The notes under the pieces: model-generated
Databases searched by the model: none
Seen by the model: only the letters and a program-made list of their open reading frames with translations
What the model was told of the DNA's origin: nothing
Assembly (NCBI RefSeq): GCF_004212215.1
Contig: NZ_QVFV01000003.1
Coordinates: forward strand, 310,001 to 374,000
From: Leptolyngbya iicbica LK
GTDB lineage: Bacteria; Cyanobacteriota; Cyanobacteriia; Phormidesmidales; Phormidesmidaceae
Length of the DNA: 64,000 nucleotides
Direction: 5' to 3'
Made by a program: the position numbers and the translations under genes
In this document: one piece after another, positions 1 through 64,000 of the stretch
Numbering within the stretch: position 1 is the first letter of the stretch
Layout of the letters: every line of letters starts with the position of its first letter

Positions 1-1481
1 AAACCCTAGAAGGTCATAATGATTTGGTCTTGAGTGTAAGTTTTGCTCCGGATGGTCAGACGATAGCTAGTTCTAGCGATGGCACGGTGAAGCTGTGGGA
101 TGTGAGTAGTGGTCGTGAATTGCAAACCTTAGAAGGTCATAATGACTGGGTCAGGAGTGTAAGTTTTGCCCCGGATGGTCAGACAATTGCTAGTGCCAGC
201 GCAGATGGCACGGTGAAGCTGTGGGATGTGAGTAGCGGTCGTGAACTGCAAACCCTAGAAGGTCATAATGATTTGGTCTTAAGTGTAAGTTTCGCTCCGG
301 ATGGTCAGACGATAGCTAGTTCTGGCAATGGCACGGTGAAGCTGTGGGATGTAAGGAGCGGCCGTGAACTGCAAACCCTCGAAGGTCATAATGACTGGGT
401 CTGGAGTGTCAGTTTTGCTCCGGATGGTCAGACGATTGCCAGTGCCAGCGAAGATAACACCATGAAGCTGTGGGATGTGAGTAGCAGTCGTGAATTGCAA
501 ACCTTAGAAGGTCATAATGACTGGGTCAGGAGTGTGAGTTTTGCCCCAGATGGTCAGACGATTGCCAGTGCCAGCGATGATGGCACCGTCAAGCTATGGA
601 GTATGAGTGGTCGTGAACTGCAAACCATGGCCGGCCATTCCGGCTATGTCTTAAGTGTGAGTTTTGCCCCAGATGGTCAGACGATTGCCAGTGCTAGCGA
701 AGATAACACCATGAAGTTGTGGGATGTGAGTAGCGGTCGTGAACTGCAAACCCTAGAAGGTCATAATGACTGGGTCTGGAGTGTCAGTTTTGCCCCGAAT
801 GGTCAAACCCTGGCCAGTGGCAGCGAAGATGGCACAGCAAAGCTGTGGGATGTGAGTAGTGGTCGTGAACTGCAAACTCTGGCTGGCCATTCTGGCTATG
901 TCTTGAGTGTGAGTTTTACCCCGGATGGTCAAACGCTGGCTAGTGCCAGTACCAGTGGTACGGTGAAGCTATGGGATGTGAATAGCGGTCGTGAACTGCA
1001 AACCCTAGTAGGTCATACTGACTGGGTCAGGAGTGTCAGTTTTGCCCCGAATGGTCAAATCCTGGCCAGTGCTAGCGATGATGGCACGGTGAAGCTGTGG
1101 GATGTGAATAGCGGTCGTGAACTGCAAACCCTAGTAGGTCATACTGACTGGGTCAGGAGTGTCAGTTTTGCCCCGAATGGTCAAACCCTCGCCAGTACTA
1201 GCGATGATGGCACCGTCAAGCTGTGGGATGTAAATAGCGGTCGTGAACTGCAAACTCTGGTTGGCCATTCCGGCTATGTCTTGAGTGTGAGTTTTGCCCC
1301 GGATGGAAACACACTAATCTCTAGTGATGGAGACAGCCTTGGTTCTAGTAACTATACAGGTAGTATTATTCTTTGGAACTTGAACCTCGACGACCTCATC
1401 GCCAAAAGTTGTGACTGGCTCCGCGACTACATGACCAATCCCACTACTCTCCCCGAGGAAAAAGCTCTGTGCGCCCGCTGA
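1..1481 (+). CDS. WD40-repeat protein, 5'-truncated by window edge
   Basis: The reading frame is already open at base 3, where TLEGHND belongs to the previous blade, so the true start lies outside the window. About eleven tandem WD40 units of roughly 42 residues are visible (GH...SVSFAPDGQTIASAS.DGTVKLWD pattern), which would fold as beta-propeller blades and serve as a protein-interaction scaffold. The C-terminal tail after the last blade (DLIAKSCDWLRDYM, then NP and LC) is the ending common to cyanobacterial WD40 proteins that carry an N-terminal NTPase or kinase effector, but no effector domain is visible here. Units are nearly identical at DNA level, indicating recent duplication or gene conversion. 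The partner is unknown. Domain call certain; cellular role not inferable. Confidence 0.93.
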   Translation, partial: TLEGHNDLVLSVSFAPDGQTIASSSDGTVKLWDVSSGRELQTLEGHNDWVRSVSFAPDGQTIASASADGTVKLWDVSSGRELQTLEGHNDLVLSVSFAPDGQTIASSGNGTVKLWDVRSGRELQTLEGHNDWVWSVSFAPDGQTIASASEDNTMKLWDVSSSRELQTLEGHNDWVRSVSFAPDGQTIASASDDGTVKLWSMSGRELQTMAGHSGYVLSVSFAPDGQTIASASEDNTMKLWDVSSGRELQTLEGHNDWVWSVSFAPNGQTLASGSEDGTAKLWDVSSGRELQTLAGHSGYVLSVSFTPDGQTLASASTSGTVKLWDVNSGRELQTLVGHTDWVRSVSFAPNGQILASASDDGTVKLWDVNSGRELQTLVGHTDWVRSVSFAPNGQTLASTSDDGTVKLWDVNSGRELQTLVGHSGYVLSVSFAPDGNTLISSDGDSLGSSNYTGSIILWNLNLDDLIAKSCDWLRDYMTNPTTLPEEKALCAR

Positions 1482-1509
1482 GGAGAGGCCTGTCAAAGTG
1501 GTCTCTCCT
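1481..1509 (+). terminator. Hairpin directly after the WD40 stop codon
   Basis: A ten-base stem (AGGAGAGGCC pairing with GGTCTCTCCT, one G-T wobble) begins on the last base of the stop codon. No T-tract follows, so it may protect the mRNA end or be a weak terminator. Confidence 0.4.
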
Positions 1510-1629
1510 GAGTCTCAGATCGTTAATTTGATGGTTGCTTTGCTTTCGGTTCAAGTCTGTTGAGGTCTCAGTAACGAGGCCAGGCAGCTTTTGAAAAAGG
1601 CTTACGACATAAACTACCAGTGCGGGGTG

Positions 1630-3309
1630 TCACGCATCCAGTTCCAGCGCAAACCCGTGACGCAACTTGGTCGTCACCCGATCGCACGCCCGGGCCGTGA
1701 TCGCCATTTCCGTCAGCGTCGGACTCTGCCACCCGGAGGACGTCCAGCACGCCCCATCCGTCACCAACACATTGGGGGCTTCCCAGCATTGGTTGTCGGC
1801 ATTCACCACCGAGTTGTGGGGCGAGGTGCCCATGCGGGCGCCGCCGACTTCATGGATGTAGTACCCCGGCGGGCCAGCGGGGGTGAGGGTTTTCTCCACT
1901 CGTCGCATTAAGGGGGCCACAGCGGGCATGTGGTACAGGTCTGTGAGCGCGTAGCACTGTCCCCCTGCGGCCTTAACCGTCGCTTCGATTTCTTGGCGCA
2001 TGTGGGCCACCATTTGGTGCTCATTCTCCGACCAGGCACAATCAATGTGCGCGGCAGGAATGCCCCAAGCATCCACCGTGTCGGGGCTGAGGCTGACGTG
2101 ATTTTCGGCATGGGGCAGCACTTCGCCATGGCCGATCAGAAAGCCGATCTCCCCTTCCCCCACCTTTTGCAACACCGACGGCACCCCAATGCGCTGAATG
2201 CCACCCCACAGCCCGTAACCGCGCAAAAACGATTCCGCTTGCGGGTTAGCCAAATTGCAAAAGCGCGGAATAAAGAAGCTCTCACTGCCCGATAGCGGAA
2301 ACGATTCCGATGGCGCCGGCATCCCCGGCAGCCAGAAAAACTGCATGGCAGAAATATGATCCATCAGGTAACGCCCCAGCAAATCCGCCTCGTTCGCTAA
2401 ACCATGGGGCTGATGCTCAGCGGTGGAATGCAGCAAAATTCGCACCGTCTCGATCGCCGATGCACAGAGCATCACCACCCGTCCCCGCACTTCATAGGTC
2501 TCATGGGTCAGACGATCAATAAAGGCAACCCCGCTGGCGTGATGACTGTCTGCATCAAAGGTCAGGTGACTGACGATCGCATTGGGGCGCAGCTCCACAT
2601 TGCCCGTGGCCAGGGCCGTTTTTAGGGATGAGCCAGGACTCGCCGCCCGCGACCAAGGCTGCTCGGGCGTCGGTCGATGCAGCGCAAAGCCCCGGGAGTG
2701 GATCAGTTGCCGATCCGTCCAGCGATCGCCAATCAACTGCTGCAATTCCCTTTCAGCCGGGGTCAACGGGGCGGGGGGCAGATAATCCCCATCGGGCAAC
2801 TGCGCCAAGCGATCGCACTCCCCCTGCACCTGAAAGAACCGTTCCAAGCGAGTGTAATAGGGCGCCAGGTCGGCATGAGCGATCGGCCAGTCTTCCCCAA
2901 AGCCATCCCGCTGCGCCGCCTTAAATTCATAGTCCGATAGCCGCAGGGTAATGCCGCCCCAGGTGTGGCTGCGTCCCCCCACCTGCCGACCGCGAATCCA
3001 GTAAAACGGTTTGTGCTCCGGCGTCGTGTAGGGGTGCTCCCGCTCGTCTACGAAAAAGTCGGGATTCGCCTTCCAATAGCCGGGGTGAGTGGCTTGATGG
3101 GTCTGTTTTCCCGTGGCAATGTTGAAGGCGCGGCGAGCCGTGTCGCGCACTGGATGGTGGGGATCACGCTTCGGGTCAATGTCCCGCCCCGCTTCTAAGA
3201 CCAGTACCCGCAACCCGCGCTCACCGAGTTCTTTCGCGGCGACCCCGCCGTTGGCCCCTGATCCCACCACGATCGCATCATACGGTTCTGCCGTTTTGTG
3301 GATATGCAT
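1630..3309 (-). CDS. GMC family FAD-dependent oxidoreductase
   Basis: A 559-residue flavoprotein of the glucose-methanol-choline family, which oxidises alcohols or sugars using FAD. The N-terminus carries the Rossmann dinucleotide motif (DAIVVGSGANGGVAAKELG, then the E of LVLEAG that binds the ADP ribose). The C-terminus has the GMC catalytic region, with HEVGGARMG supplying one His and a WQSPTLTEMAITARA segment where many relatives have NPTLT. No Tat or Sec signal is present, so it looks cytoplasmic. The ATG is preceded by AGGAG at good spacing. It points toward the WD40 gene. Gluconate-dehydrogenase-type enzymes usually have a small partner subunit and a cytochrome; neither is adjacent. Substrate unknown. 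Confidence 0.88.
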   Translation of the reverse strand: MHIHKTAEPYDAIVVGSGANGGVAAKELGERGLRVLVLEAGRDIDPKRDPHHPVRDTARRAFNIATGKQTHQATHPGYWKANPDFFVDEREHPYTTPEHKPFYWIRGRQVGGRSHTWGGITLRLSDYEFKAAQRDGFGEDWPIAHADLAPYYTRLERFFQVQGECDRLAQLPDGDYLPPAPLTPAERELQQLIGDRWTDRQLIHSRGFALHRPTPEQPWSRAASPGSSLKTALATGNVELRPNAIVSHLTFDADSHHASGVAFIDRLTHETYEVRGRVVMLCASAIETVRILLHSTAEHQPHGLANEADLLGRYLMDHISAMQFFWLPGMPAPSESFPLSGSESFFIPRFCNLANPQAESFLRGYGLWGGIQRIGVPSVLQKVGEGEIGFLIGHGEVLPHAENHVSLSPDTVDAWGIPAAHIDCAWSENEHQMVAHMRQEIEATVKAAGGQCYALTDLYHMPAVAPLMRRVEKTLTPAGPPGYYIHEVGGARMGTSPHNSVVNADNQCWEAPNVLVTDGACWTSSGWQSPTLTEMAITARACDRVTTKLRHGFALELDA

Positions 3310-3696
3310 GTCCCCGGTCTCCTGCTTAATTGAAGTAGCCGACCATCACCCCGGCGGCGGGGGCTGCGGAAGCTAAGCAATGGGGCGCGCGATCGTTCAT
3401 TCGTCCTAAATAACCTGTGCTGAGTATGAATCGGTTGGGTAAGCGGCTGGGATGACTCAGGCGCTCCCGCTGTCGCCGCTGGATGACCCGGGGGATCGAC
3501 AGTGGTGTTTCGCTTAACCAATCGTGGCATGCTCAATTCAGCATAAATCCTATTGGGTGGGCTCTCGTGCGACTTTGCCAAATGTATTAAGGTTGTCGGG
3601 CCGCCGAGAAAACACCCCGGTCAGCGCTGAAACATGGCTGCTGACTTCGGTAGAATATGCCATGTATTCTTGCAGTGGAATCAATTGGGTGAGCCT
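3310..3696. other. Divergent intergenic region
   Basis: This 387-base region separates the divergent GMC oxidoreductase and ABC exporter genes. Short ORFs here have no recognisable protein character. It should hold promoters for both directions; the only candidate I can point to is listed separately. Confidence 0.5.
3627..3656 (+). promoter_or_regulatory. Possible promoter of the ABC exporter operon
   Basis: TAGAAT at 3651-3656 is a good -10 hexamer; upstream CTGAAA at 18-base spacing is a poor -35. A transcript starting near 3663 would exclude the upstream ATG at 3634 and supports translation from 3697. Confidence 0.3.
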
Positions 3697-4722
3697 ATGC
3701 CGCCAGCGGTGTTAGTCGAAGGATTGCAGAAGCGCTACGGCGATGTCGAAGCCGTGCGAGATGTCTCGTTCACCATTGAGCCAGGCGAGATTTTTGGTCT
3801 GCTAGGGCCTAACGGCGCGGGTAAAACCACCACGATTCGCTGTCTCTGCACGTTGAGCACCCCCGATGCGGGCAAGGTGGAAATCAGTGGCGAGTCCGTG
3901 CTGGAAAATCCGCCTTTGGCCCGTCAGCGGCTAGGGTACATCGCTCAAGACGTGGCGCTGGATAAGGTGTTGACCGGGCGCGAACTGCTGCAATTGCAAG
4001 CGGCGCTATATCACATGCCCGCTAAGGTGGCCCGCGATCGCATCGCGCAAATGATTGACCTGCTAGAGCTGACCGACTGGGCCGATAAAAAGTCGGGCAC
4101 CTATTCCGGCGGGCTGAAAAAGCGCCTGGATTTGGCGATGGGGCTCCTGCATCAACCCGATGTTTTAGTGCTGGACGAACCCACCGTCGGGCTAGACATT
4201 GAAACCCGTTCGGCAGTGTGGCAGTTTTTGCGGCAGCTGCGCGAAGCCGGCACCACCGTCCTACTCACCAGCCACTATTTAGAAGAAGTGGATGCCCTCT
4301 CCGATCGCGTTGCCATCATTGACCAGGGCAAAGTCATTGCCGTCGGCACGCCCAGTGAATTGAAAGACCGGGTGGGGGGCGATCGCATCACCCTGCGCAT
4401 TCGCGAATTCACCCCCGACGCGGAAGCCGAGCAGGCCAAAACCTTGCTGCAAGAACTGCCCTGCGTGGAAGAGGTGATTGTCAACGAAGCCCAGGGCAAC
4501 TCTCTGAATCTGGTCGTCACCGCCCAATCCGATGCCTTAATGACGGTGCAGCAGGCGTTGAAAGAGGCCAGCTTACCGATGTTTGGTATTTCTCAGTCGC
4601 GACCCAGCTTGGATGATGTGTACTTGGCAGCTACCGGCCGCACCCTGATGGATGCCGAAATCGCCGCTGCGGGCAGCCGCGACCTCAAAGCCGAGCGTAA
4701 ACAAGCGATGAAGGGCAGCTAA
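3697..4722 (+). CDS. ABC transporter ATP-binding protein, DrrA-like
   Basis: A 341-residue nucleotide-binding subunit of an ABC-2 type exporter. Walker A (GPNGAGKTTT), the signature (YSGGLKKRLDLA), Walker B (VLVLDEPTVGLD) and the switch His (TSHYLEE) are all present. A C-terminal DUF4162-like domain of about 90 residues is typical of the daunorubicin-resistance DrrA group. The start at MPPAVLVEGL is chosen over an ATG 63 bases upstream because homology begins there, GGTGAG sits upstream, and a possible promoter lies downstream of the longer start. The permease follows about 100 bases later, so the two form an operon. Likely export of a lipid, polyketide or drug; substrate not determinable. 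Confidence 0.92.
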   Translation: MPPAVLVEGLQKRYGDVEAVRDVSFTIEPGEIFGLLGPNGAGKTTTIRCLCTLSTPDAGKVEISGESVLENPPLARQRLGYIAQDVALDKVLTGRELLQLQAALYHMPAKVARDRIAQMIDLLELTDWADKKSGTYSGGLKKRLDLAMGLLHQPDVLVLDEPTVGLDIETRSAVWQFLRQLREAGTTVLLTSHYLEEVDALSDRVAIIDQGKVIAVGTPSELKDRVGGDRITLRIREFTPDAEAEQAKTLLQELPCVEEVIVNEAQGNSLNLVVTAQSDALMTVQQALKEASLPMFGISQSRPSLDDVYLAATGRTLMDAEIAAAGSRDLKAERKQAMKGS

Positions 4723-4822
4723 CTGATTCATCTGCCCCGTGGCCGCCAACTCCCCGCTAAGATACACGCAGGTAGCGATCCTCTTCTCATCGACGACTAA
4801 ATCCGACGTTTTAGAGACACCC

Positions 4823-5743
4823 ATGAGCACCACCCTGAGTCCCAAACCCAAATCGTCGCTGGATAACCCCGAATTGCGGCAGTGGAAAGCGCAACTCCGC
4901 GACGAGGCTCCAGCGGCCACGCCCGGCCTGTTTTCCCCCGAGTTTTGGCAAGAAACGGGCGCCATGACTCGACGGCTGTTCATTCAGCTGCAGCGCCGTC
5001 CGTCCACATTGGTGGCAGGCGTGGTACAGCCCGTGATGTGGCTGATTTTGTTTGGTGCTCTCTTTCAAAATGTGCCTGAAGGTTTGTTCGGCGAGAGCCG
5101 CAACTATGGGCAGTTCTTAGGCGCGGGCATCATTGTGTTCACGGCGTTTGGCGGCGCGTTGAATGCCGGACTCCCCGTCATGTTCGATCGCGAGTTTGGC
5201 TTTTTGAATCGCTTCCTGGTGGCTCCGTTGGCGTCTCGCTATTCCATTGTGGCGGCGTCAGCCATCTTTATTGCGGCCATGAGCATGGTGCAAACGGCGG
5301 CGATCATTGGCTTGAGTGCCGCCCTGGGCGCTGGCTTGCCTGATCCCGCTGGATTAGCGTTAGTGGTGCTGATTGTGCTGACGCTGGTGCTGGGCGTCAC
5401 AGCTTTGAGCCTCGGCTTATCCTTTGCGCTGCCGGGCCACATTGAGCTGATTGCCGTCATCTTTGTGACCAACCTACCGCTGCTGTTCTCTAGCACGGCG
5501 TTGGTGCCGCTGTCGTTTATGCCGCCGTGGCTACAGGTGGTCGCCAGTCTGAATCCGCTGAGCTATGCGATCGAGCCCATTCGCTACATCTACTTGCATG
5601 CGGGCGATTGGGGGTTGGGCAGTGTGGTGATGCACGCGCCCTTTGCCGAAGTCACCCTGGCGGCAGCGCTGGGAGTGTTGATCGGGTTTTGTGGCCTGTC
5701 GCTGGCACTTATTCAGCCGTTACTGCGTCGTAGAATTGCGTAA
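4823..5743 (+). CDS. ABC-2 type transporter permease, DrrB-like
   Basis: A membrane subunit of about 306 residues partnering the ATPase just upstream. After a Pro/Ser-rich cytoplasmic N-terminus come six predicted hydrophobic segments, with the ABC-2 region (GGALNAGLPVMFDREFGFLNRFLVAP) around residues 110-140; that Glu-containing loop is the coupling element in this family. The ATG at 4823 is preferred to a GTG at 4739 because the extra 28 residues are not membrane-like and homologues start near MSTTLS. No third subunit is visible. The small exported protein downstream could be co-transcribed but has its own ribosome-binding site. Substrate unknown. Confidence 0.88.
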   Translation: MSTTLSPKPKSSLDNPELRQWKAQLRDEAPAATPGLFSPEFWQETGAMTRRLFIQLQRRPSTLVAGVVQPVMWLILFGALFQNVPEGLFGESRNYGQFLGAGIIVFTAFGGALNAGLPVMFDREFGFLNRFLVAPLASRYSIVAASAIFIAAMSMVQTAAIIGLSAALGAGLPDPAGLALVVLIVLTLVLGVTALSLGLSFALPGHIELIAVIFVTNLPLLFSSTALVPLSFMPPWLQVVASLNPLSYAIEPIRYIYLHAGDWGLGSVVMHAPFAEVTLAAALGVLIGFCGLSLALIQPLLRRRIA

Positions 5744-5830
5744 AGCGGGCGATCGCCCCCAAATTTCTTTGCTAAGGTAGGGCTTAGGTCGTACCACATT
5801 GCACCGCTGGTGTTGTAGGAGTTAACCATC

Positions 5831-6187
5831 ATGTTTTCGACAAAATCGATTCTGACCGGCTTGTTCGCGGGTACTTTATTGGCTTTTGGTGCTGGTATTG
5901 TCATGGGCAACGCCTCGGCTCAGACCGCAGATGCAGAAGCCTTTGGCAGCATCGGGACTGATGATGATGGGGCGGACCTCTTTGGCGAATCCTCTAGCCC
6001 CTACGAGCTGATTCAAAACGCTATTCTTGCTCCCAGCATGAGTGCTCAAGAGTTCTTTGAGTATCAGAATCGGGTTTTGGGTGATGAAGCCCAAGACTTT
6101 TTGCAGCGCCGTCAAGAGGCATTGCAGCAGCAAGAAGCCACACCCGCAGCCACCGACGAGATTACGGTGGATGGCGAAGGCATCTAG
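5831..6187 (+). CDS. Small exported hypothetical protein
   Basis: A 118-residue protein with a clear Sec signal peptide (positive start MFSTKS, hydrophobic core, likely cleavage after NASA near residue 31). The mature part is acidic and Gln/Glu-rich, with a short helical stretch (EFFEYQNRVLGDEAQDFLQ) and no known domain. TAGGAG lies upstream of the ATG, and a strong terminator follows about 30 bases after the stop. The promoter region contains an extended HIP1 palindrome (GGGCGATCGCCC near 5748-5759). I do not recognise a family. It is probably a periplasmic cyanobacterial protein. Confidence 0.7.
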   Translation: MFSTKSILTGLFAGTLLAFGAGIVMGNASAQTADAEAFGSIGTDDDGADLFGESSSPYELIQNAILAPSMSAQEFFEYQNRVLGDEAQDFLQRRQEALQQQEATPAATDEITVDGEGI

Positions 6188-6218
6188 ACCGTAAATTCTT
6201 TGATGAATTTGTTGATTA

Positions 6219-6253
6219 GAAAAAGGGATTGGCTGAGCCAGTCCCTTTTTTTA
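6219..6253 (+). terminator. Rho-independent terminator
   Basis: A-rich left arm AAAAGGGATTGGCT pairs with AGCCAGTCCCTTTT across a three-base loop (one G-T pair), followed by a T run. It ends the exporter/small protein transcription unit. Confidence 0.85.
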
Positions 6254-7094
6254 GGTTGAGCCTCCTTTTAGACCGGCAAGCGCGATCGTTCTACACAACT
6301 TGGTGTTATCTAGAATCACACTTATCTTGGTTCGTCTCAGACGAATCCCAGCTTGAGCGGCGTGGGTATTGCGCTCTCAGCATCACCTGATCACACGAAG
6401 CCGGAAAGGTTGATGGTTTTTACTGAGTCCAACCCAGCATCTATGCGAAGTTTTGAAGAACTTTACTGGTGTTATCACGAAGTTTCCGACAATTTAAGAC
6501 GCTGGCATCAGTAATTATGCGCACAATCTGCCCATAATTACTTAACGGCTTAACAGCACCATCACTGTTTGACAAGCCTTTTTTCAGATTGGGTGCGATC
6601 GCGAATTTGTCTCACGCAGACGATATCAGGATGCGCTAAATACCTCTACCGACAGCGCAAATTATATCTTGCACATTGACTACCAGATAAAGGCTGACCG
6701 ATCAGGTTTGGGTGCTCTGTGTCGGCCGGTCAATATCATTGCAACTGAATTTCCGAACTCTATTGGTTGAGCACAACGCATCGAATTAGCCGCTTGAGGC
6801 AAGAAGACAGCCCCAACTGCTGATTAGCGCATCGTGCATGAGGGCATTCAGCGTTGGCGCGCAGTCTCAACACCAGCGGCAACCTGATGGCCAAGGGCCT
6901 GAGGCTTCTGAAAAAGATCTCCCGATCAATGAAGTCGGCCATCTGGTCGGTCGGCCATCTGATTCGAGCGTCATCTTGGCTGATGCCGATAAGAAAACTT
7001 ATCCCAATACGTGAGTCACTCATGCCTGCACAAACCTGAATGTGCTTGGCAGTGTCAAACGTATTTCCTGATTGTTACGGAGTACCTGTGAATC
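6254..7094. other. Long gene-poor intergenic region
   Basis: About 840 bases without a convincing gene. It contains a perfect ten-base inverted repeat (AGTAATTATG at 6510-6519 and CATAATTACT at 6533-6542) and a twelve-base direct repeat GTCGGCCATCTG at 6934 and 6950. ORFs around 6760-7039 on both strands overlap each other and have no protein-like pattern. Could hold a small RNA or the remains of a gene. Confidence 0.5.
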
Positions 7095-8336
7095 ATGTCT
7101 TTTACTTACGAAGCGGAGTCAGCCATCCTATCTGGCCCAGCCATCGCAACTAACCACGGCGGGTTTTCGGGGAGTGGTTTTGCCGATTATCTGAATCCCA
7201 CCGAGGATTACACAGAATTTGCCATTGAGGTGGATGCGACGGGTCAGTATGAGCTGAGCTTTCGCTATGCTCTTGGGGCCGATGCCAATCGTTCACTCAG
7301 CTTGACCGTTGATGCTCAAGCCATTGGCATACTGGACTTTGAGCCCACTGGGGCGTGGGAAAATTGGGACGAGTTGGCAGCGCAAGTGCAGCTCACTGCC
7401 GGCACTCACACGGTGAAACTAACGGCAATTGGGACGAGCGGGCCTAACCTTGATGCGTTGATTGTCGACGCCTTAAATATTGAGACAGGCGGGGGTGGCT
7501 CGGGTGATGTGGGCAGTGGGGCCGGTTCTGGAACAGACTCGCTGGCCCCTGGCAATGCGGGCGTTGGCGTCAACAATGCCTTCCTTAGTTTCGAGCAGTG
7601 GGTTGCCTTCGCTGCTATTCGGACCGGCGCGGTTTATCAAAGCAACTTGACCGACTTTAACACCACCATTGGCGGGCTGAGAGTGGCGCCGTTATTTGAT
7701 GAAACGGCATACCTGAAGGCCAATCCTGATGTGGCCGAGGCGGTGCAGCAGGGGCGTTTACGCTACGGCTTTGAGCACTTTGTGCTGTATGGGATGAATG
7801 AGGGGCGAATTCCGGGAGCTTGGTTCGACCAGAGATACTACTTGGAGCAAAATCCCGATGTTGCCGCCGCAGTCAAGAACGGTACGGTGCGTAGTGCGAT
7901 CGCCCATTTCTTTGAATTTGGTCATCTTGAGCAGCGCAATCCCAATGCGGTTTTTGATGCGGAAGACTATCTACTCAACAATCCCGATGTCAAAGCGGCG
8001 GTCGATTCGGGCAAGTTGGATAGCGCGTTTGAGCACTATGCCGAATTTGGGATAGAAGAGGGTCGCCAGTCAGGGCTGCTCTTTGAGGAATCGTTTTATT
8101 TGCAGAATAATCCTGATGTGGCGGCTGCTGTGACCAAGGGTGACATTGCCTTAGGCATCCACCACTTCTTTACTTTCGGGCAAAGCGAAGGTCGTGATCC
8201 ATCCCGCAACTTTGATCAAAGTGCTTATCTTGAGCGTTATGGCGATGTGGCAGCAGCCGTGGCGAATGGCGCATTTGCGAGTGGTTTTGAGCACTATTAC
8301 ATGTTTGGCCAAGCTGAGGGCAGGTTGCCAATTTAG
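7095..8336 (+). CDS. CBM35/CBM6-like domain plus five NPDV repeats
   Basis: A 413-residue protein. Residues 1-128 form a beta-sandwich carbohydrate-binding module of the CBM6/CBM35 type (opening YEAESA, aromatic ligand face, closing GPNLDALIVDAL). A Gly/Ser linker follows, then from about residue 208 five repeats of 41 residues with the pattern FD...YL..NPDV..AV..G....F.HF..FG..EGR. Such repeats occur in large secreted cyanobacterial and proteobacterial proteins. There is no N-terminal signal peptide, so export, if any, would be by a type I system or another leaderless route. ACGGAG lies twelve bases before the ATG. Probably extracellular or surface carbohydrate binding; no catalytic domain. 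Confidence 0.85.
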   Translation: MSFTYEAESAILSGPAIATNHGGFSGSGFADYLNPTEDYTEFAIEVDATGQYELSFRYALGADANRSLSLTVDAQAIGILDFEPTGAWENWDELAAQVQLTAGTHTVKLTAIGTSGPNLDALIVDALNIETGGGGSGDVGSGAGSGTDSLAPGNAGVGVNNAFLSFEQWVAFAAIRTGAVYQSNLTDFNTTIGGLRVAPLFDETAYLKANPDVAEAVQQGRLRYGFEHFVLYGMNEGRIPGAWFDQRYYLEQNPDVAAAVKNGTVRSAIAHFFEFGHLEQRNPNAVFDAEDYLLNNPDVKAAVDSGKLDSAFEHYAEFGIEEGRQSGLLFEESFYLQNNPDVAAAVTKGDIALGIHHFFTFGQSEGRDPSRNFDQSAYLERYGDVAAAVANGAFASGFEHYYMFGQAEGRLPI

Positions 8337-8440
8337 GCGCTGATGCATTGCGATCGCTCTGTTACGACGATCGCGGTTTCAATCCTGTCGTGTAGCAGCC
8401 ATAGGGGGCAGATATCACTCTGGCGTAATTTGGACCTGCG

Positions 8441-8869
8441 GTGGTCAGCCAATTGATACAGTGGCAAGAGGAGTTCGAAGCCGCGATCGCGATGAAGCCG
8501 CCATTCCAACAAAAATTCCGGGGGGGCCTGCTCGTCGGCCTCGGTTATATGCTGTCGCCGCTGTCGTGGTGGAATGATGTGTTCTTTAACCTGCCGATCG
8601 CGATCGCGGTGGGCTACGCCATTAGTTGGCTGCACCCGAGCTGGTTTGTGCCGGGTACGCTAGTCGGCTACTGGCTCTCCAATGTGGTGGGCATGGTGAT
8701 GATGCAGTTTGGCGCAACGGATATCTTTCTGGCCGATGAGCGCCGTAATTTCCAACGCGATTTGCTCATTGGCTTTGGCAGTTCTACGCTGTACACCTTG
8801 GTCGTGGCGGCTTTGGTGTACTGGCAGGTGTTAGAAGTTCCTGATTTTTTGCTGGCGCTAGAGCCTTAG
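8441..8869 (+). CDS. Conserved-looking small membrane protein
   Basis: A 142-residue integral membrane protein starting with GTG (a methionine codon at 8492 is an alternative start). An amphipathic start is followed by about three hydrophobic spans (FFNLPIAIAVGYAISWL; FVPGTLVGYWLSNVVGMVMM; STLYTLVVAALVYW), with a charged loop DERRNFQRDL. I do not recognise the family. It is monocistronic in appearance, between the NPDV-repeat gene and pdeM. Confidence 0.65.
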   Translation: MVSQLIQWQEEFEAAIAMKPPFQQKFRGGLLVGLGYMLSPLSWWNDVFFNLPIAIAVGYAISWLHPSWFVPGTLVGYWLSNVVGMVMMQFGATDIFLADERRNFQRDLLIGFGSSTLYTLVVAALVYWQVLEVPDFLLALEP

Positions 8870-9126
8870 CTCTGGGGGGGAAAGGCATATCCCGGCTGAG
8901 GATGGTGGCTGGGTAAATGGGTTGAGGGTTGCAGGTAACGCCAGTGCGACGAACTGCTGTTTGCGCACTCTCCAAACCTCTCGCTCAGGGAAGAAAGGCT
9001 TTAAGTCCCGGGTTTTACGTGGGTCATCGTGTCCACATCAATTGGCAATGACCAGCTTGGCGCTTCATCGAACTCACTTATATCCCGGGGGGCATCTGTC
9101 TTGAATGGCCCAAAGGGGGAAAGTCG

Positions 9127-9777
9127 TTAACGGCTAAACGGCACGATGGCATCGTCAGCGATCGCATAAGCGGTGGTTTCAGCGGTTAGCGAAATGGTAT
9201 GCCCCCCGGTAAAGTCGCCAAATGATGGCAGGGTAAGACGCTGGAGGGCCGCTTCCCAGTAAAAGCAGGGTAATCGCAGGCGATCGCCTTTGCCCCCTAC
9301 CTGTACGCAGGGATGGATGTGGCCGCACACGTTTAAGGTGTCGTTATTGGGTAGGGGCTCGTGGCTGAGGAGGATGTCATCCAAATCAATGGGCTCGGTG
9401 TAGCAGGTCAGAGAGAACTGCGAGAGTTCGCTGGCGAGGGGGCGATCGTGGTTGCCGAGAATCAGGTGGGCCTCGAACTGTGTAGTCGCTAAAAACTTGA
9501 GCCAGGCATCAATCACTTCATCCACCATGCCAGATCGAGCATGAAACAAATCGCCCAGGATAAAGAGTCGCGTGGCTTGGGTCCGGGATTGGGCTTGCTG
9601 CAGTCGCTGTAGCGTGGCCTGGTTAACTTGGCTGGGGATGGGAATGCCGCAATGTTGAAAGGTTTCGGATTTGCCCAAATGTACGTCAGAGACCAGCAGG
9701 GCGGCCTGTTGGGGCAGATAAACGGCTTTTTCGGGCAGTAGGGTCAGCGTTTGATGGTTTAGGACAACCGTTTCCAT
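9127..9777 (-). CDS. pdeM: PdeM-like metallophosphoesterase/endonuclease
   Basis: A 216-residue calcineurin-like phosphoesterase of the ligase-associated DNA-damage-response type (PdeM). All metal-ligand motifs are present: SDVHLGK near residues 30-36, GDLFHAR, GNHDR, and the C-terminal pair LSHEP and CGHIHP. In many bacteria this gene sits with an ATP-dependent DNA ligase, a Lhr-like helicase and an exonuclease; none is adjacent here. It is divergent from the 2-oxoglutarate oxygenase with about 105 bases between starts. Family assignment is good; the DNA-repair role rests on the family name and not on context. Confidence 0.85.
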   Translation of the reverse strand: METVVLNHQTLTLLPEKAVYLPQQAALLVSDVHLGKSETFQHCGIPIPSQVNQATLQRLQQAQSRTQATRLFILGDLFHARSGMVDEVIDAWLKFLATTQFEAHLILGNHDRPLASELSQFSLTCYTEPIDLDDILLSHEPLPNNDTLNVCGHIHPCVQVGGKGDRLRLPCFYWEAALQRLTLPSFGDFTGGHTISLTAETTAYAIADDAIVPFSR

Positions 9778-9882
9778 ATTGTTTCTGGGCTTAGCGTTTT
9801 TACTGTGCCACAGCGTTTAGTGTTTGAGGAGCGACGACTCTCGCTAAAGTGGGGGCGATCGCGGCTCCCGTTGGTAACCACC

Positions 9883-10806
9883 ATGTCCCAAACCATTCCT
9901 GTTTTGAGTCTGCAACAGTTTTTGCAAGGTACGCCAGCGGAGCAGTCTGCTTTTGTGCAGCAATTGGGCGAGGCGTTGGGGGCGATCGGGTTTTTCGCCC
10001 TTGTCGATCACGGCATTGATGGCGGGCTCATTCAAGCCGCCTATGCGGCAGCCGAAGCGGTGTTTACGCTGCCCGCTAGCGTCAAGCAGCAGTACGAAGA
10101 CCGAGCGCTGCACGGTCAGCGAGGGTTTACGGCGTTTGGACGCGAGCACGCCAAGGACTCTCCCTATCCCGATCTCAAGGAGTTTTGGCACATTGGCCCA
10201 GAGCAGGTTTTGCCAATGAATCTGTGGCCAGCGGAGGTACCGAGTTTTAAGCCCGCGATGTTGACCTTATTTACCGAGCTCGATCGCTGTGCGCAAGTTT
10301 TGCTCGAAGCCTGTGCGCGATTTCTTGATTTGCCCCCAAGGTCGCTGGCTGATGCGACGGTGAATAGTCCGACGCTATTACGGGTTTTGCATTATCCGCC
10401 GGTGTCGCCGGAACAGCCCCCGGCGCAGCTGCGGGCAGCGGCCCACGAAGATATCAACCTGATTACGTTACTCTGCGAAGCGACGGCTCCAGGATTGGAA
10501 TTGCAGCAAGGGGATGGCACTTGGTTACCGATCGCGGCGATTCCGGGGCAGATCATTGTGGATACGGGGGATATGCTGCAAAACCTGACGAATGGCTTAT
10601 TCAAAAGCACGACTCATCGGGTGCTGAACCCGGACAACGATCGCGATCGGCGGTTTTCGCTACCGTTTTTTGTCCACCCTCGTGCAGAAATTGATTTGTC
10701 ACCGCGTCCGGGTTGTGTGGCTCGCACAGGCGGCAAACCCCGTTTTCCACAAATTACAGCTGGGGAATATCTGCATCTGCGCCTGCAAGAAATTGGGTTG
10801 ACTTAG
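9883..10806 (+). CDS. 2-oxoglutarate/Fe(II) dioxygenase, isopenicillin-N-synthase-like
   Basis: A 307-residue soluble oxygenase. The DIOX_N region (IGFFALVDHGI, then the RGFTAFGRE segment) is followed by the catalytic jelly roll. The iron ligands are H188 and D190 (AHEDIN) and H245 (TTHRVLN), and the 2-oxoglutarate-binding Arg-x-Ser is in RRFSLPFF. The ATG at 9883 (MSQTIPVL) is chosen over one 78 bases upstream because the family begins at that sequence and the longer start would run into the divergent promoter. Relatives include gibberellin-oxidase-like and ethylene-forming enzymes; the substrate cannot be read from sequence. Confidence 0.88.
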   Translation: MSQTIPVLSLQQFLQGTPAEQSAFVQQLGEALGAIGFFALVDHGIDGGLIQAAYAAAEAVFTLPASVKQQYEDRALHGQRGFTAFGREHAKDSPYPDLKEFWHIGPEQVLPMNLWPAEVPSFKPAMLTLFTELDRCAQVLLEACARFLDLPPRSLADATVNSPTLLRVLHYPPVSPEQPPAQLRAAAHEDINLITLLCEATAPGLELQQGDGTWLPIAAIPGQIIVDTGDMLQNLTNGLFKSTTHRVLNPDNDRDRRFSLPFFVHPRAEIDLSPRPGCVARTGGKPRFPQITAGEYLHLRLQEIGLT

Positions 10807-11291
10807 CGCCGTGTTAAGGGGGGGCGAACTCATGGGCAAGGGCCAGAGCGATGAGAACTGAATCCGTTGTTCGCCGGGAACAAGGTCTACGATCGCGACT
10901 ACCCGTTGCTGGAGAATGGCTAGGGGCCAGGGATGTACTGGGCAGTGGCGAATCATGTGCCAGGTTCGTTAAAACCAGTCATAGATGTTTACTTTACAAA
11001 CGGTGAAACGCCCGGACTGATAGAAAAAACGCTCTTAGAATGGGGGCGATACTGGCGTTTGCCGAGTCCCTAAAGGTGAGCCCGGTAGATTTTGAGCGAG
11101 CGCCGATCCGTGATTGCCAGACGAGTCGTCCCCAACGTTCGGTGCGTCACCGCTTCGAGGAGGGCTGCACAGCCTGCATGATGACGCCATTGAGTGCTAG
11201 CCAGGAGGCAGAGTCATGCTTAATGGTGCGCTCGACGTCGCGCAAACGCTTGCGGGCCGACGGTTTATTCTTCTGCTTTGAACTTAACGCG
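10807..11291. other. Intergenic region, no gene seen
   Basis: 485 bases between the oxygenase and the MazG-like gene. The frame of the downstream gene extends back to an ATG at 11040, but that added stretch is Arg/Cys-rich and unlike the protein body, so I treat it as non-coding leader. A minus-strand ORF overlapping the oxygenase 3' end has no protein character. Confidence 0.45.
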
Positions 11292-12872
11292 ATGTCTTCT
11301 AACTCTGCTTCGACACTGACGGGTTACCAGTTTTTTCAGGGGATATGTCAGCCTGATGAGCCAGCGGCCATGGTGATTGCACCGATGCGGCCCAGCGATG
11401 ATGTGCAACAAAAAACGGCAGCACTGCAGCAAATTTTGCATACGCTGATGGCAGCGGATAGCGGCTGGCCGACAGATCAGCCCCAAACGTCTGAAACGCT
11501 GTTGCCCTATGTGATGGATGAAGCGGAGGAACTGTTAGAGGCTTTACAAGCAGAGCCTCAGACGACGGCAGCCGCGGCGGCCCAGCGGCTCAGTGCGGGC
11601 TCCCCCCGTTTGTTGACTGAGTTGAGCGCGGATTGGCTATGGGCGATCGCGGCGAGTATGCCCATCGCGATGCAACTGCTGGAAGGGGTTGCCGCTAACA
11701 TTCATGACTGGCCTCAGGTTTATGGCATTCGCCTGGTGCCCATGCTGGAAATTAAAACGGATGAGGTGACTTACACCCTCGATCTGACGACGCAAAGTTG
11801 GGGCTCTTTGGTGCCAGCGGTGGCGCCAGAGGCGGCTATGCAATTGCTCGATCTGCCTGCGGCTCCCTGGGTCACGGCGGCCACGTTGCAAACCCAGATC
11901 CGCGATCGCAGCACTGCTCTAGTGCCCGGCCTCCGTCCTTGGTTTGCCGGAGTCGCCGTCCAACTCTGTCTGCCAGATCACCCGTGGATGACGGCTCAAG
12001 CGCGACTCGTCTTGCCCTTGCTGCCTCTGACGATGCAGGTTACGGCACCCGAGCCCACCGCGTTGGAAATGCCCCTGGCGTATGTCGAAGCGTCGGGATT
12101 GCCCACCGCGCGAGTTTGGGAAGCGGAAGCACTGCCCACAACTGTGATTGAGACTAGCACTGCGATTTTGAATGCGCCCGCCCAGGCTTACCCGTGGACG
12201 CTGGATGCGGAACTGAGTTTTGCGGAGCCGGGAGCGGTGGTGGCGGCCATGTCAGCCCGGCAGCAGCAGGCATTGGGCCAGCGGGTGGTGGCATATGCGC
12301 GCGGGCAACCTCAACTCACGCTCTCTGCGTTGTTAGAGACGGTGCTCAGCAGCCTAGCGGCCCCTGAATTGGGGGGGCTGACGCTGGGCCACTCGCCGAT
12401 CTCGTTGTCAGAGCTCTGCAACCAGGTGAAATGGTTATGGATTCAAGCGAGTCAGGAATATATGCCGCTGATGCGGGGGCTGTCGGCACAGCAATTGCAG
12501 TCTGGGCGTCCATGGCAGTCGGGCACATTGATGAGTCAGGGCCAATTGGTGTTGTTATCAGAGGGAGAGGCGATCGCGGCTCTGGATGTCGCAACGAGCG
12601 AATGGATCGCCGCCGCGCCGACTTTAGCGGCGACCGATCTACTGCACCTGCCGCCGGTTTTTCAATCGCAGGTGGCGATCTGGTCAGTTGAGCAGTTAAC
12701 TAGCCAGATTAACCAAACAGTGGCGGCGCGATCGCCAGTATTGGCTAGCCTGATGACGGCTCCCCCGGTACAGCTATGGTCACCACAGGACGACCTATTT
12801 CCTGACTTACAGCTGCCAACCCTCGCCCTGCGCTGGCAGATTGAGTTGACCTTTTTGACCTCGACCTTCTAA
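11292..12872 (+). CDS. Large hypothetical protein with degenerate MazG-like N-terminus
   Basis: A 526-residue protein without close recognition. Residues about 40-140 resemble MazG nucleotide pyrophosphohydrolases: ALQQILHTLMAADSGW, then QTSETLLPYVMDEAEELLEAL (compare MazG WDREQTHESL..YLLEEAYEVLDAI), and later ELSADWLWAIAAS in place of ELGDLLLQVV. The first acidic cluster is DEAEE rather than EExxE and the second is ExxxD rather than ExxD, so activity is doubtful. The remaining 380 residues are Ala/Leu/Pro-rich, apparently soluble, with no motif I know. Start chosen at MSSNSAST. It is convergent with the amylase gene; a small hairpin (12899-12917) lies between the stops. Confidence 0.72.
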   Translation: MSSNSASTLTGYQFFQGICQPDEPAAMVIAPMRPSDDVQQKTAALQQILHTLMAADSGWPTDQPQTSETLLPYVMDEAEELLEALQAEPQTTAAAAAQRLSAGSPRLLTELSADWLWAIAASMPIAMQLLEGVAANIHDWPQVYGIRLVPMLEIKTDEVTYTLDLTTQSWGSLVPAVAPEAAMQLLDLPAAPWVTAATLQTQIRDRSTALVPGLRPWFAGVAVQLCLPDHPWMTAQARLVLPLLPLTMQVTAPEPTALEMPLAYVEASGLPTARVWEAEALPTTVIETSTAILNAPAQAYPWTLDAELSFAEPGAVVAAMSARQQQALGQRVVAYARGQPQLTLSALLETVLSSLAAPELGGLTLGHSPISLSELCNQVKWLWIQASQEYMPLMRGLSAQQLQSGRPWQSGTLMSQGQLVLLSEGEAIAALDVATSEWIAAAPTLAATDLLHLPPVFQSQVAIWSVEQLTSQINQTVAARSPVLASLMTAPPVQLWSPQDDLFPDLQLPTLALRWQIELTFLTSTF

Positions 12873-12932
12873 GTCAGCACTTCCTTAGGTTTCAGGTTAT
12901 GGCACCCTTGGGGCCATCACGTAGAGAGTCGG

Positions 12933-14603
12933 TTAGCCATTCATGTTCTCTGGTTGAGACAGCAGCGGATTTTGCTCAACCCAGACGGAGACGGAACCCC
13001 CGTTGCAGCGAAATTCGGCCCAGCCATATTCATTCGTGTGAATCGGCCCTTTAATGTGGCCCGTGATGTCATAAAACGGGCGATTGGGCTTGCCCACTTC
13101 CATCCATTTGGTGCCCGCTGGCCCGTCACTGAGAATCACCGCCATCGCGTGGGGATGATGTTCCGTGCCGAGTCGCGTCCAGCCGATGGTGTTGAAATGG
13201 TCGATGTAGTCGTACTGGGGTCCGTAGGCAAAATTACTGCGAGCAAACAAAAGGCGATCGATGATCCACTGGTGAGAATCCATCCAAATTTCGTATTCAT
13301 TGCCGTCGGGCGCTTTGTCGCGATAGTGTGCGCCGTAGTAGTCGGCATAAAAGACGCAGGGATAGCCCTGCTCGCGCAGCAAAATAATGGCGTAGGCTAG
13401 CGGCTTAAACCAAGACTCGACAATCGATTCCAAAGCCTGCAAGGGCTGCGTGTCGTGATTTTCGACCAGGGTGACGGCAAATAAGGGCAGCTCTTTCATC
13501 AGGCTGCCGTCAAAAATGCGCCGCATGTCATAGTTGCCGCCTGCTTTGCTGGCTTTGTGGAAGTTGTGGTGTAGTGGCGCATCAAAGAGGTTGAGCCGTC
13601 CCCCCGCATTGCCGATATACCAACTCAGGGTGCCAAAGTCATACGTCCAATATTCGCCGACGCAGAACAGATCGCGTCCGGTGTGGGCTTCGAGATGGTC
13701 GAGCCATTCGTTAAAGAAATCGCCGTTGATGTGTTTAATGGCGTCGAGCCGAAAGCCGTCCGCGCCGATTTCATCCAGCATCCACTCACCCCAATATTTC
13801 AATTCGCCTTTGACTTCGGGGTGGTTCATATCCAGGTCGCTGCCCATCAGGTAGTCGTAGTTGCCGCGTTCTAAGTCGACCTTGGTTTCAAAGCTTTTGT
13901 CGGCCATTTTCCACACGGCTTTGAAGTTGGGATCAGCGCTGTTGTAATCCACTGAGTCAAAGTGATACCAGTGCCACTTCATGCTGGAATATTGGTCGCC
14001 CCGGCCTCCGCTGCCGTTGGTGCCGCGAAAGTCAAAGCCTGTCCACGCGCGGATCTGGCGGGCTCCCCCCAGTGGCTGATTGCGATTGTGGGGATCGTAG
14101 GGGATCGCATCGAATTCTTCTTCAAAGTCAGCGGCCATTTTGTGGTTAAACACCACGTCGGCGTAAATTTGGATGCCGTTTTGGCGACAGGTTTGCACCG
14201 CTGCAACGTACTCATCTTTAGTGCCGTATTTGGTACGAATGGTGCCGCGCTGATCAAATTCTCCCAGGTCAAACAGGTCATAAATGCCGTAGCCGACGTC
14301 GTAACTGCCGCCGATGCCTTTGTAAGCCGGGGGCAGCCAAAGGGCGGTGAAGCCCGCATTAGCCAGCATGGGGGCGTCTTCTTTCAGCTTTTGCCAGTGG
14401 GTGCCGTCGGGCTCGATGTACCAGTGAAACCACTGCATCATGGTGCCGTTGAATTCGGCGGGGGCTTTTTTGGCGGCGATCGCAGGGGCGTTAGTCTTCA
14501 CCCAATCCTGGAGGGCCAGTTCGGCGGTTTTCAGGACATCAGCCTGGAGGGCTTTGCCGATCGCACGAAAGTTTTCTTTGAGTTGCTGAAAAGGTGTCGA
14601 CAT
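12933..14603 (-). CDS. Alpha-amylase, GH13 subfamily 5-like
   Basis: A 556-residue (beta/alpha)8 amylase resembling cytoplasmic and liquefying bacterial alpha-amylases (MMQWFHWY opening, then ALWLPPAYKG, DVVFNHK). Catalytic residues are all present: nucleophile D287 (GFRLDAIKH), acid/base E317 (FCVGEYW) and transition-state stabiliser D384 (LVENHDTQ). There is no signal peptide, so it should act on internal glycogen or maltodextrins. Residues 1-50 are a charged helical extension (QQLKENFRAIGKALQADVLK) not found in the Bacillus enzymes. The ATG at 14603 is preferred to a TTG four codons upstream. Transcription converges with the MazG-like gene. Confidence 0.92.
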   Translation of the reverse strand: MSTPFQQLKENFRAIGKALQADVLKTAELALQDWVKTNAPAIAAKKAPAEFNGTMMQWFHWYIEPDGTHWQKLKEDAPMLANAGFTALWLPPAYKGIGGSYDVGYGIYDLFDLGEFDQRGTIRTKYGTKDEYVAAVQTCRQNGIQIYADVVFNHKMAADFEEEFDAIPYDPHNRNQPLGGARQIRAWTGFDFRGTNGSGGRGDQYSSMKWHWYHFDSVDYNSADPNFKAVWKMADKSFETKVDLERGNYDYLMGSDLDMNHPEVKGELKYWGEWMLDEIGADGFRLDAIKHINGDFFNEWLDHLEAHTGRDLFCVGEYWTYDFGTLSWYIGNAGGRLNLFDAPLHHNFHKASKAGGNYDMRRIFDGSLMKELPLFAVTLVENHDTQPLQALESIVESWFKPLAYAIILLREQGYPCVFYADYYGAHYRDKAPDGNEYEIWMDSHQWIIDRLLFARSNFAYGPQYDYIDHFNTIGWTRLGTEHHPHAMAVILSDGPAGTKWMEVGKPNRPFYDITGHIKGPIHTNEYGWAEFRCNGGSVSVWVEQNPLLSQPENMNG

Positions 14604-15081
14604 AGAAGCGCACAAGGGTGGAGGACGAAGTGGCCTTAGCGTACGGCGTTCAAGACAGGGAATGGGCAGTCGTCTTCGAAAACTGGACTCAAACTATCCG
14701 CATCACCAGTCGCCAGAGCCATCTCTGAAACCGCCTAAATAAAGTCGGGGCTCTGGTCAAATTTAATCGACTACGGCAGCCTTGGCACGATCGCAGCAAA
14801 ACACTGGAACATTCCGCCGCGATCGCCGCATATCAAAGAAATGCCCCGACTAGCAAGGTTTTGTCGTCTCAGATACCAGAATCGCATCAGGCTTTAGGAA
14901 ACGTTACAAGAGTTATTGAATCGTTCCATAAATTCCGAAGAAAACCCTAAAGCTTTTACGGAATTAAAATCACTCTTCCTAAAGTGATAGCAATCCACCT
15001 CGGAGAAGATAGCGCTGTCAGCAATTGCTGGTGATTGACTATCGCCGGGTTTAAGGGTTCTGGATTGCACGTTTAATTTCT
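14604..15081. other. Divergent intergenic region before ctaA
   Basis: 478 bases between the amylase start and ctaA. AT-rich around 14880-15000. It should contain the ctaAB promoter, but I cannot identify a convincing hexamer pair. Confidence 0.45.
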
Positions 15082-16065
15082 ATGTCAGCCAACATCCCTT
15101 TTGATTCTGCTCCGCGATTACAAAATTTATTTAGCGTATTTAGCGCTGACAAACGCCTGGCCGCTCCGATGCGGTTGCGGCGGCTGATTTGGAAACTCGC
15201 GATCGCGACATTGGCGTTGATGGCCGTTGGTAGCGCCACTCGCGTCATGAATGCCGGATTGGCCTGTCCCGATTGGCCGCTCTGTTATGGCCAGCTGGTG
15301 CCGAGCCAGCAAATGAACCTGCAAGTCTTTTTGGAATGGTTTCATCGGCTGGATGCGTCGCTGATTGGCTTGATGTCGATCTGGTTAGCGGTGCAGGCTT
15401 GGTGGTGCCGTCGTGATGTGCCGACTTGGCTGCCTGGGGCCACGGTCGGAGCGGTCTTGTTGATCATGGTGCAGGGGGCGCTGGGTGGTCTCACGGTGAC
15501 TGAACTGTTGCGGTTTGATATTGTCACCGCGCATCTGGGCACGGCCCTCGCCTTTTTGCTGACGCTGTTGGTGATTGGTTTGGGCTTGACGCCTTATCAG
15601 GGGTTGGGCACTTCTGGCCGATTGCCCTTTATTGGGGCGATCGCGACTGGATTGGTTTACATCCAGTGCTTGTTGGGAGCCCTCGTGGGCTCTCGCTGGG
15701 CCGCCCACCAATGCCTCGGCGGTGCCCAACTCTGTCAGGTTATGGATAGTCACTTGATTGGCGTCGTGCCGCCTACTGTCGCCATTTTGGGATTGCTGCT
15801 GGTGTCTTGGCGTACGCCGGCGCTGCATCCTTGGTTGCGACGACTCACGATGTTGATCGGCACGTTATTGGCGAGCCAGATTGTGCTGGGCATTGCCACC
15901 TTGCAGCTACACCTTCAGGTCGAGCCGTTGACCGTGACTCACCATACCGTTGGCGCGACCCTGACCGCTGCGTTAATGGCCTTTACCGTATTGGCTTGGC
16001 GCGATCGCCAAGCGGCTCCCACCGCCCTGGCCGACGATACCTCGCGACTTGCTTCCACGATTTAG
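15082..16065 (+). CDS. ctaA: Heme A synthase (COX15/CtaA)
   Basis: A 327-residue membrane enzyme that oxidises the C8 methyl of heme O to give heme A for cytochrome aa3 oxidase. The first membrane span is followed by the diagnostic LACPDWPLCYG loop, then EWFHRLDA, TAHLGTAL and HHTVGA, which supply the conserved heme-ligand histidines. Cys pairs in the middle loop (HQCLGGAQLCQ) match the CtaA type with disulfides. About eight spans are visible. The ctaB gene follows 90 bases later in the same direction, giving the usual cyanobacterial ctaA-ctaB order. The oxidase subunits are not in the window. Confidence 0.95.
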   Translation: MSANIPFDSAPRLQNLFSVFSADKRLAAPMRLRRLIWKLAIATLALMAVGSATRVMNAGLACPDWPLCYGQLVPSQQMNLQVFLEWFHRLDASLIGLMSIWLAVQAWWCRRDVPTWLPGATVGAVLLIMVQGALGGLTVTELLRFDIVTAHLGTALAFLLTLLVIGLGLTPYQGLGTSGRLPFIGAIATGLVYIQCLLGALVGSRWAAHQCLGGAQLCQVMDSHLIGVVPPTVAILGLLLVSWRTPALHPWLRRLTMLIGTLLASQIVLGIATLQLHLQVEPLTVTHHTVGATLTAALMAFTVLAWRDRQAAPTALADDTSRLASTI

Positions 16066-16155
16066 CCCTGCGGCCAGCGAGTTATCGGTTATCAAAGACG
16101 GGCGATCGCCCTCATTTTCATACTTGCTTTCTCATTTTTAAGGATTTCACTGCAT

Positions 16156-17151
16156 ATGCAGACTTCTCCCACTTGGCAGAGTCCCACGCCTCACCACGAC
16201 AGCTTTTGGCAAGTTTGCCGCAGCTATTGGCAACTCACAAAGCCGAGAATTATTCCGCTTTTGTTAATCGAGACGGCGGCGAGCATGTTGGTCGCGGCAC
16301 AGGGCACGGTTGAGCCGCTGTTGCTCTTGGTAACCCTGTTGACGGGGGCCCTGGCGGCGGCCTCGGCCCAATCGATTAACTGCATCTACGATCGCGATAT
16401 CGACTTCGATATGGAGCGTACTCGGCATCGCCCGATTCCCTCCGGTCGCATTCAGCTGCGAGATGCGCTGATTTTTGCGGTGGTGCTGGCGGCGACGGCC
16501 TTTGCCTTGCAAACATTGGTCGCTAACGTGCTTAGTGCCACCCTCGAAATGGTCGGAATCGCCGTGTATGTGGGCGTCTACACTCACTGGCTCAAGCGCT
16601 CTTCGACTCAAAATATTGTGATCGGCGGCGCTGCGGGGGCGATTCCGCCCCTGGTGGGTTGGGCTGCCGTCACGGGTGAACTCAGCTGGGCCGCCTGGCT
16701 GTTTTTTGCCATCGTCTTTATCTGGACGCCACCGCACTTTTGGGCGCTGGCGCTGGTGATTCAAGACGACTATGCCAAGGTCGGCGTGCCAATGCTGCCA
16801 GTGGTCGTGGGCGATGAAGCGACTGCCAAGCAAATCTGGGCCTATACGCTGCTGTTGGTGCCGATTACTTTATTGATGACGGTGCCGCTGCATGCAACCG
16901 GTTGGGTCTATGGGGCGATCGCACTCTACCTAGGCTGGATTTTTCTCCGCAAGGCTTGGGACTTATTGCAAACGCCCAGCGATCGCGATCAGGCCAAGTC
17001 TCTGTTCAAATACTCCATCCTTTACATGATGGCCCTCTCAGCTGGGATGGTGATCGATAGTCTGCCGGTGACTCGCGCCGCGATCACCGCCCTCAGCCAG
17101 CAGGTCTACGAATTTGCCAGCGTCTTGATGCCGCTGTTAACGGGCGCATAA
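16156..17151 (+). CDS. ctaB: Protoheme IX farnesyltransferase (CtaB)
   Basis: A 331-residue UbiA-superfamily prenyltransferase that adds a farnesyl group to protoheme to make heme O, the substrate of CtaA. The prenyl-diphosphate/Mg-binding motif is seen in [19 protein letters not shown], and a second Asp motif lies near [14 protein letters not shown]. About nine hydrophobic spans follow a soluble N-terminus ([13 protein letters not shown]). Second gene of the ctaA-ctaB operon, ended by a long perfect hairpin at 17212-17257. Confidence 0.95.
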
Positions 17152-17211
17152 CCCCAAGGTTTATCGGCCCAGCCGCTTCGAACTGCTAGAACAGGCCGTT
17201 GTCTCTCACTC

Positions 17212-17257
17212 AAAAGCCGCTGTATTGATCATCTTTTGGAAATCAATACAGCGGCTT
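17212..17257. terminator. Long hairpin between ctaB and argZ
   Basis: A perfect sixteen-base stem (AAGCCGCTGTATTGAT against ATCAATACAGCGGCTT) with a twelve-base loop lies between two convergent genes. The A-run before it and the TTCTT after it allow it to terminate either strand, though the T-tracts are short. Confidence 0.7.
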
Positions 17258-17327
17258 CTTGATCGATTAGGTTGCTGGCTGGGGTCAGCGCCAGGGAACG
17301 TCAAACCTGTTTCGCCTCAGCATGAGA

Positions 17328-19433
17328 CTATACTGGGGCCGCGTATTCGCCTGTGAGTTTGTTCAGTTGGTTGACTAGCAGACTGAGGAACAGTCCGACA
17401 TCGGTGACCACCCCAATGGATTCTAGCGAGCCGCGATCGCTCAACTTCGTCACCACCGCTGGATTAATGTCCACACACACCATCTTCACGCCCGCCGGAG
17501 TCATGTTGCCCACCCCAATCGAGTGCAGCATGGTCGAGAGCATCAGCACCAGATCCGCTCCCTCAATCAGCCGCGCATAATCTGCCTGGGCTTGCAGCAA
17601 ATCCATCTGCGTATCCGGTAGCGGCCCATCATCACGGATGGAGCCAGCTAGTGAAAATGGCACGTTGTGCTTCACGCACTCGTACATCACCCCGCTTTGC
17701 AATACGCCCTGCTCGACGGCCTGAGCAATGCTGCCACAGCGGCGAATGGTATTGATCGCCTTGAGGTGGTGACGGTGACCACCATGCACCGACACGCCAC
17801 GCTGCATGTCCATGCCCAAAGAGGTGCCCATCAGCGCCTGCTCAATATCGTGAACAGCGATCGCATTGCCCCCCAGCAGGCCGTGAATATAGCCGCCACG
17901 AATCAGCGTTTGCAGATGCTCACTGCCCCCCGTGTGGATCACGACTGGCCCTGCAGTAACCACGGCTTTGCCACCCTGATCGCGAATGCGGCGCAGGTCC
18001 CAGGCAATTTGCTCCACGACCAGTTCCACGCGGCGCTCGCTAGAGACCCCCGCCCCCATAAAGCTGAATTCTTCGCTGGAGCGTGGTTTGAGACTCGTGT
18101 CCTTGCGCCGGGTCCGAATGCCCTCGCTGCCCACGACGACGGACTCGCCCACCTGTAAATCGCGCAGGAGTTTGCAACAAGCCACCGGGCCATCAGCGGT
18201 TTGGGTGACCGCGATCGCGGCATCCATCCGCTGAGCCTGCACCGGAATCCAGCGCCCATCTACCGAAATCTCCGTCGGATAAATTGCCGTCACATAAAAG
18301 TCGTCGGGCGCGACCCCAGCTTGCACAATGGCTTCTAAATGGGCGTCTGCCGTGTCTTCTGACTGCACCACCGCGCCCAAATCGACCAGTTGCCCGAGAA
18401 TGTCTTCAATCACGGCGGCATCGGGAGCCGACACTTTGACTTCGGCGGTGGAAACGTCCTGACGCTGTTCGCCCAAGGTGAAATTCAACACTTGGAAGCT
18501 GCCGCCTCCGGCCACAATCGTATCGAGCGCCCGGTTGACCAGACCCGAATCCAGCAGGTGGCCCTCAAAATGCACAATGCGGTTTTGAATCGCCGTGGCC
18601 CGAGGCGAAGCCTGGCGCGGTTCCGTGACGCGCAGGGTCAAACATTTGGCTGCCCCGCCCGCCTTCAAAAATTCCGTTAACGGTGTTTCCACCACCTGGA
18701 AGCCCCGCGCAACAAGCGTCTTTTTGAGTTGATCACTAGCCTGATTGAGCACGATGGTGTGATCAATATTCACCGCATTACAGGCAAAATTCACGGCATC
18801 GACTTCATCCACCACGATGCGCTTATCTGCGGGCACCCGGCGCTCAATCAAGTGATTAGAGTAGGTGTCAAAAGCAGGAGGATAGTAGAGCAGATAGCCG
18901 TCCGTCAGGGGACAAAAACAGGTGTCGAGGTGATAAAAGCGCCGATCAATCAGCCGTAGCGACAGCACTTCCACATCTAGCCACTGGGCCAAATAAGGAT
19001 GCGCATCCAGCTCTGTGCGGAAGCCGTAGCCCGCCCACAGCAACTCGCCTGCGCGATCGAGCAGCGCATCGCCAGCGCCCTCAAAAGGCAGGCTTTTGGG
19101 CAACGTTTTGACCGTAAAACCCTGATCCGCAAACCATTGCTCAAAATAAGGCTCTTCGCCCTGGCGTTCGGGATGAAAAAAGCGACTGAGGACGACGGTG
19201 TCGCCTAACACTAAGCCAGCATTGGCCGTAAACACCATGTCAGGCCAGCCGGGATGCGGTTCCACCAGTTCTACCGTCGCGTGCTCCTTCAAGATTTCAT
19301 AGAGCTGGTGCCACTGCTCTTCCGCGCGATCGCGCGACGAGCGATGAATATTCCCCTCCATCCACGGGTTGATGACGTAATCGACCTCGTAGTGGTGAGG
19401 TGCACACATCAAAATTTGCACTGGCTGTGTCAT
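17328..19433 (-). CDS. argZ: Arginine dihydrolase, ArgZ/AgrE type (bifunctional)
   Basis: A 701-residue cyanobacterial arginine catabolic enzyme. The N-terminal half is an amidinotransferase-fold domain that converts arginine to ornithine, ammonia and CO2: N71 (FTANAG), the EGAGD motif at 118-122, H168 (YHLD) and the nucleophile C264 (AAKCLTLR). Counting from MTQPVQ places this Cys at 264, the number I recall for the characterised Anabaena and Synechocystis enzymes, which supports the start at 19433 over the upstream in-frame codons. The C-terminal part (from about residue 290) is the LOR/ornithine-cyclodeaminase-like region, with a nucleotide-binding HTGGSEHLQTLIRGGYIHG stretch, thought to make proline from ornithine. 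Single gene, convergent with ctaB. Central to nitrogen release from arginine/cyanophycin. Confidence 0.93.
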   Translation of the reverse strand: MTQPVQILMCAPHHYEVDYVINPWMEGNIHRSSRDRAEEQWHQLYEILKEHATVELVEPHPGWPDMVFTANAGLVLGDTVVLSRFFHPERQGEEPYFEQWFADQGFTVKTLPKSLPFEGAGDALLDRAGELLWAGYGFRTELDAHPYLAQWLDVEVLSLRLIDRRFYHLDTCFCPLTDGYLLYYPPAFDTYSNHLIERRVPADKRIVVDEVDAVNFACNAVNIDHTIVLNQASDQLKKTLVARGFQVVETPLTEFLKAGGAAKCLTLRVTEPRQASPRATAIQNRIVHFEGHLLDSGLVNRALDTIVAGGGSFQVLNFTLGEQRQDVSTAEVKVSAPDAAVIEDILGQLVDLGAVVQSEDTADAHLEAIVQAGVAPDDFYVTAIYPTEISVDGRWIPVQAQRMDAAIAVTQTADGPVACCKLLRDLQVGESVVVGSEGIRTRRKDTSLKPRSSEEFSFMGAGVSSERRVELVVEQIAWDLRRIRDQGGKAVVTAGPVVIHTGGSEHLQTLIRGGYIHGLLGGNAIAVHDIEQALMGTSLGMDMQRGVSVHGGHRHHLKAINTIRRCGSIAQAVEQGVLQSGVMYECVKHNVPFSLAGSIRDDGPLPDTQMDLLQAQADYARLIEGADLVLMLSTMLHSIGVGNMTPAGVKMVCVDINPAVVTKLSDRGSLESIGVVTDVGLFLSLLVNQLNKLTGEYAAPV

Positions 19434-19791
19434 AGTCCGCTTCCCTGCTGAAACAATATGTTTACGCGACGCTAAATCACCGACTGAGGTCGTCTTTTCT
19501 CCGACTCTCAATTATCACCGACCACTGATTCCCCAAGTCACAATATTGCTCTTCACAGTCACCACGTTTCATGATTTCCTGACAAAGCCAAGAGTGCCAA
19601 CATTTGAGGATTTGGTCGACAGCGTCGCCCGTTCTCGGTATAACTCGACGTCACGATTCTCTTCTTGGCAGAAATCTGTCTTGGCAGGAATCTGGGGGGT
19701 TTGCTGCGATCGGTCGGTTCAATGTTTTGACACAAACCGGCACTCTCGCCTGCCAGCAGCTCTGCACAGGAATTCCTCGTGGCCGCCCAGA
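19434..19791. other. Intergenic region, no gene seen
   Basis: 358 bases between argZ and the DUF2283 gene (both minus strand). It must hold the argZ promoter. Plus-strand ORFs here have no recognisable features. Confidence 0.45.
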
Positions 19792-20025
19792 CTATTCTTT
19801 GCTCAGAGGCTGAGGCTTATTTAAATTCGCTTCCCCAACGTTGAATGAGATGGCGTACGGACTATCGGTTTTGATGGAAGCTCTCCTGATTTCTAAGCCC
19901 ACCACCTGACCATCTTCGTCGTAATCCAAAATCAAACCAGGCGAAATTTGGGTCGTTTCCTCAATCACCGCTTTCACAAAAGCGATTTGCAAAATGTCTT
20001 TGTCCGGGTCATAAATGACTTTCAT
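19792..20025 (-). CDS. DUF2283 domain protein
   Basis: A 77-residue protein with the complete DUF2283 pattern: VIYDPDKDILQIAF at the start, a central GLILDYDEDGQVVGLEI strand pair, and a Ser/Pro tail. Members of this family are often found beside DUF4258 genes and are suspected antitoxin-like partners; no DUF4258 gene is recognisable in the flanking sequence. Function unknown. Confidence 0.82.
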   Translation of the reverse strand: MKVIYDPDKDILQIAFVKAVIEETTQISPGLILDYDEDGQVVGLEIRRASIKTDSPYAISFNVGEANLNKPQPLSKE

Positions 20026-20386
20026 GTGGAAAAGGAAACGTCTTCAATAAAACCAGAATAAGTCGGCAAAAACCTTGCTAAACAAAGAATTTTGGGCACC
20101 CTCTTATTCCCTTACAGCCTTGAATTATAACGTTTCTCAACAGACTCGCCGATAACGACTCAGGAAATCTCAACTTAGCACGCGGTGATTTCAGACGCGC
20201 GTCGTTTGAACCCCAGGGCCGCGATCAAAGTTTGGCGCAACGCCTTTGCGAGCGATCGCGGTTCCCTGATGCCGCCCTCGGTTGAGCTAGGGTTGGCGAA
20301 TCAACTCAGGTATCGCCAAACTCAACTCTGTAGATTAGGTCAGCCGAACTTTGACAACAGGCTGACGGGAGACTCTCGGTCTAAGG
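20026..20386. other. Intergenic region, no gene seen
   Basis: 361 bases between two minus-strand genes. A plus-strand ORF (20185-20400) overlaps the next gene and is not protein-like. No DUF4258-type toxin partner for the DUF2283 gene was recognised. Confidence 0.45.
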
Positions 20387-21529
20387 CTAGTTGCCGCTAG
20401 GGTTACTGCTCGATGAGCCACTGGGGTTAGAAAATGTGTTGATGTAGCCGCCCCCGGTGTAAACTCCAGGCGCCCGCGGAGCTGTAAAAGGGGGCGGCGG
20501 CGGGGCCACCGTCGGGGTAGCGGTACTCCCCCCCACGGGCGTATAGGGCGTGAAGCCATTACTGACATCAACATTCGGAGAGTTGAGGTTAGGCACACCA
20601 GTGCCCGAGGCGGTGCCCGGGAACCCTGAGGTCGGAGTAGCCAACGTACTCCCTGGTATCGTCGATGTGCTGGTGCCAGGTAGGGGCGGTATCAGGTTCA
20701 GGGAAGCCGGGGCAGTGTAGCCGGTAGTGCCCGGTGGGGGAGACATTTGGGGTTGTGTCGGTAAGACCGGAAAATCGACTCCGGGGATGGTGGTGATTTG
20801 CGAGTTGAATTCGCCCGGCGGTAGGTTGAACTGACCGTTCTCTCGAGTCGCATTTTCGCCTTCACCAGTTGTTGTAGCGGTTTGCTGAGCGCTGCTGGAG
20901 AGCGATCGCAGCTCATTCGCGAGTTGCGAATCGGATTGTGTCGATACCGCTCCAGCTAGTCCAGCCTGATTCTGCAATGCTTCTGCTAAAGGGTTGATCG
21001 GTCGTCGTTCTGTAGCCGAGGACCGACCAAAGGAATTAAAACTAATCCCGCTAAACTGACTGCCGGTATTACTAGCAGTAGACTCAGTGGACCGTGAGTT
21101 GCGGCCAAACTGATATTGCTGTAAATAGTCAGAAAAAGGACTGGTGGCGATCGATGAGCCCGAATTGTTGCCTTGGGATAGCGCCAAGACTTCATTCAAG
21201 AATGAGGACTGATTCGTGATGTCGCCTTCCGGCAGTGCCTGAATGCGCGGATTATTGCCTGGTTCTACACCGAGCTCATTCATCAAGACGGTCAGGCTAT
21301 CCAACCCCGCTGCAGCGGCTTGTTCTTCTGGGGTGAGTCCCGATAAATCAGCTTCTTCGCTAGGACCCACTGCATCATCTTCAAAGGCCCCAAACCATTC
21401 GGGATGGCGCAAATAATCCCACACAAATACTCCTAGCAGCAGCACCCCTACCGTTGAAGCGAGCGGCAGAGGTCGAGTAAAAAAGCGAAGACGCTTGATC
21501 ACGACATCTAACCAGGTGGCATCTTCCAT
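20387..21529 (-). CDS. Single-span Pro/Ser/Thr-rich hypothetical protein
   Basis: A 380-residue protein with one membrane span near residues 23-40 (LASTVGVLLLGVFVWDYL) preceded by Arg/Lys (KRLRFF), so the long C-terminal part probably faces the periplasm. An acidic segment EEADLSGLTPEEQAAA follows, then a low-complexity Ser/Asn/Gln region, and finally a Pro/Gly/Thr-rich tail with a run of six prolines (VAPPPPPPF-like). No known domain. Possibly a cell-envelope spacer protein. The composition makes homology hard to detect. Confidence 0.68.
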   Translation of the reverse strand: MEDATWLDVVIKRLRFFTRPLPLASTVGVLLLGVFVWDYLRHPEWFGAFEDDAVGPSEEADLSGLTPEEQAAAAGLDSLTVLMNELGVEPGNNPRIQALPEGDITNQSSFLNEVLALSQGNNSGSSIATSPFSDYLQQYQFGRNSRSTESTASNTGSQFSGISFNSFGRSSATERRPINPLAEALQNQAGLAGAVSTQSDSQLANELRSLSSSAQQTATTTGEGENATRENGQFNLPPGEFNSQITTIPGVDFPVLPTQPQMSPPPGTTGYTAPASLNLIPPLPGTSTSTIPGSTLATPTSGFPGTASGTGVPNLNSPNVDVSNGFTPYTPVGGSTATPTVAPPPPPFTAPRAPGVYTGGGYINTFSNPSGSSSSNPSGN

Positions 21530-22042
21530 GTGTTTTAAGGCCTTAACCCAATCTCTAACTCAATACTAACGGTCAGTTCTGCTTTGTGGTGGGGACGTCG
21601 CATGTCTTGTCCGTTACTTTGCAAATGCTGAAGATGCCGTTCGACAATGGCGGCACACGGCGATCACGATGGCTCTAGCAGCCATCATTTAAGCCAGTGA
21701 GCTCCCCCCGTAGATTAGGCGTGAGTCAGACGGTTAGCTGGATTGCCAGCGGCAACAAGAGCATTGCCATATCTGGCCATCGGGGGCTACAAAGTCCGGT
21801 CAAGATTAAGAACCGGCTAGTCAAATTTAACCTGAGGATGATCTGGTCTTAAGCCATGCCTCAGACGATAGGCCCAAAGGTCATAGGGTAAAGACGCCGT
21901 CTGACAGTTAAACCAAAGGTTCGGTAAGGCTGAATGCACCAATAGCCATTGCTTTTCGGTGACACAGTTGGTCGGTGGTTTCTTGTTGTGGCTCCGTCTC
22001 GCATTGTCATGAAGCGATTGAGGCGCTGAGATACAGATTCAG
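21530..22042. other. Divergent intergenic region
   Basis: 513 bases between the Pro-rich protein gene and the response regulator gene, transcribed away from each other. No ORF of interest, no recognisable RNA, no strong inverted repeat. Confidence 0.45.
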
Positions 22043-22825
22043 ATGACAGATGTTATCAGCGGCATCCTAGTGCAAAACTTAGAAAATCACTTAAAGGCGG
22101 GGATTGCCTTACAGCCCAACCACATCTTATTGGTCGATGATGAAGCTCTGATTCGCGAGACGGTGGGGCTCGCGCTGAAGGCAGAGGGGTACCGCGTTGA
22201 TGTGGCGGCTGATGGTACGTTGGCGCTGGAACTGTTGAACAGTCTGCCGTCACAACGCTCGGATGGGATGCCGCCGTTTGATCTGGCGGTTTTGGATTTG
22301 ATGCTGCCAGGGGTCAGTGGGCTTGATCTTTGTCGTTTGATTCGTCATCGCAACTGGGATATACCCATTTTGATTTTGAGTGCCAAGGCGAGCGAGACCG
22401 ATCGCGTGGTGGGGCTAGAGGTCGGCGCTGACGATTATTTGGCGAAGCCGTTTGGGATGCGGGAATTGGTGGCGCGATGTCGGGCGTTGCTCAGGCGTTA
22501 TCGGCGGGCAAAAGCGCCCCCTAAACCGATGACCTTGAGTCATGGCGAGATTGTGCTGTATTTGAACGAGTTTCGAGTAACGGTGGCAGGGTGTGAGGTG
22601 GCGTTGTCACCGAAAGAACTGCGGATTTTAGAACTGTTTATGCGTCACCCTAATCGAGTCTGGAGTCGAGAGGAGCTGATTGATCAGGTTTGGGGGGCGG
22701 ATTTTATGGGCGATCGCAAAACCGTAGACGTCCACATTCGCTGGCTGCGCGAAAAGGTGGAAGCTGACCCCAGTAAACCCCAATACATCGTGACGTTGCG
22801 CGGATTTGGTTATCGGTTTGGCTAA
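22043..22825 (+). CDS. OmpR/PhoB-family response regulator
   Basis: A 260-residue DNA-binding response regulator. The receiver domain (about 27-145) has the acidic pair D32-D33, phosphoacceptor D85 (LDLMLPG), the conserved Ser (LILSAKAS) and Lys (YLAKPFG). The winged-helix domain (about 165-258) ends with the family GYRFG and has the recognition helix in KTVDVHIRWLREKV. A 26-residue N-terminal extension precedes the receiver. No histidine kinase is in the window, so it is an orphan by position. Target genes and cognate kinase cannot be named. Convergent with ribBA. Confidence 0.92.
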   Translation: MTDVISGILVQNLENHLKAGIALQPNHILLVDDEALIRETVGLALKAEGYRVDVAADGTLALELLNSLPSQRSDGMPPFDLAVLDLMLPGVSGLDLCRLIRHRNWDIPILILSAKASETDRVVGLEVGADDYLAKPFGMRELVARCRALLRRYRRAKAPPKPMTLSHGEIVLYLNEFRVTVAGCEVALSPKELRILELFMRHPNRVWSREELIDQVWGADFMGDRKTVDVHIRWLREKVEADPSKPQYIVTLRGFGYRFG

Positions 22826-22906
22826 GTTGCACTGTGGTCAGTTGCACTGCTCAGATCGGCATCGTGGCGTCGTATGCAAGGTTAGCGATCGCCCCGCCTC
22901 GGGCGG

Positions 22907-24664
22907 CTAATCGTTAATGCTATGTCGGGTAAAGATGTAAATGCGTTGAGTCTGCAAGCGCCCTTGCAACTCGGAGGGATAGAGCATATCGGGACTCGGC
23001 TGCAGCGAGAAGATCTGACGGCTGAGCCCCACTTGCAGATGGTTAAAGGGGTCAGCCCCGTCTGACACAATCATTTCGAGCTGTTCGAGATCGGGAGATT
23101 GCACCAGTTCGTCCAAAATTTGGGTGACCGATCGCCAGGTTTCTGCCCCAGCCTGGTTATACCAACCGGGGGAGACGGCTTGCGGCGCTTCGAGCCCCAG
23201 ATTAACGATGAGCTTGCCTTGGCCAAAGAGCGCGACTGCGACGGATCGCACCTCTTCCTGCGCTAAGAACCCCGCTTGGTGAGCTAGTTCCCGCACTTTT
23301 TCCAACTGCTCATATTTGGCCGCGATCGCCGAAAAGTCGGCTTTGGTCTGAATCGCGATCGTCACCAAATACGTTTGGATCAGCAGATGCCCGAGCTTTT
23401 GGGCTTTAGTTTCCAGGTAGTGAGAGTTGTATGGGGTGGCTTCAATGATCAGGGGCACGCGATCGACCATGTCGAGTCCATACCCTTTCAATCCAGCAAT
23501 CTTGCGTGGATTGTTGGTGATCAGGCAAAACTGGCGCACGCCAATATCGTTCAAAATTTGTGCCCCGATGCCGTAGTTGCGTTGATCGACTGGCAGACCC
23601 AATTTTTCATTCGCTTCGACGGTATCCAGCCCCATGTCTTGCAGTGAATATGCTTTGAGCTTGTTGACCAGGCCAATGCCGCGGCCTTCTTGACGCAGAT
23701 AAACGACCACCCCCCGTCCGGCCGCGTCAATCATCTTGAGAGCGGCCTGCAGCTGCATGCGACAGTCGCAACGGAGTGACCCAAAAGAGTCGCCCGTCAG
23801 GCATTCCGAATGGACTCGCACCATGACTGGCTCGTCGGCAAAAGTCGCCGGATCGCCCTTAACCAGCGCAACGTGCTCTGAGTTATCCATCAGGTTGCGA
23901 TAGGCGTAAATATCGAAGTGACCGAACTGGGTCGGCAGGGCAGCGATCGCCTCGCGCTTGATAAACCGCTCATGCTCCAGCCGATAACTGATCAAATCCG
24001 CAATGCTGATCAGTTTCAGGCCGTGGGTCTGTGCATAGTCAATGAGCTCGGGCAGCCGCGCCATCGACCCATCCGGATTCTGAATTTCACAAATCACGCC
24101 AGCGGGATACAGCCCTGCCAACCGAGACAGATCAACCCCGGCCTCGGTATGCCCCGCCCGCTTGAGCACCCCGCCTGCCTTGGCCCGCAACGGAAAGATA
24201 TGCCCCGGGCGACGCAAATCTTGCGGCTGCGCACTGGGATTCAGGGCCACCTGAATGGTGCGGGCTCGATCTTCGGCTGAGATGCCTGTGGTAACCCCCC
24301 ACTTCAGGGCTGCATCAATGCTGACAGTAAAGGCAGTTTGCTCGTTTTCATCTTCAAACGAGCTCTGGGTCACCATCAGGGGCAGCTCTAGTTCGTCGAG
24401 TCGCTCACCCGTCATCGCCAGGCAAATTAAGCCGCGCGCTTCAACCGCCATGAAGTTGATCATGTCTGGGGTCGCAAACTGGGCTGCGCAGACCACATCC
24501 CCTTCATTTTCACGGTTTTCATCGTCTACAACGACGATCGCTCTGCCAGCGGCTAAATCTTGTAGGGCACCGTCAATGCTGTCAAAGGTAAACGCTAACT
24601 GTCTTGAGTCACCGGGCTCTGCTGGTGAGATGCCTGCCGGGTTCACGTCCTCAAGGTTCGCCAA
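22907..24664 (-). CDS. ribBA: RibBA: DHBP synthase / GTP cyclohydrolase II
   Basis: A 585-residue bifunctional riboflavin enzyme. The N-terminal RibB domain makes 3,4-dihydroxy-2-butanone 4-phosphate from ribulose 5-phosphate (DDENRENEGDV at 47-57 and HTEAGVDL). The RibA domain, from about residue 240, opens the GTP imidazole ring; its zinc ligands are in CLTGDSFGSLRCDC, and the catalytic and GTP-binding segments QEGRGIGL and ITNNPRKIAGL are intact. About 165 extra residues follow the RibA domain, an extension seen in cyanobacterial RibBA and absent from Bacillus; it has no motif I know. No FMN riboswitch was found upstream. Monocistronic. Confidence 0.94.
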   Translation of the reverse strand: MANLEDVNPAGISPAEPGDSRQLAFTFDSIDGALQDLAAGRAIVVVDDENRENEGDVVCAAQFATPDMINFMAVEARGLICLAMTGERLDELELPLMVTQSSFEDENEQTAFTVSIDAALKWGVTTGISAEDRARTIQVALNPSAQPQDLRRPGHIFPLRAKAGGVLKRAGHTEAGVDLSRLAGLYPAGVICEIQNPDGSMARLPELIDYAQTHGLKLISIADLISYRLEHERFIKREAIAALPTQFGHFDIYAYRNLMDNSEHVALVKGDPATFADEPVMVRVHSECLTGDSFGSLRCDCRMQLQAALKMIDAAGRGVVVYLRQEGRGIGLVNKLKAYSLQDMGLDTVEANEKLGLPVDQRNYGIGAQILNDIGVRQFCLITNNPRKIAGLKGYGLDMVDRVPLIIEATPYNSHYLETKAQKLGHLLIQTYLVTIAIQTKADFSAIAAKYEQLEKVRELAHQAGFLAQEEVRSVAVALFGQGKLIVNLGLEAPQAVSPGWYNQAGAETWRSVTQILDELVQSPDLEQLEMIVSDGADPFNHLQVGLSRQIFSLQPSPDMLYPSELQGRLQTQRIYIFTRHSIND

Positions 24665-24757
24665 GATTTCCTATTTCACTCATTCGTCCTCACTATCGAT
24701 TCTAGTGTGCTGACCTGATCCCTGACGGCAGATTGTTCCCGTCATCCAGATTTCTGT

Positions 24758-24802
24758 CAGCAATTAACACCACAAAATAGGGGGTTGTAGTATTAATTGC
24801 TG
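24758..24802. repeat. Inverted repeat with ten-base perfect arms
   Basis: CAGCAATTAA at 24758-24767 is matched by TTAATTGCTG at 24793-24802, and the inner sequence (ACCACAA against TTGTAGT) extends the pairing imperfectly. Confidence 0.75.
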
Positions 24803-24854
24803 GAGTGTCATACCGCATCCACATTCAACCACCCTGAAAACCGACAGGTATCTC

Positions 24855-24882
24855 GTCGGGACGAACGGTTGTTCGCCCCGAC
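24855..24882. repeat. Palindromic GTCGGG-type repeat
   Basis: GTCGGGACGAAC pairs with GTTCGCCCCGAC over a four-base loop with one mismatch. The sequence resembles GGGGCGAAC-type palindromes that are dispersed in cyanobacterial genomes. Confidence 0.7.
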
Positions 24883-24969
24883 AAATCGAGGAGATGTCAA
24901 CCAGATTTCGTTTAGAGAAAGATTCCTGGCTCAGGTTGAGGAATGAGAATCAGTGGGGATAGCCGTCGT

Positions 24970-25014
24970 ATCTGTTTAGCAGGGCTTGAGATCCCCCGCT
25001 GTCGCTAAACAGAT
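24970..25014. repeat. Eleven-base perfect inverted repeat
   Basis: ATCTGTTTAGC at 24970-24980 is complementary to GCTAAACAGAT at 25004-25014, with partly complementary inner bases (CAGGG with CCCGCTG). Confidence 0.7.
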
Positions 25015-25033
25015 ACTCCGTCTCGGCTACCCC

Positions 25034-25056
25034 AGGGCAGACATCTCGTCTGCCCT
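25034..25056. repeat. REP-like palindrome
   Basis: AGGGCAGAC and GTCTGCCCT form a perfect nine-base stem around ATCTC. It resembles the inner hairpin of the MITE-like element found twice elsewhere in the window. Confidence 0.7.
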
Positions 25057-25094
25057 AACCACTGGGATGTTGGTGGATTCTCTTGGTCTTAGGG

Positions 25095-25691
25095 CTATAC
25101 ACTTTGCCAGGCGACGTAAGGCAGGTTAGCCGCCGTCTGCTGAATGTCAGCGCTCTGGGCGACCAATTGCCCCGTGGCATCCCACGTGCCGCCTGTGAAC
25201 ATTTGGCGTGGGCCACTTGCGAGTTCGACCGGAGCCGTGAAGTCGCCCATCGTGACGGTCATGGCGTCGAGATCAAGCGTGAGCGGCGTTTGGGGTTGGG
25301 TGGCGATCCGGGTTTGCAGTTGATTCGCGACGTCGGAACTGACCGTGACACAGGGCACGCCCATCGCCACGCAGTTGCCAAAAAAGATTTCAGCAAAGCT
25401 TTCGCCAATCAGGGCTTTGATGCCCCAGCGGGCGATCGCTTGGGGGGCATGTTCGCGAGAGGAACCACAGCCAAAGTTGCGATTCACCACGAGAATTTCG
25501 GCGGTTTGATACTGCGGCTGGTCGAAGGCATGTTGACCGTTGAGTTGAGTGCGATCGTCCGCAAAGACTTGTTCGCCTAGGCCGTCAAAGGTGACGCACT
25601 TGAGAAAGCGGGCGGGAATGATGCGATCGGTATCAATGTCATCGCCCTTGAGGGGCAGCCCTGGCCCCGACACGGTCTTGATCTGAGACAT
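25095..25691 (-). CDS. leuD: 3-isopropylmalate dehydratase small subunit
   Basis: A 198-residue LeuD, the swivel-domain subunit that with LeuC isomerises 2-isopropylmalate to 3-isopropylmalate in leucine synthesis. The family signatures are [15 protein letters not shown] near the start and [14 protein letters not shown] in the middle, whose Ser-Arg bind the substrate carboxylate. Length is normal. The leuC gene is not adjacent, as is common in cyanobacteria. The phosphorylase gene on the same strand starts 96 bases upstream in coordinate terms of its stop, so co-transcription is possible but unproven. Confidence 0.94.
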
Positions 25692-25787
25692 ACGCTATTG
25701 CAATTTCTGTGGTGGATTTTCATCATACCGCCTGACGTTGAGCAGCCATCAGCTCAGGCTAGTGGCTGCCCCGCTGCCGTTGGCGTG

Positions 25788-27560
25788 CTATTCGTCGAGC
25801 AAGGGGTCGGGGGTCATGTGGTCTTCCGCCGAGTCAATCTTATTGGTGATCCACAGCGATTGATAAGGCCGAAGGATATATGCGGCATCTAAAGTGGTGA
25901 GGCGATCGCCCGAAATCAAATCAGTCCACTCGTCGGTATCCAGCAGATTTAGATCAGATAGCCGTAATTCCTGCACCTCGCGACTGAGGTTATGAATGCA
26001 GAAAATGCTCTGATCGCGGGCCATGCTTTGTCGCCAAAAGGCAAAAATCGCCTGGTTGAGCGGATGCAGGGTGTATTGGGTGGCGTTGGGATGAAAGGCT
26101 CGCTGCCGACGACGAATTTTGATCAACCGGGAAAGTTCTGCCATGACTTTGGCATGGGGCGTGTTGGGGTCGGCCAGGGCTGCTTCCAATGCCTCAATAT
26201 TCCACTTAAAGCGGTTAATGGTGCGGTTGTGCCCGGTATGGATGACGCCTTCATGGTTATTCTGAGTCGCGAGCAAGCTGTGGATGTAGAACGCCGGGAT
26301 GCCTTCTAGCGACATCATGATGGTTTGGGAGCAGAGGAAGCGCTCGATCTGCCATTCATCTTCACCGGCGATCGTCCCTTTCATGGCATCGAACAAGGAA
26401 ATATTGATTTCGTAAGGAGACTCAGAGCCATCAGCATGGCTGCGCATACTGATCTTGCCCCCAAATGACTTCATCGTCTCCAGGAGTGAATTGTATTCGT
26501 CAGCGGTGAGCAGTCCTTCCGTCGGGCGGAGGCCAATACCGTCATGGGACGCAGTGAAGTTAAAGTAAGCGCACCCAATGGGGGCTGGGGGCATACTCAT
26601 CATCCACTGTTTGAGATAGTCCGATCGCCCCTGCATCAACGCATTCAGCACCAGCGGCGGCAAGCTGAAGTTGTAGATCATGTGCGCTTCGTTGCGGTTG
26701 CCAAAGTAGCTAAGGTTTTCGCGGTTGGGGACGTTGGTCTCCGTAATGATGGCAATGCGGGGATCAATCATTTGCAGCAGTTCCCGCAGGAGGCGCACCA
26801 TGGTGTGGGTTTGGGGCAAATGAATGCAGCGGGTGCCTTTTTCTTTCCACAAATAGCCGACGGCGTCTAAGCGGATGTAGCGAGCCCCAGCCGCCACGTA
26901 GAACAGAATGATTTTGACGTATTCCAACAACAGATCAGGATTGCTGAAATCAACGTCGATTTGGTCGCTGCTGAAGGTGCTCCAGACGTGTTTGGGACCA
27001 TCGACCGTTTCGAGTTTGGTCAACAGCGGCGAGCTGCGGGGCCGCACGACCTCGGCTAGCTGCTCATCTAGGGGATCAGCCTCAATGAGGTAATCGCAAC
27101 CCGGTTTTTCCCCGGCTTGAAATTGCTTGACCCACGGATGCTGGCTGGAAACGTGGTTAATGACTAAATCGACCATCAGATTAAACGATTCGCTGATGCG
27201 CTTCACGTCTTCCCAGTCGCCCAGTTCGGGATTCACTGCGGTGTAGTCTTTGATGGCAAAGCCGTCGTCTGAGGTATAGGGAAAAAACGGCAGAATGTGG
27301 ACGCCCGTGAGGCTATCTTTGAGGTGAGTTTCTAAAAATTCAGCGAGCACGGTCAGTGGCGATCGCCCATCATCGGCCACGAGACTGTCGCCATAGGTGA
27401 TCAAAATAACGTTGTCGTGGCTCCATTTGCGCCAGTTTTCGCGACTGCTTTGCTGCATGTGAGGTTGCAACAGAGCTTGCAGTTGTGGAATCAGGGTTTC
27501 CACCTGTTCAGGCGAATACACCTTGCTGAGTAAGGGTTGAATACGTGCAGAAAAATCCAT
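25788..27560 (-). CDS. GH13_18 glycoside phosphorylase, sucrose-phosphorylase-like
   Basis: A 590-residue (beta/alpha)8 enzyme of the sucrose phosphorylase group. The nucleophile Asp is in ARYIRLDAVGYLWKEKGT and the acid/base Glu in IAIITETNVPN; GVHILPFFPYTSDDGFAI and NFTASHDGIGLRPTEG are group hallmarks. Members cleave alpha-glucosides with phosphate: sucrose, sucrose 6-phosphate, glucosylglycerol or glucosylglycerate. The length suits the glucosylglycerate/glucosylglycerol branch better than the roughly 490-residue sucrose phosphorylases, but this is inference. No signal peptide, so cytoplasmic. The ATG at 27560 is chosen over a TTG two codons upstream; neither has a good Shine-Dalgarno. 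A sugar ABC importer lies 6 kb away. Confidence 0.85.
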   Translation of the reverse strand: MDFSARIQPLLSKVYSPEQVETLIPQLQALLQPHMQQSSRENWRKWSHDNVILITYGDSLVADDGRSPLTVLAEFLETHLKDSLTGVHILPFFPYTSDDGFAIKDYTAVNPELGDWEDVKRISESFNLMVDLVINHVSSQHPWVKQFQAGEKPGCDYLIEADPLDEQLAEVVRPRSSPLLTKLETVDGPKHVWSTFSSDQIDVDFSNPDLLLEYVKIILFYVAAGARYIRLDAVGYLWKEKGTRCIHLPQTHTMVRLLRELLQMIDPRIAIITETNVPNRENLSYFGNRNEAHMIYNFSLPPLVLNALMQGRSDYLKQWMMSMPPAPIGCAYFNFTASHDGIGLRPTEGLLTADEYNSLLETMKSFGGKISMRSHADGSESPYEINISLFDAMKGTIAGEDEWQIERFLCSQTIMMSLEGIPAFYIHSLLATQNNHEGVIHTGHNRTINRFKWNIEALEAALADPNTPHAKVMAELSRLIKIRRRQRAFHPNATQYTLHPLNQAIFAFWRQSMARDQSIFCIHNLSREVQELRLSDLNLLDTDEWTDLISGDRLTTLDAAYILRPYQSLWITNKIDSAEDHMTPDPLLDE

Positions 27561-28163
27561 CAGCAAACATTAATAACAGAACAGATAGAAAAAAATTAGA
27601 GATTTAGACGAGCTGCCGACACCGTTAGAGAGGCGTGCCAATCAGGGTGCCATCGGGCTTAAAAGTGACTATCGATCATCCCATTCGAAAATCAGCGGAT
27701 TTGACATAACCTGGGCAATTTCTTCACGTAATGGCAAAGACAGCAATAACTCGAAAGGTCAAACAAAGTCTTGAGCCCAGTCGAGCAATGGCGACTGCTT
27801 GCGGTAGCCGGGAAGCTCCGATGCGCCCATCCGCCAGCAAGGTGCTCTTGGTTGTGAAAGGAGGGGGCGATCGCATCACCCCCAGCGGTTTTACCGAGAT
27901 AGCGTAGCATTCTGACCAAAAAGTCTTGTAATCCCTGACACGACATCTTGCTGAAGCTGATCGAGCCGGGACTCATCCTGCCCCGACCGAGGGCGGCGCA
28001 AACCCGTGACCGACCGGCTTGGGGCCGAAGTTACTCAAATTGCTAGCAAAGATGTCAGGGGTGCAGCTGCTAGCGGCAATTCCGTTGCCCACGACACCTA
28101 CAACTATGGGAAAAATCCGCCATCATGAAACAGTTGTTGTCGGCAAGGTGTGAGATAGACATT
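27561..28163. other. Divergent intergenic region before uvrB
   Basis: 603 bases between the phosphorylase and uvrB. A minus-strand ORF (27692-27976, 94 codons) has no recognisable features. No SOS box could be identified with confidence. Confidence 0.45.
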
Positions 28164-30179
28164 GTGAGCGATTTCAATATTCAGGCTCCTTTTGAACCTA
28201 AGGGAGATCAGCCCAAAGCGATCGCCGGTCTCACTCAATATTTGCAAGACCAGCATAAATACCAGACCTTGCTGGGGGCGACGGGCACAGGTAAGACCCA
28301 CACCATGGCCCGAGTGATTAACCAGATTGGCAAGCCGACCTTGGTGCTGGCCCACAACAAGACGTTGGCCGCGCAGCTTTGCAACGAGCTGCGCGAGTTT
28401 TTCCCCGATAATGCGGTGGAATATTTCATCAGCTATTACGACTACTACCAGCCGGAAGCTTACGTCCCGGTGACGGACACGTACATTGCGAAAACGGCGT
28501 CGATTAACGAAGAAATTGACATGCTGCGGCACTCCGCCACGCGATCGCTGTTTGAGCGGCGCGACGTGATTGTGGTGGCCTCCATTAGTTGCATCTACGG
28601 TTTGGGGATTCCGTCGGAGTATTTGAAGGCGTCCATTCCCCTACAGGTGGGCATGGAGGTGAACCAGCGCCAGGTGCTGCGGGATTTGGCGGTGATTCAG
28701 TACACCCGCAACGATTTGGATTTGGGGCGTGGCCGATTCCGCGTCAAAGGGGATGTGCTGGAAATCGGCCCCGCCTATGAAGATCGCATCATTCGGGTGG
28801 AATTTTTTGGCGATGAGATCGACGCCATTCGCTACGTTGATCCCGTCACGGGGGCGACGCTGCAAAGTATGGAGGCGGTGAACATTTATCCTGCCAAGCA
28901 CTTTGTCACGCCGGATGAAAAGCTGGAAGCGGCGTGTCAGGCGATTCAAGATGAGTTGCGTGATCGCCTCGAAATTTTGGAAAAAGAAGGCAAGCTGCTA
29001 GAAGCGCAACGACTAGAACAGCGCACCCGCTATGACTTAGAAATGCTGCGAGAAGTCGGCTACTGCAACGGCGTAGAAAACTATGCCCGCCACTTAGCCG
29101 CGCGTCCTGCCGGGTCGCCGCCAGAGTGTTTGATCGACTATTTCCCCAAGGACTGGCTGTTGGTGATTGACGAATCCCACGTCACCATTCCCCAGATTCA
29201 CGCCATGTATAACGGCGATCGCGCCCGCAAAATGGTGTTGATCGAACACGGTTTTCGCCTGCCCAGCGCCGCCGACAACCGTCCCCTCAAGGCGGAGGAA
29301 TTTTGGGAAAAGGTCAATCAATGCGTGTTTGTGTCGGCGACGCCAGGTAACTGGGAAATTGAGATCTCAGAGGGGCGTGTGGTCGAGCAAATCATTCGTC
29401 CGACGGGGGTGCTCGATCCCGAAATTTATGTGCGGCCCACGGAGGGGCAGGTCGATGACCTGTTGGACGAAATTCGCGAGCGGGCAGTGCGCAATGAGCG
29501 GGTGCTGGTGACGACGTTGACCAAGCGCATGGCCGAAGATCTGACGGAATATCTTGACGAGCAGAATGTGCGGGTGCGGTATCTGCACTCGGAAATTCAC
29601 TCGATTGAGCGGATTGAGCTGATTCAAGATTTGCGGGACGGCAACTTTGACGTGCTGATTGGGGTCAACCTGCTGCGAGAAGGGTTGGACTTGCCGGAAG
29701 TCTCTCTAGTGGCGATTTTGGATGCGGACAAAGAGGGCTTTTTGCGGGCGGAGCGATCGCTAATTCAAACCATGGGCCGAGCGGCGCGACATGTGCAGGG
29801 CAAGGCCATCCTCTACGCCGATAACCTGACCGACAGCATGGCTAGGGCCATTGACGAAACGGAGCGGCGGCGGGCGATTCAGCAAAAGTACAACGAAGAC
29901 AACGGCGTTGTGCCCCAGGCCATCATCCGTAAAAAGAGCAACGCGATTTTGTCCTTTTTGGAAGTGTCCCGCCGCTTGAACGTGCAAGAACTGGATGAGG
30001 TTTATGAGCAGAAGGATGACCTGGCGCTAGAAGATATTCCGGAACTCATTAGCCAGCTCGAAAAGCAAATGAAAGAAGCGGCCAAAAATCTCGATTTTGA
30101 AGAAGCAGCCAAGTATCGTGATCGCGTTAAACAATTACGGGATCGGTTGCTAGGCAAGCGATCGCCCGTGGCTGATTAG
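28164..30179 (+). CDS. uvrB: Excinuclease ABC subunit B
   Basis: A 671-residue nucleotide-excision-repair helicase-like protein that loads onto damage with UvrA and recruits UvrC. Walker A is [14 protein letters not shown], the damage-clamping beta-hairpin is [13 protein letters not shown], the Walker B box DESH, and motif VI lies in [14 protein letters not shown]. The C-terminal UVR motif ([22 protein letters not shown]) is complete. The frame extends to an ATG at 28125, but the extra residues [13 protein letters not shown] do not resemble the family; starting at the GTG ([12 protein letters not shown]) gives the usual length. The stop codon is followed directly by the IS66 terminal repeat. 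Confidence 0.94.
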
Positions 30180-31781
30180 GTACGTGTTTAGCGTCGATTT
30201 AAGCAGCGCGATTTTGCCGCACCATGGCTTGGGCGACTTGTTCGATGAACGAGTCGCCTCGTTGTTGGCAGGTGGCGGCTAAGGAGGCCAACACACTCCA
30301 AGTGGTGGCCCCGGAGAGCGTTTTGTTGCCGCAGGAGAGTTTACGACTGATGACCGCGGGGCGTAGTTGCCGCTCGGCGTGGTTGTTGGTGGCGTTGACT
30401 TCCGGGTAGTCCAGGAATGTGAGCAAGTGGTCTTGCTGCTTAGCCAAGCGCTGCCGCAGCTTTTCCTCTTGCTGTCCCTGGGAGGTGTCGGGCGGTCGGG
30501 GATGAGCCAGCAGTTGGGCAAAGCGAGTTTCGAGGAAATCGCGACTGCGCTGTTGTTGAACGGGGTCCAAATCAGGGACCAGTCGTTTGAGCAGCAAGGC
30601 CGTGTGCAACAGGGTGCGCAGTTCGAGTAAATAGCTGGAGCCTTGTCCGGCTTCGCTCCTCAGCGCTTTGGAGAGGGCTTTGAGGTGGTGGGCGTAGCAT
30701 TTTTGTTGGACGCCGTCGAGCCCATCGTAGATGGATAAACAGTCGCTCACCAACACCCCTTGAAAGGTGTCTGACAGAATGGCTTGCGCCGTGGCCCGGT
30801 CGCGATGCTCGACGACGCGATAGTAAGTGGTCGTGGGATTGGTAAACACCCAGAGGGTGTAGCCGGGACCACCGACCCACCAACCCGTCTCATCGGTATG
30901 GATGACCGGGCTCTGGCGTAAGGTCTCCAAGCTCTCGTCGTACGCGCCTTGCAGCGCCGTGGCGATGCGTCCAGTCGCTTGCGCTAAGCCACCAGGACTA
31001 AGCGACAGGCCAAACATCTCCTGCAACACACGGCAGGTCTTGCGCATCGTCAGTTTCAGGTCTTTATTCAACGCCGCCGCCAACCCCAAGGCGCGAGGAC
31101 CGAGATGGGTGCCCGCCGCACCCGTCGCTTGGGACACTTGCAGCGGATGGGTGGATGACACTGTTTGCTGGCAAGCCCCGCACTCGGTTCGATAGGTGCG
31201 TAAGCGAATTACCCGCGGGTGTATTTCCGGAATTTCGAGAATCGTTTGTTCCACCGCTCGTTGATCTGAGAATGGTAAGGCTACGCCACAGTCAGGACAT
31301 GCCATCAGCGGGACTTCAATCTGCTCATCGCTCGCCAAGGGCGCCGGCGAGCGTCGCCAGTCGCCCGGATGACCCGGTTTGCGACCCGGCTTTGGAGGCC
31401 CTTTGGCCGACTCCTCGGGTGTCCGACGAAACGGAGCAACGCTGCCTCGATGTAGCTCGTCCTGAAGCTGCTGTAACTCAGCCTGACCAGTCTGCAGTTG
31501 GGCTTGACAGGTCCGTAATTCTGCCCGCAACTGCAGCAGTTGCTCGGCTTGGCGGGCAAAGTGTTGAAGCAATTGCTCCGGATCCTCCGCTAGCCACTGA
31601 CGACCGAAGGCGACCACTCGTTCTAGGGCGATCGCTTTCGCGTTACGGGTATTCTCAGGGGCGGATAGCGGTTCTTGGGACAATTGCGTTCGGTCATCCT
31701 ATCAGCGCGATAGTCACTACCTTAAGCCTCCTTTTCTCTGCTGGGAGGAATGACAACCGAACACAGACGCTAAACACGTAC
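30180..31781 (-). mobile_element. IS66-family insertion sequence (single-ORF type)
   Basis: A 1.6-kb element bounded by perfect sixteen-base terminal inverted repeats, GTACGTGTTTAGCGTC at 30180-30195 and its complement at 31766-31781. It contains one transposase gene without tnpA/tnpB, as in the ISBst12-like branch. I see no eight-base target duplication (left CTGATTAG, right GTTAGCGC). The left end touches the uvrB stop codon without altering the protein. It contains a HIP1 octamer near 31627, suggesting long residence in cyanobacteria. Confidence 0.88.
30199..31683 (-). CDS. IS66-family transposase
   Basis: A 494-residue DDE transposase. After a coiled-coil leucine/glutamine-rich N-terminus (LLQLRAELRTCQAQLQTGQA) comes the zinc-finger-like region with CPDC and CGAC pairs, then the catalytic domain with the Asp in PVIHTDETGWWVGG, the second Asp in LVSDCLSIYDG, and the Glu in TNNHAERQLRPAV. 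The start codon is TTG, the first start after an in-frame stop. The frame is uninterrupted, so the element may still be active. Confidence 0.92.
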   Translation of the reverse strand: MSQEPLSAPENTRNAKAIALERVVAFGRQWLAEDPEQLLQHFARQAEQLLQLRAELRTCQAQLQTGQAELQQLQDELHRGSVAPFRRTPEESAKGPPKPGRKPGHPGDWRRSPAPLASDEQIEVPLMACPDCGVALPFSDQRAVEQTILEIPEIHPRVIRLRTYRTECGACQQTVSSTHPLQVSQATGAAGTHLGPRALGLAAALNKDLKLTMRKTCRVLQEMFGLSLSPGGLAQATGRIATALQGAYDESLETLRQSPVIHTDETGWWVGGPGYTLWVFTNPTTTYYRVVEHRDRATAQAILSDTFQGVLVSDCLSIYDGLDGVQQKCYAHHLKALSKALRSEAGQGSSYLLELRTLLHTALLLKRLVPDLDPVQQQRSRDFLETRFAQLLAHPRPPDTSQGQQEEKLRQRLAKQQDHLLTFLDYPEVNATNNHAERQLRPAVISRKLSCGNKTLSGATTWSVLASLAATCQQRGDSFIEQVAQAMVRQNRAA

Positions 31782-31997
31782 GTTAGCGCAGCGTAACCCA
31801 TGCAGGCGTTGGGTTTCGTTCCTCAACCACAACCTACATATACCTACGTCTATTTATCTCCACCTACTTATTTAGCGATCGCCACGCTTAACCATCCGTC
31901 AGTTGGGGCGTCAGCTTGTCGCATCATGCCCCCCAGTGGGTCATCGCGAGCAAATCTTGCTACCCTCGCGATGTCATCTTTAGTTATTTGCAGGTAG
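31684..31997. other. IS right end and REP-like sequence
   Basis: The outer part of the IS66 element (to 31781) is followed at 31783-31839 by a sequence (GCGTAACCCA, GTTGGGTTTCGTTCCTCAACC, AACCTACA segments) that resembles a dispersed palindromic repeat common in cyanobacteria. No gene. Confidence 0.5.
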
Positions 31998-32660
31998 ATG
32001 CGAATGGTAGCCCCTCAGGCGCTCATTTTTGATATGGATGGGTTGATGCTCAACAGTGAGCCACTGTATCAACAGGCTTGGCAGGCAGCAGCTCAAGAGT
32101 TGGGGTTCACGCTTGAAACGGAACTGTATCTCAGTCTGGTGGGACGCAGCAGCGCTGAAGCCGATCGTCTGTTTGTGGAAATGTATGGCGATCAGTTTCC
32201 GGTTGAGGTTTTTAATGAGCGTTGGGAAGCGCAGTGGAGATCGCTCGTCCAACAGCAAGGTATTCAACTGCAACCCGGTTTGCTGCCGCTACTCGATTGG
32301 GTAGAGCAACAGGGCTTACCGAAAGCTGTGGGAACGTCAAGCCTGGCGGCAGAAGCCGAGTTATGTCTGGGAATGGCGGGAATTCGCGATCGCTTCACGA
32401 CCGTCGTGACCGCTGATCAGGTCACAGCAGGCAAGCCAGCCCCTGACATTTTCCTTGCAGCGGCAACCCTGTTAGGCGCATCACCTGCTGATTGTCTGGT
32501 ATTAGAAGACTCAAATGCTGGTGTCCAGGCAGCACAGGCAGCAGGGATGTCAGTGGTGATGGTGCCCGACTTACAGGTGCCAACCGCGACGTCACAGGAA
32601 ATCGCCCAGCAAATTTTTGCGTCACTACACGAAGTTTTGACCTGGTTGCGGGGCCTCTAA
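31998..32660 (+). CDS. HAD-superfamily hydrolase, phosphoglucomutase-like subclass IA
   Basis: A 220-residue haloacid dehalogenase-type phosphatase or beta-phosphoglucomutase relative. Motif I is LIFDMDGLMLNSEP (nucleophile Asp and acid Asp two residues on), motif II VGTSS, motif III the Lys of GKPAPDIF, and motif IV LVLEDSNAG. The cap domain is helical (about 15-85). Substrate cannot be told from motifs; sugar phosphates are typical. The ATG at 31998 or 32004 may be used. Its 3' end overlaps the convergent DUF2949 gene by 36 bases. Confidence 0.9.
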   Translation: MRMVAPQALIFDMDGLMLNSEPLYQQAWQAAAQELGFTLETELYLSLVGRSSAEADRLFVEMYGDQFPVEVFNERWEAQWRSLVQQQGIQLQPGLLPLLDWVEQQGLPKAVGTSSLAAEAELCLGMAGIRDRFTTVVTADQVTAGKPAPDIFLAAATLLGASPADCLVLEDSNAGVQAAQAAGMSVVMVPDLQVPTATSQEIAQQIFASLHEVLTWLRGL

Positions 32661-32831
32661 CCAGTCGAAAATTTGATCTAACTGTTCCGCTGTGATTAGG
32701 CCATATTTCCAGAGCGCAATCGGCAATAGATTGGGCAAGGCTCCGGCTTGACGAACCGCCAGTGCGATCGCATCCTCTGACAAGCCCATCTCTTTTTCTA
32801 AGTATTCAATTAGGCGGGCTTGTGTGGTCAT
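32625..32831 (-). CDS. DUF2949 family protein
   Basis: A 68-residue cyanobacterial protein of the DUF2949 type: LIEYLEKEMGLSEDAIALAV, LLPIALWKYGLITAEQLDQI and FDWLE are the family pattern. The start at MTTQARLIEY is preferred over an upstream codon that adds twenty unrelated residues. Its coding end overlaps the 3' end of the HAD phosphatase gene on the other strand. Function unknown. Confidence 0.85.
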   Translation of the reverse strand: MTTQARLIEYLEKEMGLSEDAIALAVRQAGALPNLLPIALWKYGLITAEQLDQIFDWLEAPQPGQNFV

Positions 32832-33330
32832 TGGCTGGATTAGGTGCGATTTACTACAGACAGTTAACGTAGTGTAGCCATGAAAGGACACTTTTAGTAG
32901 CGACTTTCGAGGGATTTTGCCACAAGATCAAAAAAAATTACTGATCACACCTCAAAAAGTTCTATACCCGTTCATATCTTGAACGTTTGGGTGGCTTAAG
33001 TCCTCGTCTCATGACAGGGTACGAGGGCGATCGCGCTCCCTTAACCAGGGTTGTTGCCAAGTCAGTACCCGGCTGGCTCGAACCTATTTCGCTGGCTAGA
33101 GACTCGCCCTGATCCGGGTCTGAAACCACCGTCATCCCGTCGCCGCCGCTGGGGCAAACCTCAATTCGCTCACCCGTCATTGCGGCGTTGAGTGGTGAAT
33201 AATGGCGATATTTCTATCTTTTAGTTCGGCATTTCTATCTTTTAACAGGTTGTGGTGGGGCGCATTTCTGGTGTAATGGGCACGGACTGCGTTTAGAAGC
33301 TGTCGCCATCGTCGCGCTTGGGTGACCCCA
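32832..33330. other. Intergenic region before the sugar ABC genes
   Basis: 499 bases. A minus-strand ORF of 72 codons (32962-33180, MTGERIEVCPSG...) cannot be excluded as a gene but matches nothing I recognise. The direct repeat TTTCTATCTTTTA occurs at 33209 and 33230. The importer promoter should be here. Confidence 0.4.
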
Positions 33331-34317
33331 ATGCAGGAAAGCTCCAACATCATTCGACTACTCAGTGCGATCGCCGCCATTGTGTTGGGCTCCGGTGGCG
33401 TGATCGCGTTATTTTATGCCGCCAATATTTTGGTCAATCGGCTGCCCTATCAATTGCGATCTCGCATTTTGCCTTGGGTTTACATGGCTCCGGCGCTGGC
33501 GGTGCTCACCGCATTTCTGATTTTGCCGACCATTCGCACGGTCATCATCAGTTTTATGGATCGGCGATCGGAAGCCTGGGTCGGGTTCGACAACTATATA
33601 TTTGCCTTCACCAACTCAGATATGCTCATCGCCTTCCGCAACAATGTGTTGTGGCTGGTGTTGGTGACGGGCATTAGCGTCAGTCTGGGGCTGGTGATTG
33701 CGGTGCTGGTGGATCGCGTCAAATATGAACCCCTCGCCAAAGCGCTGATCTTTTTGCCGATGGCGATTTCCTTTGTGGGCGCGAGTGTGATTTGGCGGTT
33801 TGTCTATGCCTATCAGCCCCCCGGTGTGGAGCAGATTGGGTTGTTGAATGCGATCGTGGTGGCGCTGGGGTTCGAGCCGATTGGCTGGCTGGTGAACAAA
33901 ACCGTCAACAACTTTGCCCTCATTGCCATCATGATCTGGCTGCAAACGGGCTTTGCCATGGTGCTGCTGTCGTCGGCAGTGAAGGGCATTCCCAAAGACG
34001 TGATCGAAGCGGCGCGAATCGATGGGGCGAACGAGTTTCAGATTTTTTGGCGCATCACCATTCCCATGATTAGCTCCACCATCGTCGTCGTGTCCACCAC
34101 GATTATTGTGCTGGTGCTTAAGGTGTTTGACATCGTGTTTGTGATGACGGGCGGCAATTTGGATACCGACGTGATTGCCAGTCGCATGATCAAAGAGATG
34201 TTCAACTTCCGCAACTTTGGCCGGGGTAGCGCGATCGCGGTCATTCTGCTCCTCGCGGTGATTCCCGTCATGGTGACCAACATTCGCCGATTTCAGCAGC
34301 AGGAGGCCAACCGATGA
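33331..34317 (+). CDS. Sugar ABC transporter permease (MalF/AglF/GgtC-like)
   Basis: A 328-residue inner-membrane subunit of a carbohydrate-uptake (CUT1) importer. About seven to eight spans; the EAA loop that contacts the ATPase is IEAARIDGANEFQIFWRITIPM. The long PWVYMAPALAVLTAFLILP first core span and WVGFDNYIFAF resemble alpha-glucoside AglF and glucosylglycerol GgtC permeases. Start at MQESSN; a GTG three codons upstream is possible. The stop overlaps the start of the second permease (ATGA), so translation is coupled. Substrate probably an alpha-glucoside or compatible solute; this rests on resemblance only. Confidence 0.9.
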   Translation: MQESSNIIRLLSAIAAIVLGSGGVIALFYAANILVNRLPYQLRSRILPWVYMAPALAVLTAFLILPTIRTVIISFMDRRSEAWVGFDNYIFAFTNSDMLIAFRNNVLWLVLVTGISVSLGLVIAVLVDRVKYEPLAKALIFLPMAISFVGASVIWRFVYAYQPPGVEQIGLLNAIVVALGFEPIGWLVNKTVNNFALIAIMIWLQTGFAMVLLSSAVKGIPKDVIEAARIDGANEFQIFWRITIPMISSTIVVVSTTIIVLVLKVFDIVFVMTGGNLDTDVIASRMIKEMFNFRNFGRGSAIAVILLLAVIPVMVTNIRRFQQQEANR

Positions 34318-35216
34318 TCCAATTACCGGAAAAGCGATCGCCCCAATCCCTCACCCTGATGGATCGGGTGGAAAAGCTGCTCACCGCCGCCCCCGTCCAC
34401 TTGGTCGTCATTCTCCTTGCCGTACTGTGGACGCTGCCCACTGCCGGACTGCTGATCAGCTCCTTTCGCCAGCCGGACGTGCTGCTCGAAACGGGCTGGT
34501 GGACGGTCTTCACGCCGCCGTTCAATCCGGGACAGTTTCACCTGGGCAACTATGCCGACGTGCTGACTGGACAAGGCATGGGCCAAGCGTTTTTGAATAG
34601 CCTGATTATCACCATTCCCGCCACGGTAATGCCCATCGCGATCGCCACCTTTGCCGCTTACGCCCTGGCCTGGATGCGCTTTCCCGGTCGGCAACTGTTG
34701 TTTGTCGTCATCGTGGGATTGCTGGTGGTGCCCCTGCAAATGACCCTGATTCCGGTGTTGCGGGCTTACAACACGTTGGGCATGTCCGGGACGTTTCTCG
34801 CCGTCTGGCTGGCCCATACCGGCTACGGCATGCCCCTCGGCATTTACCTGCTGCGCAACTACATCGGCACCTTACCCCGCGACCTGATCGAAGCCGCCGC
34901 CGTCGATGGCGCGTCCCACCTCAAAATTTTCACCCGCATTGTGGTGCCGCTCTCGACCCCCGCGATCGCCTCCTTCGCCGTCTTCCAGTTCCTCTGGGTG
35001 TGGAACGATCTGCTCGTCGCGCTGGTCTACCTCGGCGGCAATCAGAATGTCGCCCCCGTCACGCTGGTACTGCGCAACCTGGTGGGCGATCGCGGTCAAG
35101 ACTGGCACTTGCTCACAGCGGGCGCATTTATCTCCATGATTGTGCCGTTGCTGGTGTTCTTTGCCTTGCAGCGGTACTTTGTCCGAGGATTATTAGCCGG
35201 TTCAGTCAAGGGGTAA
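34314..35216 (+). CDS. Sugar ABC transporter permease (MalG/AglG/GgtD-like)
   Basis: The 300-residue second permease of the importer. Six spans; the EAA loop is IEAAAVDGASHLKIFTRIVVPL, and the C-terminus ends with a hydrophobic helix and QRYFVRGLLAGSVKG, the classic MalG-type tail. The sequence VLWTLPTAGLLISSFR at the first span is typical of AglG/GgtD. Its start codon overlaps the stop of the first permease by four bases. A 349-base gap with a strong nested palindrome separates it from the ATPase gene. Confidence 0.9.
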   Translation: MIQLPEKRSPQSLTLMDRVEKLLTAAPVHLVVILLAVLWTLPTAGLLISSFRQPDVLLETGWWTVFTPPFNPGQFHLGNYADVLTGQGMGQAFLNSLIITIPATVMPIAIATFAAYALAWMRFPGRQLLFVVIVGLLVVPLQMTLIPVLRAYNTLGMSGTFLAVWLAHTGYGMPLGIYLLRNYIGTLPRDLIEAAAVDGASHLKIFTRIVVPLSTPAIASFAVFQFLWVWNDLLVALVYLGGNQNVAPVTLVLRNLVGDRGQDWHLLTAGAFISMIVPLLVFFALQRYFVRGLLAGSVKG

Positions 35217-35565
35217 TCAGGTTGCTAACAGTTATGCCTCAAACCTCCAAGCATCCGATATCGGGGCAGCGGCTGGTAGCCCCGATGAACACAACTGCGA
35301 TCGCTAACTGTACTCGCCCCCTCAAAAACCAAACCAGCCACTCCTTTCGCGAGGTCCAGGACGGCGGGTCGTCCTGGTTGATGGGGGTCTGGGGGAAAGC
35401 AAAATTTCCCCCAGTCGCCCCCTGCTTGATCAACCAAAATATTCATCTTACGAACCCTACCCACAAATCTAAAACCGCTAATCGGCACCCCAAAAACTCG
35501 TCCCGCGGCCCCCAATATTTAACCCATCCCTCCGATCCACAGTCCAGTCACCTACAGTCATAAGC
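35217..35565. other. Gap within the ABC importer locus
   Basis: 349 bases between permease and ATPase genes, containing the palindromes at 35356-35377 and 35375-35436. It may carry a separate promoter or an mRNA-processing site. No gene. Confidence 0.5.
35375..35436. repeat. Nested palindromic element
   Basis: The outer arms TGGTTGAT (35375-35382) and ATCAACCA (35429-35436) enclose GGGGG/CCCCC and a perfect ten-base inner stem CTGGGGGAAA (35389-35398) with TTTCCCCCAG (35405-35414). A second perfect stem, CCAGGAC/GTCCTGG, adjoins it at 35356-35377. The structure resembles a REP or small MITE. Confidence 0.75.
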
Positions 35566-36672
35566 ATGGCGCACATCGTATTTGAACAAGTCACCAAGCA
35601 ATACGACAACGGCTTCGTCGCCGTCAAAGACCTCAACCTCGACATTGGCGAAGACGAATTTCTCGTCCTAGTCGGCCCCTCCGGCTGCGGCAAAACCACC
35701 TCCCTGCGGATGCTCGCCGGACTCGAATCCATCAGCAGCGGCAACATTTATATCGATGGCAAGCGGGTCAACGAGCTGTCCCCCCGAGAACGGGACATTG
35801 CGATGGTGTTCCAGTCCTACGCGCTCTACCCCCACATGAGCGTGTTTGAAAATATGGCCTTTAGCCTGCAACTCCAGGGCACGCCCAAACCCGACATCCA
35901 AACTCGCGTTCACGCCGCCGCCACTCAACTCGGCATCGAAGCCCTGCTCGATCGCAAACCCAAACAACTCTCGGGAGGGCAACGCCAGCGGGTCGCCGTA
36001 GGGCGGGCGATCGTCCGTGACCCCGCTGCCTTTTTGATGGATGAACCCCTCTCCAACCTCGACGCCAAGCTGCGGGTCCAAGCCCGCGCCGAACTCAGCA
36101 AGCTGCACAAAAAGCTGAGCACCACCTTCATCTATGTCACCCACGATCAGGTAGAAGCCATGACCATGGGCAGCCGCATCGCCGTGATGAATCAGGGCAT
36201 TTTGCAGCAGGTCGATACCCCCCAAACCCTCTACGACCAGCCCAACAACGTTTTCGTCGCTGGCTTCATGGGCAGCCCCTCCATGAATTTCTTTGACGCG
36301 ACTCTGAAGCCCGAGGGCGATGCATTATTCATTAAAGCGGGCGCGTTGCGATTGCCGATTCCAGCAGAGGAGCGATCGCGCTACCAGCCCCACATCGGCA
36401 CCCCCGTCATCTTCGGCATCCGCCCCGAAAACATCTACAACCCCAAATTTGCACCCCCTGGCATCAACCCCTGCGAAGTTGAAGCGACGGTCTCCGTCGT
36501 CGAAATGATGGGCCACGAAGAAATCGTGTATCTTGCCTTGGCGGACGGGCATGAATTTTTAGCCAGAGTCGATCCGCGATCGCGCTTCACCCCCGGCGAA
36601 ATTGTCCGCGTCAGCTTTGATATGAATCGGTTTCATCTCTTTGAGCAAGCCTCCGAGCATGTCTTGGCTTAA
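35566..36672 (+). CDS. Sugar ABC transporter ATPase (MalK/UgpC/GgtA-like)
   Basis: A 368-residue ATP-binding subunit of CUT1 importers. Walker A GPSGCGKTTSLRM, Q-loop (MVFQSYALYPHM), signature LSGGQRQRVAVGRAI, Walker B AFLMDEPLSNLDAKL and switch His (VTHDQVEAMTM) are intact. The C-terminal 120 residues form the OB-fold/TOBE regulatory domain (FGIRPENIY; GEIVRVSFDMNRFHLFE). Such ATPases often serve several sugar importers. It follows the two permeases on the same strand and is their probable energy source. No solute-binding protein is found nearby. Confidence 0.93.
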   Translation: MAHIVFEQVTKQYDNGFVAVKDLNLDIGEDEFLVLVGPSGCGKTTSLRMLAGLESISSGNIYIDGKRVNELSPRERDIAMVFQSYALYPHMSVFENMAFSLQLQGTPKPDIQTRVHAAATQLGIEALLDRKPKQLSGGQRQRVAVGRAIVRDPAAFLMDEPLSNLDAKLRVQARAELSKLHKKLSTTFIYVTHDQVEAMTMGSRIAVMNQGILQQVDTPQTLYDQPNNVFVAGFMGSPSMNFFDATLKPEGDALFIKAGALRLPIPAEERSRYQPHIGTPVIFGIRPENIYNPKFAPPGINPCEVEATVSVVEMMGHEEIVYLALADGHEFLARVDPRSRFTPGEIVRVSFDMNRFHLFEQASEHVLA

Positions 36673-37042
36673 AACATGGGCTGCTGAGGCATCGGTTTTC
36701 TGCCGTCGATTAACGGTCTTGGCTTAGCTGACCAGTCTCACTTCGCCTGCTTTTCAAACCATTTAAGGGCATCACCCCCAAAGTCTTAATGCGAGAACTG
36801 GGTTAAGGGCGATCGCCCAAACACACCTCGATAATCCTCAGCATTTAGGAGGGTGATTATACTGAATGCGTCTACCTAATCACCCATATCAGGGCATTAG
36901 ACTGACAAATTTCCAACTAATTAGCTGCGTCAGGGATCCAGACTTGAATTTTCCGCCTAACTACAAGTTGACTAATGTAGAGTCAGCTATTACTTAGACA
37001 GCTTCTCAGCCTACTGTTGAGATAGCCGAAAACCATTTTCTC
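36673..37042. other. Intergenic region at the edge of the AT-rich segment
   Basis: 370 bases between the ATPase gene and the convergent DUF262 gene. Composition turns AT-rich from about 36840. HIP1 occurs once near 36810 and then not again until beyond the DUF262 gene. No gene. Confidence 0.5.
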
Positions 37043-38749
37043 CTACGTCTGAAAATCAGATCTCCAAACATGTACAGCCCGTTGCGCTAGCTGTCGTTGC
37101 CTAGAAGCAATTGCATTAATAGTCCACTCTTCAGCAGCAATATTGCGCGTCAAGTTATACACACTCTGCTGATAAGCATCACTTTTAGCTGCATAGAATT
37201 CGTTACCAACCTGGCGATTAAGACTTGGTTCTAGAGGAGTCAAATTACCAATTCGATATGTTACAGCCTCAATTTGGTCTTCTGAAAAGGCTCTTCTCCA
37301 ATCTTCAGTAGGTGATTCGGGCAAAATGTGCTCAATAGAGAAGCCATCTTCACTAATGTCATTTCGTTCTGAAGCATCTATCTCAAGCTTCCAAAGTATA
37401 TACCTCACTAGCTTCCTTTTCTGGCCTTTTGTAGAAATTGAGAGAAAGGAGAAATCTTGAGAGAACTTTTCATCGGAAACATAAACTGAACGCAGATTTT
37501 CAAAAACCTGCCTTGGAACAACTATCTCGCCATTCATAATGCCAATAGCCACCCTATTGTAGAGGGTTTCTAATTCATTAGGGTTTAGGCTGCTCACAAT
37601 GGTATAGCGAAAAGATAAAACGCAAACCAGTTTCAGTAAGCGGACAAAATCTTGAGGTGAAAATTTTTCATATGCAGCAAATAAAGTTGGATAAGCCTGT
37701 TTCACTCGAAAAAGCTCTAGTTCCCGAATATAGTGCTGACTATCTGGGCTATCGCGCCAGAAATCGTCATCAGAATTTCCAAGAGCAACAAAAAGACTGC
37801 TATAGTTCTCAAGCTGGTCTAGCAAATCGAAAGCTTGCTGACCATCTTTCACGCTATCTCGAACTATTTTGAACAGCCTTTCACGCCTAACTCGGGTTCT
37901 TTGAAGACTTAGATAATATCGAAGAAACTCAGGAAATTTCTCCATCTGCACGGTGTTAATAATTCTTCGCCACTGCCGTTGAGCTTCTTGCAAATCATCT
38001 GGCCCCTCAAATTGGGAAAATAAATAGTTTTTCAATAAATCTGTTGAACTCAGCTCTATCCCTCTGGCATTTAAAGTTTCAAATACAGTATAAGCATTTA
38101 GCTCATCCTGAACATTGATTTGAATGAATAGTAACTCCTGAGCTATTATGTTCGTCAAAAATTCGGCAAGTTTTTCGCCATCCTGAACTAAATTCTGAAG
38201 TTCACCTATATGACTTGAAAAATATTGAAAAGCCTGCCAAAGTAGCTGATTTGATTTAGAAAGAGAGCGAATATTACGTGGCCTTCTAAGGTTGATTAAG
38301 TTGCTTTGATAGAAATCATTGTTGTTTTCATTCAAGATAAGCTTACTTGAATAACGCAGAGAACGTGGATCTCTATCACTTAGATAAGTTCGTTTCAGGA
38401 TTTCTTGTCGTTCCTGATTAGCTTCTTTGCACTTTTCTCGCTCCACGAGATTTTGAATTTTTTCAATTACAGCTATAGCAATAACACTTAGAGTGGCTAA
38501 TCTTTGTTGCCCATCGATCACAGTAAACTCTTTGTCTGAAACGTCGGAGCTTTGTAAAACAAGAGCTCCCATATAATGACTAGAGTCAGGCTTGTTACGA
38601 ATGATCAAAATATCTTGCCAAAGATCCTCCCAATTCTCTTCCTTCCAGGAGTAATCACGCTGAAAAGGTGGAACTCTGTAAATCTTGCCATTACCAATCA
38701 AGTCACCGAAACTAGTGGTACGTGTATCTAGTAAGTTGCTTCGGGCCAT
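37043..38749 (-). CDS. DUF262-DUF1524 protein, GmrSD-like nuclease
   Basis: A 568-residue protein with the two halves of type IV GmrSD restriction enzymes in one chain. The N-terminal DUF262 (ParB/Srx-like NTPase) has YRVPPFQRDYSW near residues 24-35 and the hallmark DGQQR at 79-83. The C-terminal DUF1524 HNH-like nuclease region carries the EHILPES motif (H474) and GNLTPLEPSLN (about 501-511). GmrSD enzymes cut DNA with modified, often glucosylated, bases and so block phages. The gene is markedly AT-richer than its neighbours, lacks HIP1 sites and has a Lys/Asn-rich product, which suggests horizontal gain. No methyltransferase or other restriction gene is adjacent. Phage-defence role inferred from family. 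Confidence 0.88.
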   Translation of the reverse strand: MARSNLLDTRTTSFGDLIGNGKIYRVPPFQRDYSWKEENWEDLWQDILIIRNKPDSSHYMGALVLQSSDVSDKEFTVIDGQQRLATLSVIAIAVIEKIQNLVEREKCKEANQERQEILKRTYLSDRDPRSLRYSSKLILNENNNDFYQSNLINLRRPRNIRSLSKSNQLLWQAFQYFSSHIGELQNLVQDGEKLAEFLTNIIAQELLFIQINVQDELNAYTVFETLNARGIELSSTDLLKNYLFSQFEGPDDLQEAQRQWRRIINTVQMEKFPEFLRYYLSLQRTRVRRERLFKIVRDSVKDGQQAFDLLDQLENYSSLFVALGNSDDDFWRDSPDSQHYIRELELFRVKQAYPTLFAAYEKFSPQDFVRLLKLVCVLSFRYTIVSSLNPNELETLYNRVAIGIMNGEIVVPRQVFENLRSVYVSDEKFSQDFSFLSISTKGQKRKLVRYILWKLEIDASERNDISEDGFSIEHILPESPTEDWRRAFSEDQIEAVTYRIGNLTPLEPSLNRQVGNEFYAAKSDAYQQSVYNLTRNIAAEEWTINAIASRQRQLAQRAVHVWRSDFQT

Positions 38750-39131
38750 ATTTTTTGGTGAAGAGGTCAGTCTTATCCTTTAAGTTATCAAGCAACTGCT
38801 TATTTTTGCCAGTCCGAAACAGGGCAAGTAGCCAGAATTACGTTACTACGGACGGTCTAGATGCCATTGCTAAGTGTCAAAAGATACTTGCCGGCGCACA
38901 GCTTCACCTTTAGAAAATGGGATCTCTCACCGGGCACGGTAGATTTTCGGTGTCATCTCCGTCGGTCAGTTGTCGAAATGTTCGGCCAAAATGGCTGTGG
39001 CTATTTAAAGTTAAGCTCCAGGGTGATCGCCATAATTAGGTTTATCGGTACACTTCAGCAATGTCTTTACCCGCTCGACCCATTGTTGCAGCAGACATGG
39101 ATAGGGAGATCGTCTTGAAACTGGCTGGTGC
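38750..39131. other. Intergenic region, no gene seen
   Basis: 382 bases upstream of the DUF262 gene and downstream of Uma2 (both minus). AT-rich composition ends around 38900. No ORF or RNA recognised. Confidence 0.45.
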
Positions 39132-39734
39132 CTACCAAATTTTTGCCATCTGCAATTGGAACCCCGGTAGTTCTGGGTCGCCGCTGACCCTGTCAGGGTT
39201 TTCCAAAATCTCGGGTGCTTGACCGGGGCGATAAACATGCACTTGGCGCGGTTTGCGATCGATCAGAAATCCGAGCAGCGCTCCATTCGCCATGTATTCT
39301 TCCATCTTGGCCTGCAGTCCGCTCAACGTATCGCTGGATGACTTTAGCTCCACGACAAAATCTGGACAAATTGGCGCAAAGGACGCCTTCTCGTCCTCTG
39401 TTAGTGCATTCCAGCGTTCGAGCCGAATCCAGGCGGCGTCGGGCGATCGCGTTGCTCCATTGGGTAGCGTAAAGCCAGCACTTGAGTCAAACCCTAGCCC
39501 GTTACCATCCTGCTCAGCCCAGTTACCAATCTGCACAGCTAAATTGAAGTTACGGTTTCCCGTGTCAGAAAAGGCAGGTGGCATGATGATCACCTCTCCG
39601 TTAGCATTGCGCTCAATCCGCAGCTCACGATTGGCCTGACAAAATTCATAAAACTCTGCCATCGTCATCTCAATCGGCATCGGCAGGTTTACCGTCAGAG
39701 GAAAGCTCTCCGTCTGAATCAGCAGCGTTGTCAT
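39132..39734 (-). CDS. Uma2-family (DUF820) endonuclease-like protein
   Basis: A 200-residue PD-(D/E)xK-fold protein of the Uma2 family that is greatly expanded in cyanobacteria. The core is visible as MTMAEFYEFCQANRELRIE, SPDAAWI (active-site Asp), FVVELKSSSDTL (Glu-x-Lys) and the helix AKMEEYMANGALLGFLID. Length is normal. Biological role of the family is unsettled; links to mobile elements and DNA processing have been suggested. It lies between the DUF262 gene and the MerR fusion gene. Confidence 0.88.
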   Translation of the reverse strand: MTTLLIQTESFPLTVNLPMPIEMTMAEFYEFCQANRELRIERNANGEVIIMPPAFSDTGNRNFNLAVQIGNWAEQDGNGLGFDSSAGFTLPNGATRSPDAAWIRLERWNALTEDEKASFAPICPDFVVELKSSSDTLSGLQAKMEEYMANGALLGFLIDRKPRQVHVYRPGQAPEILENPDRVSGDPELPGFQLQMAKIW

Positions 39735-39910
39735 GGGTCACCTTTGGTCGCCTAGTCGCAAGGGCTTGGGATTGATCATTACCGTTGATCCTAGTGCTAA
39801 TCCAGTCAGATGATACTAAAAAGGCACCCAACGGCTTGAGCCTCACGCTGCGTCACCCCTTAGCCTCTAGTCATCAACCGTACACGTTTGGATAGGAGCG
39901 GAAAGGCGTT

Positions 39911-41083
39911 ATGTCTAACCTGCTGCAAATTGGGGAATTGGCAAAACAGACCGGACTGTCAATCCGCACCTTGCGGTACTACGACGAGATTGGCCTGCTG
40001 GTGCCCTCGCACCGCACCGAGGCCGAGTATCGACTCTACAGCGAAGCCGATATTGCTCGACTCCAGCAAATCTTATCGCTGCGGCAATTGGGGTTTGCGC
40101 TCAAGGAAATCCGTGAGTGTCTGGAGAATCCTGAATTTTCCTTGCCGCAAGTGATTGACCTGCATCTAGCGCGCCTGCAAGAGCAGATGGCGGTATCGCG
40201 ATCGCTCTTCACCCAGCTCAGCCAGCTAGCTCAACAGCTCCAAACCTCTCAGTCCGTTGCGGTTGAAGACCTGATGACCACAATGGAGACGATCACCATG
40301 ACCCAGCAATATTTGACCCAAGAACAGCACGATTTACTCGCAGCTCGGCTCCAGCAGGGCCAGGCCGAATGGCAGCAGTTCCTGACCCAAGCGCGATCTC
40401 AGCTCGCTGAGGGGCGCAACCTCAACGATCCGGAAGTCCAGCAAATGGCGTGGCAGTGGCGCACCAGCATTCTCGAGTTTGTCGGTGGCGATCTCCAGCT
40501 CTACGAAGCCCTGACTCAGCTCTACCAACAAGCAGGCGCTGAAGCGGCGAGCTGGGGCACGCTGGATGGCCCGACCTTGGAATACATTCTCAAAGCGGTG
40601 GCGATGCTATCCATGCGGGAAGAGTTCGTGGGGTCTACCCTGGGTCGCTTAGCGCCAGCAACCCAGGCGGTGCTCACCCAAGGCCAGTCAGCCATGCGAA
40701 ACAAATTGCAGATTCACGACTTCATGGGTACGGAAGGTCTGCTGCTGGGACTGCTAGCAGTGGAAACGAGCGTGGCCGCCCAGGCGCTGGGGGAACAAGG
40801 CGTGGATTTCGCCACCGCAGCAACCCTATTTCGCGACTGGTTAGCCGACTGCGCCACGTCACCTGCCGAAATCCCGGCCAACATGCCGTTTACCCCCCGC
40901 GCCCACCGCGTATTAGAACTGGCCGCTCAGCAAGCACAACAGCAGGGTGACGACCAGATTACCCCGGAACATTTGCTGCTCGGTATTTTGCAAGAAGGCG
41001 AAACCGGGGGCGGCATGGCCATGCGCGTTTTGCAGGCGTGTCAGGTGGACTGCGATCGCCTAAAGCAACAACTCAGGCCCTAG
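39911..41083 (+). CDS. MerR regulator with TipAS-like and double Clp-N domains
   Basis: A 390-residue fusion. Residues 1-70 are a MerR winged helix (IGELAKQTGLSIRTLRYYDE, EYRLYSEADI), followed by a coiled coil (75-110). Residues about 135-235 resemble the TipA ligand-binding domain (LTQEQHDLLAARLQQGQAEW; DPEVQQMAWQWRTSI), known in TipA to bind thiopeptides. From about residue 255 to the end are two Clp N-terminal repeats (FMGTEGLLLGLL; TPEHLLLGILQEGE), modules that in ClpA/ClpC recognise proteins or adaptors. The ATG has GGAG upstream. It probably activates its own or adjacent promoters on ligand or misfolded-protein signals; this is inference. A MITE-like repeat follows. Confidence 0.85.
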   Translation: MSNLLQIGELAKQTGLSIRTLRYYDEIGLLVPSHRTEAEYRLYSEADIARLQQILSLRQLGFALKEIRECLENPEFSLPQVIDLHLARLQEQMAVSRSLFTQLSQLAQQLQTSQSVAVEDLMTTMETITMTQQYLTQEQHDLLAARLQQGQAEWQQFLTQARSQLAEGRNLNDPEVQQMAWQWRTSILEFVGGDLQLYEALTQLYQQAGAEAASWGTLDGPTLEYILKAVAMLSMREEFVGSTLGRLAPATQAVLTQGQSAMRNKLQIHDFMGTEGLLLGLLAVETSVAAQALGEQGVDFATAATLFRDWLADCATSPAEIPANMPFTPRAHRVLELAAQQAQQQGDDQITPEHLLLGILQEGETGGGMAMRVLQACQVDCDRLKQQLRP

Positions 41084-41417
41084 CAGGGAGACCTTTGGCC
41101 GAGGGTCGCCTGCCCGGAGTGTCTGTTTCACGCCAGTTGAGTGACTCTTGGCAGGGCTCATACTGCGGCCTGGTAATAGAGATGGCGCTGTGCAGATCGC
41201 TCCGTTCATTGCTTTGCATAAACCTGAGGGGATGAGATGAGGAAGCAGGACTTTATCAAATCCAAGTTTCGTCAGGCAGGCAGCTTGTCTGCTGCGGGAC
41301 AGCCGAGACGGCTGTCCACACTTAGATGTAAAGCTTTTGGGCTCTCGGCATTTGACTGCGGATTGCGATATCTGGAACCTTGCAACCCAGCATCACGCCT
41401 CGCGATCACCCCCCGGT
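41084..41417. other. Intergenic region holding a MITE-like repeat
   Basis: 334 bases between convergent genes, mostly occupied by the repeat at 41182-41371. No gene. Confidence 0.6.
41182..41371. repeat. MITE-like element, copy A
   Basis: About 190 bases aligned end to end with copy B at 58481-58686. Shared blocks include GAGGAAGCAGGACTTT, the perfect hairpin GGACAGCCG-AGA-CGGCTGTCC, CTTTTGGGCTCTCGGCA and TGACTGCGGATTGC. It encodes no protein. Confidence 0.75.
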
Positions 41418-41732
41418 TTAGTCTTGTGCAACCATATCCGCCTGCGCCTCTGACACCGGCTTGCGCGTCAGCAAATACAGCAACGGCCCAAAAGATCCGG
41501 CCACCAAAGTGATGCCCAACCAAGGCCAGGGATTGCGCTGCATTTTCTGCGCGTCTTGCCACATCCAGATCATCACCAGACCTAACGCAATCACCAGGTC
41601 GGCAAACACCTGGCCCGCCCCAAAACTCTGAAAGTGGGGCATTAAAATCCCCAGATATCCGTGATACCAAAGCGCCGCGCCACTGAGGGCACCAAATAAC
41701 ATGAGCGTCAAAATAATCAGGCTACGGTTCAT
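41418..41732 (-). CDS. DUF2834 family membrane protein
   Basis: A 104-residue membrane protein with three hydrophobic spans and the family sequence HGYLGI...VFADLVIALGLVMIWMWQDA...NPWPWLGITLVAGSFGPLLYLL. Start at MNRSLIILTL, the usual beginning; an in-frame start eight codons upstream lacks support. Function unknown. It is divergent from the XRE regulator gene with about 140 bases between, so the regulator could control it. Confidence 0.87.
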   Translation of the reverse strand: MNRSLIILTLMLFGALSGAALWYHGYLGILMPHFQSFGAGQVFADLVIALGLVMIWMWQDAQKMQRNPWPWLGITLVAGSFGPLLYLLTRKPVSEAQADMVAQD

Positions 41733-41874
41733 AGGACACATCTCGATAGGCAGCAATATGGCTCAGTATTGAGGGCTCAGGTTATCGCCGCAATTACCTG
41801 ACAGGTAATTGCAGCCAGTGGGTCTGGCGATCGACCATCAGTCCGCACAGTTTTCATCATGCCGATGTATTCCC

Positions 41875-42660
41875 ATGCTCGATACCTTGCGTCAGGCGCG
41901 TAAATATCGTCATCTCAGCCAGTTAGAGTTGTCCTTACGGCTGGGGGTGTCACAACGGCACATCAGCTTTGTCGAAAGTGGGCGCGCCCGGCCCAGCCGA
42001 GAACTCTTAGCGGCCTGGCTGCGAGAATTAGAGGTGCCCATGGGCTTGCAAAATGAGCTGATGCGGCAAATTGGCTATGCACCGATTTACAGCCAGACGC
42101 CGCTACATGAGCCGACCCTCGCCCCGGTAAATCGAGCCCTTGAACGGCTATTACAAGCCCAAGACCCGATTCCAGCCTTAGTGATCGATGCCCACTGGAA
42201 TTTGTTACGTCTCAATCGGGGTGCGGCGTGGCTGGCGACAACACTGACTGGCGGCAGGGTCAACCTGGCTGAGGCCCAAGCTATGAATTTGTTAGATCTG
42301 CTCATCCATCCCGAGGGGCTCACTCAGTCGATCCTCAATCTGCCTGAAGTCGGCCCGGCCTTTCTCGCCCGGTTGCGCTACGAGGCGGCGATTCATCCCC
42401 CGCTCACTGAAAAAGTCAACGCCTTCGAAGCTCTGCTCGTCGCCAAACTCGGCCAGCCCCCTCTGCCACCCGAGGACTTGTCACCGACTGACCCCGTACT
42501 GACGACTCGTTATGCCACACCCTGTGGGGAGTTGGCTTTTTTCAGCATGTTCACCACTTTTGGAACACCGCAGGATATTACGCTGGCATCCTTACGGGTA
42601 GAGCATATCTTTCCGGCAGATCAAGCCACCCATGACATCCTCAAAGCCCAGATTCAGTAG
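41875..42660 (+). CDS. XRE-family regulator with MmyB-like ligand domain
   Basis: A 261-residue transcription factor. Residues about 1-65 are a lambda-repressor-type helix-turn-helix (LSQLELSLRLGVSQRHISFVE, then SGRARPSRELL). The rest (about 90-255) matches the MmyB-like PAS-related ligand-binding domain: PALVIDAHWNLLRLNRGAAW, NLLDLLIHPEGL and LAFFSMFTTFGTPQDITLASLRVEHIFPAD. MmyB relatives bind fatty acids or similar small molecules. The ATG at 41875 is chosen over an earlier in-frame start because the HTH begins at once. Divergent from DUF2834, and a candidate regulator of it. Confidence 0.9.
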   Translation: MLDTLRQARKYRHLSQLELSLRLGVSQRHISFVESGRARPSRELLAAWLRELEVPMGLQNELMRQIGYAPIYSQTPLHEPTLAPVNRALERLLQAQDPIPALVIDAHWNLLRLNRGAAWLATTLTGGRVNLAEAQAMNLLDLLIHPEGLTQSILNLPEVGPAFLARLRYEAAIHPPLTEKVNAFEALLVAKLGQPPLPPEDLSPTDPVLTTRYATPCGELAFFSMFTTFGTPQDITLASLRVEHIFPADQATHDILKAQIQ

Positions 42661-42810
42661 GGATTCGACCGATCGCTCATCGTCATTGGGTGGCTGAAGC
42701 CTTGATCACGACGAGAGGCCCGAATTGACGTCAGCGCTTGATGCACAGTTTCTTTGATCTTGTCAAACGAGCTAGCGATGCGGCACCTCAATGCCTTAGC
42801 GGTGAATGAT

Positions 42811-44076
42811 TTAGTCAATGCTGGAGGCTGGAATGTTACGTTCGCGTTTTAACCAAAAAGTGCTGATGACGATACCCGCGATCGCTAATATCGCCATGGG
42901 ATAAAACACAAAATTGTACGTGCCAAATAAATCGCGAATGCGGCCAGTAACCAGCGTGCCGATGAGCGCCCCGATGCCGTAGGCGGTAAACACAATGCCA
43001 TAGTTTTGGGCATAGTGCTCCGGATCAAAAAAGTGCAGGGTGATGGTCGGAGCCATGGCCAGCCAGCCGCCCAGACAGAACCAGAACAGGCTAAATGCCA
43101 CTAGATAAAGGGCCACCTGTCCGGTCTGCGCATTCATCATCAAAAGGCAGGCGATGAGAATAAGCGTGTAGGAAAAGATGGCGACATGTTGCGGCTTAAA
43201 GCGATCGCTTAGCCAGCCAAAGAGGGGTCGACTGACTCCATTAAAGACGGCAAACATAGAGACACTAATGGCCGCCGTTGTGGGTGTAATTTGGATGATT
43301 TCTTCCCCCACTGGCCCGGAAATGCCAATGGCACTTAAGCCGACCAGAGTGGCGATCGCATAACAAATCCATAGCCCATAAAACGACCGACTCTTCAATA
43401 AGTTATGCGGATAGCTATGGGGCTCAAGCTGTTGAGCTTTAGCAATATCATGCTGTGGATGCCATCCCAACGGCGGCAATTTCATCACTAGGGCCAGCCC
43501 TAGAATAATCAGAGTAAATGCGACGCCTAAAATCCGTAACGTTGGTCGCACCGTGTAAGCGCTAATCAAATAATTGGCTAAGGGAGCAGTGATAAAAGGA
43601 GACAGCCCAAAGCCTAAAACTGTTAGGCCCAACGCTAACCCCTTTTTATCGGGAAACCAGCGGGAAGCCACGACCATCGGCACGCCATACACAATGCCGA
43701 CCCCCATGCCAGCAATCACACCATAGGTCAGCGCCAAGACGCCAATCTGATTAGCAAAACTGGAGAGAATGTATCCTGCCCCCACCACAAGTCCGCCGAT
43801 CGCGGTCGTGAGCCGAGTACCAATGCGGGGAATGTAAAAGCCCGCGATCGGCATGGTCGCCGCATAAAAGACGAGCGCCAACGTAAAGGGCAACAGGCTT
43901 TGGGTGGCACTAATACCGAGTTCTCCTTCTAGCGGAGTTCTGAAAATGCTCCATGAATAGACCGTTCCTAAGCACAACAAAATCGTCATCCCCAAAGGCA
44001 ACAAAAGCCATCGACCTTGCTCGGCGGGTCGGCCCAAAATCTGCACATTAGGCACATTCTCATGTGTGATATTCAT
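42811..44076 (-). CDS. MFS transporter, OFA (oxalate/formate antiporter-like) family
   Basis: A 421-residue major facilitator with about twelve spans. Family features: GTVYSWSIFRTPLE after span 1, the GIGYG-like segment GMGVGIVYGVPMVVASRWFPDKKGLALGLTVLGFG between spans 4 and 5, and FGWLSDRF in the central loop. OFA carriers take monocarboxylates (oxalate, formate, lactate, pyruvate). Start at MNITHENVP rather than a codon 16 residues upstream. Substrate not certain. Monocistronic. Confidence 0.88.
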   Translation of the reverse strand: MNITHENVPNVQILGRPAEQGRWLLLPLGMTILLCLGTVYSWSIFRTPLEGELGISATQSLLPFTLALVFYAATMPIAGFYIPRIGTRLTTAIGGLVVGAGYILSSFANQIGVLALTYGVIAGMGVGIVYGVPMVVASRWFPDKKGLALGLTVLGFGLSPFITAPLANYLISAYTVRPTLRILGVAFTLIILGLALVMKLPPLGWHPQHDIAKAQQLEPHSYPHNLLKSRSFYGLWICYAIATLVGLSAIGISGPVGEEIIQITPTTAAISVSMFAVFNGVSRPLFGWLSDRFKPQHVAIFSYTLILIACLLMMNAQTGQVALYLVAFSLFWFCLGGWLAMAPTITLHFFDPEHYAQNYGIVFTAYGIGALIGTLVTGRIRDLFGTYNFVFYPMAILAIAGIVISTFWLKRERNIPASSID

Positions 44077-44616
44077 GACATATTTAAGCCCCACATCACT
44101 AGATTGAGTGCAGAGGCAGCGCACATTCTAGCTGCCCGATCCATGAATAGCGTATGGAGCTTTCATGACCCTAATTTTTATAGAAATGCTTATTATTTAG
44201 ACCCGCAATACCGCCTCGTTTGTGATGGCAGAAGGAACAAAGGAGAGCATAACAACCGACGTTCTAAAACAGAGGTCATGCAGGCTAATCGTTGGGGCAA
44301 ACAAACGGTTGCAGATCGGACTTTGCCACCATGGTTTGCGTGTCGCCTCGCACAGCATCTGCATTTGCGTGGGGTGTTCCAGTACTTCCATGAGGCGCAC
44401 CGCGATCGCCTCTCGTGCAAAGAAGTCCACCCGCCAACCCTGGTGCCCCTTCCGCATGGCCTTTTCCTCACAATGTGTCGCTCAGTGTCGCTGCTCTTAG
44501 CCGCTTTGAGGTGAACCTGATCGATATTTAGGAGTTCTTAAAAATACGTTGAGACCCTCGCCTCTCGATGGAACGCACACTTACAATGGCGACGTTCACT
44601 CCACTAAATTTCATCC
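44077..44616. other. Intergenic region with a gene remnant
   Basis: 540 bases between divergent genes. Apart from the glycosyltransferase fragment at about 44280-44457, nothing is recognised. Numerous overlapping ORFs on both strands are by-products of this remnant. Confidence 0.45.
44280..44457 (-). pseudogene. Remnant of a GT4-type glycosyltransferase C-terminus
   Basis: One minus-strand frame reads VDFFAREAIAVRLMEVLEHP followed by TQMQMLCEATRKPW, which resembles the C-terminal helix of family 4 glycosyltransferases (VDFF.PEAIA..V..VL..P..M..M...AR). About 25 bases further the next frame reads TVCLPQRLA, matching the usual YDL.TVCLPQQLA that follows. A frameshift and loss of the rest of the gene would explain this. 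No start or N-terminal domain is present. Confidence 0.45.
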
Positions 44617-45246
44617 ATGTTGCATCGCATGTTTCCCACAGCAGGTTGGTTAGCGGCTCTATCGTTATCGGCGGCTTTGCTCCCCATCGGCACAGCCCAG
44701 GCGCAGTACACCGACTTGACTGAAAACCAGTCTTACATTCGGGGCTGTCGCCAAATTAAGCAAGGGGCGAACGCGATCGTTTACGACAATACCGACCTGG
44801 CGAATAAACCGGACAATCAAATCGGCACTTTATTTTCGGGTACGCAAGTGGTTTTGACGGGGGTGCTGCGGGAAACCAGCGACTACACTGCGGCCCAGGT
44901 GTATTTAGCGAATGACGATCTCACCACGACGCAACCCGTTGGGTGGGTCAATGCGAACCAGCTTGCTCCCTGCTCCGGCACGACTCCACCGCCAACCAGC
45001 AACACCTGCTTCCGGCCACGCACGACTCTGATCGTTCGCAGCGGTCCCAGTTTGAATGCCGCTAATACAGGTATGACCTTCACGCCAGCGTCGTTGATTA
45101 CGCCCCACACGCAACCGCCCAGCTTCGAAGTCAGCAGCGATGGTCGCGTATGGCTGCATGTTGATACTTATCGCGGCCCCAACTGGGTCGCCAGCACTGG
45201 CCCCAATGGCGCAGGCAGCAATCTTAATACGGAGCCGTGTCGATAG
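44617..45246 (+). CDS. Secreted protein with two SH3-like domains
   Basis: A 209-residue exported protein. The signal peptide (residues 1-29, cleavage after AQA) is followed by a first SH3-like barrel (Cys-containing GCRQIKQGANAIVYDN..., ending GWVNANQLAPC), a Thr/Pro linker, and a second barrel with the bacterial SH3 signature TTLIVRSGPSLNA. Paired cysteines (GC..., PC..., TCF, EPC) suggest disulfides in the periplasm. Bacterial SH3 domains commonly bind peptidoglycan. Single gene. Confidence 0.82.
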   Translation: MLHRMFPTAGWLAALSLSAALLPIGTAQAQYTDLTENQSYIRGCRQIKQGANAIVYDNTDLANKPDNQIGTLFSGTQVVLTGVLRETSDYTAAQVYLANDDLTTTQPVGWVNANQLAPCSGTTPPPTSNTCFRPRTTLIVRSGPSLNAANTGMTFTPASLITPHTQPPSFEVSSDGRVWLHVDTYRGPNWVASTGPNGAGSNLNTEPCR

Positions 45247-45451
45247 AGCAGGCCATGATGAACCTCTAAAAGCGCTATTTGAACAGCCGTCCGATCGCTG
45301 AGTCAGCGTTTCCCCGTTTTGACCTGGAGCGGCTGGGGCGGACTCGTTGGCCCGGCACTGTCGCCCTTGACGGCAAGGCGACGGTGACAGCGATCGCCTT
45401 CAGGAATGCTGTAAACTAGCCCGCAAATCGCTACTTTGAGGGCGCTTTTTC

Positions 45452-46375
45452 ATGGAATCCAGCTTTTTGACAACGGTCTTTTTGCCCCTAGCGCTGTTCA
45501 TCATCATGTTGGGCATGGGCTTGGGATTAACCCTGGCCGACTTTCGCCGCATTTTGACGGAACCCAAAGCCGTTGTGCTGGGATTGGCGGCTCAACTCAT
45601 CGTCTTGCCTGTGATTGGGTTTGCCCTGGCGGTAATTCTGCCATTGCCGCCAGAACTCGCCGTCGGCGTAATGATTTTGGCGGCTTGTCCGGGGGGACCA
45701 ACCTCCAATCTTTTGACTTATCTCGCCAAAGGTCGGATTGCGCTCTCCATCACGCTCACCGCGATCGGGAGCTTAATCACGGTCTTTACGATTCCCCTGG
45801 TCGTGAACGCAGCGATGGGCTATTTCATGGGAGTCGGCTCCGATTTACAACTGCCGTTTATCCAGACCGTGGTGCAGATTGCTGTCATTACGTTCGTGCC
45901 TGTCAGCTTGGGCATGTTGCTGCATCACTATGCTCCGCGCCTAGCCGCCACCGTCGAAAAGCAGGTGAAATGGCTCGCTCTAGTGTTTCTGGGGCTAGTG
46001 ATTGCCGGACTCTTGCTCAAAGAGCGCGACAACGTCCTGGGTTTCTTTGCCCAGGTGGGCTGGGTCACGGTGCCGCTCATCGTGCTGTCGATGTTGGCGG
46101 GCTGTGGGTTAGCGATCGCCGCCAAGCTCGATCGCCCCAGCACCACCGCCATCACGATTGAAGTAGGCATTCAAAATGGCACGCTGGCGATCGCGATCGC
46201 CAGCGCCCCCACTTTTCTCAACAATCCGACGATGGCCATTCCGGCTGCCATCTACAGTTTGATGATGTTTGTCATTGGCGGCGGCTTTGCATGGTGGGCG
46301 CAGCGCCATATGCCCCCCCTCAGTCCACTCACCAGCCCCCCAGAAGACGAAGAAGCCACCCTGTTGCGACGCTAA
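45452..46375 (+). CDS. Bile acid:sodium symporter (BASS) family carrier
   Basis: A 307-residue membrane protein with nine to ten spans. Family marks: GLTLADFRRI after span 1, AACPGGPTSNLLTYLAKG in the sodium-binding region and the second crossing segment EVGIQNGTLAIAIA. Plant and cyanobacterial members move pyruvate, 2-oxoacids, pantothenate or other organic anions with sodium. Substrate not assignable. It is followed 65-95 bases later by the binding-protein gene. A second, more divergent BASS protein is at 60597-61472. Confidence 0.9.
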   Translation: MESSFLTTVFLPLALFIIMLGMGLGLTLADFRRILTEPKAVVLGLAAQLIVLPVIGFALAVILPLPPELAVGVMILAACPGGPTSNLLTYLAKGRIALSITLTAIGSLITVFTIPLVVNAAMGYFMGVGSDLQLPFIQTVVQIAVITFVPVSLGMLLHHYAPRLAATVEKQVKWLALVFLGLVIAGLLLKERDNVLGFFAQVGWVTVPLIVLSMLAGCGLAIAAKLDRPSTTAITIEVGIQNGTLAIAIASAPTFLNNPTMAIPAAIYSLMMFVIGGGFAWWAQRHMPPLSPLTSPPEDEEATLLRR

Positions 46376-46470
46376 ACACCGTCCGATAAGGTGCCAATTG
46401 TGAGCCGCGATCGTAGGCATCGCCAAAATTAGCTGTAATAATGCTCAGAAGGAAAATCGACAGGAAGCAT

Positions 46471-48282
46471 ATGGTTGATTTTGGGGTTCGGAGCTGGCGT
46501 CTGAGTCGTCATTTACGGCAATACGGCAAACGGTGGCTGTTAGTCGTGTTGGCCTTAGTGGGCGCGATCGCCTTTGCCGGCTGCAATCCGTCACAATTCA
46601 CAACGGCGGAGGCCACCTCGTCACGCATCGTCTTTAGCTCCCTCGGCGACCCCAAAACCTTTAACCCCGCCCTCAGTCAGGAATATCCCAACATTTTTCT
46701 CTACACCTTTGAGGGCATGGTCACTCGGGATGGCATCACCGGGGAAATCGTGCCGCAAATGGCCGAATCTTGGGACATTTCCGAAGATGGCTTGACCTAC
46801 ACCTTCACCCTGCGCGAAGGATTGAAATGGTCTGACGGTGAACCGATCACCACCGACGATGTCATCTTCACCTACGACGACGTCATCTTCAATGAAGCGA
46901 TTCCGACCTCGGCGCGAGATGTGATGCGCATTGGCCCCGAAGGCAAACTGCCCAGCATCACCAAACTGGACGATCGCCGCTTCCAATTCACCCTGCCAGA
47001 GCCCTTTGCCCCGTTTTTAGAAACTACGGGCAATGGCATCCTGCCCGCCCACATCCTCCAAGACTCGGTCAACACGTTGGATGCAGAGGGCAGTCCCCAA
47101 TTCCTCTCCATGTGGACGACGGGCACCCCCCCCGAAGAAATCATTGGCAACGGCCCTTATCGCCTCAAGCAATATTTGCCGAGCCAGCGTGTCATTTTTG
47201 AGAAAAATCCCTACTACTGGCAAACCGACGATCAGGGCAACCAGCAGCCTTATATCGAAGAACTCGTTTGGCAGGTGATCGAGTCCACTGACAACCAGCT
47301 TTTGCAATTCCGGTCTGGCGGCCTTGACACCATTGGCATCGGCCCCGACGAATTTGCCCTGATGAAGCGTGAAGAAGAGCGCGGCAACTTCACCATTCAC
47401 GAAGGCGGACCCGCCCTGAGCACGTTATTTATCACCTTCAATTTGAATAAAGGGGTGCGGGATGGTAAGCCATTAGTCGATCCAGTGAAATCGAAATGGT
47501 TTAACTCCGTCGCCTTTCGTCAGGCGGTGTCGTATGCGATCGATCGCCAAACCATGATCAACAACATCTATCAGGGCTTGGGCGAACCGCAAACGTCACC
47601 GCTACCGGTCCAAAGCCCGTTTTATGCCAGTCCCGCCGATGGCATGCCCACCTATGAGTACAGCCAAGAGAGAGCGCGCGCACTTCTAGAGTCCGACGGC
47701 TTTCAGTACAACGCCGCCGGGGAACTGCTAGACGCCGAGGGCAATCGCGTTCGCTTTACGCTACTCACCAACTCGGGCAACAAAATTCGCGAAGCGACCG
47801 GTGCACAGATCAAGCAAGACCTGAGCAAAATCGGCATCCAGGTCGACTTTCAGCCCATCAGTTTTAACGCTTTGGTCACCAAACTCAGCGACAGCCTCGA
47901 CTGGGAAGCTCACATCATCGGCTTTACAGCGGGCTTAGAACCCAATGGCGGGGCCACCGTCTGGCTGCTTGATGGCTCTCTTCATGCCTTTAATCAGCAG
48001 GCCCTGGCGGGGCAAGAACCCCTCACCGGCTGGGAAGCTGCCGATTGGGAAAAAAGCATTGCCGACATCTACATCCAAGCGGCGCAAGAAGTCGATCCAG
48101 AAAAGCGCAAGGCGCTGTATTTCGAGAGTCAACGCTTGACTCAGGAATATCTGCCCTTTATCTATCTGGTCAATCCCCTCAATCTCGGTGCGGTGCGCAA
48201 CACCATTGAGAATGTGAACTACTCTGGCATCGTCCGCCCGTTTGCCCTGTGGAATGTGCAAGAACTGAAACGCACCGAATAG
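46471..48282 (+). CDS. Oligopeptide-type ABC substrate-binding lipoprotein
   Basis: A roughly 603-residue extracytoplasmic binding protein of the SBP_bac_5 (DppA/OppA) family. A basic N-region leads to a hydrophobic stretch and lipobox FAGC with the lipidated Cys at 38. Family segments include GDPKTFNPALSQEY, TYTFTLREGLKWSDGEPIT, GNGPYRLKQYLPSQRVIFEKNP and FRQAVSYAIDRQTM. It should bind peptides, nickel complexes or similar. An ATG at 46441 is in frame; 46471 is preferred because CAGGAAG precedes it. The permeases and ATPases are not adjacent, common in cyanobacteria where these genes are scattered. Confidence 0.9.
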   Translation: MVDFGVRSWRLSRHLRQYGKRWLLVVLALVGAIAFAGCNPSQFTTAEATSSRIVFSSLGDPKTFNPALSQEYPNIFLYTFEGMVTRDGITGEIVPQMAESWDISEDGLTYTFTLREGLKWSDGEPITTDDVIFTYDDVIFNEAIPTSARDVMRIGPEGKLPSITKLDDRRFQFTLPEPFAPFLETTGNGILPAHILQDSVNTLDAEGSPQFLSMWTTGTPPEEIIGNGPYRLKQYLPSQRVIFEKNPYYWQTDDQGNQQPYIEELVWQVIESTDNQLLQFRSGGLDTIGIGPDEFALMKREEERGNFTIHEGGPALSTLFITFNLNKGVRDGKPLVDPVKSKWFNSVAFRQAVSYAIDRQTMINNIYQGLGEPQTSPLPVQSPFYASPADGMPTYEYSQERARALLESDGFQYNAAGELLDAEGNRVRFTLLTNSGNKIREATGAQIKQDLSKIGIQVDFQPISFNALVTKLSDSLDWEAHIIGFTAGLEPNGGATVWLLDGSLHAFNQQALAGQEPLTGWEAADWEKSIADIYIQAAQEVDPEKRKALYFESQRLTQEYLPFIYLVNPLNLGAVRNTIENVNYSGIVRPFALWNVQELKRTE

Positions 48283-48798
48283 CCATCGAGAGGGGAGCAG
48301 CCCATTAATACAACCGCCTCGGCTATTCACGATGGGGCACTCATGCGCAACCGACCGACCGGCCCATGCCCGCCCTCAAGCAGGGTCGGCAAGCGCGATC
48401 GCGGGCAACTCGCAACGTTTATTCTTTTTATGCCAAAAATAGGCATTTTTAATGACGCTACAAAACTTCAAACAAATCCAGCAATCAGGCCAAAAGACGT
48501 TGCGAATTGTTACGCATGGCGCTGTACCCCTTATCTGACAAGGTTTTTCTGCTACAAGGTTGATAGGTTTCTCAACCTTTTTAGCTCTGTGCTAGCAGCT
48601 TCTGTACACGCATTGTTGGGTTTTGTAAATAGCCTTCTGCTGAATAAAAATCCAGCCATTTAGAGTTGTTACCGGAAGCTCATCGCCACCCCTGAGACCA
48701 AACTGATGGGATGAAGGGTGGCGGCAAACGTCAGGCTTGAGGGTTGACTAGCCAAGTCATTTTGGGATCTAGATACGTCACAAAGGAGTCATCACTGC
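48283..48798. other. Upstream region of chlH
   Basis: 516 bases. It includes the leader stem listed separately. TTGACT near 48743 could be a -35, but the next TAGATA is too far (20 bases) for a standard promoter. A plus-strand ORF (48343-48663) is not protein-like. Confidence 0.45.
48684..48723 (+). promoter_or_regulatory. Possible leader hairpin of chlH
   Basis: CGCCACCC (48684-48691) and GGGTGGCG (48716-48723) form an eight-base perfect stem 75 bases before the chlH start, in a position suitable for a leader structure or operator. Confidence 0.3.
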
Positions 48799-51700
48799 AT
48801 GTTCACCAACGTCAAGCCCACTGTGCGCCACATTGCGCCCGATGATCTGAACGGGCGATCGCTGGTAAAGGTGGTCTACGTGGTGCTGGAGCCTCAGTAC
48901 CAGAGCGCTCTTTCGTCGGCCATTCGGGCAATTAACAGCAACAACTCGGAAGTTGCGTTTGAAGTCAGCGGCTATTTAATCGAAGAGCTCCGCAGTCAGG
49001 AGAACTACGAAGCCTTTAAGCAAGACATTTCGGAAGCGAATATTTTCATCGCCTCGCTGATCTTTATTGAAGACCTGGCCGACAAGGTCGTGGAAGCGGT
49101 GCAGCCCCATCGCGACAACTTGGATGCTGCCGTTGTCTTCCCCTCCATGCCCCAGGTGATGCGCCTGAACAAGATGGGCAGCTTCTCGATGGCGCAACTT
49201 GGCCAGTCCAAGAGCGTCATTGGCGAATTCATGAAGAAGCGCCGCCAAAAGAAGGGCAGCGGCTTTGAAGACGCCATGCTGAAGCTGCTGCGGACGTTGC
49301 CCAACGTGCTGAAATACCTGCCGGTGGAAAAGGCCCAGGATGCCCGGAACTTCATGCTCAGCTTCCAGTATTGGCTGGGCGGCTCCCCGGAAAACCTGGA
49401 AAACTTCTTCCTGATGTTGGCCGATCGCTACGTCTTCACCGACCACGCCATTGAGGGCGCACCTCAGGTCGAGATTGGCGACTATGCCGAGCCCGTGACG
49501 TTCCCCGATGTGGGCATCTGGCACCCGATGGCGACTCAAATGTTCGAAGATCTCAAGGAGTATCTGAACTGGTATGAGTCCCGGAAGGATCTGCCGGAGG
49601 ATCTGCGGGATCCCCTGGCTCCCTGTGTGGGTCTGGTGCTTCAGCGGACGCACCTCGTCACCGGGGACGAAGCCCACTACGCGGCGATGGTGCAAGAGTT
49701 GGAATATTACGGGGCGCGAGTGATTCCCGTATTCTCCGGCGGTCTGGACTTTGCCAAGCCGGTGAACGAGTACTTTTTCGATCCCCTGGATAAGGATCGG
49801 GCGATCGTTGATTCCGTCGTGTCTCTGACGGGCTTTGCACTGGTCGGTGGACCGGCACGGCAGGATCATCCGAAGGCGATCGAAACCCTGCGCCGCCTGA
49901 ACCGCCCCTACATGGTGGCGCTGCCCCTCGTCTTCCAAACCACTGAGGAGTGGGAAGAGAGCGACCTGGGTCTGCACCCGATTCAGGTGGCGTTGCAGAT
50001 GGCGATTCCCGAGTTGGATGGCGCGATCGAGCCCATCGTCCTCTCCGGTCGCGACGGCATGACGGGCCGCGCCATCACCCTGCAAGACCGCATCAGCTCT
50101 ATCGCGCAGCGGGCAATCAAGTGGGGCAACCTGCGCCGCAAACCCAAGCTCGACAAAAAGCTGGCAATCACCGTCTTCAGCTTCCCCCCGGATAAGGGCA
50201 ACGTCGGTACTGCCGCGTATCTGGACGTCTTCGGCTCCATCTACAAAGTGCTGGAAGCCATGAAAGGCAACGGCTACGACGTGCAGGATCTGCCCGAGTC
50301 GCCAGAAGCCCTGATGCAGGAAGTCATCCACGATGCCCAGGCCCAGTACGCCAGCCCTGAGCTGAACGTGGCTTACCGCATGTCCGTCCCTGAGTACGAG
50401 GAGCTGACCCCCTACTCCACCCGGTTGGAAGAAAACTGGGGTGCGCCTCCCGGACATCTGAACACTGACGGGCAAAACCTGCTGGTGTACGGCAAGGCAT
50501 TTGGCAACGTGTTCATCGGCGTGCAGCCCACCTTTGGCTACGAAGGCGACCCGATGCGGCTGCTGTTCTCCCGGTCCGCCAGCCCCCACCACGGCTTTGC
50601 GGCCTACTATACCTACCTGGAGAAAATATGGGGCGCGGACGCGGTGCTGCACTTCGGGACCCACGGTTCGCTGGAATTCATGCCCGGTAAGCAGATGGGC
50701 ATGTCCGGCACCTGCTACCCCGATAGTCTCATCGGCACTACGCCGAACCTCTACTACTATGCGGCGAACAACCCCTCCGAGGCGACGATCGCCAAGCGAC
50801 GCGGCTACGCCGAAACCATCAGCTACCTCACCCCGCCCGCTGAGAACGCCGGACTGTACAAAGGGCTGAAGGAACTGAGCGAACTGATCGGCTCTTACCA
50901 GTCCCAAAAGGACAGCGGTCGGGCAGTGCAGATTGTGAACGCGATCGTGGAAACGGCGCGGGTCTGCAACCTGGATCGCGATGTGGAGTTGCCGGAAATC
51001 GACGCCAGCGAAATGTCCGAGGGCGATCGCAGCAACCTGGTCGGCAAGATCTACATCAAGCTGATGGAAATTGAGTCGCGCCTGTTGCCCTGCGGCCTAC
51101 ACGTCATTGGTAAGCCCCCGACCGCTGAGGAGGCGATCGCCACCCTGGTCAACATCGCCGGACTGGACCGCGAAGAAGAAGGCATCATGAGCCTCCAGCG
51201 CGTGATCGCCGAAAGCATCGGTCGCGATATCGACGAAATCTACGCCAACAGCGATAAGGGTGTCCTCGATGACGTGCAACTGCTGTACGACATCAACCAG
51301 GCGGTGCGCGATGCCGTCGGTGCCCTCGTCCACGAACAGGTAGACGCCGAAGGTCGTGTGTCGATGGTGTCGCGCCTGAACTTCCTCAACATTGGCCGCA
51401 AGGAGCCCTGGGTCAAGGCGCTCCACGATGCGGGCTACACCAAGGTGGAAGGGGAAACCCTCAAGCCTCTGATGGAATTCCTGGAGTTCTGCCTGGAGCA
51501 GGTCTGCGCCGACAACGAATTGGGCGCATTGCTCAAGGGTCTGGAAGGCGAGTACGTCCTCCCCGGCCCCGGCGGCGACCCCATCCGCAACCCCGACGTA
51601 CTGCCCACGGGCAAGAACCTGCACGCGCTGGATCCCCAGGCGATTCCTACCCTGGCGGCGGTGCAGTCCGCGAAGATTGTGGTCGATCGCCTCCTCGAAC

Positions 51701-52797
51701 GCCAAAAGCAGGAAAACGGCGGTCGCTACCCCGAAACCATCGCCACCGTCCTCTGGGGCACCGACAACATCAAGACCTACGGCGAATCCCTGGCGCAAAT
51801 GCTCTGGTTCGTCGGCGTCAAGCCCGTCCCCGATGCCCTCGGTCGGGTCAACAAGCTGGAGTTGCTCTCGCTAGAAGAACTCGGTCGTCCCCGCGTCGAT
51901 ATTGTGGTGAACTGTTCCGGTGTCTTCCGCGACCTGTTCATCAACCAGATGGCCCTGCTCGATCGCGCCGTGAAAATGGCCGCCGAAGCCAACGAGCCTT
52001 TGGAAATGAACTTCGTCCGCAAGCATGCCCTGGAGCAAGCGGCAGAAATGGGCTGCGACCTGCGGACGGCAGCGACCCGAATCTTCTCCAACGCCTCCGG
52101 CTCCTACGCCTCCAACGTCAACCTGGCAGTGGAAAACAGCAGTTGGGAAGAGGAAAGCGAACTCCAGGAAATGTACCTGAAGCGCAAATCCTTCGCCTTT
52201 AACTCCGACAACCCCGGCGTCATGGACGAATCGCGCGGCATCTTTGAGTCCTCGCTGAAGAAGGCGGAAGTCACCTTCCAAAACCTGGACTCTTCGGAGA
52301 TTTCGCTGACGGATGTGTCCCACTACTTCGACTCTGACCCCACCAAGGTCGTCGCGAGTCTGCGGGGCGACGGCACCAAGCCCGCCTCCTATGTGGCCGA
52401 CACCACCACCGCCAACGCCCAGGTGCGCACCCTGTCGGAAACGGTCCGCCTGGATGCCCGCACGAAGCTGCTAAATCCCAAGTGGTACGAGGGCATGCTT
52501 TCCCACGGCTACGAAGGCGTGCGGGAACTCTCGAAGCGTCTGGTGAACACGATGGGCTGGTCGGCAACGGCGGACGCGGTGGATAACTGGGTTTACGAAG
52601 ACACCAACACCACCTTTATCAAGGATCCGGAGATGTGCAAGCGCCTCATGGATCTCAACCCGAACTCCTTCCGCCGCATGGTCTCGACCCTGCTGGAAGT
52701 GAACGGGCGCGGCTACTGGGAAACCAGCGATGACAACATCGAACGGCTGCAAGAGCTGTACCAGGAAGTCGAAGACCGCATCGAAGGCGTCGAGTAA
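48799..52797 (+). CDS. chlH: Magnesium chelatase subunit H
   Basis: A 1332-residue ChlH, the porphyrin-binding catalytic subunit that inserts Mg into protoporphyrin IX with ChlI and ChlD, the first committed step of chlorophyll synthesis. Full length for the family. Visible landmarks include the DUF3479-type N-terminal domain ([17 protein letters not shown]), the CobN/Mg-chelatase core with [22 protein letters not shown] (conserved His/Glu), [20 protein letters not shown], and [21 protein letters not shown] sits nine bases before the ATG. Strong hairpins follow the stop. chlD and chlI are not in the window. The heme branch is represented by ctaA/ctaB 30 kb away. Confidence 0.97.
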
Positions 52798-52806
52798 GCG
52801 CAAAAA

Positions 52807-52858
52807 AGGGAACGGTTCCCTGAGCGACTTAAAGGGGTAGGCGATCGCTTGCCCCTTT
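52807..52858 (+). terminator. Two hairpins after chlH
   Basis: AGGGAAC-G-GTTCCCT (52807-52821) is a perfect stem preceded by an A run. A second near-perfect palindrome (52831-52858) with AAAGGGG/CCCCTTT arms carries a HIP1 octamer at its tip. Together a likely terminator or 3' stabiliser. Confidence 0.65.
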
Positions 52859-52895
52859 CCGCTATATTTGAGCCCACGTGATGTGACGAATTGCC

Positions 52896-53501
52896 ATGAC
52901 GTACGCCCCCTCTCAACTGCTGACCTTTGAAGCTTTCCTAGCTCAGTACCGCGACGAGCCAGCCTTTGAACTGGCTGACGGAGAACTCATTGATATGGAA
53001 CCGACTGGCCCTCATGAAGCGGTTGCGGGAAAAGTGGCCAGCAGGCTTAACCTGGCCATTGACCGGATGAGTACTGATTGGTTGATTCCCCGAACGTGCA
53101 TTTTAAGACCCTTTAGTGACCAAGCCACTGCGAGACGCCCCGATGTCACCGTATTGGATGAAAGTGCATTAAGAGACGAGCCATTATGGGAGCGAGAGCC
53201 AGTCATCACCCAAAGCACTTCAGTCAAGCTGGTAGTCGAGGTCGTCAGCACTAACTGGGAAACCGACTATGCCCGCAAGGTTGAAGAGTACGCGCTGATG
53301 GGCATTCCTGAATATTGGATTGTGGATTTTCGGGGACTGGGTGGTGTGGCGTTTATTGGTCGGCCCAAACAGCCCACATTCACAGTATGTCAGCTCGTCA
53401 ATGAGGACTATGTAAAAAGCACATTTCGGCTCGGGCAGGAAATCGTCTCTCCAGCATTTCCCGACTTAGCCCTAAAGCTGAATGATGTAATGCCTTTGTG
53501 A
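52896..53501 (+). CDS. Uma2-family (DUF820) endonuclease-like protein
   Basis: A 201-residue member of the same family as the gene at 39132-39734, but only distantly similar. Core elements: LTFEAFLAQYRDEPAFELADGELI, RRPDVTVLD (active-site Asp), KLVVEVVSTNWETDYARKVEEY (Glu followed by the conserved Ser, Asp, Lys and Tyr) and GIPEYWIVDFRG. It has its own start after the chlH terminator and an IS630 copy 70 bases downstream of its stop. Function of the family unsettled. Confidence 0.9.
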   Translation: MTYAPSQLLTFEAFLAQYRDEPAFELADGELIDMEPTGPHEAVAGKVASRLNLAIDRMSTDWLIPRTCILRPFSDQATARRPDVTVLDESALRDEPLWEREPVITQSTSVKLVVEVVSTNWETDYARKVEEYALMGIPEYWIVDFRGLGGVAFIGRPKQPTFTVCQLVNEDYVKSTFRLGQEIVSPAFPDLALKLNDVMPL

Positions 53502-53584
53502 TACTAAAGCCGTCTGAAATAATTATCTTGGAGCAGGCTAAAGTTTTTATCTACTGCAACTTATGAGTCTGGATACAGCATTTC

Positions 53585-54112
53585 TCACTCTAGTGAGGTG
53601 CAGTAGCAGCAATTTGTAAACCAGTTTTTAATGTCTGTCAAAGAAACTTCCTTGAATGCCTTTTCTAAGGCTTTTGCTAAGTCGGGATACGTTCTTGCTT
53701 CAAGTGACCGTAGTATCGACTTGACCTTTGACCAGAAATTCTCAATCGGCGAGAACTCAGGTGAGTAAGGTGGCAAATAAATGAGTGAGGCTCCCGCCTG
53801 ATGAATCATATCCTCAATTTCTTTACCTAAATGAATAGAGCAGTTATCCATGATTACCCAAGCTCCTGGCCATAACTTTGGCACTAGCCGCTGGGAGATG
53901 AAAGCCTCAAAGGTCAAGCCATCAAAGGCCCCCATGATACTTGCACTAGCTAATAATCCAGTTAAGCTCAGGGCTCCGACCACGGAAACATTCTGACCTC
54001 TTTTCTGAGGTCGTTTGCCATGAGCACGTTGACCTTTAGGAGCGCGCGCCCGGAGTCGAGTCAAAGCCAGATTCACTCCAGATTCATCAATAAAGATGAG
54101 GTTTTTAGCCAA
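53585..54112 (-). CDS. IS630 transposase, ORF B (DDE catalytic part)
   Basis: 175 codons from the nominal start, but expressed by fusion to ORF A. The catalytic triad is visible: Asp in NLIFIDESGVN, Asp in WVIMDNCSIH, Glu in SPIENFWSKVKS. The frame continues upstream of its first start codon without a stop (KKTFHADEKESERVQLKR), joining ORF A at the A8 tract. Intact. Confidence 0.9.
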   Translation of the reverse strand: MAKNLIFIDESGVNLALTRLRARAPKGQRAHGKRPQKRGQNVSVVGALSLTGLLASASIMGAFDGLTFEAFISQRLVPKLWPGAWVIMDNCSIHLGKEIEDMIHQAGASLIYLPPYSPEFSPIENFWSKVKSILRSLEARTYPDLAKALEKAFKEVSLTDIKNWFTNCCYCTSLE

Positions 54113-54147
54113 AATCCCTCGTACTAACTGCCAAAACTCTACCCGCT

Positions 54148-54540
54148 TTAGCTGGACGCGCTCACTTTCCTTTTCGTCGGCGTGGAACGTCTTTTTTTTA
54201 CGGTCAGGTCAAGCTTTTTAAGAGCTCGATTAATGGTTGAAGTACTGACCCAGAGGTCAGTTTTTGCCGCCAGTTGTACTCGTAGTTCTGCCAGGGTCGC
54301 GTCATTTTGCGCTGCCACTAATTGTTGCAGCACATCGAGATGTACACTCGTGAGCTTTGGGGGTGTCTGCTGCGTTCGGATTTTGGGGGCGAAGGAATCG
54401 GTTTCTCGATATTGCTTCAATAACTTCTGAACAAAGCTTGGGGCAACCCCAAATCGTCTTGCTAGCTTTCGTTGCGAAATCGATTCGTCTTCATGTGCCT
54501 TGATGATTTTTCGACGGAACTCGATAGAGTAAGCTTTCAT
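54148..54540 (-). CDS. IS630 transposase, ORF A (DNA-binding part)
   Basis: 130 codons with a helix-turn-helix of the IS630/Tc1 type (FRRKIIKAHEDESISQRKLA, RRFGVAPSFVQKLL) and a second helical region (ISTSTINRALKKLDL-like). Near its end lies a run of eight A's on the coding strand (T8 at 54192-54199). Slipping back one base there joins VKK to KTFHADEKES and the catalytic ORF; without slippage translation ends at KRKVSASS. Confidence 0.9.
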   Translation of the reverse strand: MKAYSIEFRRKIIKAHEDESISQRKLARRFGVAPSFVQKLLKQYRETDSFAPKIRTQQTPPKLTSVHLDVLQQLVAAQNDATLAELRVQLAAKTDLWVSTSTINRALKKLDLTVKKRRSTPTKRKVSASS

Positions 54541-54603
54541 CCCTGTCTCTTAGCAAATTCCAAAACATACTAAGTGTATCTCACGAGACTGGAAAAGGCT
54601 GTA

Positions 54604-55021
54604 TAGTAGCCGGACATCAAACTCTATGCGCAATCCAATCAAACAAAGCGTTCTATTTGATTGATCGTTCTAGCGGCTTATTTTTCTCTACTGGAAGTAT
54701 CCACAGATGATGACAACTGGCATCGCTGATGCAGTGGGGCAGCGATCATAAAACTTGTGAATTTGAGTAATGAACTTTTGCCATCTTTACGGAAAACCCC
54801 GCACAATTACGGAAGACAGGGATGTATATTTTCGCAGCACTGCCGTATTTTTGCGCAGATTCTCGCACCACAGGGATCGTTTACAGTGACGGATTAAGTC
54901 ATTTAAGGCTGGGATGGGTTGAATTTTAATTAAATCTGCGAAGCTCTCCGACTACTGCATCTACTTATAATTTGCGTAAAGGCAGTGTATTGATTGTCTT
55001 TTTGAACTTGCAGGCCAGTTC
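54604..55021. other. Upstream region of the GGDEF gene
   Basis: 418 bases to the right of the IS630 copy. AT-rich, with a perfect -10 hexamer near its end (listed separately). No gene. Confidence 0.5.
54966..54971 (+). promoter_or_regulatory. -10 element upstream of the GGDEF gene
   Basis: A perfect TATAAT, 50 bases before the ATG. No convincing -35 lies 16-18 bases upstream, so an activator may be needed. Confidence 0.4.
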
Positions 55022-58000
55022 ATGCTGCTTTCTTTCTCTGTAGAAACTCCGGTTGAGTTCGGTGAAGTTTTCGACAGGTTAGCCGATATCTTTTCTCAGT
55101 TTCATCAGGCGACTCAACTTGAAGACCTGTTAGCCTGCGGAGTACAACACACCCGCTACTTATTTGGCTGCGATCGCGCGCTGATTTATCAGTTCACCGA
55201 CGGTGGCGATGGGGCCGTTACCGCCGAATCTGTGGGCGAAGGCTGGTCGCCGACGTTGGGACAACTGATTTACGACCCCTGTTTTGAAAATGTTTGGGGC
55301 GAAAAATTTCAGCGCGGAGAAATTACCGCGATCGCCGATATTGAACAGAGCGATATCGAGCCTTGCTACCGCGAGTTAATGATGCGGTTGCAGGTTAAGG
55401 CCAATCTCATCAGTCCGATTTTGCTGCCGTCACCAACTCCAGAGGGCACCGCCCAGTTGCCCGTGTTATGGGGACTGCTGATTATTCATCAATGCGGCGA
55501 ACCGCGAGAGTGGGCCCCGATTCATCGGCAGGTGAGCCAACACTTGGCCGCGCAGCTGGGCATTGCGATTCGCCACCTGCAGACCGCTCAAACCCTGGTA
55601 GCCAGCCGCCGAGCAGTGGAGCCATGGCAGCAGGCTGCGGCACTAGCTGGGTGTGTGATGTGGCAATGGCAGCTAGACACTGACATCATTCAATATTCGC
55701 CGCAGTGGCGATCGCTGCTGGGCTATCAACCCCCAGATATTGAGACCGATTTCAATGCGTTGCTGGCGTTGATCCACGCGGATGATCGCGAACGGGTACG
55801 GGCCGCCATGCGTCAACATTTGGAGCACCGCACCGCCGCCTATCGAGTTGAGCATCGGCTGCGCTGTCGCAATGGGCAGTGGAAATGGGTCTACAGCCAG
55901 GGGCAAGTGACAGCTTACCGAGCCAATGACACGCCCCTCAAGTTTGTCGGCATGATGGTGGATATCAGCGATCGCAAAGCGCAGGAATTAGCGCTGCAAC
56001 AGCAGACTCAGCGAGAGCGCGCCCTCTACGAAGTGATTGATGTCATTCGGCGATCGCTCGATTTTCAACATATCTTTGCCGTGGCGGCGACACAAGTGGC
56101 CCAATGCTTGCAGTCCCGAGTGCGGATTACGCAATACATCACCAACGAAACGGTGGCCTGCTGGCGAGCCGTAGCGGTAGATGGCGGCCCCCATGACTGG
56201 ACAGCAGAACAAGAAGCGCAAATTTGGGTAGATGTGCCTGACCAGGATAATGCGATCGCCGCCCAACTCAAGCAGCTCCAAGTAGTGCAGATCAGCGATA
56301 CCGCCGACATCAGTCTCACCGATACCGTCAATCAGCCCTATGCCCAATCATTTCCTGGGCACTGGCTGATCGTGCCCATTGCGATTGAGACGGAGGTCTG
56401 GGGTGCCATTGCAATGACTCGCCCCAGCCTAGTTGACTGGATCCCCGCAGAAGTGGAGCTAACCCAACGGATTGCCACGCAGTTAGCCAATGCGATTCAT
56501 CACGCCCAGTTACATCGGCAAACGCAATTGGCTTCAGAGCGTGATGCCTTAGTGCTCCAAAGTATCGACGAAGGCATTTGGGAATGGCGCGCCAACACGG
56601 GCATTGACCAGATCTCCGATCGCTATTGGGAGATTTTAGGCTACGACCCACCCGCAACACCGCCAGCCTTGAGAGACGAACTCGCCCGAGTGCATCCTGA
56701 CGATCGCCAGTGGTTGGTAGCTTCCATCGAGACCCACCTTTATACGCAGCAACCTTTTCAGCAAGAATTTCGGCTACAGCATCGCGACGGTCATTACATC
56801 TGGGTGCGGGTGCGAGGGCGCGCCATTTGGGATGAGGACGGCAATCCCACCAGAATGCTCGGCACTGTGGAAGATATTAGCGATCGCAAAACCCTCGACG
56901 TCAGGCTCCGTCAACAGGAAAAAGAGTTTCGAGGGCTGGTGGAGAATAATCCCGACGGCATCATGCGGGTCAACCGGCAGTTTCAGATTTTGTATGCCAA
57001 CCCGATGATCGCCTCCAGAATGGGGGTACCCCAAGCAGATTTGCTCGGTCAAAGACTCAGCGATTTAGAGCTGTCTCGATTGGTGAGAAACCGCTGGCAA
57101 ACGGCTATTTCACGAGTGTTTGAAACGCAGCAAGAACAGCTACTTGAAACCCAAGAAATGCTAGCGGGTCAAGAGCAGACTTTTTACTCCCGCATTGTGC
57201 CAGAGGTGAATGAGAGCAACCACATTCAATCGGTTTTGATCATTTCTCGCAATGTGACCAACTTGCGGACAATACAAATTGCGCTGCAACAGCGCATTCA
57301 GCAAGAGCACAAGCTGCGCCTAATGATGCAGCACTTTCGCGCCACCTTGAATCTGGATGAAATTTTATCGACGGCGGTGGTTGAGCTGCAAACGGCCTTT
57401 TATGCCGATCGCACTTTGGTGGTTCAACTCTTTGCCGATCAGTCACGACAGGTCATTGCTGAAACCCGCGATCACCAATATCCCAGCCTGTTGCACACCC
57501 GGTGGGAAAATGCCCCGATCACCTCTCACTGCCTTGCCCTTTATCGAGCGGGGCAAGCCCAGATTGTGCCCGATATCGCGCAGGCCGACTGCGACCCGGA
57601 GGCAGTAATCGCCGCTTGGCAGCGGGCAGGCGTCAAGTCGGCCATGGTGGCCCCGTTGACCCAATCGTTGGGAGCCGAAGCTAACGTCTGGGGCTTTTTG
57701 ATCACCCAGGCCTGCGCCACCCAACGCGATTGGCATGCGGATGAATTGCACCTGCTGCAACAGGTGGCCGAGCAGCTGGCGATCGCCATCCAACAGTCAG
57801 AACTGTATCAACAGCTGCAAGCCGCGAACCAAGAGTTGGCCAGCATCTCGACCACCGATGCCTTGACCCAGATTGCCAATCGTCGCCATTTTGATAACAC
57901 CCTCGAAGATGAATGGCTGCGGGGGCAGCGTCACCAGCGCGAGATCAGCCTGATCCTCTGTGACATTGATTGGTTTAAAGACTTTAACGACACCTATGGT

Positions 58001-58372
58001 CATCCGGCGGGCGACACTTGCATTGCGGCGGTGGCTCAGGCTTTGCAGCAATGTGTCAACCGCTCGACAGACTGCCTGGCGCGCTATGGGGGCGAAGAGT
58101 TTGCCCTCATTTTGCCCCACACCAATCAGGCAGGGGCGATCGCCATTGTGGAACAAATTCGCGAGGCGATCGCAGCGCTTGAGATTCATCACCCGGCCCC
58201 TCAATCCAGTGGTCGACTAACCCTCAGTTACGGCATTGCGACGGTGATGCCGGTACCAAGCACGACGCCCCAATCGCTGATTGCCTTAGCTGACCGTGCC
58301 CTCTACCAAGCCAAGCAAGCTGGCCGCGATCGCTACGTTATTGCCGATGTCAGTGCTCCGCCTGAAGAGTAA
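55022..58372 (+). CDS. GAF-PAS-GAF-PAS-PAS-GAF-GGDEF diguanylate cyclase, candidate cyanobacteriochrome
   Basis: A 1116-residue soluble sensor. Domains by approximate residues: GAF1 18-195, PAS1 205-315, GAF2 335-495, PAS2 513-620, PAS3 636-747, GAF3 770-927, GGDEF 943-1107. The GGDEF is catalytically complete (GGEEF at 1023-1027, CDIDWFKDFND metal site) and has the inhibitory site RSTD at 1014-1017, exactly five residues ahead, so it should make c-di-GMP with feedback control. GAF1 has DPCF (C87) and a second Cys at 115 (EPCYREL), the 28-residue spacing of DXCF-type cyanobacteriochromes; the usual His after the bilin Cys is Tyr. GAF2 and GAF3 lack such cysteines. No EAL domain. Light sensing is inferred. 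Confidence 0.9.
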   Translation: MLLSFSVETPVEFGEVFDRLADIFSQFHQATQLEDLLACGVQHTRYLFGCDRALIYQFTDGGDGAVTAESVGEGWSPTLGQLIYDPCFENVWGEKFQRGEITAIADIEQSDIEPCYRELMMRLQVKANLISPILLPSPTPEGTAQLPVLWGLLIIHQCGEPREWAPIHRQVSQHLAAQLGIAIRHLQTAQTLVASRRAVEPWQQAAALAGCVMWQWQLDTDIIQYSPQWRSLLGYQPPDIETDFNALLALIHADDRERVRAAMRQHLEHRTAAYRVEHRLRCRNGQWKWVYSQGQVTAYRANDTPLKFVGMMVDISDRKAQELALQQQTQRERALYEVIDVIRRSLDFQHIFAVAATQVAQCLQSRVRITQYITNETVACWRAVAVDGGPHDWTAEQEAQIWVDVPDQDNAIAAQLKQLQVVQISDTADISLTDTVNQPYAQSFPGHWLIVPIAIETEVWGAIAMTRPSLVDWIPAEVELTQRIATQLANAIHHAQLHRQTQLASERDALVLQSIDEGIWEWRANTGIDQISDRYWEILGYDPPATPPALRDELARVHPDDRQWLVASIETHLYTQQPFQQEFRLQHRDGHYIWVRVRGRAIWDEDGNPTRMLGTVEDISDRKTLDVRLRQQEKEFRGLVENNPDGIMRVNRQFQILYANPMIASRMGVPQADLLGQRLSDLELSRLVRNRWQTAISRVFETQQEQLLETQEMLAGQEQTFYSRIVPEVNESNHIQSVLIISRNVTNLRTIQIALQQRIQQEHKLRLMMQHFRATLNLDEILSTAVVELQTAFYADRTLVVQLFADQSRQVIAETRDHQYPSLLHTRWENAPITSHCLALYRAGQAQIVPDIAQADCDPEAVIAAWQRAGVKSAMVAPLTQSLGAEANVWGFLITQACATQRDWHADELHLLQQVAEQLAIAIQQSELYQQLQAANQELASISTTDALTQIANRRHFDNTLEDEWLRGQRHQREISLILCDIDWFKDFNDTYGHPAGDTCIAAVAQALQQCVNRSTDCLARYGGEEFALILPHTNQAGAIAIVEQIREAIAALEIHHPAPQSSGRLTLSYGIATVMPVPSTTPQSLIALADRALYQAKQAGRDRYVIADVSAPPEE

Positions 58373-58480
58373 CGAGCACTGGCACGCGCCGGATAGGCGT
58401 TAACTTGCCAATAGCCACTCCCATCCCCGAGAGTGGGCAGTGCCCAACCCGCACAGATCCGTAGCTGGTTTGGGGACGTT

Positions 58481-58686
58481 ATAGCGTTGCGCAGATAGCT
58501 CCATTCATTGATTTGACAGAAAAACGAGGGGCTTAGGTTAGGAAGCAGGACTTTTCAAATCCAACCCAAGTTTTGTTGAGCAAGCATCTTGCTTGCCCCA
58601 GGACAGCCGAGACGGCTGTCCACACTTCGATCAATGCCCATACTTTAAACTTTTGGGCTCTCGGCACCTGACTGCGGATTGCTATA
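58481..58686. repeat. MITE-like element, copy B
   Basis: About 206 bases related to copy A (41182-41371). The ends ATAGC....CGCAG and CTGCG....GCTAT are inverted repeats, with TA at the borders. The inner hairpin GGACAGCCG-AGA-CGGCTGTCC is identical in both copies, while a second hairpin (GCAAGCATCTTGCTTGC) differs in sequence from the corresponding one in A but keeps its pairing. Confidence 0.78.
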
Positions 58687-58708
58687 TTGCAGCGCACAGT
58701 CCGAAGAC

Positions 58709-58736
58709 AAAAAGCCCCCTGCTGGTTGCAGAGGGC
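58709..58736 (-). terminator. Rho-independent terminator of the DUF302 gene
   Basis: Read on the minus strand: GCCC-T-CTGC, loop, GCAG-G-GGGC, then TTTTTG. Located 50 bases after the DUF302 stop. Confidence 0.8.
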
Positions 58737-58786
58737 GGTGCTCTCAGAAAATTCTTAATCAGCAGTACTCGTTGACTGAATCGCTA

Positions 58787-59206
58787 TCAGACCTTGGCAA
58801 GGCGGCGCTCTACTTGGAGGGCCGGTAAGCGATCGATGACGCGCTGCATCATGGTGCTGGCATTCAGCGCGACCTCTTTGGCACGGGGGCTGTGCACCAT
58901 GAGAAACATCATCAGCGGATCCACTGCCGACACCTCGACGCGGCCATCCGGGCGCTCTTGCACGACGACGTTGCAGGGAAATAACACACCAGCCTTATCG
59001 TCCTCTTCCAAAATCTGAAAAGCGGTTTGCGGATGACAAGCTCCCAAAATGGTGTAGCGCCGAAAATCGATATCCAGCTTTTTCTTAAATGCCGCCTGGG
59101 CATTAATTTCAGTCAACACGCCCATGCCTTCTGCCTTTAGGGCATCGGTCACTAGCGCGATCGCCTCATCAAACGAGGCATTCACAATTTTGCTGAAGTG
59201 ATACAT
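58787..59206 (-). CDS. DUF302 domain protein
   Basis: A 139-residue cytoplasmic protein of the DUF302 family: YHFSKIVNASFDEAIALVTDAL, FGVLTEINAQAAFKKKLD-type strand, YTILGACHPQTAFQILEED and GVLFPCNVVVQE. The start at MYHFSKI is preceded by GAGGAAG; an in-frame codon eleven residues upstream is less likely. Cys 61 (GACHP) and the Cys of FPCNV are conserved in many members. Function unproven. It has a well-formed promoter with an adjacent AT-rich palindrome and its own terminator, so it is an isolated, regulated gene. Confidence 0.9.
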   Translation of the reverse strand: MYHFSKIVNASFDEAIALVTDALKAEGMGVLTEINAQAAFKKKLDIDFRRYTILGACHPQTAFQILEEDDKAGVLFPCNVVVQERPDGRVEVSAVDPLMMFLMVHSPRAKEVALNASTMMQRVIDRLPALQVERRLAKV

Positions 59207-59247
59207 AGCTTCCTCATGGCGCCCCAACAAGCGGAGCAATTCAAAGT

Positions 59248-59276
59248 TCTATATTTACAATACTACAAATTATCAA
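59248..59276 (-). promoter_or_regulatory. Promoter of the DUF302 gene
   Basis: On the minus strand TTGATA (59276-59271), a seventeen-base spacer, then TATAGA (59253-59248). Expected transcript start about 35 bases before the ATG. Confidence 0.6.
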
Positions 59277-59282
59277 TTGAAT

Positions 59283-59294
59283 AACTATATAGTT
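59283..59294. promoter_or_regulatory. Possible operator upstream of DUF302 promoter
   Basis: The perfect twelve-base palindrome AACTATATAGTT sits six bases upstream of the -35, a position suited to an activator. Regulator unknown. Confidence 0.35.
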
Positions 59295-59439
59295 GAATAT
59301 TATTGCATGAGTGAACGGGTGACTGGTGCGGATGTAGGCCGCAACTTTGCCGTCAGTGTCAGCCAGGCGTCCCATGCTCAGGCCGCAAAGACTCAAGCGT
59401 CCACTGTCGTCCAAAAGGATGCGATGGCTCGCAGCTTCC

Positions 59440-60435
59440 TCACCAGGGATCTTCCAATAGCGTGTCGGGCAGACGCAGGGTGGCACCGGTCGTAGTTTGC
59501 ATAATTTGCGTAACGGCACCGCTCAGGGTCTGCGTCACCAGGGCATATCCCTGAGCACTGAGGTGGATGTGGTCACGATATAAAGCGTCTGGGTTAGCGG
59601 TGGCTTGGAAATCGGCCAGAAAGTCAATGTAGGGAATCTGCTCGAGCTCGGCGAATTGGGTCACCCGTTGGCGGGCAACGATTTCGTAGTCACGGGAGCC
59701 CGGTGGCTGAACTTCGCGCAACAGCGGCGTCATCGCCAAAATCAGCCGACCATCGGCTTGGTCGGTCAGCTGCTTGAGTTGTCGCACCGCTTCGAGATTT
59801 ACTCCCACGCGATCGCCCCCTTCTTGCCGCACCGCCTCCAGTTCAGGAATGGCGGGCGACTTGAGAAACCGTCCAGCCACTTCGACCAGCGCCAAGGGCG
59901 GATACCGTTGGGGATAAGCGCGATCGCGACCCACCTGCACCGATGTCGGCGCAGTGGCAAACAAGTCGTCAGTGTTGAGCAATAGCACCACCACTTGCGA
60001 GTCAAAGGTGCCAAATTTCAGCGCGTAGGCCAACTCATTGCGCGGTCCCCAAGAATTGGCCGAAGCATTCAACACTTCGACCTGGGTGTAAGGCCCGGAG
60101 AGCGTAGCGGTGAGCTGCTGTTGCAACCGCTGCGACAAGATTTTTGACTGGTCAGTCCACCAGCCACCATTGGCAATGGAATCGCCCAAGAGCAATATCC
60201 GTAAGGTGTCTGGTGTAGGCTGGGGGGCGATCACGTCTCCCCGCATGGAATATTGGTTGATCTCAAAAACGTTGCCAAAGCGCTTGGTGCGCTGGTTGGG
60301 GGCGAGTCGATACCCGGTCTGAGTATCGGCAACGTACAGCGGGGGCTTGCCAAACCCCAAAAAGACTCGCAACGCTAGCTCGGCAGCGCCCAATATCAGG
60401 ATGAGCAGCCCAGCAATAATCAACGTGAGTTTCAC
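59440..60435 (-). CDS. SGNH/GDSL-type hydrolase, membrane-anchored
   Basis: A 331-residue protein with an uncleaved-looking N-terminal hydrophobic helix (residues 3-28, TLIIAGLLILILGAAELALR) and an SGNH esterase domain. Block I is LLLGDSIANGG (nucleophile S86); Asn of LNASANSWG and the DHIHLSAQG block V (Asp and His) complete the set. The start codon is GTG. Likely periplasmic, acting on acyl groups of polysaccharides or lipids; such anchored SGNH proteins are often linked to exopolysaccharide O-acetylation. Divergent from the BASS carrier with 160 bases between. Confidence 0.87.
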   Translation of the reverse strand: MKLTLIIAGLLILILGAAELALRVFLGFGKPPLYVADTQTGYRLAPNQRTKRFGNVFEINQYSMRGDVIAPQPTPDTLRILLLGDSIANGGWWTDQSKILSQRLQQQLTATLSGPYTQVEVLNASANSWGPRNELAYALKFGTFDSQVVVLLLNTDDLFATAPTSVQVGRDRAYPQRYPPLALVEVAGRFLKSPAIPELEAVRQEGGDRVGVNLEAVRQLKQLTDQADGRLILAMTPLLREVQPPGSRDYEIVARQRVTQFAELEQIPYIDFLADFQATANPDALYRDHIHLSAQGYALVTQTLSGAVTQIMQTTTGATLRLPDTLLEDPW

Positions 60436-60596
60436 CGATAAGTCTCCCAGCGATGCCTTAACAGTTTAGAGGATGCCCCATCACGGCCTTCGATGCGAAT
60501 GCAACAATCTATGAAGGTTACTGTGACTGTCCACCTCAAACGCTTTGAATGAACTAGCAAGGGTTAGCCTGATAGGCGTCTGGGTTACGCAAGCAC

Positions 60597-61472
60597 ATGA
60601 AGAAATCACTGTTTTTATTTAGCGCGATCGCGGTGGGCATTTTGTTTCCGCAAGGTCACCATTACGCCTATCTGATCCGCTACTTGATCATGCTGATTCT
60701 CTTCTGCTCATTGCTGGATCTGAAGATCGATGTGAAATCAGCCCTGAATCCCCGCTTGGGCACGATCATCGCCATGATGATGGCGATCGCGGGCATTACC
60801 GCCTGGGTCAGCAACTGGGTCAGCCCCGAACTGGCGCTCGCCGCCTTTATGATTGCCATGGCCCCAACCGCAGCGGCAGCGCCGGTCATGACTCGATTTT
60901 TAGACGGGCGAGTGGACTATGTGATGTCTTCGGTGATTGTCACCAATAGTTTCTCAGCGATCGCCTTGCCGTTGGTCTTGCCCTTGTTGAATCCGAATGG
61001 TCATACCAGTATTGACCTCACGGGGTTGGCGAATACTCTGACCGTGATTTTGCTGCCGTTGGGCCTCACCCAACTGATGCAAAATTATGCTCCCGCCCTA
61101 GTCAAAGCTTTAGAGCCTGTGCGGAGTACCGGCTTTTACTTTTGGATGGCAGCGATTTACCTCTCGACAGCCAAAGCAACATACTTCATTGAAGTTGAGT
61201 CGACCTATCCCTGGATCGTTATTTTAGAAATTGCATCGGTCTCGCTGCTGCTCTGTACTTTTAACTTTGGCCTGGGCCGCTGGCTCGGGGGCTACGACTG
61301 GGGCCAAGAGATGGGCCAATCCCTCGGACAAAAAAATACCCTGTTTAGCATTTGGGTCTGCCTGACATTTTTGACGCCCGCGATCGCCCTCGGCCCCATG
61401 TTTTACGTGGTATTTCAGAATCTCTACAATTCCTATTTGCTCGCTCGCAAACCGCAGTTGAAATCGGGCTAG
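60597..61472 (+). CDS. Divergent BASS-family sodium-dependent transporter
   Basis: A 291-residue membrane protein with nine to ten spans. APTAAAAPVMTRFLDGRVDYVMSSVIVTN takes the place of the GGPTSN region of classical BASS proteins, and the second half has GQKNTLFSIWVCLTF at the other crossing. Substrate unknown. The next small gene starts five bases after the stop, so the two are co-transcribed. Confidence 0.82.
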   Translation: MKKSLFLFSAIAVGILFPQGHHYAYLIRYLIMLILFCSLLDLKIDVKSALNPRLGTIIAMMMAIAGITAWVSNWVSPELALAAFMIAMAPTAAAAPVMTRFLDGRVDYVMSSVIVTNSFSAIALPLVLPLLNPNGHTSIDLTGLANTLTVILLPLGLTQLMQNYAPALVKALEPVRSTGFYFWMAAIYLSTAKATYFIEVESTYPWIVILEIASVSLLLCTFNFGLGRWLGGYDWGQEMGQSLGQKNTLFSIWVCLTFLTPAIALGPMFYVVFQNLYNSYLLARKPQLKSG

Positions 61473-61476
61473 AGTC

Positions 61477-61773
61477 ATGTATTCCAGCGTTTATTACCTG
61501 CTGCGCTCTAAACAAGATGGTCGCCACCTCGCCGCGCGTCCCGAGGGGCCAGAGAGCGATCGCACCTATTTGCTCATCTTCTCAGCAGATCATGAAGCCC
61601 TGTCGTATTTGAGCGCCCATGCGCCCGAGGTGCGCGATCGCTTTGCGGTGGAATCCGTTCCGGCGTATCAACTGAAAGGTATGCTGAGCCGCTGGGGCTT
61701 TGCGGGTATCGGCTTAGTTAGCGATCCCAGCGGCCCCAAGGTCGAGTTTATGCAGCGCGATCGCCTCTTTTAA
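61477..61773 (+). CDS. Small conserved-looking hypothetical protein
   Basis: 98 residues, soluble, starting MYSSVYYLLRSKQDGRHLAA. It contains the pattern YLLIFSADHEALSYLSAHAPEVRDRF and ends WGFAGIGLVSDPSGPKVEFMQRDRLF, with the regular charge and helix pattern of a real protein. I do not recognise a named family. Four bases after the BASS gene, so probably its operon partner. Convergent with GH57, nine bases between stops. Confidence 0.75.
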   Translation: MYSSVYYLLRSKQDGRHLAARPEGPESDRTYLLIFSADHEALSYLSAHAPEVRDRFAVESVPAYQLKGMLSRWGFAGIGLVSDPSGPKVEFMQRDRLF

Positions 61774-61782
61774 CGACTGGCC

Positions 61783-64000
61783 CTAGCGAAATTCAACTAT
61801 CGGCCGGAGTTCCGAACCGTGAGCGAGTAACGCCTCCGGATCAATAGCTAGAGCCTGAGCGAGTTTGAGCAAAGGTTTTAACCACACCGCAGCCTGGGCG
61901 GGGTCTTCTTGTCGTAGCCAACTCAGCCATTCCGCACTGTGCTGCCAATACAACTCCTGCGAACGCACCAATGAAATACCGCCCAAACGGTAACCCAGGT
62001 TAATCAACCGTCGCAGCCAATCCACATTCTCGACCAGATGCTCAGGCCGGGGATTATCGAGGAAATGTCGTAGCGATCGCCAGATGATCCCCTCCAAGAT
62101 GCGTTGCCCTTCAGGAATGGCACAATCACATTGAAACTGCTGGGCCTCTTGGGCGATGCTCTCTAGCTGCATCAGGTGCACCGTGCCTCGATTGAGCGGC
62201 CCCCCATTCAAGTCAATCGTCTCTTGATCTAACATCCGGAGGCTTTCTAAAGCCCGATGGCGGATCGCCACTTCTGCGGCTACTTGGAGTTCTTGGGGCA
62301 CGGTTAGCCCATCGCGGTGAAAAGCTTTGAGCAGGCCGTGATTATTGCGATAAACCTGATCGTAGAGCTGATCCAAACGCTGTAGCGTATCGCGACTAAG
62401 GAGCTGCATAATGCGGTGCCGCTCTTCGGCAAACAGGGTCTGCAAATTATAAGCATGATCCCCGAACGCCTCGTTCATGGCTAAAATCACCTGCGCGGCG
62501 CTGCCACTGCTAAACGCTGCCAACACAGTCTCTTTGGCCCGTTGATAATCCAGCCGTCGCCGGAAACCGCTGACACTACAGTGGAAGTCCCAACCGCCGA
62601 GATGCAGCACAACAAAGCTGAGATCGGAGCGATCGCCCATCACATCTGACATCACCTGTAAGCGACCCACCGCAAGGGACAACGGCCCCATGCGCTGCAC
62701 CTGATAATCATGCTGCTGAATGGTGTAGCAATAGAGGCGCTGTTCCGTTTGATAAGGCGTAAACAGGGAGCTCATGGCATAGTGCGCCACCACCTGCTCC
62801 AAGCTCACCTGAGAGGGAATCGCCAACTGACGATAGACGCCCGCCGCATTGTGAAACTGCGGCACATTGCTGAGACCAGGTTCGAGCTGATTGATGAACT
62901 CGGTTTCTAGCTCAACGCCGCTGATTTCGCCCGCCAGTTCGATCGCCCGCGCCGCATAGCGCAAAATCTGCGTGCCCTCGGGACGTGACACCTCATCAAA
63001 AAACCAACCGCAACTGGTATACATCAACAACGCATGATGCTGCATTTCCAGCAGCCGTAGCGCTTCGACCTGTTCGGCATGGGTCAGCGCGTGATGCTGA
63101 TATTGGCGAAAGAACTGCTCGCGACTCTGGGCCGTGCGCTGACGAATCACCTGCACGTAGCCATTTCGCGCCGCCCAGGGATCGGTAAACAAGGCAGTGC
63201 CATACTGCTCAAAGATTTCGGCCAGTTCATTCCGCAGCCAGTCCAAGGCATCGCGCAGGGGCCGCCGCCATTTTTGATGCCACAGGCCACCGCCGCCGCA
63301 ACCGCAATCGTCTTGCCAGCGATCGACCCCGTGAGAACAGCTCCAAGCCGTGACAGGCTTCAACACGGCCTCCCAGGTGGGCGGACAGTGATGCAAGTAA
63401 TAAGCGTAGTTCGTGACCGTCCACCCCTGATGGGGAAATTCTTTGGTCACGGCATAAGCGAGGGTTTTCTCCGCGCCGCCTCGGTGATGCCCAAAGGTCT
63501 CGCCATCGGTAGCGACGCCCACTAGTTGCGACGGCCGATGATCGCCCCGTACCGCTTGCCCAATACGTCCGGCGAAATGCTGCGATGAACTCAGCACATC
63601 GTTAAAGCCCATGTCGCGCGAGATCGGCCCGTCATAAAAGAAGACATCAATGTAGCGGTGAGTGTCGTCCGCATTGCGGCTAGGCAAGTAACAGCGATAG
63701 GGCCGATTGGGATCAATTTGGCCGCCGCCGACTTCGTGCCAGTCGGGCTCCGGCTCATCCGCCGTGGGAATCGTGCGACACCGCTGCACCTGCGACGGTG
63801 CCAGGATGGTGAACTTAAAGCCTTCATCTACCAGAGCTTCGAGGGTGGGATAGTCCACCGCGGTCTCCGCCAGCCAGATCCCTTCGGGCTCACGGCCAAA
63901 GCGGGCCACAAAATCGGCCTTACCCCAGCGAATCTGCGTCTGTTTGTCGCGATCGCTCGCCAGAGGCATGATGATGTGGTTGTACACCTGGGCGATCGCA
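61783..64000 (-). CDS. GH57-family glycosidase with DUF3536 region, truncated by window edge
   Basis: At least 738 residues; the frame is open to the last base (AIAQVYNHIIMPLA precedes the first possible internal start at 63987), so about 100 N-terminal residues, including the usual HGHFYQPP start, lie outside. GH57 landmarks: WGKADFVARFGREPEGIWLAE with the nucleophile Glu, and VATDGETFGHH with the acid Asp. The C-terminal 350 residues are the DUF3536 helical region. Members act on alpha-1,4/1,6-glucans; whether this is an amylase, branching enzyme or transferase cannot be settled here. No start or promoter visible. Confidence 0.92.
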   Translation of the reverse strand, partial: AIAQVYNHIIMPLASDRDKQTQIRWGKADFVARFGREPEGIWLAETAVDYPTLEALVDEGFKFTILAPSQVQRCRTIPTADEPEPDWHEVGGGQIDPNRPYRCYLPSRNADDTHRYIDVFFYDGPISRDMGFNDVLSSSQHFAGRIGQAVRGDHRPSQLVGVATDGETFGHHRGGAEKTLAYAVTKEFPHQGWTVTNYAYYLHHCPPTWEAVLKPVTAWSCSHGVDRWQDDCGCGGGGLWHQKWRRPLRDALDWLRNELAEIFEQYGTALFTDPWAARNGYVQVIRQRTAQSREQFFRQYQHHALTHAEQVEALRLLEMQHHALLMYTSCGWFFDEVSRPEGTQILRYAARAIELAGEISGVELETEFINQLEPGLSNVPQFHNAAGVYRQLAIPSQVSLEQVVAHYAMSSLFTPYQTEQRLYCYTIQQHDYQVQRMGPLSLAVGRLQVMSDVMGDRSDLSFVVLHLGGWDFHCSVSGFRRRLDYQRAKETVLAAFSSGSAAQVILAMNEAFGDHAYNLQTLFAEERHRIMQLLSRDTLQRLDQLYDQVYRNNHGLLKAFHRDGLTVPQELQVAAEVAIRHRALESLRMLDQETIDLNGGPLNRGTVHLMQLESIAQEAQQFQCDCAIPEGQRILEGIIWRSLRHFLDNPRPEHLVENVDWLRRLINLGYRLGGISLVRSQELYWQHSAEWLSWLRQEDPAQAAVWLKPLLKLAQALAIDPEALLAHGSELRPIVEFR

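Follow-up and report, generated by a model that had tools for sequence, protein, structure and literature searches.

The locus at positions 55022 to 58372 of the window (the whole stretch of 64,000 nucleotides analyzed here, from Leptolyngbya iicbica LK) raises the question of whether its product is a light-controlled enzyme for the synthesis of cyclic di-GMP (c-di-GMP) and, if so, what is to be made of a tyrosine that directly follows the presumed bilin cysteine, a place where histidine is frequent. The open reading frame was confirmed on the forward strand, starting from an ATG. An earlier note had proposed a light-sensing diguanylate cyclase, and the sequence features on which it relied are present: the DPCF motif with C87, C115 at a spacing of 28, Y116, and intact GGEEF and RxxD sites. 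Its count of six sensory domains agrees with our own reading of the Pfam matches (to GAF in three stretches, to PAS, and to GGDEF), by which the chain would divide into three GAF domains, three PAS domains, and one GGDEF domain. The features are as follows.

55022 to 58372, forward strand: whole gene, GAF1-PAS-GAF2-PAS-PAS-GAF3-GGDEF, 1,116 amino acids, with an 83% identical full-length orthologue in genome G004.
55118 to 55570, forward strand: GAF1, predicted bilin-binding DXCF cyanobacteriochrome domain (Pfam GAF, PDB matches, tree, AlphaFold model, Foldseek).
55274 to 55285, forward strand: D85-P86-C87-F88, the DXCF motif, with C87 as the second cysteine (equivalents, C494 of TePixJ and Cys-499 of SesA).
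55364 to 55369, forward strand: C115-Y116, the canonical bilin cysteine and a tyrosine at the place of H523 of TePixJ (alignment; SesA likewise has tyrosine).
55688 to 55954, forward strand: PAS domain 1 (PAS_3; Pfam).
56063 to 56497, forward strand: GAF2, divergent, without the cysteine pair (Pfam, tree, cysteine count).
56546 to 56878, forward strand: PAS domain 2 (Pfam).
56942 to 57268, forward strand: PAS domain 3 (PAS_4; Pfam).
57350 to 57790, forward strand: GAF3, alignable with cyanobacteriochrome GAF domains, without either bilin cysteine (Pfam, tree, cysteine count).
57851 to 58333, forward strand: GGDEF diguanylate cyclase domain (Pfam E value, 3.6e-52).
58061 to 58072, forward strand: R1014-S-T-D1017, the RxxD product-inhibition (I) site (motif search).
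58088 to 58102, forward strand: GGEEF active-site signature, residues 1023 to 1027 (motif search).

In GAF1, the D85-P-C87-F motif places its cysteine 28 residues ahead of C115, the canonical bilin cysteine by alignment (C522 in TePixJ and Cys-527 in SesA), which is followed by Tyr116. A spacing of exactly 28 was found in 187 of the 189 distinct two-Cys rows of the collected GAF set, and a search of GAF1 against PDB sequences matched TePixJ (3vv4) with an E value of 3.9e-26; together, these results indicate that the cysteine pair is more than a chance occurrence. The same search also matched a dual-sensor kinase (6oap; E value, 4.2e-27). An AlphaFold model of GAF1, built from 17 alignment rows, had a mean pLDDT of 86.7 and a pTM of 0.84, and the top match of this model in a Foldseek search of the PDB was the blue-absorbing form of TePixJ (4fof; E value, 1.6e-16; TM by target, 0.84), placing GAF1 within the fold of cyanobacteriochrome GAF domains.

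For 107 GAF rows, a tree of the quick kind was built with the His/Tyr column excluded; 51 of its 104 inner branches are open, and the deeper relations are not settled there. GAF1 falls within a group of 26 rows (SH-aLRT, 90; not starred), of which 25 have two cysteines (18 Cys-Tyr, 6 Cys-His, and 1 other), so that it does not cluster with non-bilin GAF domains, an outcome which the earlier note had named as one that would overturn its proposal. The smallest starred sets containing GAF1 are the pair that it forms with its orthologue (100) and a four-row set (97) which adds L033 and L037, the nearest nonorthologous rows. Both of these are Cys-His, and tyrosine is therefore not general even in the closest kin of GAF1. 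We know of no characterized protein among the rows of the 26-row group. The remaining GAF domains of the chain were considered as extra bilin sites and ruled out, as the cysteine pair is present in neither: GAF2 forms a very long branch in the tree, and GAF3 belongs to a set of eight rows, seven of which lack the second cysteine. The assignment of GAF1 as a two-Cys DXCF cyanobacteriochrome GAF domain is a prediction that sequence, tree, and modeled fold support well.

At the other end of the chain, the GGDEF domain and its GG[DE]EF signature mark the protein as a predicted GGDEF diguanylate cyclase, with RSTD (starting at residue 1014) separated by five residues from GGEEF (starting at residue 1023). 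The host genome contains one bilin reductase match (NCBIfam PcyA; 364.8 bits against a cutoff of 206) and two heme oxygenases, and with these genes for its synthesis phycocyanobilin should be available in the host. Twenty further host GAF matches were inspected (L125 and 19 others; the Pfam search listed 67 matches), and 6 of these 20 have a [DE]XCF second cysteine together with the bilin cysteine. Two of the six are Cys-Tyr (L125 and L127), and four are Cys-His (L128, L129, L133, and L136). A seventh two-Cys host GAF domain, L134, has QYCF and Cys-Leu.

SesA, SesB, and SesC are cyanobacteriochromes of Thermosynechococcus elongatus that make or degrade c-di-GMP (PMC5871770). The T. elongatus genome was recognized from a sequence in it that matches the GAF domain of TePixJ at 100%. 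Its locus L213 encodes CBS repeats and PAS, GAF, and GGDEF domains, with no EAL domain and with RAGD ahead of GGEEF. Full-length Tlr0924 photoconverts and has phycocyanobilin (PCB) and phycoviolobilin (PVB) linked to Cys-527 and Cys-499 (PMC4223177, PMC4067208); setting the second cysteine of L213 to 499, which requires a GTG start, brings the bilin cysteine to 527 as published, a fit that includes one free choice. Architecture and genome agree with SesA, and L213 is treated here as SesA/Tlr0924 on that identification. L214 (PAS domains, GAF, SGDEF with RQGD, and EAL; Cys-His) fits SesC. L177 fits SesB/Tlr1999, a teal-light-activated phosphodiesterase which lacks the diguanylate cyclase residues and which is absent from the proteins listed with RXXD (PMC5871770). 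Like GAF1, L177 has a DXCF GAF domain with Cys-Tyr and a spacing of 28, but unlike the target it joins this domain to a degenerate GSDEF and an EAL domain, without RxxD, and SesB is a phosphodiesterase and not a cyclase (PMC5871770).

SesA, the best known of the enzymes of this sort, is a blue-light-activated diguanylate cyclase that resembles the target in several respects. Both proteins have a DXCF GAF domain with two cysteines 28 residues apart, a tyrosine behind the bilin cysteine, a near-identical CYREL(L/M)xRLQ stretch (DPCF...DCYRELLTRLQ in SesA and DPCF...PCYRELMMRLQ in GAF1), and a C-terminal GGEEF with an RxxD five residues ahead of it (RAGD in SesA). However, SesA has CBS repeats, one PAS domain, and a single GAF domain that adjoins the GGDEF domain, whereas in the target the bilin GAF domain stands at the N terminus, separated from the GGDEF domain by five others. 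The GAF domains of the two proteins also fall in separate parts of the 107-row tree, and on these differences in arrangement and tree position the target is not classed as an orthologue of SesA. The TePixJ GAF domain (3vv4, 4fof, 4glq, and 6p58) shares with GAF1 its fold, its two cysteines 28 residues apart, and the pocket Asp and Asn (D492/D85 and N535/N128) but is Cys-His, with H523 in place of Tyr116, and has Q526 in place of Leu119 (SesA also has leucine). TePixJ is, moreover, a methyl-accepting chemotaxis protein rather than a cyclase.

Histidine directly behind the bilin cysteine is frequent in DXCF GAF domains but does not define them. The description of Tyr116 as unusual in the earlier note does not stand: tyrosine occupies this place in the SesA and SesB genes as identified, and the distinct DXCF rows collected with a bilin cysteine (n = 168) included 115 Cys-His, 52 Cys-Tyr, and 1 Cys-Leu, a biased count and no census, in which reference rows were excluded and the set comprises matches near GAF1 and TePixJ with near copies included. 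In two more collected DXCF rows, the bilin cysteine was absent or the row was cut at that place. The membership of GAF1 among the DXCF domains is therefore independent of Tyr116. Parsimony on the 107-row tree gave 23 changes between Cys-His and Cys-Tyr, and, on the starred branches alone, the label of two-Cys Cys-Tyr rows, set against every other row, must change at least five times. When only two-Cys rows were compared (38 Cys-Tyr and 46 Cys-His), a single clade of the Cys-Tyr rows was rejected with a p-AU of 3.6e-4, as was one clade of all 40 Cys-Tyr rows, which include the engineered miRFP670nano with its artificial tyrosine (p-AU, 3.5e-5), although neither value is clean, the groups having been named after inspection of a tree of the quick kind. 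Rejection of a single Cys-Tyr origin implies that histidine and tyrosine were exchanged repeatedly, and SesA, SesB, and the p-AU tests together rule out Cys-Tyr as a one-off or one-clade mark.

The earlier note had further suggested a response to blue/green or violet light. Its DXCF-type light-sensing cyclase is well supported by the sequence, the tree position, the modeled fold, and the bilin genes of the host, but the choice among violet, blue/green, and blue/teal cannot be read from Tyr116: a blue/green cycle is shared by SesA, with Tyr, and TePixJ, with His, and Tyr in SesB goes with blue/teal. Tlr0924 has both PCB and PVB attached, with approximately 80% PVB, and shows a blue/green cycle (PMC4223177), and so tyrosine is compatible with a two-Cys cycle and does not fix its color. 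In crystals of TePixJ, H523 seems to move aside for the photoproduct (PMC6955287). Within the literature available to us, in which the main DXCF papers of 2008 to 2012 were met only as references, no discussion was found of a natural tyrosine behind the bilin cysteine of DXCF domains. In the blue/orange receptor Oscil6304_2705, histidine at this place is reported to be needed for protonation of the photoproduct; if so, tyrosine could alter protonation. Tyr116 is one of two common residues at its position, and no block of bilin binding or photoconversion is predicted from it.

One orthologous species was found for the target. The orthologue in G004 is identical to L065 of Halomicronema sp. CCY15110 (1,124 of 1,124 residues), and the two are thus counted as one species. 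It retains DPCF, Cys-Tyr, RSTD, and GGEEF, and its identity to the target by domain is 80.2% (GAF1), 75.6% (PAS1), 83.9% (GAF2), 85.6% (PAS2), 83.5% (PAS3), 84.6% (GAF3), and 89.8% (GGDEF). Eighteen wider relatives from the best GAF1 matches were read at length; their open reading frames were picked by the cysteine-pair pattern, so that the pair, found near the N terminus with a spacing of 28 in all 18, is present by choice. Sixteen of them are Cys-Tyr and two are Cys-His, and one (L226) has APCL in place of DXCF. Like GAF1, the 26-row group has an LIYDPCF-type motif, an N-terminal position (in the 18 relatives read), and mostly Cys-Tyr. Among the outputs of the 18, histidine kinases are commoner than GGDEF domains (by motif search, 12 with a histidine kinase H-box, 3 with GGEEF, and 3 with neither), which places the target in the GGEEF minority.

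The host and G004 also encode longer paralogous cyclases with GGEEF (L031, an open frame of 1,659 amino acids, and L032, of 1,644 amino acids, respectively), in which the first GAF domain, although it aligns with GAF1, lacks both DPCF and the bilin cysteine. As these persist in both genomes, such cyclases can do without a bilin site; the target has kept the site that was lost from its twin, L031. A speculative extension, which we hold to be rather unlikely, is that His/Tyr at the bilin cysteine is a recurrent evolutionary switch, that the LIYDPCF GAF group is an uncharacterized DXCF lineage in which tyrosine changes not the color but how the photoproduct is protonated or how it reverts in the dark, and that the target and its Cys-less paralogue form a natural pair of light-sensing and blind cyclases.

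The persistence of a GGEEF paralogue without both cysteines also bears on how far light would govern the target. GAF1 could be photoactive with its bilin while light remains a minor input, the relay of PAS domains, GAF2, and GAF3 sensing redox, a gas, or a small molecule and setting the cyclase; the lack of a cysteine pair in GAF2 and GAF3 and the PAS nature of the other three sensory domains are in keeping with this. We nevertheless consider it improbable, as the cysteine pair, spacing, and motif are retained in the orthologue despite approximately 20% divergence of GAF1. It is very unlikely that GAF1 is a decayed cyanobacteriochrome without bilin binding or that C87 and C115 serve as a thiol redox pair: alignable GAF domains without the site are common (47 of 267 distinct collected rows have neither cysteine, 10 of the 47 being short pieces), but the motif and spacing of GAF1 are intact and retained in the orthologue, and the same Cys-Tyr site is present in a characterized photoreceptor, SesA. 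Least credible of all is a shift by Tyr116 toward biliverdin binding and far-red absorption, modeled on H87Y of the engineered miRFP670nano, which stacks on biliverdin at the equivalent place (PMC6336887), since that protein carries 18 substitutions (PMC6336887) and has tyrosine rather than cysteine at the DXCF place, SesA with its tyrosine binds PCB/PVB and cycles between blue and green, and PcyA is present in the host.

Upstream of the target lie a Uma2-type gene and a pair of open reading frames with a DDE_3 transposase domain, which we read as a probable IS630-like element; a search for its ends gave only two 12-nucleotide inverted pairs, neither of which spans the element. Downstream are DUF302, GDSL lipase, and SBF-family genes, and no c-di-GMP partner gene is apparent in the six neighbors of the target. 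Promoter-like sites over positions 54500 to 58850 numbered 3 against a shuffle mean of 2.7 and offer no regulatory reading. In Halomicronema CCY15110, the orientation of the cyclase relative to the DUF302-GDSL-SBF block is opposite to that in the host.

The reading that we favor, and regard as highly likely, is that the target is a DXCF-type cyanobacteriochrome diguanylate cyclase working like SesA. It is probably responsive to blue/green or blue/teal light, with bilin binding, color, and light-dependent activity all being predicted. In such a scheme, C115 would attach phycocyanobilin via ring A, and GAF1 may turn phycocyanobilin into phycoviolobilin. In the dark state, C87 would bond also to C10, giving a blue-absorbing form; blue light would then isomerize the 15/16 bond and release C87, giving a green- or teal-absorbing form. 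This change would be relayed through the PAS and GAF domains to set the c-di-GMP output, on which product inhibition at the RxxD site would place an upper limit. It may be that the other five sensory domains gate GAF1 or take precedence over it.

The interest of these results is modest and mainly for specialists. The target is a further probable light-controlled c-di-GMP synthase, found in a Halomicronema-like cyanobacterium and with its photosensor far from the output along the chain, and the notion of Cys-Tyr as an odd chromophore site is corrected. The repeated exchange of histidine and tyrosine, together with a paralogue that lacks both cysteines, provides a simple natural comparison for the roles of that position and of the bilin.

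The genome of Leptolyngbya iicbica LK encodes a paralogue of the predicted cyanobacteriochrome diguanylate cyclase that has its own GGEEF signature, and a counterpart is found in G004, a genome with an 83% identical orthologue of the cyclase.

G000 (L. iicbica LK), C2:955693-960579: paralogous GGEEF cyclase (L031)
G004, C352: paralogous GGEEF cyclase (L032)

The first GAF domain of the paralogue has lost both the DPCF motif and the bilin Cys in both genomes, and the paralogue is likely a blind twin of the cyclase.

The surroundings of the cyclase gene contain a transposase, about 480 bases away on the upstream side, which we read as IS630-like.

Window 53585-54540, minus strand: transposase in two ORFs, one with a DDE_3 domain, the second without a match in Pfam

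The orientation of the cyclase relative to the adjoining DUF302-GDSL-SBF block is opposite in two Halomicronema-like genomes (window 54747-61772 versus positions 226-7266 of L065, the orthologous locus of Halomicronema sp. CCY15110), and therefore one segment has been inverted.

The SesB-like protein of Thermosynechococcus elongatus (L177) carries GSDEF, whereas its counterparts in three related genomes (L176, L179, and L180) have GGDEF; loss of its cyclase signature may therefore be recent or species-bound.

In the tree, exchange between His and Tyr after the bilin Cys is repeated among two-Cys cyanobacteriochrome GAF domains. One protein (locus L069, open frame from base 3286) has adjacent DXCF GAF domains (residues 235-378 and 411-562), one with Cys-His and the other with Cys-Tyr, a side-by-side comparison of the two supplied by nature.
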